The position numbers were made by a program, and so were the translations under genes. The notes beneath the pieces are model-generated. The model worked only from the letters and a program-made list of their open reading frames with translations, had not been told where the DNA came from and searched no databases. Positions 1 to 64,000 of a DNA stretch of 64,000 bases are shown here, piece after piece. Positions within the stretch are counted from its first letter, which is position 1. Every line of letters begins with the position of its first letter. Location: NCBI GenBank assembly GCA_018821925.1, contig JAHJLF010000075.1, positions 1 through 64,000 on the forward strand. The letters run 5' to 3'. The DNA comes from Candidatus Edwardsbacteria bacterium (lineage in GTDB: Bacteria; Edwardsbacteria; AC1; EtOH8).

Positions 1-1
1 C

Positions 2-406
2 AAAAAATTCTTCAAGTTCCTGGAGGGAGGCGGAGTTGAAATCACTGCCATGTATCCGGCCGGAAAGATCGGCACCACCGCCGAGAACCTGAAGGCTTCC
101 GCTGAGGGCGAGAACGAGGAACACACCAAGCTGTACCCGGAGTTCGCCGCCATAGCCGACGAGGAAGGGTTTTCCGAGATCGCTAAAATATTCCTGTTCA
201 TCGCCGAGGTGGAGCGGGAACACGAGGCCCGCTATCTGAAGCTGCTGGCCAACATCGAGAAGAAGCAAGTTTTCAAAAAAGATAAGCCCATCAAATGGCG
301 TTGCCGTAACTGCGGTTACGTCTACGAAGGCAATGAAGCACCCCAAGCCTGCCCGGCCTGCGCCCATCCCCAGAGCTATTACGAAGTGCTGGCTGAGAAT
401 TATTAA
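2..406 (+). CDS. Rubrerythrin, C-terminal part (5' end outside window)
   Basis: Non-haem iron peroxidase that reduces H2O2 in the cytoplasm of anaerobes. The reading frame is open from base 2, before the first ATG at 50. The residues there (KFFKFLEGGGVEITAMYPAG) are the family's internal sequence, so the gene starts left of the window. Visible parts are the second half of the four-helix diiron domain, with the ExxxE/ExxH-type ligands in GENEEHTKLYPEF and EVEREHEARY, followed by a C-terminal rubredoxin-like domain with two Cys pairs (CRNCGY and CPACAH). It heads a run of redox genes, 31 bases before an OsmC gene. Family assignment is secure; its electron donor is not visible. Confidence 0.93.
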   Translation, partial: KKFFKFLEGGGVEITAMYPAGKIGTTAENLKASAEGENEEHTKLYPEFAAIADEEGFSEIAKIFLFIAEVEREHEARYLKLLANIEKKQVFKKDKPIKWRCRNCGYVYEGNEAPQACPACAHPQSYYEVLAENY

Positions 407-437
407 TCACAAACACATCATAAGATAAAAGAGATAT

Positions 438-842
438 ATGCAATTGACATTGGATTGGGTCAAGGACCTGCAGTTCGCCGCCAGCGACGATGCTGGCCAC
501 GGCATAGTAGTCGAATCGAAGAAGGACGGAACCCCGTCGGGCTTCACCCCCATGCAGTTGCTGCTGATCGCCCAGGCCGGATGCATGGCTATGGATGTGG
601 TCTCCATTCTGAAAAAGAAACGGGCGGAACTGGTAGGATTCCGGGTGCTGATGGACGGAACCAGAGCCGAGGAACATCCCAAAAGATTCACCGAAATGAA
701 TTTTATCTTTGAGGCCCGGGGCCATGTCCCGCCGGAGGCGCTGGGGGAAGCTATCCAGCTTTCCAAGGAAAAATACTGCTCGGTCTCGGCCACCATCCAG
801 AACGGGGTCAAGATGAAAATAGAAAGCCGGGTGGTAAGCTGA
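438..842 (+). CDS. OsmC/Ohr family protein
   Basis: A 134-aa protein of the OsmC fold, a family of thiol peroxidases that reduce organic hydroperoxides or handle persulfides. Two conserved cysteines are visible, C49 in LLIAQAGCMAMD and C114 in KEKYCSVSATI, the typical catalytic and resolving pair. The proline-rich stretch that usually precedes the first cysteine is here GFTPMQLLL. The stop codon overlaps the ATG of the next small gene (TGATG), so the two are translationally coupled. Its place between rubrerythrin, a DUF6132 protein and a thioredoxin suggests peroxide or sulfane-sulfur detoxification (inference). Substrate cannot be told from sequence. Confidence 0.9.
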   Translation: MQLTLDWVKDLQFAASDDAGHGIVVESKKDGTPSGFTPMQLLLIAQAGCMAMDVVSILKKKRAELVGFRVLMDGTRAEEHPKRFTEMNFIFEARGHVPPEALGEAIQLSKEKYCSVSATIQNGVKMKIESRVVS

Positions 843-1018
843 TGCATCCGATATTAAAGATCATTCTGGGGGCTGTCGGAGGAGCGGCTTTGGGCTTTTT
901 ATATTATAAATTCGTCGGCTGCCGCACCGGGGCCTGCCCCATGGCCGCCAACCCCTGGATCAGCACCCTGGTCTGGGCAGTCATCGGCGGGCTGCTGATG
1001 TCCGGCCTCAACAAGTAA
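842..1018 (+). CDS. Small membrane protein, DUF6132-like
   Basis: A 58-aa protein that starts inside the OsmC stop codon. It has an N-terminal hydrophobic helix (about residues 3-22), then GCRTGACPMAANPW around residues 26-39, then a second hydrophobic helix (about 40-55). The paired-cysteine GCxTGxCP...NP motif between two helices is what I associate with DUF6132, a family often found near rhodaneses and sulfur-transport proteins. The two cysteines probably form a redox or persulfide site at the membrane face (inference). Coupling to OsmC and closeness to a thioredoxin support a thiol role. Too short for most gene callers. Confidence 0.75.
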   Translation: MHPILKIILGAVGGAALGFLYYKFVGCRTGACPMAANPWISTLVWAVIGGLLMSGLNK

Positions 1019-1047
1019 CCTAAATAAAAAAACCATAGGAGCAATCA

Positions 1048-1569
1048 ATGAATAGATACCTCCCCCTGCTGATCCTGGCCTTATCGCTGACCACCGGAAT
1101 TTCCTGCGCCGGCAACAAGAAAGCCGAAAAGGATGATGTCAAATCCGTTCAGGCCAAAGCCGAGTGGCTGGCCTTCGACCAGGCCATGGAAAAGGCCGCC
1201 GCCGACAAGAAGTATGTGGTGGTTGACTTCTATACCGACTGGTGCAAATGGTGCAAGGTGATGGACGATAAAACCTACGCCGATTCTTCGGTGGCAGCGG
1301 CCCTGAAGGAGAATTTCGTCATTGCCAAAATAAACGGCGAGAGCTCGGAAAAGATCACCTACCTAGGAAAGACCATGGCCCAGTCGGATTTCACCATAAA
1401 CATGAAGGTCAGCGGATTTCCCTCCACCCTGTTCATGGACAGCGACGGGAAGGTGATCGGCATTCTGCCGGGTTATATCGAGGCCCCGGTATTTTTAAAG
1501 ATCCTGGCCTATGTATCCACCGAAGCCTATAAGACCAAGAAGCTGGACGATTATCTTTCCGGGAAATAG
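1048..1569 (+). CDS. Lipoprotein thioredoxin-fold protein
   Basis: A 173-aa exported thioredoxin-like protein. The N-terminus is a signal peptide ending in a probable lipobox (TGISC, C20), so it is likely anchored as a lipoprotein. The thioredoxin domain starts near residue 38; the active site is DWCKWC with C66 and C69, followed by KVMDDKTY, typical of the DUF255/Thioredoxin_7 branch rather than classical TrxA. The cis-proline side (VSGFPSTLFMD) is also present. The protein probably keeps envelope protein thiols reduced or passes electrons to the neighbouring redox proteins (inference). A 44-aa membrane peptide gene follows after two bases. Confidence 0.88.
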   Translation: MNRYLPLLILALSLTTGISCAGNKKAEKDDVKSVQAKAEWLAFDQAMEKAAADKKYVVVDFYTDWCKWCKVMDDKTYADSSVAAALKENFVIAKINGESSEKITYLGKTMAQSDFTINMKVSGFPSTLFMDSDGKVIGILPGYIEAPVFLKILAYVSTEAYKTKKLDDYLSGK

Positions 1570-1571
1570 CC

Positions 1572-1706
1572 ATGAAAAGAACCGTCGGAATAATTATCTT
1601 GATCATTTCTATTGCAGCTATTGCCGCAGGCGTTTTTCGGAAAGAGCTGAGGCCCCTTTACATCAACGCCAGGGCCATCTGCTATTCCTGTATCGGGCTG
1701 GAATAG
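1572..1706 (+). CDS. Micropeptide with C-terminal CYSCIGLE motif
   Basis: A 44-aa open frame beginning two bases after the thioredoxin stop. Residues 4-22 form one hydrophobic helix; the rest ends in RAICYSCIGLE, a CxxC pair at the extreme C-terminus. The tight spacing and sensible composition argue that it is translated. I do not recognise a named family with certainty, although short membrane peptides ending in CxSCIG-type motifs occur beside thiol-redox genes. A plausible job is a membrane-tethered dithiol partner of the preceding thioredoxin (inference). It could also be a decayed fragment, but the frame has no internal stops. Confidence 0.6.
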   Translation: MKRTVGIIILIISIAAIAAGVFRKELRPLYINARAICYSCIGLE

Positions 1707-1781
1707 GATGCCTTTTTTTGACAGGATTTACAGGATTCACTTAAGGGATCAATCTTAACAGGAAAAGCAAAAGGAGAGAAT

Positions 1782-2234
1782 GTGATCAAGATCGGCCAGA
1801 AGGCCCCTGATTTTATTTTACGGGATCAGCACAATGCCGAATTCAAACTGAGTGCTTTCAAGGGGCGCAAGGTGTTGCTGTCCTTCCATCCGCTGGCCTG
1901 GACCAAGGTCTGCGCCAGGCAGATGCAATCGCTGGAGAAGAATCTCAAGACCTTCGACCTGCTCAACACCATGCCGGTGGGACTCAGCGTGGATACCGTT
2001 CCCTCCAAACACGCCTGGGCCAAAACGCTGAAGGCAAGAAACCTGCGGATGCTGGCTGATTTCTGGCCGCACGGCAAGGTGGCCAAGGCCTACGGCCTGT
2101 TCCGGGAGAAGGAGGGCTTCTCCGAACGGGCCAATATCATCATTGACGAGTTCGGACAGGTGATCTGGATAAAAGTTTACCCGATAAAAGAACTACCGGA
2201 TATCAAAGAGATAATCAAAGTGCTCTCAAAATAA
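1782..2234 (+). CDS. Peroxiredoxin, AhpC/TSA family, 1-Cys type
   Basis: A 150-aa thioredoxin-fold peroxidase. The start is GTG at 1782, chosen because AAGGAGAG lies just upstream. The peroxidatic cysteine is C44 in HPLAWTKVC, matching the family's PxxxTxxC active site. No other cysteine exists in the protein, so the intermediate must be resolved by an outside thiol, for which the upstream thioredoxin is a candidate (inference). The domain is complete from GQKAPDF to the C-terminal helix. It closes the redox cluster and is followed by a terminator. Confidence 0.92.
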   Translation: MIKIGQKAPDFILRDQHNAEFKLSAFKGRKVLLSFHPLAWTKVCARQMQSLEKNLKTFDLLNTMPVGLSVDTVPSKHAWAKTLKARNLRMLADFWPHGKVAKAYGLFREKEGFSERANIIIDEFGQVIWIKVYPIKELPDIKEIIKVLSK

Positions 2235-2252
2235 ATTCCTGATAGCAAATAA

Positions 2253-2276
2253 GGCCGCCTGAACTGGCGGCTTTTT
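2253..2276 (+). terminator. Rho-independent terminator after the peroxiredoxin gene
   Basis: Stem GCCGCC (2254-2259) and GGCGGC (2266-2271) with a 6-base loop, followed directly by five T. Confidence 0.85.
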
Positions 2277-2288
2277 CTATTATTTTTC

Positions 2289-2317
2289 TTGACATGGCCA
2301 CCGGATGAATGTAGAAT
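2289..2317 (+). promoter_or_regulatory. Sigma-70-type promoter for the 2356 lipoprotein gene
   Basis: TTGACA at 2289-2294, a 17-base spacer, TAGAAT at 2312-2317. A longer open frame begins inside this promoter at 2305, so translation more likely starts at ATG 2356, about 32 bases after the predicted transcription start. Confidence 0.75.
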
Positions 2318-2355
2318 ACGCTCAATATAATAAACTATTAATTGAACCATACAAG

Positions 2356-3960
2356 ATGAAAAAAACAATCATCATGGGAATTTCATTGCTTTGCCTGGCC
2401 CTGATCGTAATCACCTGTGCCCGGCACTATGGCTTCAGGAAGGATTACTCCCGGGCCAATGCCCTGCTGCATGATACGGAAAATCTGGCCGCCAAACCTT
2501 TTTTGAAAGCTCATCTTAAAAACGGGGATATCTGTATTTTAAGAAATACCTGGCGGGTCGATACCGTTTACCAGTTTTTAGTGGGCGAGGGGGACCGCTA
2601 TGATTTCAACCGAAACAGTAAACAGCAGGGACGGCTTACCATAGACATCGACAGCGTGGCGGTATTTGAGACCAACCAGAAATTGGTGGGTCCGGAGAAC
2701 GAGCGGGTAGCGGCTCTTTCCATTCTGGCCGGACTGGATATCATCCTGGCCATTTATTGCCTGACCAACCCCAAGGCCTGTTTCGGTTCCTGCCCCACCT
2801 TCTATCTGGGCAGTGATGAAAATGTTTTCTACTCCGATGCCGAGGGTTTTTCCAACTCCATCGCCCCCTCGCTGGAGAGCTCGGATATTGACGCACTGAA
2901 TAACGGCCGGATCGTCAACCGGAAAATATCCCTTAAGATGAAGAACGAGGCCATGGAAACCCACGTGGTCAAAGATGTCAGGATTTATGCTGTTCCCCGC
3001 AAGGAGGGAGAAAGGATCTTCCACACACCGCAGAACGATTTCTTTCGTTGCCGCCAGCCCCTGCCGCCTAAAAGCGCCCTGGCCGGCGAGGGTGACTGCG
3101 CCACCCTTCTGGAGAATGCCGACAAGGTGGAACGCTTCAGCCTGGCCGACCCCAAGAACATGAGCAGCAAGGAGGAAATAATACTGTCGTTCGATCCGGC
3201 TGATCTAAACCAGGCCGGCCTGGTGATAAGTTTTAGGCAGACCATGATGACCACCTATTTGATCTACAGTGCCTTTGGGTATATGGGCGATGAGATGGGC
3301 AGCGTCTTTGCCGAGATGGAAAAAAGAGCCGGTCAAAAAAAGGATCTGGGCGGGATCCGCCGGGAGCTGGGCGATATTGAGGTTTACCTGTGGGATCAAA
3401 GAACCGATAAATGGGTAAAGCAGGGCGGCTTCTACGAAACCGGGCCCATCGCCTTCAATCATCAATTACTGCCTTTCAACAAAGGCCTTTCTGACTTCAA
3501 GGGTAATTTAAAGGTCAAGCTGGTCTTGAACCGGGGTCTGTGGCGAATAGATTACCTGGCCCTGGCTGAGATCATCGGACCGGCCGAAGCGGTCATTCTT
3601 CCCCCGGAAAAGATCGAATATTTCAAGACGGGACAGGAACCGGCTCTTTCGTCGGCAGACAATTTCAGCCGGCCCATAATATCCATGCCGGGCGACATCC
3701 GGCGGTTTGACTTTATGCTGCCCGATGATTCGGCTGATTATGAACTGTTTCTGTATTCCAAGGGATACTATCTGGAATGGATGCGCAGCAGCTGGATCAA
3801 GGAGAAGGACCTGGGCAAGTTGGCCCGAATGCTGATGGTGCCCAAGATGTATCTTAAGGAGGAGGCCGCCGATTACAAGCGCTATGAAACGGTGATGGAA
3901 AGGGAATTCTGGAATACAAAAATAGATCATAGGATGTTCAGTTATTATGATAAAAAATAA
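2356..3960 (+). CDS. Large lipoprotein of unknown function
   Basis: A 534-aa protein. ATG 2356 is preferred over 2305 because the promoter covers 2289-2317 and the signal peptide (MKKTIIMGISLL...VITC, lipid-modified C21) begins there. After the signal peptide come hydrophilic domains with Cys-containing motifs such as CFGSCPTFYL (near residue 140) and a later region rich in aromatic and beta-prone residues. Short reminders of other secreted proteins occur (ISLKMKNEAMETHVV), but I recognise no named family. It overlaps the next lipoprotein gene by 14 bases, so the two are probably co-expressed and may act together in the periplasm or outer membrane. Confidence 0.8.
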   Translation: MKKTIIMGISLLCLALIVITCARHYGFRKDYSRANALLHDTENLAAKPFLKAHLKNGDICILRNTWRVDTVYQFLVGEGDRYDFNRNSKQQGRLTIDIDSVAVFETNQKLVGPENERVAALSILAGLDIILAIYCLTNPKACFGSCPTFYLGSDENVFYSDAEGFSNSIAPSLESSDIDALNNGRIVNRKISLKMKNEAMETHVVKDVRIYAVPRKEGERIFHTPQNDFFRCRQPLPPKSALAGEGDCATLLENADKVERFSLADPKNMSSKEEIILSFDPADLNQAGLVISFRQTMMTTYLIYSAFGYMGDEMGSVFAEMEKRAGQKKDLGGIRRELGDIEVYLWDQRTDKWVKQGGFYETGPIAFNHQLLPFNKGLSDFKGNLKVKLVLNRGLWRIDYLALAEIIGPAEAVILPPEKIEYFKTGQEPALSSADNFSRPIISMPGDIRRFDFMLPDDSADYELFLYSKGYYLEWMRSSWIKEKDLGKLARMLMVPKMYLKEEAADYKRYETVMEREFWNTKIDHRMFSYYDKK

Positions 3961-4456
3961 CATACTCTGGGCGGCCCTTATTTTGGCCGCCCTGGCCGCC
4001 TCCTGCGCCGGTCCGATCAGTTATCTGCCGGAACACGAGATGATCGGCGAGGAGAGTTATGGCTCTTATATTGAGATCAGCACTTATAGTGGAAAGATAT
4101 ATGCCGGGGAGCTGATAGCGGTGGGCGATTCCGGGCTGGTGGTCCGTGAGGAAATAGAAAATCTTTCCCATTGTTTTTTATCCCCTTTGGCAGATATAAA
4201 GTCGTTTTCCATAAGATACGCCAACGGCAAGAATTATGGCTGGGCGGTGCCCCTGTACACACTGGGATCACTTTCTCATGGCATGTTTTTTATTTTTACC
4301 GCTCCTATAAACTTAATAGCCACAACCGTGATCGCAGTTGAGGCCTCCCAGGCCTATGAAATGAACAGCCAGGTAATGACATTCGCAGAACTTAAACTGT
4401 TCGCCCGCTTCCCGCAGGGCCTGCCGGAAGGGATAACCCTGGAAATGATCAAATGA
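3947..4456 (+). CDS. Small lipoprotein of unknown function
   Basis: A 169-aa protein with a signal peptide ending in the lipobox LAASC (C20). The middle resembles a small beta-barrel fold (ISTYSGKIYAGELIAVGDSGLVV), seen in proteins that bind short peptides or nucleotides, but that is only a fold-level impression. One hydrophobic segment lies around residues 105-128 (GMFFIFTAPINLIATTVIAV). The first bases overlap the previous lipoprotein gene by 14 nt. No enzyme motif is visible. Confidence 0.75.
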   Translation: MIKNNILWAALILAALAASCAGPISYLPEHEMIGEESYGSYIEISTYSGKIYAGELIAVGDSGLVVREEIENLSHCFLSPLADIKSFSIRYANGKNYGWAVPLYTLGSLSHGMFFIFTAPINLIATTVIAVEASQAYEMNSQVMTFAELKLFARFPQGLPEGITLEMIK

Positions 4457-4486
4457 TGCAAACCAAAAAATGCCGGCGTTTTCTAA

Positions 4487-4539
4487 TGTCATTCAGGTGT
4501 CATTCAGGCTCTTGTTTTTTCTTTAATCGGGTGTATAAT
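4487..4539 (+). promoter_or_regulatory. Promoter with an 11-bp tandem repeat upstream (possible activator site)
   Basis: TGTCATTCAGG occurs twice back to back (4487-4497 and 4498-4508). Downstream are TTGTTT (4512-4517), a 16-base spacer and a perfect TATAAT (4534-4539). The 11-bp spacing and TGTCAT core resemble a PhoB-type box, in which a response regulator dimer binds two direct repeats one helical turn apart. That the repeat is a binding site is inference. Confidence 0.5.
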
Positions 4540-4567
4540 GCTAGTATACAAATAAATGGAGGATATC

Positions 4568-5140
4568 ATGGACGTCGTAACCGCCATTCAAACCCGCCGG
4601 GCCTACCGGTCGCTGGACCCGGTGGCCATCACCGCTGAACTGATAAATGAACTGACCAAGGCCGCCGGCCTGGCCGCTTCCTGTTTCAACAAACAGCCCT
4701 GGCGTTTCGTGTTCGTTTATGAGAAGGAAACGCTGGAAAAAATGCACGGCGCCTTGTCCAAGGGCAACGAGTGGGCCTACGACGCCTCGATGATCATCGC
4801 CGTGGTCGCTAAAAAGGACGATGACTGCGTCATCAAGGACGGGCGGGAATATTATCTGTTCGACACCGGCATGGCCGCCGCCCATCTGATCCTGCGGGCC
4901 ACCGAGCTGGGGCTGGTGGCCCATCCCATCGCCGGGTTCGATCCGGAAAAGGTCAAAGAAATATTGGCAATACCCGAGGAAATGACTGTGATCACCCTGG
5001 TCAATGTGGGAAAGCACGCGGAGAAGATTGGGCCCAGGCTGAGCCCCGATCAGGCCAAGGGAGAGAAGGAGCGGCCGCCCCGGAAGCCCCCGGAGGAATT
5101 CGCCTTTCATAATAGGTATGGTAAGGGTGAGGGGAAGTAG
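4568..5140 (+). CDS. Nitroreductase family flavoprotein
   Basis: A 190-aa FMN-dependent oxidoreductase of the nitroreductase fold. Start ATG 4568 is chosen over 4556 because GGAGG at 4558-4562 is correctly spaced for it. Visible family elements are the N-terminal RRAYRSLDP (phosphate-binding arginines), NKQPWRF in the FMN pocket, and DTGMAAAHLILRATELGL, the helix that packs on the flavin. The C-terminal tail PPRKPPEEFAFHNRYG matches the small single-domain branch. The substrate is unknown; such proteins reduce quinones, nitro groups or act in cofactor pathways. It has its own promoter at 4512-4539. Confidence 0.88.
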   Translation: MDVVTAIQTRRAYRSLDPVAITAELINELTKAAGLAASCFNKQPWRFVFVYEKETLEKMHGALSKGNEWAYDASMIIAVVAKKDDDCVIKDGREYYLFDTGMAAAHLILRATELGLVAHPIAGFDPEKVKEILAIPEEMTVITLVNVGKHAEKIGPRLSPDQAKGEKERPPRKPPEEFAFHNRYGKGEGK

Positions 5141-5194
5141 CCGGAAATTGCTACGTTCGTTTACTATTTTCTTTTTTAAAACCTCTCCCCTACC

Positions 5195-5237
5195 CCTCTC
5201 CTAAAGCATTAGGAGAGGGAAGCGTGAGGTCAGGGGG
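5195..5237. repeat. Dispersed palindrome, CCTAATGCTTTAGG family
   Basis: CCCTCTCCTAA (5195-5205) and TTAGGAGAGGG (5210-5220) form a perfect 11-bp stem with a 4-base loop. The core recurs at 29778-29803 and, diverged, at 58301-58330. It lies between two genes read in the same direction. Confidence 0.7.
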
Positions 5238-5273
5238 TCGATCTGGCCACTCGCTTATGGACCCATTTGTTGA

Positions 5274-5302
5274 TTGACAAAACAGCCGCTATCCCTTATC
5301 AT
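5274..5302 (+). promoter_or_regulatory. Promoter for a leaderless mRNA (NapH-like gene)
   Basis: TTGACA at 5274-5279, 17-base spacer, TATCAT at 5297-5302. ATG 5309 follows after exactly six bases and no ribosome site is present, so transcription should begin at or next to the start codon. Confidence 0.7.
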
Positions 5303-5308
5303 TACACC

Positions 5309-6172
5309 ATGTTCTCCAAGCTTACCACCAGAACCAAACGGCTCTATGTTCAGATAGCGGCCACCGTCCTCACCTTTTCGTATTTCCTGGCGCCGGTTCT
5401 GAAGTATATCCCCTGCCCGACGCTGACTTGCTATGCCTGCCCGTTGTCGGTGTTCGCCTGCCCCATCGGAACCCTGCAGCACTTCGTGATCATCGGAGTG
5501 TTCCCCTTCTTCCTGCTGGGCATCCTTTTCCTGATCGGGGCATTAGTGGGACGCTGGGCTTGCGGATATCTGTGCCCCTTCGGGTTGTTCCAGGATATTC
5601 TGGCCAGGATCCGAAAGAAGAAATTCGATCCGCCTTCCTGGCTGGGCTGGGGACGCTATGTGTCGCTGTTCGGGGTGGCCGTCATCATCCCGGCCTTGAC
5701 CCATGAGCCCTGGTTCTCCAAGCTCTGCCCGGTGGGGACCATCGAGGCCGGGATACCCTATGTAGCCGCCGCCCTGCTGAAGATAAAACTGCCAGGCCAG
5801 CCTTTCGACGCCCTGGGAATGGTGGGAAACTTTTTCTGGCTGAAGATCTTCCTTCTGGCCCTGACCATCGCCGCCGCTATTTACATCAAAAGGCCGTTCT
5901 GCCGCTATATCTGCCCGCTGGGGGGCATCTTCGGAATGTTCAGCCGGATCTCCCTGCTGCAGATAAAAGTGGATCAGTACGAAACCTCGGAAAATGTCGA
6001 CTGCAAAAAGCTGTGCCCGGTGGACATGGACATCACCCGGGATCCGGCCTCGGCCGACTGCATCCGTTGCCTGCAATGCACCAAATGCCCCGGAGTAAAA
6101 CTGGAAAAACCCATCAAAATCATTAACCGAACAAAGACCTCCGTAAAAACACCTTCCCCACGGAAACATTAA
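5309..6172 (+). CDS. NapH-like membrane 4Fe-4S ferredoxin protein
   Basis: A 287-aa membrane iron-sulfur protein of the NapH/NosR C-terminal type, which passes electrons between a quinone pool and a periplasmic or cytoplasmic partner. ATG 5309 is used because the promoter ends at 5302; an in-frame codon at 5267 would lie before the transcript. Several hydrophobic helices alternate with cysteine motifs: [14 protein letters not shown] near the N-terminus, [12 protein letters not shown], and [15 protein letters not shown]-terminal cluster (CKKLCP...[12 protein letters not shown]) binds 4Fe-4S centres. No nitrate reductase genes are nearby, so the partner is unknown. Confidence 0.88.
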
Positions 6173-6287
6173 ATTACCTAATAAAAGCACCAGATTTATC
6201 ATACCTCATTCCGTGTTTTTCAGAATTTTCAAGTTTCAGTGGTTAGTTGCTCTGAGTTCTCAATCCATCAAATTAAAGAAAGAATCT

Positions 6288-8045
6288 ATGCCCTTAAGAA
6301 AATTATTGTCCCTGTTCAAGGGAAAGAAAAAAGAAACGGCCGAGCCCGAGAAGACCGATCATAAACCGGCCGCCCGGCACCATGCCCCGGAGCGGACCAC
6401 CGTTCGCCATTCCGGCGGGCAAAACCGGCGGCCCCACCAACAGCCTCCCCGGCCGGCAGCGGCCCGAAGACCGGACCATCCCAAACCGCATCATCAGCCC
6501 AGGGCCGAAACTCCCCGGCCGGCGACCTATCGCAAGCCGGAACACCCCAAGCCGCATCCCCAGCCCAGGACGGAAACTCCCCGGACGGCCACCTATCGCA
6601 AACCGGAACATCCCAGGCCGCATACCCAGCCAAGAACGGATACTCACCGTCCGGCGGCAGTGGTTCACCATCCGCCCCAGCAGCATAAAAAGCCGGCGGC
6701 GCCTACCGGGCCCCAGCTTAAGTTCGACCAGTTGGGCCTAGCCCCGTTCCTGCTGAAGGCCATCAATGAGGAGGGCTACGCCGATCCCACTCCCATCCAG
6801 CAGCAGACCATCCCGCTGGCCCTGTCCGGCAAGGATCTTCTGGGTTGCGCCCAGACCGGCACCGGCAAGACCGCTGCTTTCGCCCTACCCATATTGCAGA
6901 AGCTGACCCGCCCGGAAGTGGTGGGACAGCAGTTCCGCGACATCAAGGCTTTGATAGTGACCCCCACCCGGGAACTGGCGGCCCAGATCGGCCAGAGCTT
7001 CGCCGCCTACGGCCGCCACAGCGGTCTGCGCTATGCCGTGATCTACGGCGGGGTCTTTCAGGGGCATCAGCAGAAGGCCATGAAAGGCGGGGTGGATATA
7101 TTGGTGGCCACCCCCGGACGGTTATTGGACATGATGAACCAGCGGCTGATCCTGCTGCACAAGGTGGAGATCCTGGTGCTGGACGAGGCCGACCGGATGC
7201 TGGACATGGGTTTCATCAACGACATCCGCAAGATCGTGGCCAAGGTACCCATCCGCCGGCAGACCCTGTTCTTCTCGGCCACCATGCCCTCGGAGATTCG
7301 CCATCTGGCCGGAAGCATTCTGGACAATCCGGTGTCCATCTCGGTGACGCCCGACACCTCTGCCGCCGAGACGGTGGAGCAATCGGTATATTTTGTGGAG
7401 CGGAACGACAAGCCCGATCTGCTCAAGCATCTGTTATCGGATGAGATTTTTACCCGGGCGTTGGTGTTCACCCGCACCAAGGTCAGGGCCGACCGGGTGG
7501 CCCGAAAGCTGACATCCGACGGCATTCCGGCCTCGGCCATCCACGGGGACAAATCCCAGGGAGCCCGGGAACGGGTGCTGGCCGGGTTCAAGGACGGCTC
7601 CATCCGGGTGCTGGTGGCCTCGGATATCGTCTCCCGGGGGATCGATATCGACGCCATCTCCCACGTGGTGAATTTTGACGTACCCCAGCAGGCCGAGGCC
7701 TACATCCACCGCATCGGGCGGACCGGCCGGGCCGGGGCCATAGGCAGCGCTATCACCTTCTGCGATGCCGAGGAGCGGGGGGATTTGCGGGAGATAGAGA
7801 AACTTTTGGATAAGTCCATTCCGGTGGTAAGCGAGCATCCTTATAAGTCGGAGATGTCGGTACACGAAGCGGTCAGCGAACACCGTCGCCGGACCGGACG
7901 GAAGCCCCAGCAGGGGCGCTCCGGGCAACGGCCACAACGGGTATCGCAAGCCGGCCAGCGGCCCAAGCAGGCCCCAGCGGCCGCCCCCAAGACCACCCAC
8001 GCCAGCCACAAACCGGGCAGCGGCCGTCCGGGACGGAGAGGGTAG
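6288..8045 (+). CDS. DEAD-box ATP-dependent RNA helicase, RhlE-like
   Basis: A 585-aa helicase. It has Walker A AQTGTGKT (residues 188-195), [19 protein letters not shown] (299-302), SAT and [10 protein letters not shown], all in the right order, so the core is complete. The core begins near residue 142 with [16 protein letters not shown], including the Q motif. Before it lies a 140-residue basic, Pro/His/Arg-rich extension with three tandem 22-aa repeats of the type [18 protein letters not shown], unusual at the N-terminus. The C-terminal tail is also basic and Gly/Gln/Arg rich and probably binds RNA. Start ATG 6288 is preferred because the residues before it look non-coding, but the ribosome site is weak. 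Confidence 0.9.
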
Positions 8046-8053
8046 ATATTTAA

Positions 8054-8156
8054 TCTACAGCGATAGCCTAAAGGCTATCGCTGGTTATCATCAAAGGCCG
8101 ATATCTCGGCCTTGTTGAATGCACCAGCGATGTTATTCATAGCATCGCTGCGTTTA
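8054..8156. repeat. Cluster of three intergenic palindromes
   Basis: CAGCGATAGCC/GGCTATCGCTG, then AAGGCCGA/TCGGCCTT, then CAGCGATG/CATCGCTG follow each other within about 100 bases, a REP/BIME-like arrangement after the helicase gene. Confidence 0.55.
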
Positions 8157-8160
8157 TTAG

Positions 8161-8190
8161 GAAGCCCCGCCAACCAGCGGGGCTTCTTTT
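8161..8190 (+). terminator. Terminator after the RhlE gene
   Basis: GAAGCCCCGC and GCGGGGCTTC form a 10-bp stem around CAACCA, followed by TTTT. Confidence 0.85.
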
Positions 8191-8222
8191 ATTTCATTAT
8201 AGGAAATATATTAAAAATGTCC

Positions 8223-8251
8223 TTGACAGGATTGTGACTTTGGAATAAAAT
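8223..8251 (+). promoter_or_regulatory. Promoter of the 8301 lipoprotein gene
   Basis: TTGACA at 8223-8228, 17-base spacer, TAAAAT at 8246-8251. AGAGG precedes the ATG at 8301. Confidence 0.7.
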
Positions 8252-8300
8252 GCTGTTGTTTACATGCTAAAGTTCAACATTAAATTTAAATAGAGGATTT

Positions 8301-8858
8301 ATGAAACGAGTTATTGTTACGTGTACGATTTCTTTTATTATATTTACTTTGAGCGTTTCATGTTCTACAATGAAACCAAAACTTAAACACCATAAAAGTC
8401 AACAGGCATTTCTTGAATGGTGGTTAACCCCTCATTATGAAACAGCAGCCTTCACAGATTACAAAGGCTGGGAGATAATAAACAATCCCAAAGAACTTGG
8501 CATTGAAAGTGATTTACTGAAAGGAAATGAGAATATCTATCATGTGCTTACATGGGATAAATATAATTGGTACCTTATTTTGTCACAAGAAAATAAAAAG
8601 AATACATGGCTTGTTCAAATGCCACAAAATATATGGTCGCCTCTTGATACTACCCTTTCATACGAATTATCTATAGATTCAATTTCAATAAAATATACAG
8701 ATATTACAGAAGCTAGTGTAAACTTTTATTGGTGTGAAGGTGAAACATATCCTTTAATAGAATTTATTACTAATCACCCTGCGTATGTCCCATATTATTT
8801 ATATATTTGGAACGCTAAAAAACATGTTTATGTCCTCCATAATAAAAGAACTAGTTGA
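8301..8858 (+). CDS. AT-rich lipoprotein of unknown function
   Basis: A 185-aa protein with signal peptide and lipobox (LSVSC, C21). The body is rich in aromatic residues (FLEWWLTPHYET, WDKYNWYLILSQ), with no motif I can name. Base composition is clearly more AT-rich than the helicase and HemW genes beside it, which suggests recent acquisition or relaxed selection. It is a single-gene transcription unit with its own promoter and terminator. Confidence 0.7.
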   Translation: MKRVIVTCTISFIIFTLSVSCSTMKPKLKHHKSQQAFLEWWLTPHYETAAFTDYKGWEIINNPKELGIESDLLKGNENIYHVLTWDKYNWYLILSQENKKNTWLVQMPQNIWSPLDTTLSYELSIDSISIKYTDITEASVNFYWCEGETYPLIEFITNHPAYVPYYLYIWNAKKHVYVLHNKRTS

Positions 8859-8901
8859 TTTCGCGCTCCCTTCTTTCTTTTAAATTTTCTTAAATAAACA
8901 T

Positions 8902-8930
8902 AAAGCCCCACCAATCGGCGGGGCTTTATT
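8902..8930 (+). terminator. Terminator after the 8301 lipoprotein gene
   Basis: AAAGCCCC (8902-8909) pairs with GGGGCTTT (8920-8927), followed by an AT-rich run. Confidence 0.75.
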
Positions 8931-9225
8931 ATTTTAGATGGATTCCTGTCTTCACAGGAATGACACGAAAGCAAGTGTCTTCTCGCAATGACTATCCCCT
9001 CGCCTGATTTATCAGGAGAGGGGCGGGGGTGCCTTGGTGGTTAACGGGTCCCTGGATTGCTTCGTTTGCAAACAGAATAGCCTCCTCGCAATGACTATTC
9101 AACCCAGGAAAAGAAACTCTGTGCCCCAGTGTCTCTGTGTGAAAAAAGCCTGGATTCCCCAATAAATACACCAAACCTCACTAAAATATTTTAGAAATTT
9201 TCGTGTGTTTCATGGGCAATATCCC
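8931..9225. repeat. Intergenic region made of dispersed repeats
   Basis: No gene is visible. It holds GGATTCCTG...CAGGAATGACA (8940-8965), a CCCCTCGCCTGATTTATCAGG palindrome split around 8998-9022, and a 40-base segment starting GGATTGCTTCGTTTGC (9054) that recurs at 48204-48246. These are dispersed-repeat families of this genome. Confidence 0.6.
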
Positions 9226-10356
9226 CTACGGGGCGAAGTCCGCCAGAATCGTATCCGACAGCAGCAGCCCTTCGATGTTCAGCCTAACCCGGCCGCCCTC
9301 CTTCTCCAGGTAATAATTCTCCTCCAGCTTGCGCCACACCTGGGGCATATATTCCCTGGGCTTTATCCCCCACTTTTTTTCAAATTCCCTGACAGCTATC
9401 CCCTCAACCATCCTTAAACCCAGAAATATGGCTTCGAATATCCTCTGCTCCCGGGTAAGATTCTCTTCCATCTCGGCCGGGCTGTTCCCTTTTGTTAGCG
9501 CAGAGATATATTTATCGGCCTCCTTGAAGTTGGACCAGCGTTTCCCGTCAATATGGGAATGAGCCCCGGCCCCGGAGCCCAGATAATCCCCACCGACCCA
9601 GTAGTTGAGATTATGCCGGGAGCGATAATTCTTTCTGGCGAAGTTGGATACCTCGTAATGGGCATACCCGGCGGAGCCCATGGTCTCGATGGCCGCCAGA
9701 TACATCTCCTCCTCCAGCTCTTCGGGCGCCGGAGTGAGCCGGCCCTGGCCCTTTTGCCTGGTGAACTCGGTCTCCGGCTCATAGGTCAAGGAGTAAAGCG
9801 AGATATGTTCCGGCCCCAGTTCCAGGGCTTTTTTAAGATCGTCTTCCCAGCCGGACAATCCCTGCCCCGGCAGGGCAAAGATCAGGTCCAAGCTGATATT
9901 TCTGAAACCAGCTTGCCGGGCATCATAAAAAGCTTTTACGGCCTGCTCCGGATTGTGGAGGCGGCCCATCAATTTTAAAAGATCGGGATCGAATGATTGC
10001 ACCCCCAGGCTTAGCCGGTTGAAGCCGGCCTCGTGCAGATCGGACAGTTTGTAGATATCCACCGTCCCGGGGTTGGCCTCGATGGTCGTCTCGCAACCAT
10101 CGCTGACCGGCCCGAACTTTTCTTGGACCGCTCCCAATATCTCTGATAGTTGAGTCGCCGAAAGCAGGCTGGGCGTTCCTCCTCCAAAGCAGACTGTTTC
10201 CAAATTGTCATTTTTCATTTTACAATTTGCAATCTCTTTCATCAGAGCCTGGCAATAATCCCCGGCCTCCGATTCGGAAACAAGCGGGCGGGAATTGAAA
10301 CCGCAGTACCCGCATTTGGCCAGGCAGAACGGAATGTGAATATAAACGTTATTCAT
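9226..10356 (-). CDS. hemW: Radical SAM haem chaperone HemW-like protein
   Basis: A 376-aa radical SAM protein. The family inserts haem into respiratory enzymes and was formerly annotated as oxygen-independent coproporphyrinogen oxidase HemN. The N-terminus is MNNVYIHIPFCLAKCGYCGF, with the CxxxCxxC cluster motif; then come FGGGTPS, EANPGT, GVQSFDP, and the HemW-type C-terminal domain (FLGLRMVEGI, LEENYYLE). Start 10356 is taken instead of 10374 because it gives the family's usual N-terminus and sits 8 bases after a promoter -10. The long variable residues typical of HemN are lacking, which favours HemW. Confidence 0.9.
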   Translation of the reverse strand: MNNVYIHIPFCLAKCGYCGFNSRPLVSESEAGDYCQALMKEIANCKMKNDNLETVCFGGGTPSLLSATQLSEILGAVQEKFGPVSDGCETTIEANPGTVDIYKLSDLHEAGFNRLSLGVQSFDPDLLKLMGRLHNPEQAVKAFYDARQAGFRNISLDLIFALPGQGLSGWEDDLKKALELGPEHISLYSLTYEPETEFTRQKGQGRLTPAPEELEEEMYLAAIETMGSAGYAHYEVSNFARKNYRSRHNLNYWVGGDYLGSGAGAHSHIDGKRWSNFKEADKYISALTKGNSPAEMEENLTREQRIFEAIFLGLRMVEGIAVREFEKKWGIKPREYMPQVWRKLEENYYLEKEGGRVRLNIEGLLLSDTILADFAP

Positions 10357-10364
10357 ATTTGAAT

Positions 10365-10393
10365 ATGATAGCACACCGAAATATCAAAGGCAA
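10365..10393 (-). promoter_or_regulatory. Promoter of hemW, near-leaderless
   Basis: Read on the minus strand: TTGCCT (10393-10388), 17-base spacer, TATCAT (10370-10365), then eight bases to ATG 10356. No ribosome-binding site is visible. Confidence 0.6.
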
Positions 10394-10512
10394 CTTTCAT
10401 TTTAATAATCGGTAAATATATAAGGATATTTTTGCCGATATGTTGCCCGGTGTTTACCGCAATTACTGATTGACAAAACCGGCTTCTTTTGCTATCCTTA
10501 GGCATCTTTTGG

Positions 10513-10599
10513 GCCGGTGTGGTGAAACTGGTAGACGCAGTGGACTCAAAATCCACCGGTAGCAATACCATGGGGGTTCGATTCCCTCCACCGGCACCA
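10513..10599 (+). tRNA. tRNA-Leu, anticodon CAA
   Basis: An 87-base class II tRNA. Acceptor stem GCCGGTG (10513-10519) pairs with CACCGGC (10589-10595), followed by discriminator A and an encoded CCA. Anticodon stem GTGGA/TCCAC flanks the loop CTCAAAA with CAA at 10547-10549. The long variable arm and T-loop GTTCGATTC are present. Confidence 0.96.
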
Positions 10600-10718
10600 A
10601 GTATGCTTATGGGGGTTCTGTGCCGGCAGTCTTAGTGACAGCCCTGCGACGGCGCATCCGCCGCCGAATGATTCAATGGTCGGGCTGCTGGCGGAGATTC
10701 CCTCCACCGGCACCAAGT
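10580..10718. repeat. Duplicated tRNA-Leu 3' end: probable attachment-site scar
   Basis: The 23 bases covering the tRNA 3' end (10580-10602) recur exactly at 10696-10718. Between them a second partial copy, ATGGGGGTTC, repeats the T-arm (10570-10579 and 10609-10618). A perfect copy of a tRNA 3' end a short way downstream is what an integrative element leaves as attL/attR. Only 93 bases now lie between the copies, so any element is lost. Confidence 0.65.
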
Positions 10719-11013
10719 TGCCCCTGATAAAAACGGCAACCAGGCATTGCAATACGAAAGCGAACAATATTGCATAATGTCAGATTCTGTTGTAGTTTGC
10801 ATAACCTCGCCTAAAGAAACATCGCAATACATTTATCAGGCCAAGTCATTATCCTGTTAAAAAGGGGTTAAACTGCAATAACAGTCTGCTTGATAAGAAT
10901 TCTCAACAGCAAATTGCCGGCTGGTACAAAATTTGCTGTATATTGTCTTTATATACAACTGTGGGTGGGCAGTTTTAATAGGGATTAAATCATAAACTAT
11001 TCCTGATTTTTTA
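10719..11013. other. Intergenic region upstream of pilT
   Basis: AT-rich non-coding DNA. A weak promoter candidate is TTGCCG (10914) with TATATT (10939) at a 19-base spacing. No gene, RNA or clear operator was recognised, and no ribosome site precedes the ATG at 11014. Confidence 0.4.
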
Positions 11014-12093
11014 ATGACCAACAGCAATCCCCAATTACCGCAGATGGATCAGCTCATGGAGGAGCTGGTGTTGCGGGAGGCCTCCGACCTGCATATCCGG
11101 GTCGGGGAGCCGCCTATTTATCGCATCGGCGGAAGGTTGGTGCGCAGCGAATTCCCGGTGCTGGGCGAGAACGACACCCGGGCCCTGCTGTTCAGCATCA
11201 TGAATGTCGAACAGCAGAAAAGATTCGACCAGGATCTGGAGCTGGATTTCGCCTTCGGCCTGCCGGGGGTGGCCCGCTTCCGGGTGAACTCCTTCCGCCA
11301 GCGGGGCTACGCCGGCGCGGTGATGCGGGTGATACCGCTAAAAATAAAGACCATCGAGGAGTGGGGTCTGCCGCCCATCTTGAAGGATCTGGCCCTGATG
11401 CCCCGTGGCCTGGTGCTGGTCACCGGACCCACCGGCTCCGGGAAATCCACCAGTCTGGCGGCCATGGTGGAGCACATCAATCAGCAGCGCAAAGCCCATA
11501 TCATCACCCTGGAGGATCCCATCGAGTTCCTTTACAAGGACAACCAATCGGTGATCGAACAGCGCGAGGTGGGGTCCGACACCCCCAGCTTCGCCTCCGG
11601 CCTGAGCCATGTCATGCGCCAGAACCCCGACGTGATATTGGTGGGAGAGATGCGCAACTACGAGACCATGTCGCTGTCCATCGCAGCAGCCGAGACCGGC
11701 CACCTGGTGCTGGCCACCCTGCACACCACCGACGCCGCCCAGACGGTGGACCGCATCATCAATACCTATCCACCGGAGTCCCAGGCCCAGGCCCGGGTCC
11801 AGCTGGCCACCGTGCTTCAGGCGGTGATATCGCAGGCCCTGCTTCCGGCGGTGGGCAAGAACAAACTGGCCGGGGCCTTCGAGATCATGGTGTGCACCCC
11901 GGCGGTTCGCAGCGTCATCCGCGACGGCAAGACCCCCCAGATATATTCGCTGATCCAGACCGGCGCCAAGTTCGGCATGCAGAGCCTGGATCAGGCCCTC
12001 AAGGACCTGGTGCGCAGTGGCACCGTCACCCTGGACGACGCCCTGGCCAAGTCGTCCAATCCCCAGGAACTGGAACAGTCGATAGGTAGATGA
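11014..12093 (+). CDS. pilT: Type IV pilus twitching ATPase PilT
   Basis: A 359-aa hexameric secretion-type ATPase that powers retraction of type IV pili at the inner membrane. The N-terminal PAS-like domain (EASDLHIRVGEPP) is followed by Walker A GPTGSGKST (from residue 138), the Asp box ITLEDPIEF, Walker B VGEMRNYET and the His box HLVLATLHTTDA. The C-terminal domain has the retraction-motif area (AFEIMVCTPAVRSVIRDGK). The length is normal for PilT. It is followed after one base by a paralogous ATPase gene, as pilT-pilU often are. No pilin or assembly gene is in the window. Confidence 0.94.
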   Translation: MTNSNPQLPQMDQLMEELVLREASDLHIRVGEPPIYRIGGRLVRSEFPVLGENDTRALLFSIMNVEQQKRFDQDLELDFAFGLPGVARFRVNSFRQRGYAGAVMRVIPLKIKTIEEWGLPPILKDLALMPRGLVLVTGPTGSGKSTSLAAMVEHINQQRKAHIITLEDPIEFLYKDNQSVIEQREVGSDTPSFASGLSHVMRQNPDVILVGEMRNYETMSLSIAAAETGHLVLATLHTTDAAQTVDRIINTYPPESQAQARVQLATVLQAVISQALLPAVGKNKLAGAFEIMVCTPAVRSVIRDGKTPQIYSLIQTGAKFGMQSLDQALKDLVRSGTVTLDDALAKSSNPQELEQSIGR

Positions 12094-12094
12094 T

Positions 12095-13180
12095 ATGCAG
12101 CTTCCCGAACTTTTATACATGATATACCAGAAGGGCGCTTCCGACCTGATTTTGAAGGTGGGGAACAACCCCATGATGCGCCTGCAGGGAAGCCTGGTGG
12201 CGTTGGAGCTTCCCCCGCTCAATTCCGAGGACACCAAGCGCTTCGCGGTGGAGATCATGACCAAGGAGCAGCTGGAGCGCTTCCGCCGTGACAAGGAGCT
12301 GGATATCTCCTGTTCCATCGCCAACCTCTGCCGCTTCCGGGCCTCGGCCTTCATTCAGCGCGGGGAGTTCGGCCTGGTATTCCGGCTGATCCCCAACAAG
12401 ATCCCCAACATGGATGAGCTGGGCCTGCCCATCATCTCCAAGAACCTGGCCATGCGCCCCCGGGGACTGGTGCTGGTTACCGGGCCGGCCGGCTGCGGAA
12501 AATCCACCACCATCGCCTCGATGATCAACACCCGCAACGCCAACCAGGAATGCCATATCATCACCGTCGAGGACCCCATCGAGTTCGTCTATCAGGACCT
12601 CAAGGCCGAGATCAACCAGCGCGAGGTGGGCAAGGACACCCTGTCCTTCACCAACGCCCTTAAGAGCGTACTGCGCCAGGATCCCGACGTGATCGTGGTG
12701 GGCGAGATGCGGGATCTGGAGACCATCTCCCTGGCCATTACCGCGGCCGAGACCGGGCATTTGGTGCTCTCCACTTTGCACACCACCGACGCCATGCAGA
12801 CCATCGACCGGATAGTGGACGTCTTTCCGCCCCACCAGCAGACCCAGGTCCGGATGCAGCTGTCGGGAAACCTGCTGGGCGTCATCTCCCAGGTGCTGCT
12901 GAAGAGGGCCGACGGCAACGGGCGGGTGATGGCCTACGAGATCATGCTGGTCAACAGCGCCATCCGGAATCTGATCCGGGAGGCCAAGACCTCCCAGATA
13001 CCCTCGGCCATTCAGATGGGCATGAAACAGGGAATGACCACCCTCAATTATTCGCTGGCCGACCTAGTGCGGCGCAAGGTGGTCACCCCCGAGGAGGCCC
13101 TCGGCCACACCGACAACCAGGAGGACCTGAAAGCACTCCTAGCCCGCCCGGTTCAGCCGGCGCCAGGACCGGTCAAATAA
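12095..13180 (+). CDS. PilT/PilU-type ATPase paralog
   Basis: A 361-aa paralog of the preceding ATPase, also with all motor motifs: GPAGCGKST (Walker A, from residue 130), ITVEDPIEFVYQD, VGEMRDLETI and HLVLSTLHTTDA. The N-terminal SDLILKVGNNPMMRLQGSL shows the same two-domain build. A second retraction ATPase usually assists PilT or acts on a subset of pili (PilU-like role, inference). One base separates it from pilT, and a strong terminator follows, so the two form one operon. Confidence 0.9.
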   Translation: MQLPELLYMIYQKGASDLILKVGNNPMMRLQGSLVALELPPLNSEDTKRFAVEIMTKEQLERFRRDKELDISCSIANLCRFRASAFIQRGEFGLVFRLIPNKIPNMDELGLPIISKNLAMRPRGLVLVTGPAGCGKSTTIASMINTRNANQECHIITVEDPIEFVYQDLKAEINQREVGKDTLSFTNALKSVLRQDPDVIVVGEMRDLETISLAITAAETGHLVLSTLHTTDAMQTIDRIVDVFPPHQQTQVRMQLSGNLLGVISQVLLKRADGNGRVMAYEIMLVNSAIRNLIREAKTSQIPSAIQMGMKQGMTTLNYSLADLVRRKVVTPEEALGHTDNQEDLKALLARPVQPAPGPVK

Positions 13181-13201
13181 TATACCAGGATCACTTCTTT
13201 T

Positions 13202-13235
13202 CGCAAGGTTGGTGATATCACCAGCCTTGCGTTTT
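13202..13235 (+). terminator. Terminator of the pilT operon
   Basis: CGCAAGG (13202-13208) pairs with CCTTGCG (13225-13231). The 14-base palindrome TGGTGATATCACCA fills the centre, giving a near-continuous stem followed by TTTT. Confidence 0.85.
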
Positions 13236-13249
13236 AGCTTTAAAGGTAA

Positions 13250-14437
13250 ATGATGAAAGCTTCCCGCTACAATCATATCATCTGGCGCCGCAATCTGCCG
13301 CAGCTGCTGTACAATTCCTGGCACCATCGGTTTTTGGAATTGGACAATGCCCAGTCTGCGGTCTACGGCGGACTGTCCCTGCCCCTGACCTATAATCTGA
13401 TCAACCAGAAGGATCCATCGGTAGCCAAGCTGGTGGCCGATCTGGACAAAATGGAATTCCTGATCGATGACAACCGTGACGAACTGAAGCAGATCGAGGT
13501 GCTTAGCCACCTGCACCGCTTCGACCGCAGCCGCCTAGAGCTGTGGATCAACCCCACCACCCGCTGCGACCAGAACTGCCCCGGCTGTCCCTATCAGGAC
13601 AGCCGCTCCGATCTGACGGCTCCGGCCCTGGAGAAGATATTCCGGCTGATATCCGGGCGAACGCCGGGCCTGAAGCAATTGCGCATCAACTGGTGGGGCG
13701 GCCAGCCGGCCCTGGCCTGGAAGATGGTGCTGGATTTCGATAAAAAGCTGGCCGAGCTGGCGCGGCAATTTGGTTTCGAATATTCCTACCGCACCATCAG
13801 CAGCGGCGGCGGCCCGGCCAATCGATTGACCGCCCTGTCCCGGGAGAACGAATTGTATCTGAACATCGAATCTGTCGACCTTAATAATCTGCCTGCGGCC
13901 CCGGTCGTTCTGCTGGGAGACATCGCCGGGATCTTAAAAAAAATTGATAAACTTCCTCCGAGATCACGGATCAGATTCATAAAAAATATCCCCGGGGGGA
14001 AACTCTGCCGGAATGTCAACCATTTGTGCCACAGCGCGCCAAATCTGGAGGACGAGGAGGTGGGGGACATCAACCGCCTGCTGGAAGCAGGCTTCACGGT
14101 TGAGAATCTGCCCCGCCCCAAACTGGTGTCCTGCCAGGCGACCGACCCCCAGAGCTTCATAATCGACGCCGCCGGGAACAGCTATAGATGCTGGGATGAT
14201 CTGGGGGGCCCGAAGAAAATGCTGCCGGAGGATACAGATGATCCGATGGCCCCCCAGAATTTCCGCTGGCTGGACTGGGACCCTTACCATGAGGCCCATT
14301 GCCGGATGTGCAACATCCTGCCCTGGTGCCTGGGCGGCTGCCGGGCCAGGCCGCCCGATGCCGACTGCAGCCAGTGGCACTATGCTCTCAGAGAGATGCT
14401 GTCGCTGGCCGCGGCGGCAAAAAAGAAGGGGGCCTGA
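13250..14437 (+). CDS. Radical SAM/SPASM enzyme, peptide-maturase-like
   Basis: A 395-aa radical SAM enzyme. The cluster motif is CDQNCPGC (C106, C110, C113), followed by WWGGQPALAWK. The C-terminal SPASM region has CQATDPQSFIIDAAGNSYRC and HCRMCNILPWCLGGCR, which bind auxiliary Fe-S centres. The first 35 residues (SRYNHIIW...LLYNSWHHRFLELDN) resemble the short N-terminal domain of enzymes that modify ribosomal peptides. No precursor peptide gene was found beside it, so a peptide substrate remains a guess. Start could be the first or second ATG (13250 or 13253). Its stop codon lies inside a 36-bp palindromic terminator. Confidence 0.85.
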   Translation: MMKASRYNHIIWRRNLPQLLYNSWHHRFLELDNAQSAVYGGLSLPLTYNLINQKDPSVAKLVADLDKMEFLIDDNRDELKQIEVLSHLHRFDRSRLELWINPTTRCDQNCPGCPYQDSRSDLTAPALEKIFRLISGRTPGLKQLRINWWGGQPALAWKMVLDFDKKLAELARQFGFEYSYRTISSGGGPANRLTALSRENELYLNIESVDLNNLPAAPVVLLGDIAGILKKIDKLPPRSRIRFIKNIPGGKLCRNVNHLCHSAPNLEDEEVGDINRLLEAGFTVENLPRPKLVSCQATDPQSFIIDAAGNSYRCWDDLGGPKKMLPEDTDDPMAPQNFRWLDWDPYHEAHCRMCNILPWCLGGCRARPPDADCSQWHYALREMLSLAAAAKKKGA

Positions 14438-14457
14438 AATTTCAGGCCCCCTTCTTT
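14422..14457. terminator. Bidirectional terminator, 36-bp perfect palindrome
   Basis: AAAGAAGGGGGCCTGAAA (14422-14439) is followed directly by its reverse complement (14440-14457). It contains the TGA of the SPASM gene and serves both convergent genes. Confidence 0.9.
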
Positions 14458-14467
14458 CGTCCTTCGG

Positions 14468-15169
14468 TCATTTCTCCTTGTCCATCAATGCCAGGTAGGT
14501 TTTTACCCGGATATTGTTGGGGTCGATCTCCAAGCATTTATTCCACTGCTCCCGGGCCAGCTCCTTCTGGTCGTCCTTCATATAAGCCACCCCCAGCAGG
14601 ATCATGGCCTCGATGTAATTGGGGTTGGAGGACAAAATGATCTCTATCTCGCCGATGGTCTTGTGAAAATTGTTCAGGCTTAAGTAGCTCTTGGCCAGCC
14701 GGAGCCGGATGTCGGGGTAATGGGGGTTGATGCTCAGGGCCTTGCCGAATTCCTCCACCGCTTCGTAATGATAGCCGATGTCGCTGTAGGTGATCCCCAG
14801 CTTGGTATGAGTCTCGGCCAGCCGGTTGCGGATGCTGAGGGTCAGCCCGTCCTTGATATCCTCGGCCTCCGAGGCTTTGTTGAAGTACTTCACCGCATCC
14901 TCGTAGCGCCCCAGCTCATTCAGGCTGATGGCCAGGTTCAGGTAGGCCTCCACATAGCGGGGATTGAGCTCAATGGCGGCATGGAAGCCTTTTACCGCCT
15001 CCTCGAACTGCCCGTTGAAATGGTAGGACATTCCCAGCTGGTTTTGGAGGTCCGGAAACTTGGGCGACAGCTTGATCGCCCGCTTTAGCTCCTGAATGGC
15101 CTCGCCGTAGCGGCCCTTGGAAAACAGTTCCAGGCCCGCCTTGTAGTGTTGTTCGGTTTCGAATTCCAT
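14468..15169 (-). CDS. TPR repeat protein
   Basis: A 233-aa protein made of tandem tetratricopeptide repeats (A-x-x-Y, LN/LGxxY and final P positions such as AIKLSPKFPDLQNQLGMSY, AIELNPRYVEAYLNLAISL and ALSINPHYPDIRLRLAKSY). About six repeats span residues 5-230. There is no signal peptide, so it is probably a cytoplasmic scaffold for protein-protein contacts. Start 15169 is chosen over 15199 because GAGGT lies five bases upstream. It shares a terminator with the convergent SPASM gene, but this does not link their functions. Confidence 0.85.
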   Translation of the reverse strand: MEFETEQHYKAGLELFSKGRYGEAIQELKRAIKLSPKFPDLQNQLGMSYHFNGQFEEAVKGFHAAIELNPRYVEAYLNLAISLNELGRYEDAVKYFNKASEAEDIKDGLTLSIRNRLAETHTKLGITYSDIGYHYEAVEEFGKALSINPHYPDIRLRLAKSYLSLNNFHKTIGEIEIILSSNPNYIEAMILLGVAYMKDDQKELAREQWNKCLEIDPNNIRVKTYLALMDKEK

Positions 15170-15346
15170 TTTTACCTCTTCGGGATGGTTTATTGTCAAA
15201 GGCTCCGGACGCAGATAATGTTATAAATGTAACCCAAAAACACAAAATTATCAAGAAGAATTTTCAACCGCAGATGTTTTCTTTGATGAAATCACCGCCA
15301 AAATGGATTATAATTGTGAGACGGCTAACATAACACGAAAGGCGCT

Positions 15347-16477
15347 ATGCTTAACGAGCTTCAAATAACCCAGGCTATCACCCGCGAACTGGGGCTTCAG
15401 GCTTTCCAGGTCAGCAACACCCTGGAACTATTTAATGAGGGGGCCACTGTCCCCTTCATCGCCCGTTACCGCAAGGAAAAGACCGGGCTGCTGGACGAGG
15501 TCCAGATCAGGAATATCCGCGATCGCTTCGATTACATCAAGGAACTGGAGGGGCGCCGGGCCGCCATCCTTAAAAGCATCGAGGAACAGGGCAAGCTCAG
15601 CGAAGAACTAAAAGAAAAAATAGAAGCCTGCTTAGTCAAACAGGAGTTGGAGGATCTTTACCTGCCCTACAAGCCCAAACGGAAGACCAAGGGCATGGCG
15701 GCTAAGGAAAAAGGATTGGAGCCGCTGGCTATGGAGCTGTGGCTGCAGGGACAAAGCATCGTCCCGGAAAAACTGGCCGAGAAATTCGTCGATCCCGCTC
15801 TGGGTGTGAATAACACAAAGGAGGCGCTGGACGGAGCCAAATATATCATCGCCGAGCTGATATCCGACGATGCCGAGGTCCGCAAGTTCATCCGGGAGGT
15901 CACCCTGGCCAAGGGCATCCTGACCTCGCGGGTAAAAGAGGAATTCCAGGAGCAGAAGACCAAATTCAACCAATACTATGATTTCAAGGAGCCGCTTAAA
16001 AGCATCCCCTCCCACCGTTTCCTGGCCATCATGCGCGGTGAGACCGAGGAGGTGCTGACGGCCGGCCTGGAAGCCCCGGCCGGTGAGATAAATGAATATC
16101 TGCTAAAAAGATTCATCAACGACAGCTCCTATGCTCAGGCAGGTTATCTGACCGAGGTCATCGGCTTCGCCTACCGGGTTTATCTGAACAGTTCAATTGA
16201 GGTGGAGCTGCGTTCCGAGATCAAGGAGAAATCGGACATCGAGGCCATAAGGGTGTTCGCCGAGAATCTGCGGAATCTTTTGCTGGCCCCGCCGGCCGGA
16301 TCCAAGGCGATAATGGGAATAGATCCCGGGCTGCGCACCGGCTGCAAGATCGCGGTGGTGGACGAGACCGGAAAATTTTGGAATACGCCACCGTCTTTCC
16401 CCACAGCTCGGCCGCCCAAAAACAGGAGGCGGCCAAGACCCTGGCCGCCCTGGCAAAAAAGCATAGAATGGAACTAG
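15347..16477 (+). CDS. tex: Tex transcription accessory protein, N-terminal part (frameshifted)
   Basis: N-terminal half of the RNA-binding protein Tex. The frame shows the HTH start ([16 protein letters not shown]), [27 protein letters not shown] and the YqgF/RNase H-like domain beginning [23 protein letters not shown]. After GKF the frame runs into meaningless Pro/Arg-rich sequence ([15 protein letters not shown]), while the true continuation ([10 protein letters not shown]) is found one frame back from 16378. The break is in the tract AAAATTTT (16372-16379), which lacks one T for an intact gene. ATG 15347 has AAAGGCG upstream. About residues 1-344 are genuine. Confidence 0.85.
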
Positions 16478-17499
16478 CCTCCATCGGCAACGGCACCGCC
16501 TCGCGCGAAACCGATGCCTTTGTCCGGGAGGTGATCAAGGATAATCAGGGTTTAAAACTTCAGCCGGTGGTGGTCAGCGAGTCCGGGGCCTCGGTGTATT
16601 CGGCCTCGGATCTGGCCCGCGAGGAATTTCCCGACCTGGATGTCTCGGTGCGGGGGGCCATCTCCATCGCCAGAAGATTACAGGACCCGCTGGCCGAGCT
16701 GGTAAAAATAGATCCCAAGTCCATCGGGGTGGGGCAGTACCAGCACGACGTCAACCAGCCCAAACTCCGGCAGGCCCTGCAGGAGACGGTGGAGTCCTGC
16801 GTCAACTTCGTTGGGGTGGACCTAAATACGGCCTCCTATTCCCTGCTGGCATACGTCTCCGGCCTGAGCGAGAGCATGGCCAAGAACGTCGTCAAATATC
16901 GCGATGAGAACGGCGCCTTTAAGAACCGCAAAGCGCTGCTGAAGGTGGCCCGGCTGGGGCCCAAGGCCTTCGAGCAAGCGGCCGGTTTTCTGCGCATCAG
17001 AGACGGCGCCGATCCGCTGGACAACTCGGCAGTTCATCCCGAAAGCTACGCCCTGGTCAAGCAGATGGCCAGGGACCTGAAGACCAAAACGGATCTGCTG
17101 GTGGGCAACGCCTTGCTGGCCGACCAGATCGACCCCAGAAAATACGTCACCGATCTGGTGGGCCTTCCCACCCTGAACGATATCCTGTCGGAACTCAAGA
17201 AACCGGGGCGCGATCCCCGGGATAAATTCGAACTGGCCAATTTTATGGAGGGCGTTACCGCGATCAGCCACCTGAAACCCGGAATGGTGATGGAGGGCGT
17301 GGTCACCAATGTGGCCAATTTCGGGGCCTTTGTGGACATCGGCGTCCATCAGGACGGATTGGTGCATATCTCACAGCTGGCCAACAAATATGTGCGTGAC
17401 CCCAAGGAGGTGGTCAAGGTGGGCCAAAAGGTCAAGGTCAAAGTGCTGGAGGTGGATTTAGAGCGCAAGCGCATCGCCCTGTCCATGAAAGAAGCTTGA
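16378..17499 (+). CDS. tex: Tex transcription accessory protein, C-terminal part (frameshifted)
   Basis: Rest of Tex in the -1 frame. It starts with [19 protein letters not shown] (end of the YqgF-like domain) and continues through [25 protein letters not shown], the helix-hairpin-helix region ([19 protein letters not shown]) and a C-terminal S1 RNA-binding domain ([33 protein letters not shown]). The joined protein would be about 717 aa, normal for Tex. TTG 16378 is just where the frame opens and is unlikely to be a real start. The disruption may be a real mutation or a homopolymer sequencing error. Confidence 0.85.
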
Positions 17500-17523
17500 G
17501 AATCTTTAACAAAAAGGAGCAAT

Positions 17524-18426
17524 ATGAATAAGAAAATAATATTTACTCTGGCCTGCTTTCTATTAATTGGATGCAATAAAAATTTAAAATACAGGGTTTA
17601 TGACAACAAAGTAAACGTACTTTGTGAAATACCCCTACAAAAAGAGCCATACAATTTGGGCAACATAGTAGCGGATGAATTTGTTTACCCTGAAGGTTTT
17701 GCGGTGGACACCAGCGCTTTATATATATTTGATTATGGAAATGATCGTATCTGCAAAATAGACTGGCAGGGAAATTTCTTGGCTTTTATTAAAAAACAAA
17801 AGAATACCAGCATTTGGTTAAAGCCCGATAAATCAATACAAGTATCATGTTTTGAAAATCTCGTTAACTATTTTAAGAGCACAAAGAAATACGAAAAATT
17901 AATTGAAATAGCAATGAGGTATGACACAATAAAAGAAATAAACAATACACCGTATAGCCCTTCTTATTGGAATATTGACACTAAAAATAATTTATTAAAC
18001 GTATTAGAAGATGGCCATAAACTCATTACATTTGATTTAAAAGGCACCGAAGTTACAACTAAAGAACTATCTCCAAGGTTACCAATAAAAATCACTAAAG
18101 AGGATACAACTGGAGGATATCAACATAAGGTGGTAACTCAAATTACCCTCAATAACCCTACCGACGAAATCGAATACTACTTGGGAAGAACGGGAACAGG
18201 TAATTATATTTTTGCTTCACTTTACGATAGCCAAAAGTTATTTATATTTAATCCGAACGGCATCCTAGATAAAATTGAGGATATAGCGGTGTTTTTAAAT
18301 GAAAGACATTTTATAATTTCTGGTAATTTTCAAGATCCCGGCATAGATTATATTTTACATAACAATAAAATAATAATTAAAGTAACGGGTAATAAAAGTA
18401 TTTTATTTTTAGAATACGAAAGATAA
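17524..18426 (+). CDS. AT-rich lipoprotein, possible beta-propeller
   Basis: A 300-aa lipoprotein: signal peptide followed by lipobox (LLIGC, C19). The body has repeated strand-turn patterns like NHL/6-bladed propeller proteins (FVYPEGFAVDTSALYIFDYGNDRICKIDWQGN), as in the 6-bladed beta-propeller lipoproteins of the Bacteroidetes. The assignment is by pattern only. It is preceded by AAAGGAG and follows tex by 24 bases. Composition is far more AT-rich than tex and yjbQ, which suggests acquisition. Confidence 0.65.
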   Translation: MNKKIIFTLACFLLIGCNKNLKYRVYDNKVNVLCEIPLQKEPYNLGNIVADEFVYPEGFAVDTSALYIFDYGNDRICKIDWQGNFLAFIKKQKNTSIWLKPDKSIQVSCFENLVNYFKSTKKYEKLIEIAMRYDTIKEINNTPYSPSYWNIDTKNNLLNVLEDGHKLITFDLKGTEVTTKELSPRLPIKITKEDTTGGYQHKVVTQITLNNPTDEIEYYLGRTGTGNYIFASLYDSQKLFIFNPNGILDKIEDIAVFLNERHFIISGNFQDPGIDYILHNNKIIIKVTGNKSILFLEYER

Positions 18427-18474
18427 CCCATATAATAAGTTTTTATTCTGGACTGTTTCATAAGGAGTTTATTT

Positions 18475-18894
18475 ATGCAATCATACCGGAAAGAACTTTG
18501 GTTCAACGTCCCCTCCCGCCGGGGGTTCGTGAATATCACCGGACAGGTAAACGAATGTCTTAAAGAAAGCGGGATCAGGGAGGGCTTGTGCCTGGTCAAC
18601 GCCATGCACATCACCGCCAGCGTCTTTATAAATGACGACGAGGGCGGCCTGCACCAGGATTACGAAAAATGGCTGGAATCTTTGGCCCCGCATGAGCCGG
18701 TATCACAATATCTGCATAACCGGACCGGCGAGGACAACGGCGACGCCCACCTAAAAAGGCAGGTCATGGGACGGGAGGTGGTGGTGGCGATCACCAAGGG
18801 AAAGCTGGATTTTGGTCCCTGGGAACAGATATTCTACGGCGAGTTTGACGGAAGAAGAAAGAAAAGAGTATTGGTAAAGATAATTGGAAACTAA
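18475..18894 (+). CDS. YjbQ/UPF0047 family protein
   Basis: A 139-aa protein of the widespread YjbQ family, which has weak thiamine-phosphate synthase activity in some bacteria. It shows the family's conserved parts: [30 protein letters not shown], the [35 protein letters not shown] core and C-terminal KRVLVKIIG. Length is typical. AAGGAG precedes the ATG. It probably shares a transcript with the lipocalin gene that follows after 24 bases. True cellular role is not established for the family. Confidence 0.9.
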
Positions 18895-18918
18895 TTATAA
18901 AAAATATCGGAGGCAACT

Positions 18919-19455
18919 ATGAATAATATTTTGATCCCATTTGCCTGCTGCATTATGCTGATCACTTCCCCATTGCTGGCCCAGAAGCAGGAACTGCCGC
19001 CGTTGCAGACGGTCCCCAAGGTGGACCTGAACCGCTACCTGGGCACCTGGTACGAGATCGCCACCATCCCCCAGCGTTTCCAAAAGGGCTGCACCGCCGT
19101 CTCCGCCACCTACACTCTCCGGCCGGACGGCAAGATAAAAGTGCTCAACGAATGCCGCAAGGATTCCCTCAACGGGAAATACAAGGCAGCCAAAGGCAAG
19201 GCCTGGGTAGTGGACACGGTATCCAACGCCAAGCTCAAGGTCCAGTTCTTCTGGCCCTTCTCCGGGGCCTATTGGATAATCGAGCTGGACAGCAGTTACC
19301 AGTATGCGGTGGTGGGCCACCCCGACCGTAAATATTTATGGATATTGTCCCGCAGCCGTAAAATGGATGATTCTCTCTACAACGATCTGATGAAGAGGAT
19401 ACAGAACCACGGCTATAATCTGTCCGGGATCATCAAGACATCCCAACCGGAGTGA
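18919..19455 (+). CDS. Lipocalin family protein, Blc-like
   Basis: A 178-aa exported lipocalin. The signal peptide ends near LLAQ (residue 21-22). Lipocalin motif 1 is visible as YLGTWYEIATIPQRFQKGC, followed by AVSATYTLRPDGKIKVLNEC and the later strand YQYAVVGHPDRKYLWILSRS, both typical of Blc/apolipoprotein D types. Such proteins bind fatty acids or lysophospholipids in the envelope. There is no lipobox cysteine at the cleavage site, so it is more likely soluble periplasmic than a lipoprotein. A strong terminator follows. Confidence 0.9.
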   Translation: MNNILIPFACCIMLITSPLLAQKQELPPLQTVPKVDLNRYLGTWYEIATIPQRFQKGCTAVSATYTLRPDGKIKVLNECRKDSLNGKYKAAKGKAWVVDTVSNAKLKVQFFWPFSGAYWIIELDSSYQYAVVGHPDRKYLWILSRSRKMDDSLYNDLMKRIQNHGYNLSGIIKTSQPE

Positions 19456-19463
19456 GGGAACAT

Positions 19464-19500
19464 TAAAAAAAGAGCAGGCATAATCGCCTGCTCTTTTTTT
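19464..19500. terminator. Terminator after the lipocalin gene
   Basis: AGAGCAGGC (19471-19479) pairs with GCCTGCTCT (19486-19494), flanked by A and T runs, so it can act in both directions. Confidence 0.9.
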
Positions 19501-19519
19501 ATTTTTACAAGGAACATCC

Positions 19520-19566
19520 TGTCACCCTGAGAATTGCTACCTGCTTATCAAATTGAACTGGTGACA
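19520..19566. repeat. Dispersed TGTCAC...GTGACA element
   Basis: TGTCACC (19520-19526) and GGTGACA (19560-19566) bound a 47-base element. Related copies are at 27001-27258, 30322-30429, 49720-49753 and 53818-53864. Confidence 0.55.
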
Positions 19567-19573
19567 AATTTTC

Positions 19574-20293
19574 TTATTCCTTATGCACCCGGCCCACCCC
19601 GCTCACATTCTTTGTCACCACCTTGGGGCTTCCCTGATAGCTGACATCACCACTGCCGGCAATGTTGACCGTCAGTTCCTGACTGGAGTTCACCTTGCAG
19701 TCGCCGGCCCCGCTGATAGTTACGAAGGTCTTCTGGCTGGTCAGTTCATAGGTCGAAACATCGCCCGAACCGGCTATGGAAATATTGAAATTATCGGCGC
19801 TGCCTTTGAGTTTGATGTCCCCCGCCCCCCGGATGCTGGCATCAATATCCCGGGCTTCCAGCTCCAGTTCGATATCCCCTGAACCATTGACCACCAGGCT
19901 GAGATCACCGACCTTAAACTTGTTCTGGCCTTTGACATCGGAGGATCCGTTGATGCACAGCTCCTTCAGCTCCGGCAGGGTGACATAGATCTTGCGGGTC
20001 TTGCTTTTGAATACTCCGATCCGTATCTTATGCTTCTTGTCGCTTACCTTAAGCCGGCCGGCCTTGATCTCGGTATCGATCTTCTCCAGCACTTCCGGCT
20101 CGGCCTCTATCCGCAGGCTGTACTCTTTTCCCTGGGTTATGTACAGGTCATAGGCTCCGTTGACCTGTATCTTGTCGAATCCGGAGACATCCCTGTTCTG
20201 GCTGATGGGCTCGCCGGCATAGGCCAGGGCCGAGATCAATGTCAGGCTGACAACAAGCAACCCGACGACCGGTTTGAAATTTAATCCCTTCAT
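19574..20293 (-). CDS. GIN domain (DUF2807) exported protein
   Basis: A 239-aa exported protein with a Sec signal peptide (cleavage near ALAYA). The rest is a DUF2807/GIN domain, a right-handed parallel beta-helix common in Bacteroidetes. It is built of glycine-rich turns repeated about five times (NGSSDVKGQ, NGSGDIELE, RGAGDIKLKG, AGSGDVSTY, AGSGDVSYQ). The N-terminal FDKIQVNGAYDLYITQGKEYSL is the usual domain start. Function in the family is unproven; adhesive or scaffold roles are proposed. GGGAGCGG precedes the ATG. It lies alone between terminators. Confidence 0.88.
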   Translation of the reverse strand: MKGLNFKPVVGLLVVSLTLISALAYAGEPISQNRDVSGFDKIQVNGAYDLYITQGKEYSLRIEAEPEVLEKIDTEIKAGRLKVSDKKHKIRIGVFKSKTRKIYVTLPELKELCINGSSDVKGQNKFKVGDLSLVVNGSGDIELELEARDIDASIRGAGDIKLKGSADNFNISIAGSGDVSTYELTSQKTFVTISGAGDCKVNSSQELTVNIAGSGDVSYQGSPKVVTKNVSGVGRVHKE

Positions 20294-20430
20294 TTTACCG
20301 CTCCCTATAAATATTTGTGGTTGATATCCGTTAAATATTACGAGCCCGATCAGTATAAGGTTTCACTTTGTTACCTTGAGAATTGAAAGTTTTCCAGAAT
20401 ATCTGTTTTTAACAAAATCAAATAATAAAA

Positions 20431-20459
20431 TTGAAATAAACCGGACAAAGTGTTATTAT
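20431..20459 (+). promoter_or_regulatory. Promoter for a leaderless mRNA (GH13 gene)
   Basis: TTGAAA (20431-20436), 17-base spacer, TATTAT (20454-20459), then exactly six bases to ATG 20466. Confidence 0.7.
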
Positions 20460-20465
20460 AATCGT

Positions 20466-23400
20466 ATGTTTTTAAAGGACGCCCCCATATTTGAATTTCA
20501 CATCTCCCGCCGCTGCCGAAAAAAGTACGGCTTCGAGGAGGTCATCTACGGTCTGCACGGCAATGTGATACTTACCGACTTCCCGGCAATACAACGCCTG
20601 GCCGACCGGATGAACCTGGTGCGGGATGCCGGCAATAATCCCCATCTGGCGGTCAAGGCCGCCGAGATAAATATCATCGCCCTGATCGAGGAGATCCTCC
20701 ACCTTGTGGCTGCCGGCTACCGGCGGCAGGTCAACCCCAAAATATTCGAATCGGCCTTAGAAAACCTTTCTGCCGCCATAAAACCAGCCGAAACGGATAA
20801 GTGCCTTAATAATTTTATCGGGTCATTCCCCCCGCTGAAGGTCCTTACAAGCGAGCAGACCTCTTCAGAATATCTTGCCGACAGTAGTGACGGCTACTCC
20901 CACCAGGCGGTTGCTTTGGAGGAGCTGCTGTTCCTGTTCCTGGCTAATGACAACCCCGCCTACCGCCATTACTCCGAACTGTTCGACGATGCATCCCTGC
21001 GTAAAAGCACAAAATATCTTGATGGCATATCCGCCCTGAAAGAATTTTTAAAGACCCAGCCCAAATTCGGGCCGCAAAATCTGGACCTTTTCGAACTATT
21101 GAAATCTCCGGCCCTGGCCAGCCCTTACTCGCTGGCCGGACAGTTGGAATACATCAAAGAGAATTGGAAGGATATCCTCCCGGACGAAATATTCGAAAAA
21201 CTTACCGATAGGATCCTCCGGGCCCTGGATGTATTGAAGGAGGCCGAGCGGTTCCGGGGGTTCGCCCCCGGGCTGGAGCCGTTGCCGGATTATAAAAAGA
21301 TATTCGCCGGGCCGGACGGCTCGCCCGATCACGAGCCTGAAAAATATTCGCCGGATCTGGACTGGATGCCCAACCTGGTGATGATGGCCAAAAACACCTA
21401 CGTCTGGCTGGACCAGTTGTCTAAAAAATACCAGGCCGATATCGGGCGCCTGGACCAGGTGCCCGATCAGGAACTGCAGCTGCTGGCCGAAAGCGGATTC
21501 ACCGGGCTATGGCTGATAGGGGTCTGGGAACGCAGTCTGGCCTCGCAGAAAATAAAGCAGATCTGCGGCAACCCCGAGGCGGTCTCCTCGGCCTATTCCT
21601 TATATGATTACCGGATATCGGACGACCTGGGCGGCGACGGCGCCTATTATAATTTAAAGGACCGGGCCATGGGCCACGGCATCCGGATCGCCGTTGACAT
21701 GGTGCCCAATCACACCGGGATATTCTCCAAATGGATAGTGGAGCACCCCGAATGGTTCGTCCAGCTGAATGATCCGCCCTATCCCGCCTATTCCTTCAAC
21801 GGGCCGGACCTCTCCGGCGATCCAGATATCGGTATCTATATCGAGGACGGTTATTACAGCAAGCGGGATGCCGCGGTGGTGTTCAAGCGGCTGGATAAGC
21901 GAAGCGGCCAGGTGTGTTATATCTACCACGGCAATGACGGCACCCATATGCCCTGGAACGACACCGCCCAGCTGAATTTTCTGCTACCCGATCTCCGGGA
22001 GGCGGTGATCGGCGAGATATTGAGGGTGGCCCGCTATTCCTCGGTGATCCGTTTCGACGCCGCCATGACCCTGGCCAAGAAGCATTACCAACGTTTGTGG
22101 TTCCCCCAGCCCGGCAGCGGTGGCGATATCCCCTCCCGCTCCTGGCAGGGGATGAGCAAGGAGGAATTCGATAATGTCTTTCCCGTGGAGTTCTGGCGGG
22201 AAGTGGTGGAGCGGGTGGCCAAAGAGGTTCCCGACACCCTGCTGCTGGCCGAGGCCTTCTGGCTGATGGAGGGCTACTTCGTGCGCACCCTGGGGATGCA
22301 CCGGGTGTACAACAGCGCCTTCATGAACATGCTCAAGCGCGAGGAGAACGCCAACTACCGAACGATCATCCGGAACCTGCTGGAGTTCGACCCCCAGATC
22401 CTGAAGCGTTTCGTCAATTTCATGAACAATCCCGACGAGGAGCCGGCCGCGGCCCAGTTCGGCAAGGGCGACAAATATTTCGGGGTCTGCGCCATGATGT
22501 CCACCCTGCCGGGCCTGCCCATGTTCGGACACGGGCAGATCGAGGGCTATGCTGAGAAGTACGGCATGGAATACCGCCGGGCCTACTGGGACGAGAATCC
22601 GGATCAGGATCTGATGGACCGTCACCGGCGCCAGATATTCCCCCTGCTGAAAAAACGCTACCTGTTCAGCCAGGTGGATAACTTCGTGCTTTACGATGTG
22701 GCCTCATCCGGCGGACATAACCTGCACGATATTTTCGCCTATTCCAACTCGGCCGGCGGGGAACAGGCCCTGGTAATTTATAACAATCGCTATCAAAGAT
22801 CGGAGGGCTGGGTAAACTGGTCGGTGCTCTATAAAAGATCTGATCAGTCCGAATTGGCTAGGACCAAGCTGGCCGAAAAACTGGGTCTGGCCGGAGACGG
22901 CTGGATGGTCTTTCGCGATATGCTCTCAGGGCTGGAATATCTCCGTCCGGCCAGGCAGATCTGGGATAGCGGGCTTTATGTTCAGCTGAACGGCTTTGAG
23001 TGCCATGTCTTCACAAACTTTTATCACCAGGCCGATCCAACTGGCGAGTACGCAATGCTGGCTGCAAGTCTGAAAGGCCAGGGAACGCCCAGCATCGAAC
23101 GGGTCCTGTGGGAACAGCGGATGGAAGGGCTTCTGGGATCATTTGAAGAACTACTGATCCCCCTGCACAATCCGGCCGGGCTGGCCAAGGCCACGGATGA
23201 TGGTCTGGCAAAGCTGGACCTGGTCCGGCGGACCAGGGAGTCATTACAAAGATTGGTGCCGGAAGCTTCGAAGATATTCGGTTTGCCGGCGGCATCGCTG
23301 CCTGCCCCAGAAGAGCTGGCCGCAGAAATCATCGAACGCTTCCGCTGTTCAACCCTGGCTCCGGTAACGCTTGATAAGCGCCTGTCCGCCCTGCTCTCCG

Positions 23401-23927
23401 CCACCGATAAGGGCGGATTTGATGAGATGGATCTATCTGTCTTTTATGCCTTCCTAGTCTTCCGGCATGTCAATCGGCTGATTCCGCAGCCCCAAGCCCG
23501 TGAACTGCTATGGAACCGCCTGGAGAATGTTCTTGAAAATGGCCGACTGCCTGGCGGCAAGACCTACAGTACGCGCCTGCTTGTAGAGGCACTGTCGGAG
23601 GGGGACTGGGATTGGCCGATAGTCATGAGAGAAAAGCCTGCGCTGAGGAGATTTTTAGAAAGGCCGAAGGTGCTTCAATACCTGGAATGCAACTGGCACC
23701 AGAATGTCCTTTGGTTCAACAAGGAGAATTTTCTTTACCTGGTATTCTGCCTGGCTATGGCCGGCCTGACGTTCGCGCCTGATGGCACCAAGGCCCTCGG
23801 CTACCGGCGAATTTTGGTTTTGATATACCGCACTGCATTAAAAATGGTCAACCTGGCCGAATCATCGGGATACGATTATCACCGCCTGATAGAACTATTG
23901 GAAGGAGAAATCAAAAATGCCCCCTGA
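20466..23927 (+). CDS. Large GH13 alpha-amylase-family protein
   Basis: A 1153-aa cytoplasmic protein (no signal peptide). The start at 20466 is set by the promoter; the longest frame opens at 20376. A GH13 (beta/alpha)8 barrel lies at about residues 330-760. Region I is DMVPNHTG (from residue 410), region II RFDAAM with nucleophile D531, region III LLAEAF with acid/base E596, and region IV FMNNPDEEP with D657. The catalytic triad is therefore complete, but the usual His before the region IV Asp is Pro. About 300 residues before and 390 after the barrel match nothing I know. It overlaps fhs by 11 bases. It probably acts on intracellular alpha-glucan; the exact reaction is unknown. Confidence 0.85.
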   Translation: MFLKDAPIFEFHISRRCRKKYGFEEVIYGLHGNVILTDFPAIQRLADRMNLVRDAGNNPHLAVKAAEINIIALIEEILHLVAAGYRRQVNPKIFESALENLSAAIKPAETDKCLNNFIGSFPPLKVLTSEQTSSEYLADSSDGYSHQAVALEELLFLFLANDNPAYRHYSELFDDASLRKSTKYLDGISALKEFLKTQPKFGPQNLDLFELLKSPALASPYSLAGQLEYIKENWKDILPDEIFEKLTDRILRALDVLKEAERFRGFAPGLEPLPDYKKIFAGPDGSPDHEPEKYSPDLDWMPNLVMMAKNTYVWLDQLSKKYQADIGRLDQVPDQELQLLAESGFTGLWLIGVWERSLASQKIKQICGNPEAVSSAYSLYDYRISDDLGGDGAYYNLKDRAMGHGIRIAVDMVPNHTGIFSKWIVEHPEWFVQLNDPPYPAYSFNGPDLSGDPDIGIYIEDGYYSKRDAAVVFKRLDKRSGQVCYIYHGNDGTHMPWNDTAQLNFLLPDLREAVIGEILRVARYSSVIRFDAAMTLAKKHYQRLWFPQPGSGGDIPSRSWQGMSKEEFDNVFPVEFWREVVERVAKEVPDTLLLAEAFWLMEGYFVRTLGMHRVYNSAFMNMLKREENANYRTIIRNLLEFDPQILKRFVNFMNNPDEEPAAAQFGKGDKYFGVCAMMSTLPGLPMFGHGQIEGYAEKYGMEYRRAYWDENPDQDLMDRHRRQIFPLLKKRYLFSQVDNFVLYDVASSGGHNLHDIFAYSNSAGGEQALVIYNNRYQRSEGWVNWSVLYKRSDQSELARTKLAEKLGLAGDGWMVFRDMLSGLEYLRPARQIWDSGLYVQLNGFECHVFTNFYHQADPTGEYAMLAASLKGQGTPSIERVLWEQRMEGLLGSFEELLIPLHNPAGLAKATDDGLAKLDLVRRTRESLQRLVPEASKIFGLPAASLPAPEELAAEIIERFRCSTLAPVTLDKRLSALLSATDKGGFDEMDLSVFYAFLVFRHVNRLIPQPQARELLWNRLENVLENGRLPGGKTYSTRLLVEALSEGDWDWPIVMREKPALRRFLERPKVLQYLECNWHQNVLWFNKENFLYLVFCLAMAGLTFAPDGTKALGYRRILVLIYRTALKMVNLAESSGYDYHRLIELLEGEIKNAP

Positions 23928-25563
23928 TCTTCTGCCCATCAAACAGGTGGCTGCCGGGTTCGGCATCGCCGAGTCGGAGCTCTACCTTTACGGGCCCCAC
24001 AAGGCCAAGCTGGAGCCTGCGCTGGCCCGGCGCCTGCCGCAATGCTCGACCTGCGGCCGGCTGGTGCTGGTGACCGCCACCACCCCCACCCCGGCCGGCG
24101 AGGGCAAGACCACCACCGCCATCGGACTGTCCATGGCGCTGAACAAGATCGGCCTCAAATCCATCGTTACCCTGCGAGAGCCTTCGTTGGGTCCGGTGTT
24201 CGGCATGAAGGGCGGGGCCACCGGCGGCGGGGCCTCCCGGGTGCTGCCCAGCGATGAGATAGACCTCCATTTCACCGGCGACATCCACGCCGTCACCACC
24301 GCCAACAACCTGCTGGCGGCCATGATCGACAACCACATCCAGCACGGCAATCAGCTGGGCATTGATACCCGCCGCATCGCCTGGCGCCGGGTGATAGATA
24401 TGAATGATCGGGCTTTGCGGGAGATCGTCATCGGCCTGGGAGGCCGCCAGAACGGCTTTGCCCGGGAGGATGCCTTCAACATCTCGGTGGCCTCGGAGGT
24501 GATGGCGGTGCTGTGCCTGGCCGAGGATTTTGCCGACCTGAAGGCCCGGTTGGCCCGGATGGTGGTGGGCTACACCTCCCGCAGCAAACCCGTCACCGCA
24601 GCCGACCTGCGGGCGGTGGGATCCATGGCCCTGCTGCTGAAGGACGCCATCAAGCCAAATCTGGTGCAGACCTCGGAGGGCACCCCGGCCATCATCCATG
24701 GCGGACCATTTGCCAATATCGCCCACGGCACCAATTCCCTCCAGGCCATCCGGCTGGCCCAGGCCCTGTCGGAAATAACCGTCACCGAGGCCGGCTTCGC
24801 CTCGGAACTGGGCGGTGAAAAATTCATGGATTTCGTCTGCCAGGTGGGAAAATTCAATGTGGATGCGGTGGTGCTGGTGACCACCCTGAGGGCCCTGAAG
24901 TATCACGGCGGCGCGGGCAGGGAGAGCCTGGCCGAGAAGAACCTGGAAGCCCTGATCAAGGGCTTTGACAATCTGGACAAGCATATCCAGAACATGCAGT
25001 CCTTCGGGGTTCCGCTGATAGTGGCCCTGAATTACTTCCCGGACAACGATCCCGAGGAGCTGGAGCTTACCCTGAAGCACGTCCGGGCTAAAAACGCCAA
25101 GGCGGTCATCAGCGACCCCTACAACAAAGGAAGCCAGGGGTGCCTGGAGCTGGCCCGCGAGGTGGATGCCGCTTCCCGGACCGGAGCCGTGGTGAAACCG
25201 ATCTACCAACCGGAATGGACCATCGGCCGCAAGATAGAGACCATCGCCACCAGGATGTACGGCGCCGCCCGGATCAATTACACCCGACAGGCCCGCAAGG
25301 ATATCGATCTTTTGAACAAACTGGGATACGGCGGCCTGCACGTGATAATCGCCAAGACTCCCTCCTCCCTGTCCGACGATCCCAGGGCCATCGGCCGGCC
25401 GGTGAATTTCGACGTGGATGTGGATCGGGTCTTCCTGTCGGCCGGCGCCGGTTTCGTGGTGGCGGTCTGCGGGGAGATCATGCTGATGCCCGGCCTGCCA
25501 ACCGAACCGGCCGCCCAGAATATCGATATAGACCAAGAGGGGAACATAACCGGATTGTTCTGA
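23917..25563 (+). CDS. fhs: Formate--tetrahydrofolate ligase
   Basis: A 548-aa enzyme that joins formate to tetrahydrofolate using ATP, giving 10-formyl-THF for purine synthesis or for the Wood-Ljungdahl methyl branch. The P-loop is TPTPAGEGKTTT (residues 56-67). REPSLGPVFGMKGGATGGG, DIHAVTTANNLLAA, EGTPAIIHGGPFANIAHG and ITVTEAGFASELGGEKF are all signature segments. GGAAGGAG precedes the ATG inside the end of the GH13 gene, so the two are coupled, an unusual pairing. No other Wood-Ljungdahl gene is present. A long antisense open frame across this gene is a shadow. Confidence 0.96.
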   Translation: MPPDLLPIKQVAAGFGIAESELYLYGPHKAKLEPALARRLPQCSTCGRLVLVTATTPTPAGEGKTTTAIGLSMALNKIGLKSIVTLREPSLGPVFGMKGGATGGGASRVLPSDEIDLHFTGDIHAVTTANNLLAAMIDNHIQHGNQLGIDTRRIAWRRVIDMNDRALREIVIGLGGRQNGFAREDAFNISVASEVMAVLCLAEDFADLKARLARMVVGYTSRSKPVTAADLRAVGSMALLLKDAIKPNLVQTSEGTPAIIHGGPFANIAHGTNSLQAIRLAQALSEITVTEAGFASELGGEKFMDFVCQVGKFNVDAVVLVTTLRALKYHGGAGRESLAEKNLEALIKGFDNLDKHIQNMQSFGVPLIVALNYFPDNDPEELELTLKHVRAKNAKAVISDPYNKGSQGCLELAREVDAASRTGAVVKPIYQPEWTIGRKIETIATRMYGAARINYTRQARKDIDLLNKLGYGGLHVIIAKTPSSLSDDPRAIGRPVNFDVDVDRVFLSAGAGFVVAVCGEIMLMPGLPTEPAAQNIDIDQEGNITGLF

Positions 25564-25581
25564 TATATGCGGTTGAACAAA

Positions 25582-25614
25582 AGAGGGCTGCCCTTTAAGG
25601 CAGCCCTCTGCTTT
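25582..25614. terminator. Terminator between fhs and the convergent membrane-protein gene
   Basis: AGAGGGCTGCC (25582-25592) pairs with GGCAGCCCTCT (25599-25609), followed by TGCTTTT. It can serve both strands. Confidence 0.88.
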
Positions 25615-25626
25615 TATCTTTATGGC

Positions 25627-26157
25627 TTATTTCCGCGGGGCCGATAATCCCAGAATCACCCCCAATGCCACCGACCACAGGGCGGCCAGACCGATCTGAT
25701 AATCGGTGGGAAGGGAGAAGGTGACGGTGTGGGCCGGGATCCAGAACCACAGCAGGGTCATCCAGGCATTCTTGAGCCCGCTGGTATCCCAGCGCCACAT
25801 TATCAGGTTCTCCTCCAGCCGGTGGAAGAACATCATCTGGGGGCCGAACAGGATGTTGGTAAAAACCGAGACCATCAGAGCCCAGCCGATGGAGCCGTGA
25901 GGCCAATCGGGCAGGAGATTTTGGGATATCAACCCGTCGACAAAAGCCTTCATGCCCACAAAACCGTATTTTATGATCACCCCCAGCAGGGCCCAGGCTA
26001 GTATTTTACCCAAGACTTGCCATAAATTGCCCAAAGAAGATATTTTTCTCTTTCTTATTACCAGGGACAAGATTTCGCCCAGCGTGCCCAGAATGCCGAA
26101 TTGCACCGCCGCCGAAAGCAACCGGTTGTTGCTTACCCATTGAATGTACCAATCCAT
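25627..26157 (-). CDS. Integral membrane protein, possibly Mpv17-like
   Basis: A 176-aa protein with about five hydrophobic segments (residues 14-34, 48-68, 88-112, 130-150, 154-172). The C-terminal part WFWIPAHTVTFSLPTDYQ and the following WSVALGVIL recall the closing signature of the Mpv17/PMP22 family, whose length is similar. The match is by eye and the family is mainly eukaryotic, so this is tentative. AAAGGC precedes the ATG. It follows the IMPase gene by about 20 bases on the same strand and likely shares its transcript. Confidence 0.6.
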   Translation of the reverse strand: MDWYIQWVSNNRLLSAAVQFGILGTLGEILSLVIRKRKISSLGNLWQVLGKILAWALLGVIIKYGFVGMKAFVDGLISQNLLPDWPHGSIGWALMVSVFTNILFGPQMMFFHRLEENLIMWRWDTSGLKNAWMTLLWFWIPAHTVTFSLPTDYQIGLAALWSVALGVILGLSAPRK

Positions 26158-26177
26158 TAAAAAGCCTTTCGCAATCG

Positions 26178-26954
26178 TTACTTGTTTTTCAGAATATCCA
26201 GCATCTGCTTATGTATCTTCCCGTTGGAGGCTAGGCATTCCGGATAATAGATGCTGTAGCGGCCCCCGCTAAAATTAGTTATCCTCCCGCCGGCCTCGGT
26301 GATCATCAATGATGCCGCCGCCGCATCCCAGGGTTTGAGCTTTATCTCCCAGAACCCGTCGAACCGCCCACAGGCCAGGTAGGCCAGGTCGATGGCCGCC
26401 GAGCCCGGTCGCCGGACCGCCTGGGCCCGTTTGATGAACCTTTGGAAATTTTGCAGATTATTTTCCGGGCTGGTGTGGACATCGTAGGGAAACCCGGTGG
26501 CTAAAAGACTTTTGACCAGCTCCTTTTCCGCCGAGACCTTTATTCGCTTTCCGTTCAAAAAAGCCCCCCGCCCCTTGGCCGCGGTGAACAACTCGTTTAG
26601 GTTGGGATTGTATACCGCCCCCGCCTTCACCACGCCATTCTCTTCGAAAGCGATGGACACGCACCACACCGGAAAGCCGTGGGCATAGTTGGTGGTTCCG
26701 TCCAGCGGATCTATTATCCAGCGGCGCTTTGATGCGGTGCGCTGATCCTGGCTTTCCTCGGTCATGATGTCATCACCGGGGAAAGTTTTTCTAATAATGG
26801 AGATTATCAGAGCCTCGGAAGCCTGGTCGGCCCCGGTAACCAGGTCGATGGGGCTTTTGAATTTTACCGATAGCTTCCCCTGGGCCATCTTCATCAGCAA
26901 GGCCCCGGCTTTTTTGGCCGCCATAACGGCGGTCTTTAATTCTTTTTCATGCAT
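26178..26954 (-). CDS. Inositol monophosphatase family protein
   Basis: A 258-aa Mg-dependent sugar-phosphate phosphatase of the IMPase/SuhB fold. Metal ligands are in MTEES (E66) and IDPLDGTTNYAHG (D82, D85), and the second signature WDAAAASLMITEAGG is near the C-terminus. Substrates in the family include inositol phosphate, fructose-bisphosphate and PAP, and cannot be told here. ATG 26954 is preferred over the TTG at 26972 because the latter lies inside the promoter -10. It is the first gene of a two-gene unit. Confidence 0.9.
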   Translation of the reverse strand: MHEKELKTAVMAAKKAGALLMKMAQGKLSVKFKSPIDLVTGADQASEALIISIIRKTFPGDDIMTEESQDQRTASKRRWIIDPLDGTTNYAHGFPVWCVSIAFEENGVVKAGAVYNPNLNELFTAAKGRGAFLNGKRIKVSAEKELVKSLLATGFPYDVHTSPENNLQNFQRFIKRAQAVRRPGSAAIDLAYLACGRFDGFWEIKLKPWDAAAASLMITEAGGRITNFSGGRYSIYYPECLASNGKIHKQMLDILKNK

Positions 26955-26960
26955 GAGACA

Positions 26961-26989
26961 AGTATAATCCAAAGCCTGGCGGATTTCAA
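26961..26989 (-). promoter_or_regulatory. Promoter for a leaderless mRNA (IMPase gene)
   Basis: Minus strand: TTGAAA (26989-26984), 17-base spacer, TATACT (26966-26961), then six bases (TGTCTC) to ATG 26954. Confidence 0.72.
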
Positions 26990-27000
26990 ATAAAATTCAC

Positions 27001-27258
27001 GTCATTCTGAGTACGGCAACCATGTCAGGCAATCCGAAGAATCTGAACCCTTGGCATGATATTTCTCCGGCAACGAATTACCGATATTTGTCATTCTCTC
27101 GGAAGAGGGCATCCAGGCCTGGATGCCATTCTTCAATGGCATGACAATCGGTATTATTGATCTATTCCATTATCGAGTTAATAATAGATGAGTTATTCTA
27201 AGGATAATAATCGCCACCCATTCAACCTGGCAGGCAAGTTGCTTGGCTCAGGGTGACA
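27001..27258. repeat. Composite nested palindrome region
   Basis: Non-coding. GTCATTCTGAG (27001) and CTCAGGGTGACA (ending 27258) are a diverged inverted pair of the TGTCAC family. Inside, TACCGAT..TTGTCAT (27079-27093) pairs with ATGACAATCGGTA (27141-27153) around the perfect 20-bp palindrome GGCATCCAGGCCTGGATGCC (27108-27127). Confidence 0.6.
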
Positions 27259-27339
27259 AAGTTAAAACTGGACGGAAAAATATTGATTGACTTTAAAAAC
27301 CCCATCGCTTATTCTTATGGAAATTGATTTTTAAAACAA

Positions 27340-28131
27340 ATGCTTGATCCTATGCTCTCCTGGCATACCTATCTGATTGTCCTGCCGTTGGTGTTCTTCG
27401 CCGGGCTGGTGGACTCCATCGCCGGAGGCGGCGGCCTGATCTCGCTTCCGGCCTACCTGGCCGCCGGCCTGCCACCGCACTTCGCGCTGGGCAACAACAA
27501 GTTCTCCTCCTCCTTCGGCACCCTGGTGGCCACCCTGCGCTATTACCACGGAGGACTGATCGATCTGAAGGTGGCCCTGGTTAGTGCCTGCTTTGCCCTA
27601 GCCGGCTCCTTTTTGGGCACCCGGGCGGTCCTGCTGATGGATCCCGGCTTCCTGCGGTATGTGCTGATCGTGCTGGTCCCGGTGGTCACCATCTTTACTT
27701 TGCTGAATAAAAACCTGGGCGTCCATAATAATTCGCATCAGACCGAGGTAAAGACCAAGTTCATTCTGGCGGCTCTGGCCTCCGGGGTGATAGGATTTTA
27801 CGACGGCTTCTTCGGGCCGGGCACCGGAGCTTTTTTGATACTCTTTTATACCCTGATGCTCAAATACGATTTCGTCACCGCCAACGCCAACACCAAGGTG
27901 GTCAACCTGGCATCCAATGTGGCGGCGGTGATAACCTTTATGGCCCACGGCAAGGTGCTCTATGCCCTGGGCATACCGGCCGCGGCCTGCGGCATAGCCG
28001 GGAATCTGCTGGGAGCCAAAATGGTGATGACCAAGGGCGCCAGGATCATCCGGCCGATATTCATTTTCGTTCTGCTGCTGTTGCTGGCCAAGATAGGTTA
28101 CGACATGATCGCGGGGCAATACCATGGATAG
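27340..28131 (+). CDS. TauE/SafE (TSUP) family membrane transporter
   Basis: A 263-aa polytopic membrane protein of the sulfite exporter TauE/SafE family, which moves sulfite, sulfoacetate or other small organic acids. Characteristic elements are AGLVDSIAGGGGLISLPAYLAAGLPPHFALGNNK near the N-terminus and its half-repeat GFYDGFFGPGTGAFLILFYT in the second half, together forming the inverted two-domain fold with about eight helices. No ribosome site is clear before the ATG. The 3' end overlaps the next gene by 8 bases. The transported substrate is unknown. Confidence 0.9.
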   Translation: MLDPMLSWHTYLIVLPLVFFAGLVDSIAGGGGLISLPAYLAAGLPPHFALGNNKFSSSFGTLVATLRYYHGGLIDLKVALVSACFALAGSFLGTRAVLLMDPGFLRYVLIVLVPVVTIFTLLNKNLGVHNNSHQTEVKTKFILAALASGVIGFYDGFFGPGTGAFLILFYTLMLKYDFVTANANTKVVNLASNVAAVITFMAHGKVLYALGIPAAACGIAGNLLGAKMVMTKGARIIRPIFIFVLLLLLAKIGYDMIAGQYHG

Positions 28132-28498
28132 CGCAGAATTCAATAAATTGGTGGAGCAGGCGGTGGACGACCTGCCGCAGGACTTCAGGGACAAGCTGGA
28201 GAATATCGCCATCACGGTGGAGGACTATCCCTCCCCGGCGGTGTTGAGATCGCTGGGGGACCGGGCCGGGAAACATTCCCTGCTGGGGGTGTATATCGGC
28301 ATTCCCTACAACAAGCGCCCGGCCTACCACATCTCGGGAAAACTGCCGGACCGGATAGAGCTGTACCAGAAGAATATCGAGTCCATCTGCCGCACGCCGC
28401 AGGAGATAGTGGAGCAGATCAAGGAGACCATCATCCACGAGGTGGGGCATTATTTCGGCCTGAGCGAGGAGGACCTGGAAAGATTAGAGGGAGTGTGA
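28124..28498 (+). CDS. Zincin-like metallopeptidase-fold protein (DUF1025 type)
   Basis: A 124-aa small protein with an HExxH metal site, HEVGHYFGLSEEDL (HEVGH at 105-109), close to the C-terminus. The build of a short acidic N-terminal part, GVYIGIPYNKRP and then a C-terminal HEVGHYFG matches the minimal zincins of the COG3824 family. Proteolysis has not been shown for most members. It overlaps the transporter gene by 8 bases. I see no signal peptide, so it is cytoplasmic. Confidence 0.88.
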   Translation: MDSAEFNKLVEQAVDDLPQDFRDKLENIAITVEDYPSPAVLRSLGDRAGKHSLLGVYIGIPYNKRPAYHISGKLPDRIELYQKNIESICRTPQEIVEQIKETIIHEVGHYFGLSEEDLERLEGV

Positions 28499-28502
28499 TT
28501 GA

Positions 28503-29948
28503 ATGAAAAAGATATTACCTATAATATTTATATTGGTCGCCTTTTTCAGCATAGCCCATGCCGGCGATTATAAATGCTCCATCGTTGGTAATGCTGGTGG
28601 CAATGGGCTTGTTATTGCACAGGGCAGAAATGATGGAATAAATCGATTGTATAGTTCAGGTAAATATCCTTATGAATTTAGCTGGAACGGGGCTGGTTGG
28701 ACCAAAGATACAATGTCAGCATATCCCTGTTATCCGCGTACGATTACCGCAGGTTTCGGTAGAAATGACAATATCTGCCGAATTTTTACCGGTGACGATT
28801 CGCGTGGGGCTATAAAAGAGTATAGCTTTGATGGTTCAACTTGGGACAGTATGGTTATAAAGGCTGGCAATTGGGAAGGAATTCGAACTGTCGAGATAGG
28901 GAATATAAAGAATGACGATACTATGAGGGTTGTCGCCGGCTGTGATGACAGTACGACCATAGCTTATACCTATGAGAAAGGGAGTGGGGCGTGGAAAAGG
29001 GATACACTGGGTATTAAGAGGAGCATAGTTCAGGATATTGTTATTGGAAAAGGACGAAATGATGATACAAACAGAGTTTATTCTAGCGGTGACATCTATT
29101 GGATAGAGTATATCTACAGAGATAAATGGGACACAACCCATCATCAGTTTACAGTAAACACAGGGGGCAAGTTGCTAGGAGCATTAAAAGATGATGGTTT
29201 GCAACGGTTATATATAAAAGAGTCTGGAATCCATGAGATAGAATGGGACGGCACGCAATGGCTGAGAAGCGATTCTGCTATAGCTTATGGGACTTACCCG
29301 TTTTCAGGGAACGGACGGAATGACGGGAAACAACGGATGTACACTTTGGGTAGTAGCATGGTAATAGACGACTCGATTTTCAGTGATATTCGAATCTATG
29401 AGTGGAGTTATAACGTTGGGCAAAGCGAAGACTCAATGTGGGATAAAAAAGTATTGGATACCATTGCATTAAATTATGGTTATAATTTCGATATGGCCGC
29501 CGGGGTGGTGGGCGATGCCCGGAATGACGGCAAAAACCGAGTATATGCTTTAAGCGAGCTTGGCGTTATATATGAGTGGGAATGGGACGATTCATTAAAC
29601 GGAGTAGTGGCGGAACCAGTTACAAGTGATAGGGTTTTCAGTTTACAGTTAAACCAAAATTATCCGAATCCCTTTAATCAGTCTACAGTTATCAGTTACC
29701 AGTTAACAGGGGCCGGGCCGGTAAAACTTACGGTTTATAATATCGCCGGGCAGTTGGTGAAAATATTGATAAATAATCCCTCTCCTAATGCTTTAGGGGA
29801 GGGGAGGGTGGGGTCCGTACCAAAGATGGGCTCCGTAACCTGGGACGGCCGGGACTCCCAGGGCAAACCGGTTATAAACGGGCTTTATTTCTACTGCCTA
29901 GAAGCCGGAGGAACTCGACGGACAAAGAAGATGATACTGCTAAAATAA
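28503..29948 (+). CDS. Secreted repeat protein with T9SS-type C-terminal domain
   Basis: A 481-aa exported protein. After the signal peptide (cleavage near AHAG) come several repeats of about 50 residues keyed on GRNDGxNRxYSSG followed by YEFSWNG-like strands (GRNDGINRLYSSG, GRNDDTNRVYSSG, GRNDGKQRMYTLG, ARNDGKNRVYALS), suggesting a beta-propeller. The last ~85 residues start with LNQNYPNPFNQSTVISYQLT and end in GLYFYCLEAGGTRRTKKMILLK, the FlgD-like tail used as a type IX secretion sorting signal. A dispersed palindrome is inserted in frame in this tail (NNPSPNALGEGRVGSV). The repeat part is AT-rich. Surface-exposed or secreted (inference). Confidence 0.82.
   Translation: MKKILPIIFILVAFFSIAHAGDYKCSIVGNAGGNGLVIAQGRNDGINRLYSSGKYPYEFSWNGAGWTKDTMSAYPCYPRTITAGFGRNDNICRIFTGDDSRGAIKEYSFDGSTWDSMVIKAGNWEGIRTVEIGNIKNDDTMRVVAGCDDSTTIAYTYEKGSGAWKRDTLGIKRSIVQDIVIGKGRNDDTNRVYSSGDIYWIEYIYRDKWDTTHHQFTVNTGGKLLGALKDDGLQRLYIKESGIHEIEWDGTQWLRSDSAIAYGTYPFSGNGRNDGKQRMYTLGSSMVIDDSIFSDIRIYEWSYNVGQSEDSMWDKKVLDTIALNYGYNFDMAAGVVGDARNDGKNRVYALSELGVIYEWEWDDSLNGVVAEPVTSDRVFSLQLNQNYPNPFNQSTVISYQLTGAGPVKLTVYNIAGQLVKILINNPSPNALGEGRVGSVPKMGSVTWDGRDSQGKPVINGLYFYCLEAGGTRRTKKMILLK
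29778..29803. repeat. Palindrome inserted inside a coding region
   Basis: CCCTCTCCTAA/TTAGGGGAGGG-type copy of the 5195 family, here within the secreted-protein gene. Its reading gives PSPNALGEG and keeps the frame. Confidence 0.7.
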
Positions 29949-29967
29949 TTTATGTTGTTTGTTGCCG

Positions 29968-29995
29968 CCGCACTGCACTCGCAGTGCGGTTTTTA
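29968..29995 (+). terminator. Terminator after the secreted repeat protein gene
   Basis: CCGCACTGC (29968-29976) pairs with GCAGTGCGG (29981-29989), loop ACTC, followed by a T run. Confidence 0.88.
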
Positions 29996-30101
29996 GTTGC
30001 TCTTAAAATATTTTAATTTTTATGAAACATATCCCCCCGGCCCTGCGTAGTCTCCTATGAAACACGAATTAAATTAAATTTCCAAATAAAAGGAGAAGGC
30101 C

Positions 30102-30194
30102 ATGAAAGGGATAGTTGATTTAAAGAGCGTAGATTGGGGAGGGTTGATCCCCATCGGTACCATAGTTGCCCTGTTGCTGATATCCATGCTGTAA
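30102..30194 (+). CDS. 30-aa single-helix membrane micropeptide
   Basis: ATG 30102 is preceded by AAAAGGAGAAGGCC, one of the best ribosome sites in the window. The product is 30 residues, MKGIVDLKSVDWGG followed by a hydrophobic helix ending LLLISML. It is flanked by terminators on both sides, so it is a stand-alone small transcript. Small membrane peptides often regulate a larger membrane protein; no partner is visible. The family is unknown to me. Confidence 0.6.
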   Translation: MKGIVDLKSVDWGGLIPIGTIVALLLISML

Positions 30195-30236
30195 AAGATA
30201 CCCAACCTCATATACCCCAAAAACTACCTCCAGAAA

Positions 30237-30263
30237 AGAAGCCGGAAAATTTCCGGCTTTTTA
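30237..30263 (+). terminator. Terminator after the micropeptide gene
   Basis: GCCGGAAA (30241-30248) and TTTCCGGC (30250-30257) followed by TTTTT. Confidence 0.85.
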
Positions 30264-30321
30264 GTTATGGGGTCCCCCTTCAGCCTGCTTTATGAAAGAA
30301 TCCTCAGGGTAACAGCGAAAT

Positions 30322-30468
30322 TGTCATACTGAGAATGGCTTTTCACCCACCAAGTCGAAGTGTGCCGAAAATAAATATTATACTGCACCCATTCGGCTTG
30401 ACACACATGGGGTCGTTCTCAGGGTGACAGAATTTACGGCCTGGATTCCCATTTTCATGGGAATGACA
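30322..30468. repeat. Two dispersed repeats upstream of the sigma factor gene
   Basis: TGTCATACTGAGAA (from 30322) and TTCTCAGGGTGACA (ending 30429) form the ends of a 108-base element with inner inverted pair AAGTCGAAGTGTG/CGGCTTGACACAC. Next is GGATTCCC/GGGAATGACA (30443-30468). No gene is seen in 30195-30550. Confidence 0.6.
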
Positions 30469-30550
30469 ATAAGCACTTTATGATCAATTACAATTGATAT
30501 TTACAACCATGCTTTCAAAAATCGCCACACTTCCCGGACATATTTTGGGT

Positions 30551-30580
30551 TTGACACCGGTCAAATCTAAATGCTATACT
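30551..30580 (+). promoter_or_regulatory. Promoter for a leaderless mRNA (sigma factor gene)
   Basis: TTGACA (30551-30556), 18-base spacer, TATACT (30575-30580), then six bases to ATG 30587. Confidence 0.72.
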
Positions 30581-30586
30581 AACTTC

Positions 30587-31147
30587 ATGGCTTCCGAAAA
30601 CAAAGACCAACTATTGATAGACCGGTGTCTGGCCGGCGACAGCCGGGCCTTCAACGATCTGATCAACCGCTATAAAAGGCAGATATTCGCCCTTATCTTT
30701 CGCCTGGTCCACAACCAGAGCGATGCCGAGGATATTGCCCAGAACACCTTCATAAAAGCTTACAAGAACTTGGGAAGCTACGATCCATCCTACCCTTTCC
30801 TTACCTGGCTGTTCAAGATCGCCCATAACTCGGCCATCGATTTCTTGCGGGCAAAAAAACCGGAATCGCTCTCCATCCACGACGAAGAAAATCCCTTAGA
30901 TATCGAGGCCACTGACACCTCGCTGGAGGAAAGGATCGAGGCCGCCTCCCAGCAGGAGCTGATAGACAAGGTGCTGGGCACCCTGCCTCCCCTCTACCGC
31001 GAGATCCTAATACTTAGACATCAGCAGGAACTTTCGTATGAGGAGATCGCAGAGACCCTGGACATCCCGGTGGGCACTGTCAAGATACGACTCTTTAGGG
31101 CCAGAGACATCATGAAGCAGAAACTGGTCAAGTTGGGCTACGGCTAA
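30587..31147 (+). CDS. ECF-type RNA polymerase sigma factor
   Basis: A 186-aa sigma-70 family factor of the extracytoplasmic function class. Region 2 spans residues ~12-80 (DRCLAGDSRAFNDLINRYKRQIFALIFRL, then DAEDIAQNTFIKAYKNL and FLTWLFKIAHNSAIDFLR). Region 4 spans ~125-182 (LPPLYREILILRHQQELSYEEIAETLDIPVGTVKIRLFRARD). Start ATG 30587 is fixed by the promoter and by the family N-terminus; a longer frame from 30494 would include the promoter. It is followed by an anti-sigma gene and a bactofilin-like gene, a typical envelope-stress module. Confidence 0.93.
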   Translation: MASENKDQLLIDRCLAGDSRAFNDLINRYKRQIFALIFRLVHNQSDAEDIAQNTFIKAYKNLGSYDPSYPFLTWLFKIAHNSAIDFLRAKKPESLSIHDEENPLDIEATDTSLEERIEAASQQELIDKVLGTLPPLYREILILRHQQELSYEEIAETLDIPVGTVKIRLFRARDIMKQKLVKLGYG

Positions 31148-31228
31148 CCCAATATCATCAAAGAACTTGGACATAATGAAACCTTTGAACGCCCCCCGTC
31201 GTATTACTACCAGAACGGAGAAAAAACC

Positions 31229-31801
31229 ATGGAATGCAAAGAGATAAAAAATAAGTTGCAGGAGTTGACAGACAACTCCCTTGAAAATCAGGAGGTTACC
31301 GCAATAAAGACCCACCTGAGGTCCTGCCGTTCCTGCACTGCCGACTACCGCCTGCTCAATCTGGTGGCCGAGTCGGTCAAAGCCCTGCCCCTGCCACAGA
31401 TCAGCACCGAGTTCAACGCTAACATCTTTAATGCTTTGGGGTTGGAATATACGGTCTCTCGCCTCAGCCCTGTGATAAAATGGACCACCGGCGCCGTTGT
31501 ATCGCTAAGCTCCCTGTGGCTGGTGATATTCGGTCTGGGATTGACCTTCGGCCTGAACAAGCTGGATCCTTTCAAAATATTCTCCCTGGCCAAGGGCTTT
31601 ATGAAAGCCCTGCCCAACCTGCAGGTGATCGTGGTCAAAGCCGGGCTACGGCTGGCCGATATGATCGACCTGCTGGGCCAGGTGGCCGCCACCCTGCTTA
31701 AGGGATCCAACCTGCCGGTCCAGCTGGCCATCGCCAGCATCGCGGCCTTCGCCATCATCGCCGTCGCCTCCAAAAGAATTTATATAAATTCAAAAATATA
31801 G
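31229..31801 (+). CDS. Zinc-finger anti-sigma factor
   Basis: A 190-aa membrane protein. Residues 1-40 form the anti-sigma zinc domain, with HLRSCRSC (Hx3Cx2C) and the preceding helix ECKEIKNKLQELTDNSL. A transmembrane helix lies at about 90-112 (VVSLSSLWLVIFGLGLTFGL), with further hydrophobic stretches near 145-182. It should hold the upstream sigma factor at the membrane until a stress signal arrives (family knowledge). GGAG lies upstream of the ATG. It sits 81 bases after the sigma gene. Confidence 0.88.
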   Translation: MECKEIKNKLQELTDNSLENQEVTAIKTHLRSCRSCTADYRLLNLVAESVKALPLPQISTEFNANIFNALGLEYTVSRLSPVIKWTTGAVVSLSSLWLVIFGLGLTFGLNKLDPFKIFSLAKGFMKALPNLQVIVVKAGLRLADMIDLLGQVAATLLKGSNLPVQLAIASIAAFAIIAVASKRIYINSKI

Positions 31802-31822
31802 CACATAAAAAGGAGCACGATC

Positions 31823-33076
31823 ATGTACAAATTTAACAACCATTCTGCCAAATCCGGCTGGCTCATCCTGCTGCCGATGATCGCCCTGCTGCTGGCGGCA
31901 ACCGCCGGACTGGCCGAGGAAAAAGTGGTGGGCACCAAGCTGCTGGACAAGAAGACCGTCATTAAGATCCAGGGGATCGGCGATGGTGATTCCGACACTA
32001 CCTACAAGTTCAAGATCGGAGAGAAAGAGGTCGAAATAGACTCCAAGAATGCCAAGGTGGGGAATATCTATGTCGGCCCAGCCGACACCATTAATGACGA
32101 TGTGGTCACCAAGGGAGGCTCCATAACGGTGGACGGCATGGTCAACGGCGACTGTGTGACCTTCGGCGGCGGCGTAACGGTCAACGGCACGGTGATGCAC
32201 GACGTGGCCACCTTCGGAGGCCCGACCCTGGTCAACGGAACCGTCAAGGGCGACGTGGCCACCTTTGGAGGCCCGGTCTCCATCGACGGCACGGTGGGCG
32301 GCGATGTGGCTGCCTTCGGCGGAATGGTGAAGCTGGGGCCCAAGTCCTCGGTAGGTGGGGATATCTCGACCGTGGGCGGCACGGTTGACAAGACCGAAGG
32401 GGCCCGGGTCATCGGTGAGATCAAAAACGTGGACCTGGGTATGCTCAACCAGTTCATTCCCAGCTTGATCGGCTCGGCTCACATTGCCCATAAAAAACCG
32501 GCCACCGGACGGGCCATAAAATTCTTCATCACCTTCTTCATGCTGGCCGGGCTGGGCATTTTGGTGACGCTGCTGGGCGTGTTCTTTGCCAAACCCATCG
32601 AACGCATTACCCATATAATCGAAACCGATTTCTGGAAGTCGGCCGGCATCGGATTCCTGGTGCAGATCTCCCTGGCCCCGGCCTTAGTGTTCATGGCTGT
32701 CTCCATCCTGGGCATTCCCCTGATACCGCTGGCGGTGCTGCTGGTGGTGGCCGGGATCCTGATGAGCATCGCCAGCTTCGGGGTGATCATCAACCAGAAA
32801 TTCCTGCATGCCGTCAATAAGCCGCCCATGAACACTCTTCCGGCGGTGGTGCTGGGCTTTGTGCTGCTCCACTCCCTGTTCCTGCTGGGCTCTTTGATAA
32901 ACATCGCCGGCAGTCCTCTGACCGCCCTGGGCGTGATATTCATCATCATCAACTTCATCGTCCTGTGGTGCGGGGTCACCGTGGGCCTGGGCGCGGTGTG
33001 GACCACCCGGCTGGGAACCAGGGACCAGGCTCCGCCCAGACTGCCCAAAGCACCGAAGATAGCAGCTGCCGAATAA
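31823..33076 (+). CDS. Membrane protein with bactofilin-like polymerising repeats
   Basis: A 417-aa protein. It has a Sec signal (GLAEE near residue 32), then a bactofilin-like beta-helix at about residues 90-190 made of hexapeptide-type turns (VNGDCVTFGGGVTVNGTVMHDVATFGG, then VNGTVKGDVATFGG and IDGTVGGDVAAFGG). Residues 230-395 contain four or five transmembrane helices (FFITFFMLAGLGILVTLLGV, LAPALVFMAVSILGIPLIPL). It is the third gene of the sigma operon, with AAGGAG upstream, so it is probably the main effector of the envelope-stress response (inference). Confidence 0.8.
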   Translation: MYKFNNHSAKSGWLILLPMIALLLAATAGLAEEKVVGTKLLDKKTVIKIQGIGDGDSDTTYKFKIGEKEVEIDSKNAKVGNIYVGPADTINDDVVTKGGSITVDGMVNGDCVTFGGGVTVNGTVMHDVATFGGPTLVNGTVKGDVATFGGPVSIDGTVGGDVAAFGGMVKLGPKSSVGGDISTVGGTVDKTEGARVIGEIKNVDLGMLNQFIPSLIGSAHIAHKKPATGRAIKFFITFFMLAGLGILVTLLGVFFAKPIERITHIIETDFWKSAGIGFLVQISLAPALVFMAVSILGIPLIPLAVLLVVAGILMSIASFGVIINQKFLHAVNKPPMNTLPAVVLGFVLLHSLFLLGSLINIAGSPLTALGVIFIIINFIVLWCGVTVGLGAVWTTRLGTRDQAPPRLPKAPKIAAAE

Positions 33077-33094
33077 AAACAAAACATTGAACAC

Positions 33095-33133
33095 AAAACG
33101 GCCTTGGGGTCAACGATCCTCAAGGCCGTTTTA
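33095..33133 (+). terminator. Terminator of the sigma operon
   Basis: AAAACGGCCTTG (33095-33106) pairs with CAAGGCCGTTTT (33121-33132). Confidence 0.85.
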
Positions 33134-33161
33134 TAAATTCCCGATAAAATCCTACGTGCCC

Positions 33162-33190
33162 TTGAAGTTTCGCCCTTTGGGGTTTATAAT
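33162..33190 (+). promoter_or_regulatory. Promoter of the PspC/M16 genes
   Basis: TTGAAG (33162-33167), 17-base spacer, TATAAT (33185-33190). A second TATAAT follows at 33193. AGGAGAAGG is the ribosome site. Confidence 0.7.
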
Positions 33191-33218
33191 TGTATAATCA
33201 ATAGTTAGGAGAAGGATC

Positions 33219-33410
33219 ATGGCCAAAAGAATTTACCGCTCTACCAAGGACCGGATGCTGGGCGGCGTCTGCGGCGGCATAGGAGAATATTTCGACGTTG
33301 ATCCCACCATCATCCGGCTGATAGCGGTGGTTGTTGCCCTGTCCGGCGCCGGGATACTGGCCTACATCATCGCCTGGATCATCATCCCCGACCAGCCGGT
33401 TGTAATGTAG
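33219..33410 (+). CDS. PspC domain protein, short
   Basis: A 63-aa protein consisting of one PspC domain: basic start KRIYRSTKDRMLGGVCGGIGEYFDVDPTIIRL followed by a transmembrane helix. PspC proteins sense membrane stress with PspA. It is immediately followed by a longer PspC gene, so the pair may be a duplication. AGGAGAAGG lies before the ATG. Confidence 0.9.
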   Translation: MAKRIYRSTKDRMLGGVCGGIGEYFDVDPTIIRLIAVVVALSGAGILAYIIAWIIIPDQPVVM

Positions 33411-33421
33411 GAGGCCTTTAG

Positions 33422-33823
33422 ATGCCCAAACGATTATACCGTTCCGGAAAGGACCGGGTGGTGGGTGGCGTCTGCGGAGGCCTGGCCGATTATTTTGACA
33501 TCGACCCCCTGCTGATTCGCATCATCTTTATAATCCTGGCCCTGTCCGGCGGGCTGGGGGTCCTTATTTATCTGGCGGCCTGGCTAATCATCCCCGGTCA
33601 GAGCCTTTCCGCCGGCCAACACGAAACTCCGCCAACTCCCGAGGAAAGGAAACCGAATATGAAGCGAAATCCATCCGGGGTGGTGTTCGGAATACTGATC
33701 ATCGTCCTGGGCATCGGGTTGCTGCTGCATAACTACGGACTGTTTTATTTTAAATTCAACCTGATCTGGCCGCTTATCCTGATCGCCATCGGGGTCAGGC
33801 TGCTGATCAGGGACAAAAAATAA
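33422..33823 (+). CDS. PspC domain protein with extra transmembrane pair
   Basis: A 133-aa protein. Residues 1-60 repeat the PspC domain of the upstream gene (RLYRSGKDRVVGGVCGGLADYFDIDPLLIR). After a hydrophilic linker, residues 83-130 hold two more hydrophobic segments (GVVFGILIIVLGIGLLLHNYGL and LIWPLILIAIGVRLLI), as in the LiaF/DUF5668-type membrane module. Eleven bases separate it from the previous gene; it precedes the M16 pair. Likely acts in envelope stress sensing (inference). Confidence 0.88.
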   Translation: MPKRLYRSGKDRVVGGVCGGLADYFDIDPLLIRIIFIILALSGGLGVLIYLAAWLIIPGQSLSAGQHETPPTPEERKPNMKRNPSGVVFGILIIVLGIGLLLHNYGLFYFKFNLIWPLILIAIGVRLLIRDKK

Positions 33824-33836
33824 CGGAAGGCAATTC

Positions 33837-35171
33837 ATGAGAAAATTAATTCTGGCGGCATCCTGCCTGGCATTGGTCGTTTCCGGGGCCGGGGCCATTG
33901 ACACCCTGGCAGTTTATCAGGACAGCCTGGCCAACGGCCTGAAAATTCTGACAGTGGAGAAGCCCGGTCTGCCCCTGGTGAGCTTTCAGGTGTGGTACCG
34001 GGTGGGTTCCCGCAACGAGCGGCCGGGCATCACCGGGATCTCCCACCTGTTGGAACACATGATGTTCAAGGGGACCGACAAGATCGGGCCGGAGGAATTC
34101 TCCAGGATCGTCCAGAAATACGGCGGGCATTGCAACGCCTTCACCAGCGAGGACTACACCGCCTATTACGAGAACATCTCGACCGAATTCCTTTCGGTGG
34201 CCATGGAGATGGAGTCGGACCGGATGGCCAACCTGAAATTAGATCCCCTGGAATTCGACCCGGAACGCAACGTGGTCAAGGAGGAGCGCCGTTTAAGAGA
34301 GAACTCGCCCTACGGCCATCTGTTCGAACAGCTCAGTGCTGCCGCCTATATCGCCCACCCCTACGGCTGGCCGGTGCTGGGCTGGATGTCCGACATAGAA
34401 GCTATGACGATCCAGGATCTGCGCGAATATTACCGGACCTATTATATCCCCAACAATGCCACCTGTGTGATAGTGGGCGACATAGACCGGAAGAAGGCGG
34501 TGGCCATGGTGGCCAAATACTTCGGGAACATACCGGCCGGAACAAAAGAGCCGCCCAAGGTCACCACCGTGGAGCCTCCCCAGATGGGCGAGCGCCGGGT
34601 CAAGGTATTAAAGGATACCAGGATGCCATTGGTGGCTCTGGGATATCATACCCCTCAAATCGGCCATAAGGATACCTACGCCCTGGAACTGCTTTCCAAT
34701 ATACTCAGCAATGGCGAAAGCTCCCGGCTCTACCGCAGCCTGGTCTACGACAAGCAGCTGGCTTTGTTCGCTGGCGGATATAACGACACCCAGACCGATC
34801 CCACCCAATTCATCTTCTATTCGGCGCCCCAGAAGGGCCACAATACGGATGAACTTGAGCGGGTCATAGCCGAGGAGCTGGAAAAAATAAAACAGGCGGG
34901 CGTCACCCAAAGGGAGCTCCAGAAAAGCAAGAACCAGCTAGAGGCGGAATTTGTTTTCCAGCAGGAACGGAACAGAGGGCTGGCCGTACAGATTGGCTCG
35001 GCCCAGACCAGGCTGTCCTGGTGCTATTTGAACAGCTATCTTAAAAACATCCGCTCGGTAAGCAATCAGGACATCATCTCCGTGGCCAATAAATATTTCA
35101 TCGACCAGAACAAGACCGTGGCCACCCTGGTCCCGATCGGCAGCCCCAAAAGCAAAGGAGAGGCCCAATGA
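33837..35171 (+). CDS. M16 family zinc peptidase, catalytic subunit
   Basis: A 444-aa exported protease of the pitrilysin/processing peptidase family. The signal peptide ends near GAGA (20). The inverted zinc motif is HLLEH (H70, E73, H74), followed downstream by the distal glutamate in FDPERNVVKEERR. The second M16 domain (around residues 190-440) contains YYIPNNATCVIVGDI and SSRLYRSLVYDKQLA. It overlaps by 4 bases with a related gene that lacks the zinc motif, and the two are likely subunits of one periplasmic enzyme. Confidence 0.92.
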   Translation: MRKLILAASCLALVVSGAGAIDTLAVYQDSLANGLKILTVEKPGLPLVSFQVWYRVGSRNERPGITGISHLLEHMMFKGTDKIGPEEFSRIVQKYGGHCNAFTSEDYTAYYENISTEFLSVAMEMESDRMANLKLDPLEFDPERNVVKEERRLRENSPYGHLFEQLSAAAYIAHPYGWPVLGWMSDIEAMTIQDLREYYRTYYIPNNATCVIVGDIDRKKAVAMVAKYFGNIPAGTKEPPKVTTVEPPQMGERRVKVLKDTRMPLVALGYHTPQIGHKDTYALELLSNILSNGESSRLYRSLVYDKQLALFAGGYNDTQTDPTQFIFYSAPQKGHNTDELERVIAEELEKIKQAGVTQRELQKSKNQLEAEFVFQQERNRGLAVQIGSAQTRLSWCYLNSYLKNIRSVSNQDIISVANKYFIDQNKTVATLVPIGSPKSKGEAQ

Positions 35172-36526
35172 GAAAGACAGTTTTTGCCATCGCATTGCTT
35201 TTGGCCGTAGCCGGAATAGTTTCGGCCCAGGGAATCTGGACCCCTCCCCAGCCCAAAAAGATCACTCTCAAGAATGGCCTGACCGTCTTACTTTTGGAAA
35301 ACCGCCAGTTGCCAGTGATCTCGATGGAGGTGATGGTCAAGGCAGGCAGCATCACCGACCCGGCCGGATACGCCGGGCTGGCCAACTTTGCCGCCGAGAT
35401 GCTGCCCAAGGGAACCTCCTCCCGCAGCGCGCTGGATATCGCCGAAAGTTTCGATTATGTGGGGGCCCAGTTCTCTGTCAAATGCGACTACGATGCGATA
35501 TTCTTCTCGTTGACCACCCTGGCCAGGGATTTTGATAAAACGGCGCCGGTATTGTTCGACCTTTTATCCCAACCGGCCTTCGACTCCATAGAGACCGGGC
35601 GGCTGCAGGGAGAATTGCTTTCGGCCATCGAAGCCAAGGGAGACCGGCCCAACACCCAGTCGGCCGAGGCCTTTACCCAACTGCTCTTTGGAGGCCATCC
35701 CTATGCCCACCCAGTGATGGGCAGCGCCGAGAGCGTCTCCCGCATATTTCGCCATGACCTGTCCGGCCATCATAAAAAATACTATGCTCCCAATAATTGC
35801 ATAATCTCGGTGGTGGGGGATTTTAAAAGCTCCCGGATCAAAAAGTTGATCGAACAGAATCTGGGCAAGTGGCCCAAAAGAGAGATCCCCGGGTTGCGGC
35901 TGCCGGAAATCCCAGCCATCGGACAGTCCCGAGCTTTGCTGATAAACCGCCAGATCAATCAGGCCTATATCAACCTGGGTTTTTTGGGACCCAAGCGGGA
36001 TGATCCCGATTATCAGGCCATCCGGGTGATGAATTACATACTGGGCGGAGGCGGTTTCGTATCCCGGCTGGTCAAGAATATAAGGATGGCCCAGGGCCTG
36101 GCCTATGATGTGGATTCCTACTACGATCCCCGCAGCGATTTCGGGCCCTATATCCTATCCGTCCAGACCAAATGCGCCTCGGCCGACACCGCCGTCAAGA
36201 GTTTGATAACTGAGATGCGGCTGATCCAGAACCAGCCGGTAAGCGACGAGGAGCTGAAAGAAGCCAAGGATTATATCAGGGGCAGCTATCCTTTCCGCTT
36301 CGAGACCAGCGGCCAGACCGCCAGGCAGTTTTTGTATGTCGAACTCTACAACCTGGGGGCGGGTTACTTTCGGCAGGACATGGAAAAGACCCTAGCCGTG
36401 ACCAAGGATGACGTAATGGCCGCCGCCAAAAAATATTTAAAGCCGGATAATTTCCTGCTGGCAATGGTCACCGACACCAGCCAGACAAAATTGAATATCC
36501 CCGGCTTGAAGATAGAAAAGCAATAA
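35168..36526 (+). CDS. M16 family protein lacking zinc ligands
   Basis: A 452-aa exported protein of the same fold as the upstream peptidase (KKITLKNGLTVLLLENRQLPVISMEVMVKAG). Where the active partner has HLLEH this one has NFAAE, so it cannot bind zinc in the usual way. The second domain keeps YYAPNNCIISVVGDF and FVSRLVKNIRMAQGLAYDV. Paired active/inactive M16 subunits form a closed chamber for peptide degradation in other bacteria (family knowledge). It starts inside the stop codon region of its partner and is followed by a terminator. Confidence 0.9.
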   Translation: MRKTVFAIALLLAVAGIVSAQGIWTPPQPKKITLKNGLTVLLLENRQLPVISMEVMVKAGSITDPAGYAGLANFAAEMLPKGTSSRSALDIAESFDYVGAQFSVKCDYDAIFFSLTTLARDFDKTAPVLFDLLSQPAFDSIETGRLQGELLSAIEAKGDRPNTQSAEAFTQLLFGGHPYAHPVMGSAESVSRIFRHDLSGHHKKYYAPNNCIISVVGDFKSSRIKKLIEQNLGKWPKREIPGLRLPEIPAIGQSRALLINRQINQAYINLGFLGPKRDDPDYQAIRVMNYILGGGGFVSRLVKNIRMAQGLAYDVDSYYDPRSDFGPYILSVQTKCASADTAVKSLITEMRLIQNQPVSDEELKEAKDYIRGSYPFRFETSGQTARQFLYVELYNLGAGYFRQDMEKTLAVTKDDVMAAAKKYLKPDNFLLAMVTDTSQTKLNIPGLKIEKQ

Positions 36527-36540
36527 ATTTTCCGATAATA

Positions 36541-36570
36541 AAAAGCCCCTCCGAAACGGAGGGGCTTTTA
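36541..36570. terminator. Terminator after the M16 genes (copy 1)
   Basis: AAAAGCCCCTCCG (36541-36553) pairs with CGGAGGGGCTTTT (36557-36569). The same sequence recurs at 37130-37158. Confidence 0.88.
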
Positions 36571-36604
36571 GCAATAGCTTTCAGCCTATCGTTCAAAGGG
36601 GCAC

Positions 36605-36730
36605 TTATTCGAGTATAACCATCTTCTTAGTACTGCTAAACCAGTTGGCCTTCAACCGGTAAAAATAAATACCTTTTGATACTTTGCGCCCCATATCATC
36701 GCGGCCGTTCCAAGTTATTGACCCTTTTAC
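36605..36730 (-). pseudogene. Remnant of a T9SS-type C-terminal tail
   Basis: On the minus strand the frame ends with GSITWNGRDDMGRKVSKGIYF and TKKMVILE, matching the last 40 residues of secreted proteins with FlgD-like sorting domains (compare the tail of the 28503 gene). Upstream of about 36730 no matching coding sequence is left; the frame reads into unrelated basic residues. This is a deleted or decayed cargo gene with only its tail preserved. Confidence 0.65.
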
Positions 36731-37079
36731 CGCTTTCTCTTTGAAGAGAAAGCTCCAAAGAGAACTGTCGCTGCACCGCTGCCTGGAAGTTTTTATAGCC
36801 AGCTGCCTAAATGTCTTGACCACGAAACAGGGCTTACGCAAACAAAACATTTTTCACGGCAGCTTTTGCCAGGCAGCAGCGTTGATGCGACCCGGGGTTT
36901 GGTACCGGGACCCCGCCTTTAAGTGGAGCGGTTTACACTTCAGCCCCGATAAAGCAGTCATTGTGTTATGTGCACCCTGCTTGTTCTGGTTCAATGAGTG
37001 CCGGGGCGTAGGCCATGCTATCCGCGGAACTGGGCGGTGAAGACTTCTTTGGTTACTTTCTTAGTCATAAGAAAGTAAC
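36731..37079. other. Non-coding region between twin terminators, with a 28-base inverted repeat
   Basis: No intact gene. The region includes GTTACTTTCTT/AAGAAAGTAAC (37052-37062 and 37069-37079) around a 6-base loop, which could be a terminus of a degraded element. The rest looks like scrambled coding DNA. Confidence 0.45.
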
Positions 37080-37129
37080 AGTTAAAACCTGTTTTATATA
37101 AAACTTAGTAACGATTTTACTAGTAAATC

Positions 37130-37158
37130 AAAAGCCCCTCCGAAACGGAGGGGCTTTT
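37130..37158. terminator. Terminator for the minus-strand TPR operon (copy 2)
   Basis: AAAAGCCCCTCCG/CGGAGGGGCTTTT-type hairpin identical in core to 36541-36569. It follows the end of the minus-strand gene at 37170. Confidence 0.85.
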
Positions 37159-37169
37159 GGTTTACCATA

Positions 37170-37637
37170 TTATTTTTCTTCTGGCTCCGAAGAAAGTTCG
37201 TCTAAGCTCAGCTCCCGGCTGTTGGACGGCTTGAAGACATTCCCCATCAGGGGATCGGATCCCTGCTCGCCGCTCAGGTCATCAAGTTTAAAAACCCGTC
37301 CTCCGGTGCCGATCTTGGAGGCCACGTCGGGGCTGACCTCGCCGCCCATGGCCTCGGATGACAGCTCATCCAGGTTGAACTCCCGGGCGCCCACCCCTAT
37401 CTTGGCCGCCGGGTCGACATATTCTGGTTTAGGCTTGGGGGCCGGGCTTTCGACAACTATCTCTTCCTTGACCGGAACCGGTGCCTGCTCTCCGGCCGAA
37501 ACTTTTCCATAATGGGCGATGTCGATGGCCGCATCCGTTTTGGCAACGGCGGTCTTCCGGGGAAGAATGGGATCTATCCGGGAGGGCTGCCTCTGTTCGG
37601 CCAGGATCTTTTCTATTTTGTGCAGGGCTTCGTCCAT
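37170..37637 (-). CDS. Low-complexity protein with three LDELSSE-type motifs
   Basis: A 155-aa hydrophilic protein with no fold I recognise. It carries three spaced copies of a short motif: REFNLDELSSE, RVFKLDDLSGE and RELSLDELSSE; the first two follow KIGVG/KIGTG. The rest is Pro/Lys/Glu-rich linker (PAPKPKPEYVDP), probably disordered. Repeated short motifs in a disordered chain often dock onto a repeat partner; the TPR protein encoded 5 bases upstream is an obvious candidate (inference). Both are probably co-translated. Confidence 0.7.
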   Translation of the reverse strand: MDEALHKIEKILAEQRQPSRIDPILPRKTAVAKTDAAIDIAHYGKVSAGEQAPVPVKEEIVVESPAPKPKPEYVDPAAKIGVGAREFNLDELSSEAMGGEVSPDVASKIGTGGRVFKLDDLSGEQGSDPLMGNVFKPSNSRELSLDELSSEPEEK

Positions 37638-37642
37638 AAAAA

Positions 37643-39145
37643 TTACCTCCGGGCCCGGTAGGAGGCCAGCTTTCTCCGGGCCTCCTCATGGGTGGGCTGC
37701 AAATTGAGCACCTTCTCCCAGGCCTTGATGGCCAGTTCGAATTTCTCCAGCTCTTCGTAGGCCACACCCAGATTGAAATAGGCCAGGGAATAATCCTCCC
37801 GCTTGGCGATGGCCTGGTTGAACAGCTCCACCGCCTGCTGATAGTCCTTCCTGATGCGGTACAGGCAGCCCAGGTTGTTATAGGCCTCCGGGGCCTCAGG
37901 GGACAGGTCTATGGCTTTTTTGAAGGCCTCCACCGCTTCCTCTTTTTTGCCCAGATCGCTCATAGTCAGCCCCAGATTGTTGTAGGCCTCGGCAAAATCC
38001 GGCCGGATGTCCAGGGCCTTGCGGAACTCCGCCTCGGCCGCCGCCAGCTCCCGGCGGTGGAAAAGCATCACCCCCCGGTCGTTGTGCTCGTTGGCCTTCT
38101 GACGTCTCCGCTCGTTGCTGATGTCCCGCTGTTCGTTGCGCTGGCCCTCCAAAAGTTCCTGCATGGTCTGCTGCAGCTTGATCAATTGCTTTTCCATCTC
38201 CTCCAGGCGGGACTGTCTGACGGCATCGGCCTCGCTCAGGGATTTCAAGTATTCGCCGGACTTGTCCATCATCTTGGCCAGGCCCTCATTCAGGCTGTCG
38301 GCATTCAACCCCTGGCCCAGGGCCTCCACCATTCTCTCCTGCTTCTGGGATATCTCGGCCAGCAGTTCTGTTTCCCGGCTGCCCTGAGCGGCCCGGTTCT
38401 GCTGGTCCTCCAGGATCAACTCCAATATATCGCCGAACTTGTTCTGGTTCAGCACCAGGGCCTCCTTGATATCTGAGGTGCTCTGCAGCATCGGAGCCAG
38501 GTTATCCTTCAATCCTCCCTGGGCGGCCCGGTTTTGCTGGTCCTCCAGGATCAGCTCCAATATATCGCCGAATTTGTTCTGGTTCAGCACCAGGGCCTCC
38601 TTGATATCTGAAGTGCTCTGCAGCATCGGAGCCAGGTTATCCTTCAATCCTCCCTGGGCGGCCCGGTTCTGCTGGTCCTCCAGGATCAACTCCAGGATGT
38701 CGGTGAACTTGGTTTGGTTCTGATCCAGCGATGATTTCAATTCGGTCAAGCTGTCCTGCACCGGACCCAGGTCCACCCCGCCGACCGAGGACATTTTTTC
38801 TTTCAGGCTGTGAAGCAGTTCATTGGTGGCCTCGGCTTTTTTTAGCACATGCAGCTGGGAGGCGGCGGTATTCTCCCGGGCTTCCTTGGTCTCGGCCAGG
38901 ATGGACTTAAGTACCGCCAGCTGCTCCTCGCTGGCTGGGGAGCCGCTGCCCGCCGGCTGGATCTTGCTGTCGATAGTGGGCAGGGAGCATTTTCCGGCCG
39001 CGCTGTCGAAGATCTCGCACTGTGCCTCCAGGCAATCCCTGAGATCCACCTGGGGAGTTTCCTTCTCCTCGGTTATCTTTCCCTCGGAATCGTATTTTAT
39101 TTCCCTGATGGTTGTGTGGACCGACAGAAAGGGACACTTATTCAT
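37643..39145 (-). CDS. Coiled-coil TPR protein with 45-aa tandem repeats
   Basis: A 500-aa cytoplasmic protein. Residues 1-55 contain four cysteines (KCPFLS, DCLEAQCEIF, KCSLP), a possible metal site. Residues ~145-260 are tandem 45-residue repeats built on QNKFGDILELILEDQQNRAA and GGLKDNLAPMLQSTSDIKEA. Residues ~290-350 are a charged coiled coil (EEMEKQLIKLQQTMQELLEG). Residues ~360-500 are four TPR units (AEAYNNLGLTMSDLGKKEEA and similar). AGGAG precedes the ATG. It looks like a scaffold protein; specific role unknown. Confidence 0.8.
   Translation of the reverse strand: MNKCPFLSVHTTIREIKYDSEGKITEEKETPQVDLRDCLEAQCEIFDSAAGKCSLPTIDSKIQPAGSGSPASEEQLAVLKSILAETKEARENTAASQLHVLKKAEATNELLHSLKEKMSSVGGVDLGPVQDSLTELKSSLDQNQTKFTDILELILEDQQNRAAQGGLKDNLAPMLQSTSDIKEALVLNQNKFGDILELILEDQQNRAAQGGLKDNLAPMLQSTSDIKEALVLNQNKFGDILELILEDQQNRAAQGSRETELLAEISQKQERMVEALGQGLNADSLNEGLAKMMDKSGEYLKSLSEADAVRQSRLEEMEKQLIKLQQTMQELLEGQRNEQRDISNERRRQKANEHNDRGVMLFHRRELAAAEAEFRKALDIRPDFAEAYNNLGLTMSDLGKKEEAVEAFKKAIDLSPEAPEAYNNLGCLYRIRKDYQQAVELFNQAIAKREDYSLAYFNLGVAYEELEKFELAIKAWEKVLNLQPTHEEARRKLASYRARR
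38391..38700. repeat. 135-bp tandem repeat inside a coding region
   Basis: Three units starting at 38391, 38526 and 38661, exactly 135 bases apart, encode a 45-residue repeat. Units one and two are almost identical at DNA level; the third is incomplete. Confidence 0.88.
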
Positions 39146-39172
39146 TGTAAACTCCTAATATTCAATCAGTAA

Positions 39173-39201
39173 AAGATATCACAAACCAATGGTTTCGTCA
39201 A
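39173..39201 (-). promoter_or_regulatory. Promoter of the TPR operon
   Basis: Minus strand: TTGACG (39201-39196), 17-base spacer, TATCTT (39178-39173). AGGAG then precedes ATG 39145. Confidence 0.6.
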
Positions 39202-39226
39202 GCAGGATTTTATTAATATACCCACA

Positions 39227-39703
39227 TTAGAAATGATAACCAAACTTAAGAGAAAACCATAGCGGAAAATTTTCTCCTTTATCTAAACGATTATTATATG
39301 CAACCTCTAATGAAAATGTATAACCATTATCAGCAATACTGTTGATTCCGAGTGGAATATAGTAACCGTAACCTGTTTCACGCTTTTCATCAATAAAAGG
39401 AGGGTATGCTGTTAAAACGAATCCAGTATATAATGTTCCTTCTTTGTATTTCTTTTGACCATTAAAATGGTACTTGGGACCCGCATAATATCCCCAAATA
39501 CCCCCCCCAGCTTCTACATTCAATACCGGCAAAATAAAGCAATCCATTGAAACCGATGCAACATATGTCGGACCGCCCAGATTAAAACTTAAACCATAAG
39601 GCCTTTTAACCCTTGGATTGTCATTAATATTTTTATCAACACCCTGTGCATAAAGAGTTGCAGCAAAGAATACAACCACGATAAAAATCGTTCTCTTCAT
39701 CAT
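39227..39703 (-). CDS. Exported beta-barrel-like protein, AT-rich
   Basis: A 158-aa protein with a Sec signal peptide (cleavage near YAQG). The rest alternates hydrophobic and polar residues in strands, ends in a phenylalanine (KFGYHF) and contains GGIWGYYAGPKYHF, all typical of small outer-membrane barrels. No family was recognised. GGGGAG precedes the ATG, which overlaps the stop of nadA (ATGATGA), so it is the last gene of the lipid A operon. It is much more AT-rich than the other four genes of that operon. Confidence 0.65.
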   Translation of the reverse strand: MMKRTIFIVVVFFAATLYAQGVDKNINDNPRVKRPYGLSFNLGGPTYVASVSMDCFILPVLNVEAGGGIWGYYAGPKYHFNGQKKYKEGTLYTGFVLTAYPPFIDEKRETGYGYYIPLGINSIADNGYTFSLEVAYNNRLDKGENFPLWFSLKFGYHF

Positions 39704-40647
39704 TTTCTCCCCGACACCTCCAGCATCCGCTCCAGCGCCAGCCTGGCTCTTTCAGCCACTTCGGCAGGGACCGTTATCTCATATTTCTGATTCTCCAAAG
39801 CCCAGGCCGCCTTGGCCAGAGTGATCATCTTCATATTCCGGCACACTGCATTCGCCGCCAGGGGATATATTCCCTTTTGGGGATTGGCGGCGGACAGCTG
39901 CTCCACCAGCCCGTCTTCGGTTCCAATCACCCATTGATCTATCTCGGGATGCTCCTTCACCTCCTGCACCATGCCCGAGGTGGAGGCCGCCATGTCGGCC
40001 TGCTCGATCACCTCCGGCGGGCATTCCGGGTGGACGATGACGGTGGCCCCGGGGTGTTCCTCTCTGGCGTTTATGATATCCTGTACCGTGAAGCGGTTGT
40101 GGACATAACAATAACCCGGCCACAGGATCAGTTTTCGTCCGGTCTTTTTAGCGGCGTAAGATCCCAGGTTCCTGTCCGGCACGAAAAGTATCTCCCTGTC
40201 CGCCGGCAGTGAATTGATTATATCCACTGCATTGGACGAAGTGCAGCAGATATCGCTCTCGGCCTTGACCGCCGCCGAGCTGTTGACGTAGGTCACAACG
40301 ATGGGATCATTGTATTTTTTTCTGGCCTGGCGCAGGGCCTCGGGAGTGACCATATCAGCCATGGGGCAGCCGGCGCCCCGGTCCGGCAGTAGTACCGTTT
40401 TTTCGGGATTGAGCAGCTTGGCGCTCTCGGCCATGAAGTGCACTCCGCAGAAGACGATGGTCCCGGCCTTGACCTTGACCGCTGCCTGGGCCAGGGCCAG
40501 GGAGTCGCCGATGAAGTCGGCCAGCCTTTGTACCGGCAGCACCTGGTAGTTGTGCACCAGAAAGACCGCGTCCCGCTCTTCTTTGAGCCGGGATATTTTT
40601 TTATACAGCTCGTCGTCGGACAGTCTCTGATATTCTTCCAGGGTCAT
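39700..40647 (-). CDS. nadA: Quinolinate synthase
   Basis: A 315-aa 4Fe-4S enzyme that condenses iminoaspartate with dihydroxyacetone phosphate in NAD biosynthesis. The three cluster cysteines are in FCGVHFMAE (C67), GYCYVHNRF and NAVCRNMKM. Substrate motifs are VHNYQ, GDSLALA and VTYVNSSAAVKAESD. Length fits the short archaeal-type NadA. No nadB or nadC gene is nearby. It overlaps lpxK by 4 bases at its start (ATGA) and is expressed as part of the lipid A operon. Confidence 0.95.
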   Translation of the reverse strand: MTLEEYQRLSDDELYKKISRLKEERDAVFLVHNYQVLPVQRLADFIGDSLALAQAAVKVKAGTIVFCGVHFMAESAKLLNPEKTVLLPDRGAGCPMADMVTPEALRQARKKYNDPIVVTYVNSSAAVKAESDICCTSSNAVDIINSLPADREILFVPDRNLGSYAAKKTGRKLILWPGYCYVHNRFTVQDIINAREEHPGATVIVHPECPPEVIEQADMAASTSGMVQEVKEHPEIDQWVIGTEDGLVEQLSAANPQKGIYPLAANAVCRNMKMITLAKAAWALENQKYEITVPAEVAERARLALERMLEVSGRK

Positions 40648-41714
40648 CGCTTTAACGCCCCTTTTATGATTTCAAGTAATTTTCCTTTCCCTGCCTCCGG
40701 CCTAAAAGAGATATCTATCTCCAGCGCCAAGAGCGGTTTCCCCGGGCTCCATCCCGCCGGCAGTTTTACCGCGTCCTTCTCGGTGGTAACCACGGCCTCG
40801 CAGTTGCCGGCCGCCTGGGAGATTCTTTCCAGGTCGGGCCGATTATATGAATGATGGTCTCCGAATATGATGTGATCCGAGATTTCGTATCCTAGTGCTT
40901 TGACGCTGTTCTGGAATGAATCCGGGCGGGCGATGCCGGAGAACAAAAGCATCCTACTGCCTGCCGTTAGCTTGACAGCATTTTTTTCCGTTTGATGATC
41001 CAGAGGTCTTAATTTGACAGCCCTGTGCACGCAGTAAAATACCGGCTGGTTTAAATGATGTTTTTTCTTCAGCCTTTTTATGCCTTCGCAATCCTCTTTA
41101 TTCCCGCATCTGCTGGCTATGATGACGCCGGCCCTTTTCAGGGCCGGGGCCGGCTCCCGCAGGCGCCCGGCCGGAAGCAGCCAGCCGTTGCCCAGCGGCC
41201 GTCTGCCGTCCAGCAGCACGATATCCAGATCCCTGGATAATTTCCAATGCTGGAAACCGTCATCCATAATGATCACATCGGCACCCGCCGCTGCCGCCAG
41301 TTCCGAGGCCCTGTTCCGATTCTTTCCAACAATAACTATGGCCTTGCTAAGCAGTTTTTTGGCCATCAAAAAAGGCTCGTCACCAGATTCGTCGGGGCCG
41401 GCCAGGAGCTTCTGCCAGTCGCTGATGGCGATTATTTCCGAACCTTTGTCCCCCACTCTTTTGTAGCCCCGGGAGAGAATGGCCGGTTTAAAACCCAGCG
41501 CTTGTAGTTCCCCGGCCAGCATGATGCAGAACGGGGTCTTGCCGGTGCCGCCGGCGGTCAGGTTGCCCACGCAGATCACCGGAAGCCGGCTTTTGTGGGT
41601 TTTGAAAAGCCCCGTCCTATAGCCCGCCCTTCGCAATTGATAGACAAGAAAGTACAGGAGGGAGAACGGCCAGAGAAATATTATTGATAATATATCGGAA
41701 AGCAACTTCTTCAT
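40644..41714 (-). CDS. lpxK: Tetraacyldisaccharide 4'-kinase
   Basis: A 356-aa inner-membrane kinase that phosphorylates the lipid A disaccharide at the 4' position. An N-terminal hydrophobic anchor (residues ~8-27) is followed by the P-loop GNLTAGGTGKTP (from residue 50). Other signature segments are DVIIMDDGFQHWKLSRDLDIVLLDGRRPLGNG, ALLSRGYK-type (PAILSRGYKR) and a C-terminal VVTTEKDAVKLP. It overlaps waaA and nadA by 4 bases each, evidence for a single operon. Confidence 0.95.
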   Translation of the reverse strand: MKKLLSDILSIIFLWPFSLLYFLVYQLRRAGYRTGLFKTHKSRLPVICVGNLTAGGTGKTPFCIMLAGELQALGFKPAILSRGYKRVGDKGSEIIAISDWQKLLAGPDESGDEPFLMAKKLLSKAIVIVGKNRNRASELAAAAGADVIIMDDGFQHWKLSRDLDIVLLDGRRPLGNGWLLPAGRLREPAPALKRAGVIIASRCGNKEDCEGIKRLKKKHHLNQPVFYCVHRAVKLRPLDHQTEKNAVKLTAGSRMLLFSGIARPDSFQNSVKALGYEISDHIIFGDHHSYNRPDLERISQAAGNCEAVVTTEKDAVKLPAGWSPGKPLLALEIDISFRPEAGKGKLLEIIKGALKR

Positions 41715-42970
41715 ATAATCCGCCCGATTATCTTGGCCGCTTTTTCCGATGCCCCCCGCTTCTCCTCCACCATCTTCATGGCTTGGCCCCCAATATGGCT
41801 GATCGATTCCCTGTCGGATGATAATTTTTCAAGGGTCCCTCTCAACTCCCCGGCATCGGAGACCTGCAGGGCCCCTTGGGAAGCCAGCAAGCTTTGGGCG
41901 CTCTCCCGGGCGTTGGACATATGGGGTCCGAAGATGACCGGCAGGCCCAGGGCCGCCGGTTCCAGCGGATTGTGTCCGCCCACCGGCACCAGGCTGCCGC
42001 CCACCAGGGCGATATCGCCGGCCGCATAGGCATCTATCAATTCGCCCATGCTGTCCAACAGCAGGACAGCCTTTGCCCCTTCCGACCTGCCACGTTTGCT
42101 ACGTTGGGAAAACGGAATATTTTTATTGGACAGGATCAGCTCCACCGTTGAAAATCTTTCCGGATGCCGGGGGGCTATTATCAGTTTCATCCTGTCGGAC
42201 AGCCCGGCCCAGGCGTTCAGGATGATCTCCTCCTCGCCCTCCCGGGTGCTTCCCGCCACTAATATCAAGTCCTCCGGTGAAAATCCGAGATCTGCCCTGA
42301 GTTTCATTTTTTGTTCCCGGCTGACCGGCCGCCTGATGGTATCGTACTTGATGTTCCCGGCATTGATTATTTTCCTAAGGTCGACCCCCAATGACTTATA
42401 TCTTTCCGCATCCTCCGGGCTCTGGCAGGCAATACATTCCACCCGGTTCAGCAGGGGTCGGAACAGGAATCCGAAGAAACGGTACCAGGGCAGAGACCGG
42501 TCCGACAGCCGGGCATTGACGATGAATACCGGTATACTTCGGGCATAACAAAGCCACATCAGGTTGGGCCACAGTTCGGTCTCCATCAGCACCAGGGCCG
42601 AGGGTTTTATCCTGCCCAGCGACAGGGCGATCGAAAACAGAAAATCCAACGGCAGGAAGAACGTGACCGATCCCCGGTTGATCCTGGCCGCCCGGTCCTG
42701 CCCGGTCTGGGTCATGGTGGAGATGGCCGTTTTATATCCCGAAGCCTCTTTTTGCAAGGCTTCGATCAGGGGCGGGATCAGGGCCGCCTCGCCCATGGAG
42801 GCGGCATGAAGCCAGAGGGGGTTCCCCCGCATTTTGGGAACCAGCCCGCACCTCTGGCGCCACTTTTTATTGCCGGAAAATATGCAGGCCAACAACAAAT
42901 ATGGCCAACCCAGAAGGAAGGCCATCGTTAAAACGATATTATATAAAATAAGCCCTATCAAAAGATCCAT
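41711..42970 (-). CDS. waaA: Kdo transferase
   Basis: A 419-aa GT30 glycosyltransferase that adds Kdo to lipid A precursor. An N-terminal membrane helix (residues 4-30) is followed by LWLHAASMGEAALI with the conserved general-base glutamate, STMTQTGQDRA, LVLMETELWPNLM and GNIKYD; the CMP-Kdo domain has LVAGSTREGEEE and GGSLVPVGGHNPLEPAALGLPVIFGPHMSN. Length is normal. The start overlaps the last base of the rfaE1 stop codon (TAATG). Confidence 0.95.
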   Translation of the reverse strand: MDLLIGLILYNIVLTMAFLLGWPYLLLACIFSGNKKWRQRCGLVPKMRGNPLWLHAASMGEAALIPPLIEALQKEASGYKTAISTMTQTGQDRAARINRGSVTFFLPLDFLFSIALSLGRIKPSALVLMETELWPNLMWLCYARSIPVFIVNARLSDRSLPWYRFFGFLFRPLLNRVECIACQSPEDAERYKSLGVDLRKIINAGNIKYDTIRRPVSREQKMKLRADLGFSPEDLILVAGSTREGEEEIILNAWAGLSDRMKLIIAPRHPERFSTVELILSNKNIPFSQRSKRGRSEGAKAVLLLDSMGELIDAYAAGDIALVGGSLVPVGGHNPLEPAALGLPVIFGPHMSNARESAQSLLASQGALQVSDAGELRGTLEKLSSDRESISHIGGQAMKMVEEKRGASEKAAKIIGRII

Positions 42971-43962
42971 TACCAGCTTTCCAACGCCTCCTTCAGTTCG
43001 TTCACCGAGACCGCGGCCACCCCGAATTTGGAAACCTCCACCCCGGCCGCATGGTTGGCCAGAACAGCCGCCTCCAGGAAACTGGCCCCGGCCGCCAGGG
43101 CCAGGGTCAGCACAGCGATTACCGTGTCCCCGGCCCCGGAGACGTCGTAGACCTCTCGGGCCATGGTGGGGATGTGTTCGCTTTTATTTTCGCTGGTTAT
43201 CAGATACATGCCCCGGTCGCCGGCGGTGATCAGCACCGCCTTGGTCTTAAGCTTAGCCATCAGCATTTTACCGGCCTTCAGCATGTCCTGTGGCCCGGCG
43301 ATCTTCATCCCCAGTGCCCGCTCGGTCTCCAGCACATTTGGCTTGAACAGGGTCACGCCATGGAAATCCAGGAAATGGTTGAACTTGGGGTCCACCGTAA
43401 CAATCTTCTTATGCTTGCGGCACAGATCCAGGGCGGCTTTGAGCACTCTGTCGGTTATCAGCCCCTTGTTGTAATCCTCTATCAGCACCGCATCGGCAGC
43501 AGGAATCAGCTTTTTCAGCCGGGCGATGACCTTGGCCTCCGAGGCCGGCGAGAGGTCCTGCCGGTGCTCCCGGTCCACTCTCACCACCTGCTGGTGATGG
43601 GCCACGATCCTGGTCTTGATGGTGGTGTGGCGCTGGGGATCCTCCACCAGCCCGTTCTTGGATATTTTCCGTTTCTGGAATTCTTTTAAGATGGTCTGGC
43701 GGGGACGGTCCCGGCCAACCACCCCCACCGGAACCACCTTGGCCCCCAGGCTGGCGATGTTCCAGGCCACGTTGGCTGCGCCGCCCAGCAAATATTTCTC
43801 CTCACTGACCTCCACCACCGGCACCGGGGCCTCCGGAGAAATCCGGCTGACCTGGCCGAACAGGTACTCGTCCAGCATCAGGTCGCCCAGCACCAGGATG
43901 GTCTTTTGGCGGAAACTGTTGATCAGGATATCGGATCGTTTTTTGTCTATTTTATACTGCAT
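42970..43962 (-). CDS. rfaE1: Heptose-7-phosphate kinase domain protein
   Basis: A 330-aa PfkB-family kinase matching the kinase half of HldE, which phosphorylates D-glycero-D-manno-heptose 7-phosphate for the LPS core. Signature parts are VLGDLMLDEYLFGQVSRISPEAPVPV, the glycine-rich GGAANVAWNIASLGA, IEDYNKG, KPNVLETE and the catalytic VSGAGDTVIAVL. The adenylyltransferase domain of HldE is absent, so rfaE2 would have to lie elsewhere. First gene of rfaE1-waaA-lpxK-nadA; its promoter is not clear. Confidence 0.92.
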   Translation of the reverse strand: MQYKIDKKRSDILINSFRQKTILVLGDLMLDEYLFGQVSRISPEAPVPVVEVSEEKYLLGGAANVAWNIASLGAKVVPVGVVGRDRPRQTILKEFQKRKISKNGLVEDPQRHTTIKTRIVAHHQQVVRVDREHRQDLSPASEAKVIARLKKLIPAADAVLIEDYNKGLITDRVLKAALDLCRKHKKIVTVDPKFNHFLDFHGVTLFKPNVLETERALGMKIAGPQDMLKAGKMLMAKLKTKAVLITAGDRGMYLITSENKSEHIPTMAREVYDVSGAGDTVIAVLTLALAAGASFLEAAVLANHAAGVEVSKFGVAAVSVNELKEALESW

Positions 43963-44060
43963 AATAAGGTGTTATTGGTGGCTGATTTTTAACTGGCAGG
44001 AGTTATATCTTAAAACACTTGGCGGATAATGTCAATGATAATTTTGCCCTTGCTTTTCAC

Positions 44061-44089
44061 TTGCGCAAATGGTTGCGGTATGTTATATT
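44061..44089 (+). promoter_or_regulatory. Promoter upstream of the PhoH gene
   Basis: TTGCGC (44061-44066), 17-base spacer, TATATT (44084-44089). It lies about 280 bases before the ATG of phoH. Confidence 0.6.
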
Positions 44090-44095
44090 AATTGG

Positions 44096-44262
44096 TCAAC
44101 AAAGCAGGCGGGATAGCCCTGTTTTGAGCAATGTGACTGTTAAGTCTACCACTGTTCGAGATGCCCGGTTGAAAACAACGCAATGTTATACCGTTGGAGT
44201 TGCTGGCAGAAATTGCCAGAACAATGTTTGCTCATTGCTGGGCCCAAAAGATGTCTTTTCAA
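44096..44262 (+). ncRNA. Candidate structured RNA or long leader upstream of phoH
   Basis: After the promoter come pairings AGCAATG with CATTGCT, GCCC with GGGC, CAACG with CGTTG, and a perfect hairpin CTGGCA/TGCCAG (near 44203-44218). No ribosome site lies near. It could be a 6S-like RNA or a regulatory leader of phoH; neither is proven. The rest of 43963-44373 holds no gene I can support. Confidence 0.3.
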
Positions 44263-44373
44263 ACATCGCCGTTCTTTATCCACTGGTGGCACCTCAAACA
44301 TTATCTAACCCAAAAAACCGGCATCTCAATCGTTGCCGGGCACGCAGACCTGCATCTCAAAACGCAAACTTAA

Positions 44374-45396
44374 ATGGAAGCCAATAATAGAAGCATGACC
44401 AGAGAAACATCCGAAATAACCGAGCGTATCTCCCTGGCGGGAATAGACGCTGCCAACCTATTGGGGGCCGGAGACGCCAACCTGAAGCTGATCCAGCACT
44501 CCTTCAGATCCAGGCTTACCGCCCGGGGCGACGAGGTCATCATCAGGGGCCAGCCCCGGGAGCTGGAGATGCTCACCAGCCTGATCCTCCGTTTGCGGGA
44601 GAAGGTGGAATCAGGCGCGGCGCTGACTGAACGGGACATCGGCTACGCCATAGACGACCTCCGGCAGCAGCCGGCCGCCGGTTCCTCCCGGGAGAGGCCA
44701 GCCGGGCTCTCGGCCCTCAAGAAACTGATCAAAGCCAAATCGCCCGGCCAGGAAAGCTACCTGGAGGCCATGCAAAGCAGCGATCTGGTGATCGCCATCG
44801 GCCCGGCCGGAACCGGCAAGACCTACCTGGCGGTGGCCGCCGCGGTGGCGGCTTTAAATGAACGGCAGGTGGAGCGGGTGGTCCTGTGCCGGCCGGCGGT
44901 GGAGGCCGGGGAATCGCTGGGCTTCCTGCCGGGCGACCTCAAGGAGAAGATCGACCCCTACATGCGGCCGCTTTACGATGCCCTGTACGACATGATGTCT
45001 CCGGAGAAGGTTAACCGCTTTCTGGCCAACGATGTCATCGAGATCGTCCCCCTGGCCTACATGCGGGGACGGACCCTCAATAATTCCTTCGTGATCCTGG
45101 ACGAGGCCCAGAACGCCACCAAGACCCAGATGAAGATGTTTCTGACCCGGCTGGGCTTCAATTCCCGGGCCGTCATAACCGGGGACATCACCCAGATAGA
45201 CCTGGCCCGCGACGACAGCTCCGGGCTGATCGAAGCCCGCAACATCCTGCAGGAGGTGGAGGGCATCTGTTTCGTGGCCTTGGGGGAGCGGGATGTGGTG
45301 CGGCACCACCTGGTGCAGCGCATCATCCAGGCCTACCAGAACCATTCCGGCAACGGGCAAACGGACACCGGAGCCGAAGGAGGCCCGGCCGACTGA
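44374..45396 (+). CDS. PhoH-like ATPase
   Basis: A 340-aa PhoH family protein, a cytoplasmic RNA-linked ATPase. N-terminal part (residues ~15-80) is the domain [28 protein letters not shown]. The P-loop is [15 protein letters not shown]; then [43 protein letters not shown] and the [13 protein letters not shown] segments. No clear ribosome site lies before the ATG. It is followed by the HD phosphodiesterase, YbeY and CNNM genes, a set conserved in many phyla that is linked to RNA maturation and c-di-AMP. Confidence 0.93.
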
Positions 45397-45402
45397 CCGA
45401 TT

Positions 45403-47646
45403 ATGAAAATATCTCTGAAAAATATATTATCTCTGGCCAGGAACTTGTGGCCGCTGCACCCCCAATCCAGGAAGTTCCAGATCTACTGGATAAAGAGGGT
45501 GGCCCTGGCGGGCGTCCTTCTGCTGATAATAGCCAATCTTTTCTCCCCGGCCCGCAACGACGATATAAAACTCAAGATCGGCTCGGCCTCCCCGCGGGAC
45601 ATCCACGCCCCGTTCGATTTCCCGCTGGTCAAGGACCCGGCCCTGCTGAAGGCCCAGCAGGACAGCGCTGCTTCCCAAGTGCTGGCCATCGTCTACCGCA
45701 ACCCGGAGTTCGACAGGAAGCTGTACAGCGATGTGGAGCTTTTCCTGATCAAGCTTTTCAACCTCCGCCAGGAGGATGAGTATCTCGCCAACCAGGTAAA
45801 AGTCATTCAGTCCTGGAAACTGAACCTGAGCCGCAGTACCACCGATCTGCTGCTGACCGTGCCCGGCCTGTACTCCTTTCAGCAGGGACTAAAGGACATA
45901 GTCCACTCCCTGCTGGAGCCAGGGGTGCTTCCCTTAAGCGACAGCCAGGCCAAAATGCTGGGATCCGAAGTGGTGCTGCGGCAGGGGCAGGATCTAAAAC
46001 GTATTCCCTCCTCCCAGTTGTTTACCATGGAATCCCTGCCATTGATGATAAAGGTCAAAAGCCAGGCGGCCTTCCCCAATTCCGAGCCAATGGCCAAGGC
46101 CCTGGCTGAGGTGGCTTCAAAATTACTGGAGCCCAACCTGGCGGTGGACACCAGCGAGGTGGGATCGGCCCGGGCCCGGGCCCGGGAGTCGGTCTCCAAA
46201 TACACCGGCCAGGTGGCCAAAGGCGAGAAGATCGTTTCCGCCTACCAGAAGGTGGACCAGCCAACGGCCCAGAAGCTCAATTCGCTGCAGCTCAAGCTGG
46301 AAGAGATCACTATCGTCACCCGGCGCAGCGGCTGGAATTATGTGCTGACCCTGCTTTCCCGGCTGCTGGCCCTGGGCTTCTTTCTGGGCATCCTGACCTT
46401 TTATCTGATCCGGTTCCGCCCGGAGGTTTTCCGCAACTTTCACTCGCTGCTGATCCTGGCCACCATCATCCTGCTCAGCGTGCTGTCCGGCTGGCTGGTG
46501 CTGTCCCGCCCCGATTTCCCCCCCTACCTGCTCCCGGCGGCCCTGGGCCCGATACTGACCAGCCTGATGTTCGATATCCCGCTGGGGGCGGTGATGGCCG
46601 TTACCGCCAGCCTGCTGTTCGGGGTGGTCACCGAACTGAGCCTGCCCATCACGGTGGTGGCCCTGGCCTCGGGCTCGGTGGCCTCCTTCCTGGTCAAGGG
46701 CCTGCGCAGCCGATTCCAGTTCATCATCACCAGCTTCTTCGCCATCACCCTGGCCAGCGGCCTGGCCATCGCCGCCATGGAATACCTGAAGCTGTCCACC
46801 TTTCAGCAGATCCAGCACTCCCTGCTGATGGCCCCGGCCAGCGCCTTCCTGTCGATAGTGTTGACCCTGCTGCTGCTGCCGGTGCTGGAGGCGGTCTTCA
46901 ACACCACCACCGATTACAGCCTGTTGGAGATGGCCGATCCCGACCAGCCCCTTTTAAAGCGTCTGTCCATCGAGGCCACCGGCACCTTCCAGCACAGCCT
47001 GCTGGTGGGCAACCTGGCCGAGGTGGGGGCCAAGGCCATCGGGGCCAACAGCCTTCAGGCCCGGATCATGGGCTATTATCACGATATCGGAAAACTGGCC
47101 AAGCCGGACTATTTCATAGAGAACCAGGCCGGAGTCGTCAACCGCCACGACAGCCTGGCCCCCAAGATGAGCTTTCTGGTGGTGGCCGCCCATGTCAAGG
47201 AGGGGCTGGAACTGGCCAAGAAGCACCGTCTGCCCCAGATCATCAAGGATGCCATCGCCCAGCACCACGGCACTACTCTGTCCAAATATTTCTATCACAA
47301 GGCTAATCTTTCCTCCGAGGGCAAATTGCTGGAAGGGGATTTCCGCTATCCCGGGCCCAAGCCCCAGTCTAAGGAGATCGGCCTGGTGATGCTGGCCGAC
47401 GTGGTGGAGGCCTCGGTCAGGTCTTTGAAGGACCGTGATCCCAAGCGGGTCCGCCGGATGGTCAAGGCCACCATTGCCGACAAGGCCAACGAGCTGGAGC
47501 TGGACGAGTCCAACCTGACCCTCCACGACCTGCACATGGCCGGCGAGGCTTTCCTGCCGGTGCTGCTGGCCCTGTTCCATCCCCGGATAGAATACCCCGA
47601 GGCCAAGAACGGCGGAGAATCCAAGAATAATCACCCCCAGGGTTAA
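45403..47646 (+). CDS. 7TM-HD family phosphodiesterase, PgpH-like
   Basis: A 747-aa membrane protein. Residues 30-50 form the first helix, followed by an extracytoplasmic domain to about residue 310, then six or seven helices (residues ~315-500, e.g. LTLLSRLLALGFFLGILTFY and SLLILATIILLSVLSGWLV). The C-terminal HD domain (about 515-720) has TGTFQHSLLVGNLAE, GYYHDIGKLAKPDYF, AIAQHHGTT and VMLADVVEAS, a complete HD metal site. PgpH-type enzymes hydrolyse cyclic di-AMP; whether this one does is inferred from architecture and operon. Confidence 0.92.
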   Translation: MKISLKNILSLARNLWPLHPQSRKFQIYWIKRVALAGVLLLIIANLFSPARNDDIKLKIGSASPRDIHAPFDFPLVKDPALLKAQQDSAASQVLAIVYRNPEFDRKLYSDVELFLIKLFNLRQEDEYLANQVKVIQSWKLNLSRSTTDLLLTVPGLYSFQQGLKDIVHSLLEPGVLPLSDSQAKMLGSEVVLRQGQDLKRIPSSQLFTMESLPLMIKVKSQAAFPNSEPMAKALAEVASKLLEPNLAVDTSEVGSARARARESVSKYTGQVAKGEKIVSAYQKVDQPTAQKLNSLQLKLEEITIVTRRSGWNYVLTLLSRLLALGFFLGILTFYLIRFRPEVFRNFHSLLILATIILLSVLSGWLVLSRPDFPPYLLPAALGPILTSLMFDIPLGAVMAVTASLLFGVVTELSLPITVVALASGSVASFLVKGLRSRFQFIITSFFAITLASGLAIAAMEYLKLSTFQQIQHSLLMAPASAFLSIVLTLLLLPVLEAVFNTTTDYSLLEMADPDQPLLKRLSIEATGTFQHSLLVGNLAEVGAKAIGANSLQARIMGYYHDIGKLAKPDYFIENQAGVVNRHDSLAPKMSFLVVAAHVKEGLELAKKHRLPQIIKDAIAQHHGTTLSKYFYHKANLSSEGKLLEGDFRYPGPKPQSKEIGLVMLADVVEASVRSLKDRDPKRVRRMVKATIADKANELELDESNLTLHDLHMAGEAFLPVLLALFHPRIEYPEAKNGGESKNNHPQG

Positions 47647-47673
47647 CTAGATAAATTTAACTTGCCGGTTGCC

Positions 47674-48102
47674 ATGATGACCGTTTTCATCGAATGCCTG
47701 GACAACTCATCCCCTATCAAGGAAGCCGGATTGAAACGCTGCATCTGCCGGATCCTGGAGGCCGAGGGCTATGCCGATTACGACCTGACATTGATCCTGG
47801 CCGACAGCGCCTGTCTGCGGCGGCTCAATAAAAAATACCGCAATATTGACAAGGTCACCGACGTCATCTCCTTCGCCATGCTGGAGGGGAACGCCCCGCC
47901 GGTGGCCGACGCCAACTTGGGGGACATCTACATCTCCCTGCCCCGCACCAGGAGACAGGCCCGGGAATACCGGGTCAGCTTCGAGGAGGAGCTTAAAAGA
48001 CTGATGATCCACGGTCTGCTGCACCTTTTGGGTTATGATCACATCAAGCCCGGCCAGGCGGTAAGGATGCGCAAGAAAGAAGCGATCTATATTGGTTATT
48101 AG
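47674..48102 (+). CDS. ybeY: Endoribonuclease YbeY
   Basis: A 142-aa zinc RNase that trims 16S rRNA and checks ribosome quality. The zinc signature HGLLHLLGYDH near residue 120 is intact, as are the core strands (VTDVISFAML and NLGDIYISL). Start 47674 (ATG) is used; a TTG at 47662 gives a longer frame without a ribosome site. It follows the HD gene by 27 bases, the usual gene order. Confidence 0.93.
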   Translation: MMTVFIECLDNSSPIKEAGLKRCICRILEAEGYADYDLTLILADSACLRRLNKKYRNIDKVTDVISFAMLEGNAPPVADANLGDIYISLPRTRRQAREYRVSFEEELKRLMIHGLLHLLGYDHIKPGQAVRMRKKEAIYIGY

Positions 48103-48109
48103 GTGCTGG

Positions 48110-48250
48110 TTATTTGATCTCAAAAAACTAAAGAAGCTTGGTGTCTTAGTGACTTAAAAGCAGCCTGGATTCCCTATTTCTCGGGAATGACAATTATTAT
48201 TGTGGATTGCTTCATTTGCCAAGCAGAGATGTATTTTCGCAATGACATTC
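48110..48250. repeat. Dispersed-repeat DNA before the CNNM gene
   Basis: GGATTCCC...GGGAATGACA (48167-48192) and GGATTGCTTCATTTGC (48204) to CGCAATGAC (48246) match families found at 8940 and 9054. It lies within the long frame preceding the true start of the next gene. Confidence 0.6.
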
Positions 48251-48324
48251 AGACCAAATCAAAAAATCAAAACGCCTCATTATCCTCGCGACAAAAAATT
48301 CAACTTAACACAAGGAGTCCTTTT

Positions 48325-49671
48325 TTGGATAGCAATCTATGGTTTGAGGTCCTTTTCATCGCCCTGCTTATTATGCTCAACGGCTTTTTCGCCGCCGCCG
48401 AGATCGCCCTGATCTCCGTCCGCAAGTCCCGCCTCAAGGAGCTGGCCCAGAACGGCAGCCGCAAGGCCGGCATCATCCTGAACATTCTGGAGGATCCCTC
48501 CCGCCTGTTCGCCACCATCCAGATCGGCGTCACCTTCGTGGGCTTTCTGGCCGCCGCCATCGCCGCGGTCAGCACCTACAAAATACTGGCCGAATGGATA
48601 TCCCGCCTCCCCATCTGGTTCATCAGTTCCAACAGCCAGCCCATCGCCGTGGCCCTGGTGACGGTGATCATCTCCCTGGTGACTTTGATCTTCGGAGAGC
48701 TGGCCCCCAAGAACATCGCCCTCAAACATGCCGAGCCCATCGCCCTTTTTGTGGCCGACCCGCTGAATTTTATGGCCAAGGCCGCCAAGCCCCTGATCTG
48801 GCTGCTGGCCAAATCCAGCGACCTGGTGCTGTCGGTCTTCGGTATCAAGAAGGTTCAGAACAACCAGCTGGTGACCGAGGACGAGATCCGGTCCCTGCTG
48901 CGGGCCGGGCACGAGCAGGGCCTGCTGGACCGCTCCGAGACCGAGATGATCCACGGCATCTTCGAGCTGGGCGAGACCACCGCCAGGGAGATCATGGTGC
49001 CCCGGATAGACATGGTCAGCGCCGAGGACAACCTGACCCTGGGAAAGGCTTTGCGCCTGATGGACCAGTCCGGACACTCCCGGATCCCGGTGTTCCACGA
49101 CACGGTGGACAATATAGTGGGCTTCGTCCACGACGAGGACGTCAACCGGGCGCTGAAGAACAAGGAGCGCTCCGCCCCCATCACCGACATCATCCGGCCG
49201 GCTCATTTCGTGCCCGACTCCAAAAAATTAGACAGCCTGCTGGAGGATTTCAAGGCCTGGAAGACCCACGGCGCCATCGTGGTGGACGAGTACGGAGGCA
49301 CCGCCGGGATGGTGACCCTGGACGATGTGCTGGAAGAGATCGTGGGCGATATCCGGGACGAGTTCGACACCGAGGTGCCGCACTACAAGAGAATAGACGA
49401 CCGCACCTGCCGGATAGACGCCCGGATGGACATCGAGGAATTGAACGAGGCCCTGGGCACCAGCTTCCCCACCGAGGGCTACGAGACCTTCGGGGGGTTC
49501 ATCTACGACATCGCCGGGAAGGTGCCCACGGTGGGCGATAAACTGCGCTGGCCGCTGGCCGACCCGACTTGGGAGTTCCTAGTGGAGAACGTCAGCCGGA
49601 GAAGGATAATCTCGGTGCGGACCAAACGGCTGGGAAAGGTGTCGGCCAAGGCAGTAGCATCTAAGGAATAA
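48325..49671 (+). CDS. CNNM/CorC family transporter-associated protein
   Basis: A 448-aa membrane protein. Start is TTG 48325, chosen because AAGGAG (48312-48317) lies 7 bases upstream; the longer frame from 48187 runs through dispersed repeats. It has a CNNM transmembrane domain (WFEVLFIALLIMLNGFFAAAEIAL, then IQIGVTFVGFLAAAIAAVSTY and ALVTVIISLVTLIFGELAPK). A CBS pair follows (ETTAREIMVPRIDMVSAEDNLTLG, then ADIIRPAHFVPDSKKLD-type) with GAIVVDEYGGTAGMVTLDDVLEEIVGDI. The end is a CorC/HlyC domain. Such proteins export Mg2+/Co2+ or sense them; role here inferred. Confidence 0.92.
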   Translation: MDSNLWFEVLFIALLIMLNGFFAAAEIALISVRKSRLKELAQNGSRKAGIILNILEDPSRLFATIQIGVTFVGFLAAAIAAVSTYKILAEWISRLPIWFISSNSQPIAVALVTVIISLVTLIFGELAPKNIALKHAEPIALFVADPLNFMAKAAKPLIWLLAKSSDLVLSVFGIKKVQNNQLVTEDEIRSLLRAGHEQGLLDRSETEMIHGIFELGETTAREIMVPRIDMVSAEDNLTLGKALRLMDQSGHSRIPVFHDTVDNIVGFVHDEDVNRALKNKERSAPITDIIRPAHFVPDSKKLDSLLEDFKAWKTHGAIVVDEYGGTAGMVTLDDVLEEIVGDIRDEFDTEVPHYKRIDDRTCRIDARMDIEELNEALGTSFPTEGYETFGGFIYDIAGKVPTVGDKLRWPLADPTWEFLVENVSRRRIISVRTKRLGKVSAKAVASKE

Positions 49672-49775
49672 CGGACCCCGACCGCCCCCTTAATCCCCCT
49701 CCCGCAAGGAGGGGGAAAATGTCATCAGAGCCCGGCAAGCCGAACGGGTGACGGTAGTATAAAGAATCTGAGATT
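49672..49775. repeat. Intergenic repeats after CNNM
   Basis: CCCCCTCCcgcaaGGAGGGGG, then TGTCAT...GCCCGGCAAGCC...GGGTGAC (49720-49753), a member of the TGTCAC family whose core matches 53840. Confidence 0.55.
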
Positions 49776-49862
49776 ATGAAAAAGAAAAACCAAATAGTGT
49801 TCATCCATGGCGGGACCACATTTAAGAGCCAAAAGGATTATCTGGGGTATCTTCTTCAGTAA
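49776..49862 (+). pseudogene. N-terminal fragment of a serine-hydrolase-like gene
   Basis: A 28-residue frame, MKKKNQIVFIHGGTTFKSQK and DYLGYLLQ then stop. This is the start of the RBBP9/YdeN-type alpha/beta hydrolases (FIHGGTTF). The rest is missing, so only a decay remnant is left. Confidence 0.5.
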
Positions 49863-49981
49863 TGTGTATAAAATCCCGAAATCCCAGGCATCATCGTTCT
49901 ATGAGATAACAAACCCGACTGCCCGGACGATCATCACAAGGCTACGGGGGTGAAACTGGCCCACCCGGAAAGATAGATTCA

Positions 49982-52264
49982 ATGAAAAAACCTCTCGGTA
50001 TTCGCAAGATCGCCTTCCTGGGCGATTACCTCCCGCGAAAGTGCGGCATCGCAACCTTCACCACGGACCTGCGCACCTCGGTGGCGGCGGAGTTCCCCGC
50101 CACCCAGTGCCTGGTGGTTCCGGTCAATGACGTCGAGGGCGGCTACGATTACCCGCCGGAGGTGCGGTTCGAGATCGCGGAGCAGGACCTGCCGTCCTAT
50201 TTGCGGGCGGCCGATTTTCTCAACATCACCAATGTGGACGTCCTCTGCGTGCAGCACGAGTTCGGCATCTACGGCGGGGCGGCCGGCAGCCACCTGCTGG
50301 CCCTGCTGCACAAGCTGCGGATGCCCATCGTCACCACGCTCCACACCATCCTGCGCGAGCCCAATCTCGAACAGCGGCGGGTGATGCGCGAATTGATCCG
50401 GCTGTCCACCCGGCTGGTGGTGATGTCCGAAAAGGGCCGGGAGTTTCTGCTGGACGTCTATCAGGCGCCAGCCGACAAGGTAGACCTCATTCCCCACGGC
50501 ATCCCCGAGATGCCCTTCGCCGATCCCAATTATTTCAAGGACGAGTTCGGGGTGGCCGGCAAGCAGGTACTGCTCACCTTCGGGCTTCTTTCGCCGAACA
50601 AGGGCATCGAGTATGCCCTGCGGGCCCTGCCGGCCATCATCGCCGAGTTTCCCAACACGGTCTACATCGTGGTGGGGCAGACCCACCCCAACCTCCTGCG
50701 CGAGGAGGGCGAGTCCTACCGATTGAGCCTGGAGCGGATGGCCAAGGAGCTGGGGGTCCAGAAGCACGTGGTGTTCTTCAACCGCTTCGTCGAGCTGGAG
50801 GAGCTGACCCGGTTCATCGGCGCTACGGACATCTACCTTACCCCCTACCTGACCGAATCGCAGATAACCTCGGGCACCCTGGCCTACGCCTTTGGGGCCG
50901 GCAACGCGGTGGTGTCCACCCCCTACTGGCACGCCAAAGAATTGCTGACCGAGGAACGCGGCAAATTAGTGCCGTTCCGCGACCCGGAGTCCATTTCCGG
51001 GGCCGTCATCGGCCTGCTGCACGACGGACCGCTGCGCCATTCGATGCGTAAGAACGCCTATCAATTGGGGCGGGGCATGGTGTGGAACCGGGTGGCACAT
51101 CTTTACGTGGAATCCTTCCGCCGGGCCGGCCAGGAGCACAGCTTCGTGGGGCGAAAATCCTCGCCCATCAAGACCCTTGACGAACAGCCCGATCAGCTGC
51201 CGGCTCTGAAGCTGGACCACCTGTACCGCCTGAGCGACTCGACCGGGATATTCCAGCACGCCAGCTTCACGGTCCCCAATTTTGCCGAGGGCTACTGCAC
51301 TGATGATAACGCCCGGGCCCTGCTGCTGACGCTGATGCTTCAGCAGGCGGGGCACAGCACGCCGCGCACCAACGAGCTGGCCGCCACCTATTCCGCCTTT
51401 TTGAACCACGCCTTCGTCCGCAAGACCCGCCGCTTCCGCAATTTCATGAGCTTCGACCGGCGCTGGCTGGAGGATGTCGGCTCGGAGGATTGCCATGGCC
51501 ATGCCCTGTGGGCGCTGGGACTTTGCATGGGGCATGCCGGCCACGGCAGTTTCCATATGCTGGCGGCGGAGCTCTTCGAACAGGCCCTGCCGGTTGCCCC
51601 CGGACTGACCTCGCCCCGGGCCTGGGCCTTCGCCCTGATCGGCATAGATGAATACCTGCGGCGCTTAAGCGGCGACCGGCGGGCCAGCCAGATCCGGGAA
51701 TCGCTGACCGCCAAGCTGATGCAGCGCTACGCCGATGCCGCCACCGAAGACTGGCAATGGTTCGAGGACGTGGTCTCCTACACCAATGCCAAGCTGCCGC
51801 ACTCCCTGATCATCAGCGGCCGCAGCATGAACAATGCCGAGATGCTGGAGATCGGCCTCAAAACGCTACGCTGGCTGGTCAAGGTGCAAACCTCAGATAC
51901 CGGTTCCTTCCGGCCGGTCGGCTCCAACGGGTTCTTCCCCAAGGATCAGGCCCGGGCCCTGTTCGACCAGCAGCCGATCGAGGCCCAGGCCACGGTATCG
52001 GCCTGCATCGAGGCCTACTCCGCCACCGGCGACATGTACTGGGCGGCCGAGGCCCGCCGGGCCTTCGAATGGTTTTTGGGACGGAACGATCTGGGCCTGG
52101 CCTTGTACGATTCCACCACCGGGGGCTGCCGCGACGGCCTGCATGTCGACCGGGTCAGCCAAAACCAGGGGGCCGAGTCAACCCTGGCCTTCCTGCTGGC
52201 GCTGGCGGAGATGCAGACCCTCCAAAGCACCCTCAGCAGTTTCAAAGAACCGTCGGGCGAATAG
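49982..52264 (+). CDS. GT4 glycosyltransferase fused to an alpha/alpha-toroid domain
   Basis: A 760-aa cytoplasmic protein. Residues 1-390 are a GT4 (GT-B) domain: LGDYLPRKCGIATFTTDL, VQHEFGIYGG, PHGIPEMPFAD, TFGLLSPNKGIEYALRALP and TESQITSGTLAYAFGAG (donor-binding Glu/Gly region). Residues ~400-750 are helical repeats like a glycosidase/lyase toroid (FAEGYCTDDNARALL, FNF..FDRRWLEDVGSEDCHGHALWALG, AWAFALIG and FEDVVSYTNAKLPHSLIISG). A single-base gap and shared strand pair it with a GH130 gene, as seen in other bacteria, suggesting a two-step manno-oligosaccharide pathway (inference). The start follows ATTCA without a clear ribosome site. Confidence 0.85.
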   Translation: MKKPLGIRKIAFLGDYLPRKCGIATFTTDLRTSVAAEFPATQCLVVPVNDVEGGYDYPPEVRFEIAEQDLPSYLRAADFLNITNVDVLCVQHEFGIYGGAAGSHLLALLHKLRMPIVTTLHTILREPNLEQRRVMRELIRLSTRLVVMSEKGREFLLDVYQAPADKVDLIPHGIPEMPFADPNYFKDEFGVAGKQVLLTFGLLSPNKGIEYALRALPAIIAEFPNTVYIVVGQTHPNLLREEGESYRLSLERMAKELGVQKHVVFFNRFVELEELTRFIGATDIYLTPYLTESQITSGTLAYAFGAGNAVVSTPYWHAKELLTEERGKLVPFRDPESISGAVIGLLHDGPLRHSMRKNAYQLGRGMVWNRVAHLYVESFRRAGQEHSFVGRKSSPIKTLDEQPDQLPALKLDHLYRLSDSTGIFQHASFTVPNFAEGYCTDDNARALLLTLMLQQAGHSTPRTNELAATYSAFLNHAFVRKTRRFRNFMSFDRRWLEDVGSEDCHGHALWALGLCMGHAGHGSFHMLAAELFEQALPVAPGLTSPRAWAFALIGIDEYLRRLSGDRRASQIRESLTAKLMQRYADAATEDWQWFEDVVSYTNAKLPHSLIISGRSMNNAEMLEIGLKTLRWLVKVQTSDTGSFRPVGSNGFFPKDQARALFDQQPIEAQATVSACIEAYSATGDMYWAAEARRAFEWFLGRNDLGLALYDSTTGGCRDGLHVDRVSQNQGAESTLAFLLALAEMQTLQSTLSSFKEPSGE

Positions 52265-52266
52265 CG

Positions 52267-53772
52267 ATGAACAAAATAATCGTCTCCCACAAAGATAATA
52301 TTGCCCCTGCCATAATGCCTCCGGCGGTACAGGCAAAACGCATCGGTCCGGTGATCTCACCGGACCGTTCCCGGGTGTTATTGCGGCCCTTCTATCCCGC
52401 CCGGAAAAGCATTGCCCGGAGGATCGTGGCCCGGGTGATGGCCCTTACCGCTGAAGCGGCAGCCCAATTGCTGGCATCGGTGCTTAGCGAGTTCAAAGAC
52501 CGGCATGAAAACGTCGAGCAGACCTTCCTCAACCGCTTCAAGCAGGTGCAGGCGTATCTTAAGGACCGGCAGGAAACCCCGCCGGAGAAACAGTTATTGA
52601 TCGGATCCTATTTTTCGCACGAATATTCGCCGGAGTCGGCGGCCCTGTTCAATCCGTCCATTGTGCCGCACCCCAACCAGGCCGGGCTTCCCGATGGCTC
52701 GCTCCGTTTTGTCTTAAGTCTGCGGGCCACCGGGGAGGGGCACATCTCCTCCATCACCTTCCGCACCGGCACCGTCAGCGCCCAGCACCGCATCAAACTG
52801 ACGCCGCTGGTACCCTTTGTTACCGAGCCGGAGCCCCTGTCCAACGCCACCTATCAGAAAGAGCTCTTCGCCCGCAAACTTCAGGAGGCGGGCCTGCACA
52901 GTAACTTCTGCCGGCGGGTGGTGGCTCAGCTTCCCGGGGAATTCGTTTTGGACGACCTGCGCCGGATGCTGAAAGCCGAGCGCCGGAAAATGACCCCGGT
53001 CGACGCCCTGGCCGACCGGGCCGCCCAAGGCGTCCTGCTGCTGGCCGAATCCAACTACCAGGTGCGGTTCGATCCCGCCAGCCACCTGGCCCAGCGGATC
53101 CTCTTTCCCTCGGTGCCCAGCCAGAGCAACGGCATCGAGGACGCCCGGTTTGTCATGTTCCGGGACGAGGACGGCAGCATCACCTACTACGCCACCTACA
53201 CCGCCTACGACGGCAGGATCACCCTGCCCCAGCTGTTGGAGACCAAAGATTTTATCCAATTCAAGTTCCTGACCCTCAACGGCCCGGCCGTCCAGAACAA
53301 GGGCATGGCCCTGTTCCCCCGCAAGATCGACGGGCGTTACGCCATGCTGTCGCGCCAGGACGACCAGAATATTTTATTGATGTACTCCGACAATATCCAC
53401 TTCTGGCAGACGCCCAAAATGCTGCTGCAGCCGGCCCAGCCCTGGGAGATGGTCAAGATCGGCACCTGCGGCTCACCCATAGAGACCGAGGCCGGCTGGT
53501 TAGTGCTGAGCCACGGGGTCGGCCCCATGCGGAAGTACTGCCTGGGCGCCTTTTTGCTGGACCTTAAAGACCCCTCGCGGGTGATCGGCCGCCTGCGCCA
53601 GCCGCTGTTGTCGCCAAATGAGGACGAGCGCGAAGGCTACGTGCCCAATGTGGTTTACACCTGCGGCGCTCTGCTGCACGGCCGGGAGCTGGTGATTCCT
53701 TACGCCATGAGCGACTATGCCAGCAACTTTGCCACCGTGCCGCTGGACGCCCTGCTGGCGGCGATGGAATGA
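52267..53772 (+). CDS. GH130 family glycoside phosphorylase-like protein
   Basis: A 501-aa protein of GH130, the family of beta-mannoside phosphorylases and hydrolases. The five-bladed propeller motifs are NPSIVPHPN (near 131), SNGIEDARFVMFRDEDG with the family's Glu-Asp-Ala-Arg segment, GRYAMLSRQDDQNILLMYS, KIGTCGSPIETEAGWLVLSHGVG and YVPNVVYTCGALLHGRELVIPYAMSD. The longest frame opens upstream at 51757, but the N-terminus MNKIIVSHKD at 52267 directly follows the GT4 stop and is more plausible. Phosphorolysis versus hydrolysis cannot be decided here. Confidence 0.85.
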   Translation: MNKIIVSHKDNIAPAIMPPAVQAKRIGPVISPDRSRVLLRPFYPARKSIARRIVARVMALTAEAAAQLLASVLSEFKDRHENVEQTFLNRFKQVQAYLKDRQETPPEKQLLIGSYFSHEYSPESAALFNPSIVPHPNQAGLPDGSLRFVLSLRATGEGHISSITFRTGTVSAQHRIKLTPLVPFVTEPEPLSNATYQKELFARKLQEAGLHSNFCRRVVAQLPGEFVLDDLRRMLKAERRKMTPVDALADRAAQGVLLLAESNYQVRFDPASHLAQRILFPSVPSQSNGIEDARFVMFRDEDGSITYYATYTAYDGRITLPQLLETKDFIQFKFLTLNGPAVQNKGMALFPRKIDGRYAMLSRQDDQNILLMYSDNIHFWQTPKMLLQPAQPWEMVKIGTCGSPIETEAGWLVLSHGVGPMRKYCLGAFLLDLKDPSRVIGRLRQPLLSPNEDEREGYVPNVVYTCGALLHGRELVIPYAMSDYASNFATVPLDALLAAME

Positions 53773-53817
53773 ACGATAGATAAGAGTGTTTAGATTATAG
53801 ATTTTAGGGATTATCCT

Positions 53818-53864
53818 TGTCACACTGAGAGGCCTTGATTGCCCGGCAAGCTGAATGTGTGACA
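53818..53864. repeat. Dispersed TGTCAC...GTGACA element
   Basis: TGTCACACTGAGAGG to GTGTGACA, with core TGCCCGGCAAGCTGAA closely similar to 49730-49748. Confidence 0.6.
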
Positions 53865-53940
53865 ACATACAAGGTGCGTAATTCTATCCCCGGGTTGTGG
53901 ATATATACACCTTTACCTGACGATTAAAATAAAATATACA

Positions 53941-53967
53941 CGCGCTTCGCCGATCCAGTAGTTAGCC
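53941..53967 (+). other. Integration site at the left edge of the cassette cluster
   Basis: CGCGCTTCGCCGATCCAGTA is followed by GTTAGCC at 53961-53967, the R' core of an attI or attC site (cut between G and TT). The matching left half of an attC is not visible upstream, so this is an attI-like site or the right half of a worn attC. Confidence 0.5.
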
Positions 53968-54688
53968 GCCACCCACCAATAGGAGATTGACAATGGAAGG
54001 AATATTTGCTCTACCCTACTCGGAGTATGAAGCAATCTTGCAGACCCAGAAATTCTTCAAAAAGAACGATGGATTTGCTGTTCTCGTACCTACAAGTCGG
54101 CAACAAAAAGGAATTGACTTCATTATTCTTAACACTCTCAACTCAAAGGTGCTACGGGTCCAAGTCAAGAGTTCACGTTCATATGTTCATCCAAGCCCAC
54201 CGAATAAGTCGAAAGACGAGCACCATATTTACAATTTTTGGTTCAACAATTTTCTCAACAGGTACGAACCGAATACCGCCGATGTATACTTGCTATTCGG
54301 CTTATACCCCATCTACAACAACAAAAGCAACATCAAGTCAAAGAAAAAGTTCTGGAAGAGTATTATCCTTGCGCTCACTGACTCTGAGATGAAGAAGTTG
54401 CTGGATCAAGTAAAGACAAAGAAGGAAAACAAGCCGGATCGGTTCTTCGGCATCAGTTTTAACGATCCCAATAAAATTATCGGCAAACGCGGCTTCCCCG
54501 ATAGACCTGATTTGACTGCCCATATTCTCGATACTAAGATCGGTGAATTACTCAACAAGCTGAAGTAGCAAATTCACGTGGTGGGCGGCAGCTAACAAAC
54601 GGGTTTTGCAGCTCGTAAGAATAGCACGCGCAATGCCGTTTCACGGCCACGTTCTCGCCAGAAGCAGACAGGCGCAAACCCGCAAATG
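53962..54688 (+). mobile_element. Integron gene cassette 1
   Basis: Begins after the G of GTTAGCC and ends at the G of GTTATAT in attC-2. Its first bases GTTAGCCGCCACCCACC (counting that G) match the reverse complement of the stem before its attC, GTTAGCTGCCGCCCACC, at 15 of 17 positions. This is the sign of a cassette that had circularised. It carries one gene, 31 bases from its start. Confidence 0.75.
53993..54568 (+). CDS. PD-(D/E)XK-like nuclease-fold protein (cassette 1)
   Basis: A 191-aa hydrophilic protein, AT-rich against its neighbours. Start ATG 53993 has AGGAG seven bases before it. Residues ~35-60 read RQQKGIDFIILNTLNSKVLRVQVKSS: an Asp followed by a Q-V-K strand, the arrangement of the PD-(D/E)XK nuclease core, with candidate Glu in the first helix (EYEAILQTQKFF). 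The DUF4365-type resemblance is by eye. The Glu/Gln change at the E-x-K position is seen in some active nucleases of the superfamily. A defence or DNA-processing role is inferred; the target is unknown. Confidence 0.65.
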   Translation: MEGIFALPYSEYEAILQTQKFFKKNDGFAVLVPTSRQQKGIDFIILNTLNSKVLRVQVKSSRSYVHPSPPNKSKDEHHIYNFWFNNFLNRYEPNTADVYLLFGLYPIYNNKSNIKSKKKFWKSIILALTDSEMKKLLDQVKTKKENKPDRFFGISFNDPNKIIGKRGFPDRPDLTAHILDTKIGELLNKLK

Positions 54689-54694
54689 TTATAT
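54580..54694 (+). other. attC-2, recombination site of cassette 1
   Basis: GGTGGGCGGCAGCTAAC (54580-54596) begins it, R'' being GCTAAC (54591-54596). L'' CGGGTTTTGC (54600-54609) pairs with L' GCAAACCCG (54674-54682), leaving one base bulged. R' is GTTATAT (54688-54694). About 104 bases from R'' to R'. The middle holds further short palindromes. Confidence 0.75.
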
Positions 54695-54770
54695 GACATA
54701 ACCAGCCCAACTTAACAGGGTGCCCGCCGTCCATGGTGGGCAAGGAATTATTTTTTGTATCAGGTAAACA

Positions 54771-55391
54771 ATGAAAGAAACACGATTATTCTCTTATAAA
54801 ATGACACACGATACTGGATTTGCTCCAAATCCTTTCGGTGGATTTCTAACCTTAGCAACATGCAAGCCTAAAATACGGGAATGTAAAAAAGTGGGTGACT
54901 GGATTGCCGGTTTTACATCAGGCCAATTAAATGGTGAAAAAGTTGGAGATGAAAAGTTAATATATCTGATGAAAGTTACCGACAAGATATCATTCAAAGA
55001 CTATTGGAACGATCCAAAACATGAAAAGAGAAAGCCAAATATAGATTCTCAGGTAGTTATTGAAAAGAGAGGGGATAATATATATATGCCCCTTGTTGAA
55101 ACACCAAGAACTTTTTCGGATTTTAGGCAGATTCCTAACCATAATCATACTGAAAAAAACAAAGGAAAAGATTTAAGTGGAAAATATGTTTTAGTTTCAA
55201 ATGTTTTTTATTACTTTGGCTCAAAACCTATAATTATACCAAATGATATCAGACCCAAAGTCCCGAAAGGTCAGTCAAGTCATGGTTCGAGAACTTACGA
55301 CACGAAAGTAATTAATGATTTTTTATCATACATGGGGTCAAAATATCAAAAAGGAAGGCAGGGTCAACCTCATTCATGGTTTAATAAATAA
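54771..55391 (+). CDS. Nmad2-like protein (nucleotide modification associated domain 2)
   Basis: A 206-aa protein that I recognise as Nmad2, a family described by Iyer, Aravind and co-workers from gene neighbourhoods of DNA base modification. The start RLFSYKMTHDTGFAPNPF is followed by GGFLTLATCKPKIRECKKVGDWIAGF, YLMKVTDKISFKDYWNDP and DNIYMPL, all in the usual order. Biochemical role is unknown; binding or editing modified nucleotides has been suggested. AGGT is the only ribosome site. Its stop overlaps the next start (TAATG). The gene is strongly AT-rich and lies alone with its partner inside cassette 2. Confidence 0.8.
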   Translation: MKETRLFSYKMTHDTGFAPNPFGGFLTLATCKPKIRECKKVGDWIAGFTSGQLNGEKVGDEKLIYLMKVTDKISFKDYWNDPKHEKRKPNIDSQVVIEKRGDNIYMPLVETPRTFSDFRQIPNHNHTEKNKGKDLSGKYVLVSNVFYYFGSKPIIIPNDIRPKVPKGQSSHGSRTYDTKVINDFLSYMGSKYQKGRQGQPHSWFNK

Positions 55392-56206
55392 TGAAAGTTA
55401 TATTAAGTCGTAAAGGGTTTGATTCAAGTTATGGGGGTCAGCCAAGTCCAATTTTACCGGATGGAACCTTACTGTCTCTTCCAATACCAGCGAGAAATGA
55501 TGTTTTTAAGTTTTCTGATTTACGTTATCAAGATAAATCATATTATGAAATTATAAAGAAGCTTAAACCGAACAGTAAAATAAAAAAAGATTATACATGC
55601 CATCTTGATCCAGATATAAGAAGGGATGTGGTAAAAAGAGGCCCTTCATGGAAAGGGTTGTTTGGACAAATGGGCAGTGCTCAAGGGCATTTAAACAATG
55701 AAAATGTTGGACTTGATGATATATTTATATTCTTTGGATGGTTTAAAGAAACAGAATATACACACGCTGGGATCCAATACATAAAAAATGCTCCTGATTT
55801 ACATGTAATTTTTGGCTATTTCCAAATCGGTCAAATTTATAAATCATATGATGATTTACCCAATTTGGCAAAATATCATTCTCATGCTAATAAATTTTCA
55901 ATTGATAAAAACAATTGTATATATGAAGCTAAAGAATCTTTGAGCTTTAACAACAGAATTTCAGGTTGTGGTTGTCTGAAATATAACAAGACATTAGTAT
56001 TAACAAAAGAAGGTGAGAATAAAAGCCACTGGGATTTGCCGGATTATTTTAAAGGCGTAAAGATATCATATCATTCAATAAATTCTTTTAAACAAGATTA
56101 TTTTGATTCTGCCAAGAAAGGACAAGAATTTGTTATTGAAAATAATGAGAGTATAGTTGAATGGACAAAGAATGTTATTAAGAATTATGATAGTTCTTTA
56201 TTGTAA
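55391..56206 (+). CDS. Nmad3-like protein (nucleotide modification associated domain 3)
   Basis: A 271-aa protein with the Nmad3 start KVILSRKGFDSSYGGQPSPI, LPDGTLLSLPIP, then TCHLDPDIRR, FGQMGSAQGHL and FIFFGWFKETEY in the middle. It begins on the last base of the Nmad2 stop codon, so the two proteins are made together and may form a complex. The Cys-Gly-Cys site SGCGCLKY lies near residue 200. No methyltransferase, glycosyltransferase or TET/JBP gene is in the cassette, so any modification would have to come from elsewhere or be the target. Role is inference. Confidence 0.8.
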   Translation: MKVILSRKGFDSSYGGQPSPILPDGTLLSLPIPARNDVFKFSDLRYQDKSYYEIIKKLKPNSKIKKDYTCHLDPDIRRDVVKRGPSWKGLFGQMGSAQGHLNNENVGLDDIFIFFGWFKETEYTHAGIQYIKNAPDLHVIFGYFQIGQIYKSYDDLPNLAKYHSHANKFSIDKNNCIYEAKESLSFNNRISGCGCLKYNKTLVLTKEGENKSHWDLPDYFKGVKISYHSINSFKQDYFDSAKKGQEFVIENNESIVEWTKNVIKNYDSSLL

Positions 56207-56249
56207 AAACGCCTACGCTGCCCTGGCTTCGGCTAATTTATACGGGGAT

Positions 56250-56355
56250 GGGCTGGTTATGCCATATAACAGCGGTTACCCGGCTACGGCCATTCGGCCT
56301 TCGCCCAAATTGGCTCCCGTTGGTTGCCAACTTCGCAAAGCCGCAAACGTTAGCA
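56250..56355 (+). other. attC-3, recombination site of cassette 2
   Basis: GGGCTGGTTATGCCATATAA (56250-56269) opens it, R'' being ATATAAC (56264-56270). R' is GTTAGCA (56349-56355). GCGG (56272-56275) pairs with CCGC (56341-56344). About 92 bases from R'' to R'. Confidence 0.7.
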
Positions 56356-56375
56356 CTACTATTTAAGGTGGTAGA

Positions 56376-56741
56376 ATGAAATTCTGCTGGGTGACCATAA
56401 ACGTAAAGGACATGGAACGGTCCCTGTCATTTTACCGGGACCTTCTGGGCCTGGAGATAAAACGCAAAATGAACCCCAACCCCGACATGGAGATCATCTT
56501 TCTAGGCTCCGGGGAAACGCAGGTGGAGCTTATCTGCAATAAAAAGGCCGGCGATATTGTCGCCGGCAAAGACATCTCCCTGGGCTTCGAGGTGGATTCC
56601 TTGGACAAATTCAGCGAGGTGTTAAAGGCCAAGAACATTCCCATCCATTCCGGGCCCTTCCAGCCCAACCCCCACATCAAATTCCTGTACATCCTCGACC
56701 CGGATGGAGTAAAGATCCAGTTGGTGGAAAACATAAAATAA
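56376..56741 (+). CDS. VOC superfamily (glyoxalase-like) protein
   Basis: A 121-aa single-domain protein of the vicinal oxygen chelate fold (two beta-alpha-beta-beta-beta repeats: VTINVKDMERSLSFYRDLLGLEI, then DISLGFEVDSLDKFSEVLKAKNI). It ends with LYILDPDGVKIQLVENI. The usual metal ligands are incomplete: the first His is Trp or Cys, and the last Glu is Gln in KIQLVEN. It may therefore not be a metal-dependent lyase. AAGGTGG precedes the ATG. It lies right after attC-3, but composition is like the chromosome and no attC follows, so whether it is a third cassette gene is open. Confidence 0.82.
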   Translation: MKFCWVTINVKDMERSLSFYRDLLGLEIKRKMNPNPDMEIIFLGSGETQVELICNKKAGDIVAGKDISLGFEVDSLDKFSEVLKAKNIPIHSGPFQPNPHIKFLYILDPDGVKIQLVENIK

Positions 56742-56837
56742 GAACCGGGCGGAGACCAGCCACAGCGTCAGTATATTTTACCAAATCTATAATTAGCATC
56801 CATTTATAAAAAACAACAACAACGAAACGATGATTAT

Positions 56838-56960
56838 AATTAGCCCAGTCGTTTACGGCTGGGAAAGCGGATAAAGCAAAATGTAAAAGGCCATTAACGG
56901 CCTTACGAGGGGACTATTTTCGTTTATTATCAATCCCAGGCCTGAAGGCCTGGGCTAATT
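56838..56960. repeat. Paired REP-like inverted repeats (BIME)
   Basis: AATTAGCCCAG (56838) and CTGGGCTAATT (ending 56960) face each other. Each has an inner hairpin: CCCAGTCG/CGGCTGGG (56844-56863, one wobble) and CCCAGGCCT/AGGCCTGGG (56935-56954). Between them is AAGGCC/GGCCTT. Confidence 0.65.
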
Positions 56961-57011
56961 AAATATACGCATTGCGATTTTAAAATAATTCTTTAGGTAT
57001 ATATTGTGAAT

Positions 57012-57566
57012 ATGCATTGGAAAACCAGATCCACACGATACATCTTACAGGATAAATGGATATCCCTACGGGCTGATTCATGCATCATGCCTAATGGAAA
57101 CATCATCGAGCCCTATTATATTTTGGAATACCCGGATTGGATCAATGTTGTCCCGATAACAATCGATAATGAAATTATTCTGACCAAACAATACCGCCAC
57201 GGCATAAAACAAACTATATTGGAAATACCCTGCGGGATAATTGAACCTTCTGATAAAACACCGACGGATGCGGCAAAAAGAGAATTGTTGGAAGAGACCG
57301 GTTATTCATCGGATGATTTCATCGAGCTTTGCAAATTATCTCCAAACCCGGCAAATCATATCAATACAACTCATTGTTTTTTGGCTCGAAACGTTACTTT
57401 GAATGCCAAAACAAATTTGGACCATTCGGAACAAATAGAAATACTGAAAATACCGTTATCAGAAGTGAAAGCTTTGTTGAAAAATAATCAAATACGACAG
57501 ACCTTGCATGTCTCGGCGTTATTTTACGCCCTCGAATATTTGAAGGAACACGGTTCTAACCCATGA
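57012..57566 (+). CDS. Nudix hydrolase, ADP-ribose pyrophosphatase-like
   Basis: A 184-aa pyrophosphohydrolase. The Nudix box reads GIIEPSDKTPTDAAKREL, followed by LEETGYSS, with the REL(L)EE catalytic helix intact. Upstream are NVVPITIDNEIILTKQYRHGIKQTILEIP, as in the ADP-sugar branch. Start ATG 57012 is six bases after TATATT; a GTG at 57006 is also possible. It overlaps recO by 4 bases. Confidence 0.88.
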   Translation: MHWKTRSTRYILQDKWISLRADSCIMPNGNIIEPYYILEYPDWINVVPITIDNEIILTKQYRHGIKQTILEIPCGIIEPSDKTPTDAAKRELLEETGYSSDDFIELCKLSPNPANHINTTHCFLARNVTLNAKTNLDHSEQIEILKIPLSEVKALLKNNQIRQTLHVSALFYALEYLKEHGSNP

Positions 57567-58291
57567 TCGAACGCACCGAAGCCATAATCCTAAAATCCCA
57601 AAACTGGTCGGAGACCAGCCGCATTGTCAGCGCCTTCACCCGGCAGTTCGGCCGGATGAAATTCATGGCCAAGGGCGCCCGCAAGCCCCGAAGCAGGTTC
57701 GGGGCTTCTTTCCAGCCCGGCGGCGTCTCCCAGATCGTCTTCTACCGCAGCCGGCATTCCGAACTGCACACCGTCTCCGAGACCGACGTGGTCTGGGATC
57801 CCTCGGCCCTGGCCGAGGGCGGCCGGATGAACCCGGCGGCAGTGGCCCTGGAGATGGGCTACAAGCTCACCGCTTTGGAATCGCCCAACCTGGCCTTTTA
57901 TAAAAATCTTTCGGGTTTTCTGAAAGCACTGCCATCCTCCGGGGAAAGCCACAGCGAACTGCTGGGCTTTTTCCTGGCGGCCCTCAACAACCTGGGGCAT
58001 TCCCCCCGGCTGGATTCCTGCGTCAAATGCCGCCGGGAGCTTAAAAGCGGCGCCCCGGTCTTCTCGGTGACCGAGGGCGGCTTCCTCTGCCCCCGCTGCC
58101 ATGCCCCTGAGGGGGAATGCATTCTCCTGAAGCCGGCCCAATCTGCGGCCTTGTATCACTGGCACTCCACTGGAGATCTGTGCGACATCACCCGCCACGA
58201 CGGAAAATGCCTGATCGAGACCCTGACCGCCTTCGTCAATCATCACATATCCGGCCGGACTAAACTCATCTGCGTGAAATATCTGGACTGA
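57563..58291 (+). CDS. recO: DNA repair protein RecO
   Basis: A 242-aa recombination mediator that loads RecA on SSB-coated DNA. The N-terminal OB fold is RTEAIILKSQNWSETSRIVSAFTRQFGRMKFMAKGARKPRSRFGASFQPGG. The C-terminal helical part has the zinc site CVKC and CPRC. Its ATG lies inside the end of the Nudix gene (ATGA). Length is usual. Terminator-like hairpins follow. Confidence 0.93.
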   Translation: MIERTEAIILKSQNWSETSRIVSAFTRQFGRMKFMAKGARKPRSRFGASFQPGGVSQIVFYRSRHSELHTVSETDVVWDPSALAEGGRMNPAAVALEMGYKLTALESPNLAFYKNLSGFLKALPSSGESHSELLGFFLAALNNLGHSPRLDSCVKCRRELKSGAPVFSVTEGGFLCPRCHAPEGECILLKPAQSAALYHWHSTGDLCDITRHDGKCLIETLTAFVNHHISGRTKLICVKYLD

Positions 58292-58548
58292 CCTATTCCC
58301 CTCTCCCAATGCTTTGGGGGAGGGGACTTAATATTTCCCTTCCCGCATCGGGAAGGGGTAGGGGTTAGGTCAGTCATTCCCGAGAAATCGGGAATCCAGG
58401 AACCGGTCAGCCCCAATAATTGTAGGGGAGGGTTTTAAACCCTCCCCTATTAAAACACCAAGCCCCCGCCTATGGCGGGGGCTTTCGTATTTATCGACCT
58501 CATCCCTTCGCCCTTCTCTTCCCAAGAGAAGGGTTGGGTTGAGTTATT
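58292..58548. repeat. Array of hairpins between recO and the M3 peptidase gene
   Basis: Six inverted repeats in 250 bases: CCCCTCTCCC/GGGGGAGGGG (from 58301), CCCTTCCCG/CGGGAAGGG, CATTCCCG/CGGGAATCCAGG (58373-58400), TAGGGGAGGGTTT/AAACCCTCCCCTA (58423-58449), the terminator, and CTTCTCTT/AAGAGAAG. Confidence 0.65.
58461..58486. terminator. Terminator between convergent recO and M3 peptidase genes
   Basis: AGCCCCCGCC (58461-58470) and GGCGGGGGCT (58474-58483) with loop TAT, followed by TT. Confidence 0.8.
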
Positions 58549-60075
58549 TTATTCCGCCAGGTATTTCAGTGAAAATTCCTCTCCGCTGATCCGTTGGTAC
58601 AATTCGGGATAGGTATAGGTCCCGGAGGGCTTGATCACCTCGTCCAGCAAAAATTTGCCGAACTTTTTACCCTGGGCCATGATGTCATCCGTTTTATGGC
58701 GCTTTTTGAACACCTCCCTCAGCATATCGCAGGTCAGGTCGCCCATAAAATAATTGTGCAGGTAGATGGGATGGGTGGTATGGTGGATCCAGAATCCCCA
58801 GAGCGGCTCTTCGGCGTAAGGCTCCTCGCCCAGTATCTGCCGGTATATCTTCCAGTACAGTTGATGAACGTCGTCTATCGAGGTTATATTCTCCCGGTAC
58901 AGGGCCTGATCGAACAGGATGGCCGGAACGGCTTCGATCCTGGTGGCCCGTTCCCAGCGTTTGAGATTGGCAAAATTCTCCGCTGCCTTTTCCCGGCCAT
59001 CGCCGAAGAACTGTCCGAAGAACGATCCTTCGTAAAGGAAATCCTGAAAAAGGTTGGCGAACCCCTCGGAGACGATACCGCTGCCCCCCATGTTCAACAG
59101 CACCTCCCGGGGCTTCAGTAGAAAGGAGTGCAGGGCGTGCCCGGTCTCGTGCAGCAGAACACCGTATTCGTGATAGCGGTTCTCCACGTTGGCCAGTATC
59201 CGCGAATCGACCGCCGTCTGGATGGGAAAATTGTAGCCCCACTCCGACTTGTTGCGGCGGGGAAAGATGTCGTAGGTGATGTTGTGCAGGGTGATGTCCC
59301 ACCCGAAGTTCAAAAAGAAGTCCCGAACCACATCGTAACAGGCCGACATGTCAACCCGGTGATTAAGTTCCGGGGCCAGTTGGGCGCTGATATAGGCGTC
59401 ATCCCAAGGCTTGACGGCGCTGTCGCCAATAAATTTTTCACCGTATTCCGCCTTGATCTTTTTCATGGCCGGCAGTAATTTGACTATCTGTTCCGGCCAG
59501 CGGTCGAACATGTTTACATCCAACTCCTGCTGTTCCAGTTGGTAGGCCACGAAATTTTTGGCGCCGTAGAGCCGGGCATATTCTTTTCTTAAACCGATAA
59601 GTTCGGCAAACCCGGCCTGGAACAGCGGCTGGTTCACCTGGGCCCGGGCCAGGTAGGCCCTCTTTCTTTTCTCCCGGTCCGGCTCGCTGCGCAGGATCTG
59701 GGCAATCTCGGTGGAGCGGATCTCCCGGCCATCCAGGCTGGAGCGGTGGTTGTTAAGCACCTTGGACAGTTCGGTGGACAGTTTCTGGATCTCCAACTCC
59801 AGCTTGTTCATCTCGTCGGACAGGTGATAGGGCTTGAAGGCCTTGTACAGGATCTCTGTCCGGCGTTTATCCAGCGGCTCCAGGGCCATTGCTTTATGAT
59901 CCAGAATGGCCTGATAGTTTTTCTGGTCCTTGAATACTTTGACCAGCTTCTGGTAGGCTTTTTGCGAGCCGAAGTCGTATCCGGTGGTATACTGGACCCA
60001 TTCCAGCCGGGAATACTGGGCGGAGAGCTTCTCCAGCTTGCGGCCGATGGCGGTGATCTTTTTTATCTGGGACAT
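58549..60075 (-). CDS. M3-family oligopeptidase
   Basis: A 508-aa cytoplasmic zinc metallopeptidase. The zinc motif is HETGHALH (near residue 312), with the third ligand Glu in SGIVSEGFANLFQDFLYEG. Upstream helices (MNKLELEIQKLSTELSKVLNN, REKRKRAYLARAQVNQPLFQ) are typical of the M2/M3 fold. No signal peptide is present. AGGAG precedes the ATG, and a near-consensus promoter lies 30 bases further. Substrates would be small peptides. Confidence 0.87.
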   Translation of the reverse strand: MSQIKKITAIGRKLEKLSAQYSRLEWVQYTTGYDFGSQKAYQKLVKVFKDQKNYQAILDHKAMALEPLDKRRTEILYKAFKPYHLSDEMNKLELEIQKLSTELSKVLNNHRSSLDGREIRSTEIAQILRSEPDREKRKRAYLARAQVNQPLFQAGFAELIGLRKEYARLYGAKNFVAYQLEQQELDVNMFDRWPEQIVKLLPAMKKIKAEYGEKFIGDSAVKPWDDAYISAQLAPELNHRVDMSACYDVVRDFFLNFGWDITLHNITYDIFPRRNKSEWGYNFPIQTAVDSRILANVENRYHEYGVLLHETGHALHSFLLKPREVLLNMGGSGIVSEGFANLFQDFLYEGSFFGQFFGDGREKAAENFANLKRWERATRIEAVPAILFDQALYRENITSIDDVHQLYWKIYRQILGEEPYAEEPLWGFWIHHTTHPIYLHNYFMGDLTCDMLREVFKKRHKTDDIMAQGKKFGKFLLDEVIKPSGTYTYPELYQRISGEEFSLKYLAE

Positions 60076-60113
60076 TTGAGGCTCCTATTGTGTTTTTCAA
60101 AACCTATACACCG

Positions 60114-60142
60114 ATTATACAAGGCCGGGCTATAAATGTCAA
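60114..60142 (-). promoter_or_regulatory. Promoter of the M3 peptidase gene
   Basis: Minus strand: TTGACA (60142-60137), 17-base spacer, TATAAT (60119-60114). The -35 overlaps the end of the TonB receptor gene. Confidence 0.8.
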
Positions 60143-63100
60143 AACATTATCCCCAACGTCAACCTGACCCTGCGGGGCAGAGCATAAGCCGAGCTTTCGG
60201 GATAGCGCAATGAATTGTATGGGTCATTGACGTAGTCATTATAGGCGGCCACATAAGTGAGATAGAGTTCCTTGTCGTCGATCACCCCGTCGCCGTTAAG
60301 GTCCCGCCATTTGCTGTAATCAGGATTGGGATACCAGACGGTGTCTCCGACGGCATCGGTGGTGCCGGGAAGGCTATCCAGCACCATTTTCCCGGCAAAA
60401 TCATCATAGTTGAGCGGCGTGCCATAGGCATCGGTCAGGCCGGTCTGGGGAAAGACCCCGGTGGCATTCCTCCTGTTGAAAAGATTCAATATTTCAAGCT
60501 CGATAGAAACTTTTGTTTTAGACAACGGAATGGTTTTAACCATCTTCAGGTCGGTATTGAATGTCCAGGGCATCCGTTCTGTGTTAATTTTTTCCAAAAT
60601 ACTGTAGGGAAATCCGCTGTAGGCAATATTAAACAGACTGATGGAAAGATCGGCCAGTGGCCGGGTTCCCAAAATCCGCGGCCCGAAGTCATGGTCAAAA
60701 TCCCAGCCCATATTCAAGACGAACTTATGTCGCTGATCCCAATTGAGAAAACATTCGTTGATGTATCTGGGATCCAGAAAGAAATCCGCACACCCTGGGT
60801 CTGTCCCGCCTCCGTAGATGTAATAATTTGCAATTATTGTCGCCGAAGTAGTGTATTTGGCCACTTGCAGTGAATAATTGCCTTTAAGCGTGAATCCTTT
60901 TTCTAGAGGTTCTAATTCATAGGAGAGTTCCAAACCGCGAATATTGGCTTGGCGGTTGTTTTTATATCCAATGTAATTCAAACCAGTGCAAGTATCTTGT
61001 ATATATGTGGTATCTATAAGATTATAAACATCCTTATAATACAAACTTAGGTCAAGCTCCGAGCTTCGGCCGAACCGCCGGGATATGCCAGCCTCATACG
61101 CTATGGTGTATGGTACGGAAAGCTCCGGATCCCCAATCAATGTATTTCCTCGGGCAATATTGACGCTTAACTGTTTGTACAGATAATCCCAGGACGGTTG
61201 TTGGACATACCGGCCGAAGTTCACCCGGAAAGAAGTGGACTGTGAGACCTTGTGCAGGAAACCCAGCCTCAGGCTGAACATGGTGGTGTCCCGGGCTTCA
61301 ATGTAGGAGGCGGTATCGGTCAGGTTGAAGTTATCGGCCTTTTTCCCGGCATTGGGCATGAACCTATCCAGCCTGACCCCGGCGGTGAACACCAGGTCCT
61401 TCAACTCCAGCTTTTCCTGCAGATATATGGCCAGGTTGGCCGGATCGAAATCGTAATGATCCTTGAATGGATAGGCATTCCACGGCAGGGAATTCTCCTT
61501 GAGGTAGATACGGTATTTCTTGAGATCGATACCTCCCTCCAGGTTGTTCCTTTCGTTCAGTTGATGGTTCATCTTGAAATTCAGCCCGTTATAGCTGTCG
61601 GCCGTCTTCCGCCACAGCCGGGCCAGACCGTAGCCCACAAAATAGCCCGGCACGCCGTAGGGATTGTTGGTGTTGTATGCATATCCCTGTCCGGCATAGG
61701 CATCGTAGATGCTGTCGCCGTTGGCATCGGCATCCGGCAGAAAGGTATAATCCTGCCACCAACTACGCTCCTTCTCAGCGGCGGTATCAAGCACCCCTGT
61801 CTGGGTCTTGGCGCTGAAACGGTTGATCCCCAGGGAATATGAGGTCTTTGGCGAGATGTCCTGTTTGAATCTCAGACCCAGCATCCATTCTTTTTTCAAT
61901 TGGGCATAGTAATTATCTAAATTATATTTAAAGTAAGTGCTGTATTTTGACTCCTGCTCCCTATTGGCAAACCAGGAGAGGCTGGCTTTGGCCTTCCATC
62001 GTTCGATCCTGTAATCCGTCCGGCCCTGCAGTTTGTAGGAATTCGATCCGCTGTGCGGCAGATAGGGCTGGTCCCATTCCTTCCAGCCGTACATCCGGCC
62101 ATGGGCCAGGCGGTCCAGCTTCTCCAATTCCCACATCTGCTGTCCGCTGATATCCGATCCCCCGGCGGTATAAAGGCTGTCGTAATATCTGATGGTGTCG
62201 GCCCAGTCACCCACCCAACCGTAGGCGCCTCCGCTACCCGGAACGGTATCCCACTGAGAGTGGCTGTAATACAGGGTATCGGCCCAGATATAATCCTTGG
62301 AATGATCGGGAATAAACATCTTTTCCGGCATATTGTAGGCTATTAGGCCCTTATTATCCATAACCTCGGCATTGAATGAAAAGCGCATCGCCGGAATTTT
62401 TGGAACGGACGAATTCCAGAATGTTTCATATCTGTTATACCCGCTGTTGACCGAGCCATGGATCATATCCGAGGTCCACTTGATTCCCTTATCGTCCGAC
62501 GCCCTTTCGGTAACGATATCTACTGCGCCCGACATGCTTTGTCCGATCGAGATTGGAAACCCAGGGCCGGTAATATCGATCCCGGCCATGGCCCCGGCCG
62601 GCAGGTGTTCGCTAAAATTTCCGAAATGCCGGTCGCTGACATCGAAGCCGTCCACGAAATAGGCAATCTCGTCATGGTCTCCGCCCCGCAGGTGTACTTG
62701 CCCGGTGTAAACCACTGTTCCCGGTGCCTGCCGCAGAACGCCGCCCAGCCCCGGCTCGGGCATGTTTTGTATTTGTTCGGCCGCTATTCCAGGCTGGTCC
62801 GTCCCTATGGGTTTACTTTCTACTATCTGCTTTTTTGGGCTGGCCGGCCAAAGCTTCAAAAAAAGTATCGAGGCCCTTTCCGGATAGTAGAGCACCTCCT
62901 TGACCATCACGGGTTCGAATCCTTTCTTCTCCGCCCTGAGGGTATAACTGCCTGCCCGAAGGCTGTCCAGAATAAAATAACCGTTGATGTCCGTCCTGGA
63001 CTCAACGGTTGTACCCACGATAGTGATCTTTGCCTTTTCCAATCCCCGCCCGGTTGCGCCATCAATTACCAGCCCTTCAAGGTTATTGGCGTTCTCTGCT

Positions 63101-63156
63101 GCCAAGGAAAGTATCGCAGACCACAACAAAACGGCCGAACATATAACCCTGCGCAT
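60139..63156 (-). CDS. TonB-dependent receptor with carboxypeptidase-like N-terminal domain
   Basis: A 1005-aa outer-membrane receptor. After the signal peptide (to about AENAN), residues 25-115 form a CarboxypepD_reg-like beta sandwich (LEGLVIDGATGRGLEKAKITIVGT, NGYFILDSLRAGSYTLRAEKKGFE). The plug domain follows (IAAEQIQNMPEPGLGGVLRQAPGTV, HLRGGDHDEIAYFVDGFDVSDR). The remainder is a barrel ending in RVRLTLGIMF with terminal Phe. This SusC-like arrangement is typical of FCB bacteria; no SusD gene is nearby, so the ligand is unknown. AGAGGC precedes the ATG. Confidence 0.92.
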   Translation of the reverse strand: MRRVICSAVLLWSAILSLAAENANNLEGLVIDGATGRGLEKAKITIVGTTVESRTDINGYFILDSLRAGSYTLRAEKKGFEPVMVKEVLYYPERASILFLKLWPASPKKQIVESKPIGTDQPGIAAEQIQNMPEPGLGGVLRQAPGTVVYTGQVHLRGGDHDEIAYFVDGFDVSDRHFGNFSEHLPAGAMAGIDITGPGFPISIGQSMSGAVDIVTERASDDKGIKWTSDMIHGSVNSGYNRYETFWNSSVPKIPAMRFSFNAEVMDNKGLIAYNMPEKMFIPDHSKDYIWADTLYYSHSQWDTVPGSGGAYGWVGDWADTIRYYDSLYTAGGSDISGQQMWELEKLDRLAHGRMYGWKEWDQPYLPHSGSNSYKLQGRTDYRIERWKAKASLSWFANREQESKYSTYFKYNLDNYYAQLKKEWMLGLRFKQDISPKTSYSLGINRFSAKTQTGVLDTAAEKERSWWQDYTFLPDADANGDSIYDAYAGQGYAYNTNNPYGVPGYFVGYGLARLWRKTADSYNGLNFKMNHQLNERNNLEGGIDLKKYRIYLKENSLPWNAYPFKDHYDFDPANLAIYLQEKLELKDLVFTAGVRLDRFMPNAGKKADNFNLTDTASYIEARDTTMFSLRLGFLHKVSQSTSFRVNFGRYVQQPSWDYLYKQLSVNIARGNTLIGDPELSVPYTIAYEAGISRRFGRSSELDLSLYYKDVYNLIDTTYIQDTCTGLNYIGYKNNRQANIRGLELSYELEPLEKGFTLKGNYSLQVAKYTTSATIIANYYIYGGGTDPGCADFFLDPRYINECFLNWDQRHKFVLNMGWDFDHDFGPRILGTRPLADLSISLFNIAYSGFPYSILEKINTERMPWTFNTDLKMVKTIPLSKTKVSIELEILNLFNRRNATGVFPQTGLTDAYGTPLNYDDFAGKMVLDSLPGTTDAVGDTVWYPNPDYSKWRDLNGDGVIDDKELYLTYVAAYNDYVNDPYNSLRYPESSAYALPRRVRLTLGIMF

Positions 63157-63252
63157 ATATGCCTCTTAGATAGGGTTGTTTGATTATGTATTTAACCTAA
63201 AAGTATTGTAGCAAAAAATCCCCTGATTTGTAAATATAATTTTTCATAATTC

Positions 63253-64000
63253 TCATATAAGCTTCATAGTAATGGCCTGTTGATATTTTGCCGGATAGGT
63301 TTTGATCAAGGAAATTTCATCGCATTTATTGAAGGTGGCAAATTCTTTCAGGCTTTTGGCCAGAGTCGGGAGGAACTCATCCATATCGGCCATCCTTTTC
63401 TCGATGAACAGCGAATTGATAATAAGCTGTTTGTCCTTCCGGTCGGCCTTGGGGTCCAGCCGGCCCACCAGGTCGCCTTTCCATAATATCGGCAGACTGA
63501 AATAGCCGTATTTCCTTTTAATGGCCGGGGCGTAGCACTCTAATGTATAATCGAAATCGAATATCTCTTTGATGCGGTTCCGCAGGATGATCAGATTATC
63601 AAATGGCGACAACAGATGAACCTTGTGCTTGCCACCTTTCGATTTTTCATCAATCCCGGCCAGGTCTTCTGTTAAAATGAAATATTTTTTAGGCAGGCCC
63701 TCGATGAATATCTGGACTATCTCTCCGCTTTCTTCCAGTTCTTTCAGCCATCTGCTCATCCGGCCGGTGATGTGCATGTACTTGTCTATGTCGCCTTCGG
63801 TGGCAAGGCCCATGGAGCCCAGTGCCCGCTTGATAAAGAAATGCTTCTCCTCCCGCTCGCCGGGTATTGAGATGTCCAGGCCGGAGGGCAGCACCCGCTC
63901 GGTCAGGTCGTATATCCTCCGGAAGTTTTTTCTTTCGCTGACCATCAATTCGCCCCGCAGGAACAGCACCTCCAGTGCCATCTTCTCCGGCTTCCAGTCC
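63253..64000 (-). CDS. AlkZ/YcaQ-like DNA glycosylase, 5' end outside window
   Basis: C-terminal part of a winged-helix (HTH_42) protein of the AlkZ/YcaQ family, which removes alkylated bases and resolves interstrand crosslinks. The frame stays open to base 64000 (DWKPEKMALEVLFLRGEL), so the start is beyond the window. Seen are GELMVSERKNFRRIYDLTERVLP, LLSPFDNLIILRNRIKEIFDFDYTLE and YGYFSLPILWKGDLVGRLDPKADR, all family signatures. The N-terminal catalytic region is not in view. It is separated from the TonB receptor by 96 bases. Confidence 0.85.
   Translation of the reverse strand, partial: DWKPEKMALEVLFLRGELMVSERKNFRRIYDLTERVLPSGLDISIPGEREEKHFFIKRALGSMGLATEGDIDKYMHITGRMSRWLKELEESGEIVQIFIEGLPKKYFILTEDLAGIDEKSKGGKHKVHLLSPFDNLIILRNRIKEIFDFDYTLECYAPAIKRKYGYFSLPILWKGDLVGRLDPKADRKDKQLIINSLFIEKRMADMDEFLPTLAKSLKEFATFNKCDEISLIKTYPAKYQQAITMKLI

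Follow-up and report, generated by a model that had tools for sequence, protein, structure and literature searches.

An Nmad2–Nmad3 gene pair, recurrent across bacterial phyla and carried here in an integron cassette, with a possible role in modified-base sensing

The names of the Nmad families stem from work on base modification. In Pfam, Nmad2 (PF18753) and Nmad3 (PF18754) are families defined by sequence only, and the two proteins described here are full-length members of them. DefensePredictor (PMC13092281) lists an NMAD domain among its predicted, not yet validated defence domains (Fig. 6F of that paper) and explains the NMAD abbreviation in the legend of its validated systems (Fig. 3C); its text names neither the NMAD family that is meant nor a test of an Nmad2–Nmad3 pair. 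Two PUA-type proteins, EVE and ASCH, occur together in common operons (PMC7641849), and integron cassettes with phage-defence functions are the subject of two studies that PMC13092281 cites, by Kieffer et al. and by Darracq et al. The literature searched contains no description of an Nmad2–Nmad3 pair, and the names Nmad2 and Nmad3 yield no relevant paper in it; the domain name written out in full occurs in four papers, one of them DefensePredictor. An earlier reading of the same DNA, here called the original prediction, had known of no described system with this exact make-up, and within that literature this is borne out.

The pair lies in a window of 64 kb, by which we mean the whole stretch of DNA that was analysed, and occupies the second of two integron cassettes. 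The features of the locus, in window coordinates, are as follows.

53962–54688, forward strand: cassette 1, 727 bp, one gene plus attC 1, with R' GTT at 53961 and 54688
53987–54568, forward strand: gene of cassette 1, 193 aa; Pfam DUF4365 at E 0.0043 and 17.6 bits, under the cut-off of 24.3
54590–54694, forward strand: attC 1 (of cassette 1), with RYYYAAC/GTTRRRY-like boxes and complementary L boxes; score 7.2
54687–54709, forward strand: left arm of the terminal inverted repeat of cassette 2, 22/23 complementary to 56249–56271
54689–56349, forward strand: cassette 2 with nmad2–nmad3, 1,661 bp, attC at both ends, 23-nt terminal inverted repeat
54771–55391, forward strand: nmad2, 206 aa; PF18753 at E 3.1e-56; AlphaFold pLDDT 94.4
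55391–56206, forward strand: nmad3, 271 aa, overlapping nmad2 by one base; PF18754 at E 7.7e-69; AlphaFold pLDDT 96.4
56249–56271, forward strand: right arm of the terminal inverted repeat of cassette 2, pairing with 54687–54709
56264–56355, forward strand: attC 2 (of the Nmad cassette), L boxes degraded, identified by homology to loci L147 and L146

The reading frame at 54771–55391 matches the Pfam profile of Nmad2 with 190.5 bits against a cut-off of 26.1 (profile positions 3–197 of 200), and that at 55391–56206 matches Nmad3 with 232.5 bits against a cut-off of 27 (positions 1–246 of 247). Both open reading frames are present where the original prediction had placed them, and its assignment to Nmad2 and Nmad3 is confirmed by this profile search, in which both proteins are full-length and far above the cut-offs. 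The frames are intact and their lengths are typical of the families. The nmad2 stop and the nmad3 start have one base in common (TAATG at 55389–55393), so the genes overlap and are probably translationally coupled. The original prediction had called the pair both coupled and fused; the one-base overlap makes the coupling probable, but the word fused was wrong, since nmad2 and nmad3 are two separate genes encoding 206 and 271 residues. The invariant or nearly invariant polar residues of Nmad3 are R7, K8, D11, H71, D73, D75, Q93, H138, H163, H165, Q245 and E246, and those of Nmad2 are C31, K32, D102, Y105 and D134. No nuclease or other effector domain is recognisable in either protein. PADLOC 2.0.0 (2023) gave no family up to an E value of 1 for any of four proteins, Nmad2 and Nmad3 among them, and the Rfam search of the window gave one tRNA, far from the locus, and nothing at either cassette.

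Packaging of the pair in a cassette, which had also been predicted, is supported by the R' sites, by terminal inverted repeats and by homologous attC sites in sister genomes. Cassette 2 starts at the R' cut point of attC 1, with R' GTT at 54688 and 56349. In cassette 1 the terminal inverted repeat (GTTAGCCGCCACCCACCA / TGGTGGGCGGCAGCTAAC; 53961–53978 versus 54581–54596) is complementary at 16/18 positions. The first ~20 bases of each cassette are complementary to the bases 5' of its own attC, to a degree that beats all 2,000 shuffles, as expected if each cassette was once a circle with its own attC. The terminal inverted repeats of both cassettes (~18–23 bases) reach well past the 7-base R boxes of attC. 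On a scale combining boxes and complementarity, attC 1 scores 7.2 against 6.6 for the 99th percentile of shuffled flanks, and attC 2 scores just 2.0 because its inner boxes have drifted. Thermodynamic folding did not set the two attC regions apart from shuffles on either strand, and folding energy was therefore left out of the cassette evidence.

The assignment of attC 2 comes from sequence homology and not from its own pairing. Over 93 bp it shares 81% identity with positions 1835–1922 of L147, a locus in the same-family genome G005, and it has an exact 24-nt match in L146 (genome G009) and a 23/25 match in G003; relatives of the cassette's attC sites are found in three same-family genomes. 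The L147 site adjoins a methyltransferase-like gene, which is probably another cassette. Near the attC relative in L146 (G009, contig C45) lie genes resembling those of an HNH-type nuclease and a restriction-like protein, possibly a further defence cassette array in the phylum.

Cassette arrays without an integrase are a known state, the integrase being what defines a complete integron. In the window's genome, which is 99.4% complete, no integron integrase matches above the cut-off, and the weak matches look like XerC/XerD-type proteins, with a gap at the integron-specific insertion. With two cassettes here and no integrase in the same genome, the locus is a two-cassette array without an integrase; the sister species G003 has a complete integron, with an integrase and two attC sites. 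Neither cassette holds a modification enzyme, and the next gene, at 56376, is a chromosomal VOC/glyoxalase gene, in agreement with the original prediction that no such enzyme stands beside the pair. In the product of the cassette 1 gene a GIDFIIL...VQVKSS stretch resembles, by eye and not as a database match, the PD-(D/E)XK nuclease motif. This weakly DUF4365-like gene (53987–54568) is perhaps a second candidate defence gene, of PD-(D/E)XK type.

The array is flanked by two chromosomal genes, a glycosidase-type gene ending at 53772 and the VOC/glyoxalase gene at 56376; the VOC gene also occurs in each of the three sister genomes. Three further species of the genus have these two genes around a different, unrelated insert. 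The interval 53773–56375 and its counterparts in L029, L030 and L031 form a small insertion hot spot with a different insert in each of the four species, and the insert at this hot spot in genome G001 ends in an attC-like remnant (CCTAACAAACGGGTTTGCG...GTTAATC). The G+C content of the nmad2–nmad3 stretch is 31.8%, compared with a window median of 54%, and is the lowest of all stretches of the same length in the 64 kb. Nmad3 is absent from all other genomes of the window's phylum that were examined. From the differing inserts in the sisters, the absence of Nmad3 from the phylum relatives examined and the lowest G+C content, we conclude that the pair came from outside the window's lineage. Beyond the array, 56837–56961 contains an imperfect inverted repeat of 46 nt that has GCCCAGGCCT/AGGCCTGGGC-type palindromes and is perhaps transposase-associated; similar stretches are present in sister genomes.

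The original prediction had suggested a survey of how often the two families occur as neighbours. An Nmad3 profile scan of 84,980 species genomes gave 144 relatives; the best 80, ranked by similarity to the window Nmad3, together with 6 viral contigs and 2 plasmids, make up 88 other Nmad3 loci. Nmad2 adjoins Nmad3 in 32 of these 88 (30 upstream, 2 downstream), a rate that is biased because the loci were ranked by similarity to the window Nmad3, and the next commonest family does so in 3 of the 88. An upstream Nmad2 mostly overlaps Nmad3 by 1–4 bases, and the spacing of the window pair is as in distant relatives. Of 386 diverse genomes, 12 have Nmad3 above its cut-off, 5 have Nmad2 and 3 have both, against 0.16 expected by chance (P = 2e-4); with the window's genome removed, the counts are 11, 4 and 2 (P = 0.004). 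The genes are adjacent in 3/3 of the genomes that have both, in the order Nmad3–Nmad2 in the two other than the window's. The neighbourhood is a recurrent one in both samples. Nmad3 often occurs without Nmad2, and Nmad2 is also found without Nmad3.

Protein distances within Nmad2 and Nmad3 correlate (r = 0.82 for 32 pairs; 0/5000 permutations), a correlation that includes shared host descent. On the Nmad3 tree the paired state requires 11 changes, compared with 26 for shuffled labels, and is clustered in more than one clade. The nearest relative of both window proteins comes from another phylum, the Campylobacterota, so the pair has moved together at least once. Its hosts include Bacteroidota, Bacillota, Actinomycetota, Spirochaetota, Campylobacterota, Pseudomonadota and the window's candidate phylum. 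Searches of phage records with tblastn and single-protein scans of viral contigs found no relative of Nmad2 or Nmad3, and profile scans of viral contigs found few. The two plasmid Nmad3 records are very large replicons, in one of which (L042) an Nmad2 remnant follows Nmad3; neither is among the plasmid Nmad2 records.

Convincing attC sites on the flanks were found in 0 of the 31 other pair loci tested, and the cassette is therefore a property of the window copy and not of the Nmad2–Nmad3 module. The predicted mobile cassette accordingly stands for the window copy and not for the 31 other pairs. For the Polaromonas pair (L125), an upstream attC candidate that scored 7.8 was set aside, as about one such score is expected in >60 flanks and no downstream partner was found. 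The pair predates the cassette and is more widespread. Nmad2–Nmad3 is a real, conserved and horizontally spread two-gene module, carried here in an integron cassette.

AlphaFold models of the two proteins, computed from alignments of 41 (Nmad2) and 83 (Nmad3) relatives, are confident, with mean pLDDT values of 94.4 and 96.4, respectively. A Foldseek search of the PDB with Nmad2 returned mostly ASCH, EVE or YTH domains, VcaM4I (EVE–HNH) and the N-terminal EVE domain of McrB among its top 50 matches. Nmad3 gave only four matches under an E value of 1, all of them EVE proteins, two being human THYN1 and one of these in complex with 5-methylcytosine DNA; its weaker matches comprise further ASCH-type, YTH and Lon N-terminal domains and, among viral models, DUF3850, EVE and ASCH. 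The best structural matches of both, to the EVE/YTH/ASCH class, lie at E values of 0.2–1 with TM-scores of ~0.2–0.5, and no Foldseek match of either protein reaches 0.001. Sequence profiles compared with the PDB gave chance matches only and no solved relative of either protein, and profile–profile comparison detected no kinship between Nmad2 and Nmad3. Judged by these weak structural matches, both proteins would most likely adopt a PUA-type fold and be kin of the EVE/YTH/ASCH readers of modified bases. The main ground for a sensing role is that two sequence families with no relation to each other both lead to one superfamily of modified-base readers, a convergence that is suggestive of sensing. 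With a size well beyond that of a bare PUA domain and many near-invariant charged or polar residues, Nmad3 would leave room for catalysis.

Relatives of the two genes are found in several other contexts. Nmad2 lies directly 3' of a TIR gene in 6/6 annotated plasmid loci examined, most of which have uracil-DNA glycosylase, NTP pyrophosphohydrolase, CBASS phospholipase or SIR2 close by; nucleotide kinase-like genes or further TIR genes also occur in these clusters. These TIR–Nmad2 loci (L044–L049), on plasmids of several phyla and often with NTP pyrophosphohydrolase and uracil-DNA glycosylase, are a separate candidate immune arrangement. Where Nmad3 occurs without Nmad2, its neighbour in phage-like loci is an N6/N4 DNA methylase that has a ParB domain; in other loci a 2OG-Fe(II) oxygenase or an overlapping HNH gene adjoins it. 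In an Isosphaeraceae genome (L103, 6039–7004) an HNH_2 gene overlaps Nmad3 by four bases, and in an Oscillospiraceae genome (L119, 5252–6703) a DUF1016 N-terminal domain and Nmad3 lie within one open frame. The latter link was dropped as an argument, the long open reading frame next to Nmad3 in L120 being without DUF1016_N. WYL regulators account for 6 of 138 neighbouring proteins of the pairs, a count with no matched control rate; Wadjet JetA, GmrSD_N and QatD-type proteins also occur, so that the neighbours are a mixture of some defence-like families, WYL included, and many housekeeping proteins. In Bacteroidales a WYL gene and an uncharacterised gene are often found 5' of the pair; in L061, L066 and L068 the genes in a row are a WYL-type gene, a gene of 350–400 aa without a known family, Nmad2 and Nmad3.

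We infer a chemistry and a function, tentatively and with a rough probability of 0.42, in which Nmad2–Nmad3 senses modified bases in invading nucleic acid and brings about an anti-invader outcome. The two genes, which have spread horizontally and lie here in an integron cassette, would constitute a self-sufficient two-protein module. Nmad2 would be the partner that recognises an abnormal or modified base of the invading nucleic acid; Nmad3, presumably of PUA type with many extra invariant polar residues, may be a second reader or an effector acting on that nucleic acid, and the two would act together. The module would protect its host from phages or other invaders, with a logic comparable to that of modification-dependent (type IV) restriction. 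A base-sensing or anti-phage role fits the predicted fold neighbours and the gene contexts of the relatives. Counting against it are the low significance of the structural matches, the mixed neighbours of the pairs, the lack of a recognisable effector domain and the negative PADLOC result. The bolder proposal makes the pair an undescribed immune system of about seven bacterial phyla: modified nucleic acid would be detected by two PUA-type proteins that have no known effector domain, and Nmad3 would contribute new effector chemistry; this is doubtful.

Several other explanations can be weighed against this one. The pair might itself be an enzyme system and not a sensor, changing bases or nucleotides of host DNA, tRNA or the nucleotide pool; 'modification associated' would then mean a direct part in the chemistry. 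Nmad3 and Nmad2 have many invariant polar residues, more than a pure binding domain usually needs, and nucleotide-metabolism genes adjoin relatives of Nmad2. We nevertheless regard such an activity as unlikely: the best structural neighbours are readers and not enzymes, no modification enzyme or cofactor motif was recognised, and the pair recurs without a fixed third gene. It is more improbable that the pair, although defensive, is the sensor half of a larger system completed by the cassette 1 gene or by host factors, because cassettes 1 and 2 are separate recombination units and no DUF4365-like gene is among the recurrent neighbours of other pairs, even if the cassette 1 product is possibly PD-(D/E)XK-like, the WYL and uncharacterised genes precede the pair in Bacteroidales and Nmad2 teams with TIR proteins elsewhere.

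An addiction module that stabilises the cassette array is another candidate: the two genes are small and coupled and lie in a cassette, where toxin–antitoxin modules are common, and the horizontal spread of the pair would agree with this. The occurrence of each gene without the other means that neither looks like an obligatory antidote, and neither Nmad2 nor Nmad3 matches a known toxin or antitoxin family, which places addiction lower again in our estimate. Least probable of all is a passenger cassette with no present function in its host; the genome without an integrase and the degraded L boxes of attC 2 would suit a passenger, but not the intact frames of family-typical length, the strong Pfam scores, or the spacing and overlap preserved as in distant relatives. 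If the module is defensive, as the base-sensing reading proposes, two families known by association only would acquire a function, and the systems of modified-base-directed immunity would come to include a very small one (<1.5 kb). The cassette copy also shows that integrons of a poorly known candidate phylum can carry such modules, beyond the well-studied ones of Vibrio and clinical isolates.

Among described systems, the families, the carriage of defence genes in cassettes and modified-base immunity are known already; the combination is undescribed in the literature searched, which covers the cassettes of Kieffer et al. and Darracq et al. as far as PMC13092281 cites them. The EVE/YTH/ASCH readers and type IV enzymes such as VcaM4I are the best structural neighbours of both models, with no match individually significant, and in contrast to VcaM4I-type enzymes Nmad2 and Nmad3 have no fused nuclease. 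The pair would resemble the EVE/ASCH operons (PMC7641849) in combining two PUA-type proteins in one operon. With the phage-defence cassettes of Kieffer et al. and Darracq et al., as far as these are represented in PMC13092281, it shares the cassette packaging of small candidate defence modules; it differs from them in a genome without an integrase and in a defence role that is predicted. The TIR–Nmad2 loci, which lie in plasmid immune islands, have the same Nmad2 family (~29–36% identical) and the same tight two-gene layout, but the partner there is TIR, upstream, whereas here it is Nmad3, downstream, and uracil-DNA glycosylase and NTP pyrophosphohydrolase often accompany the two genes. Since one presumed sensor is joined to two different partners, the recurrence of the pair across phyla and the TIR–Nmad2 alternative offer a direct test of what Nmad2 senses.
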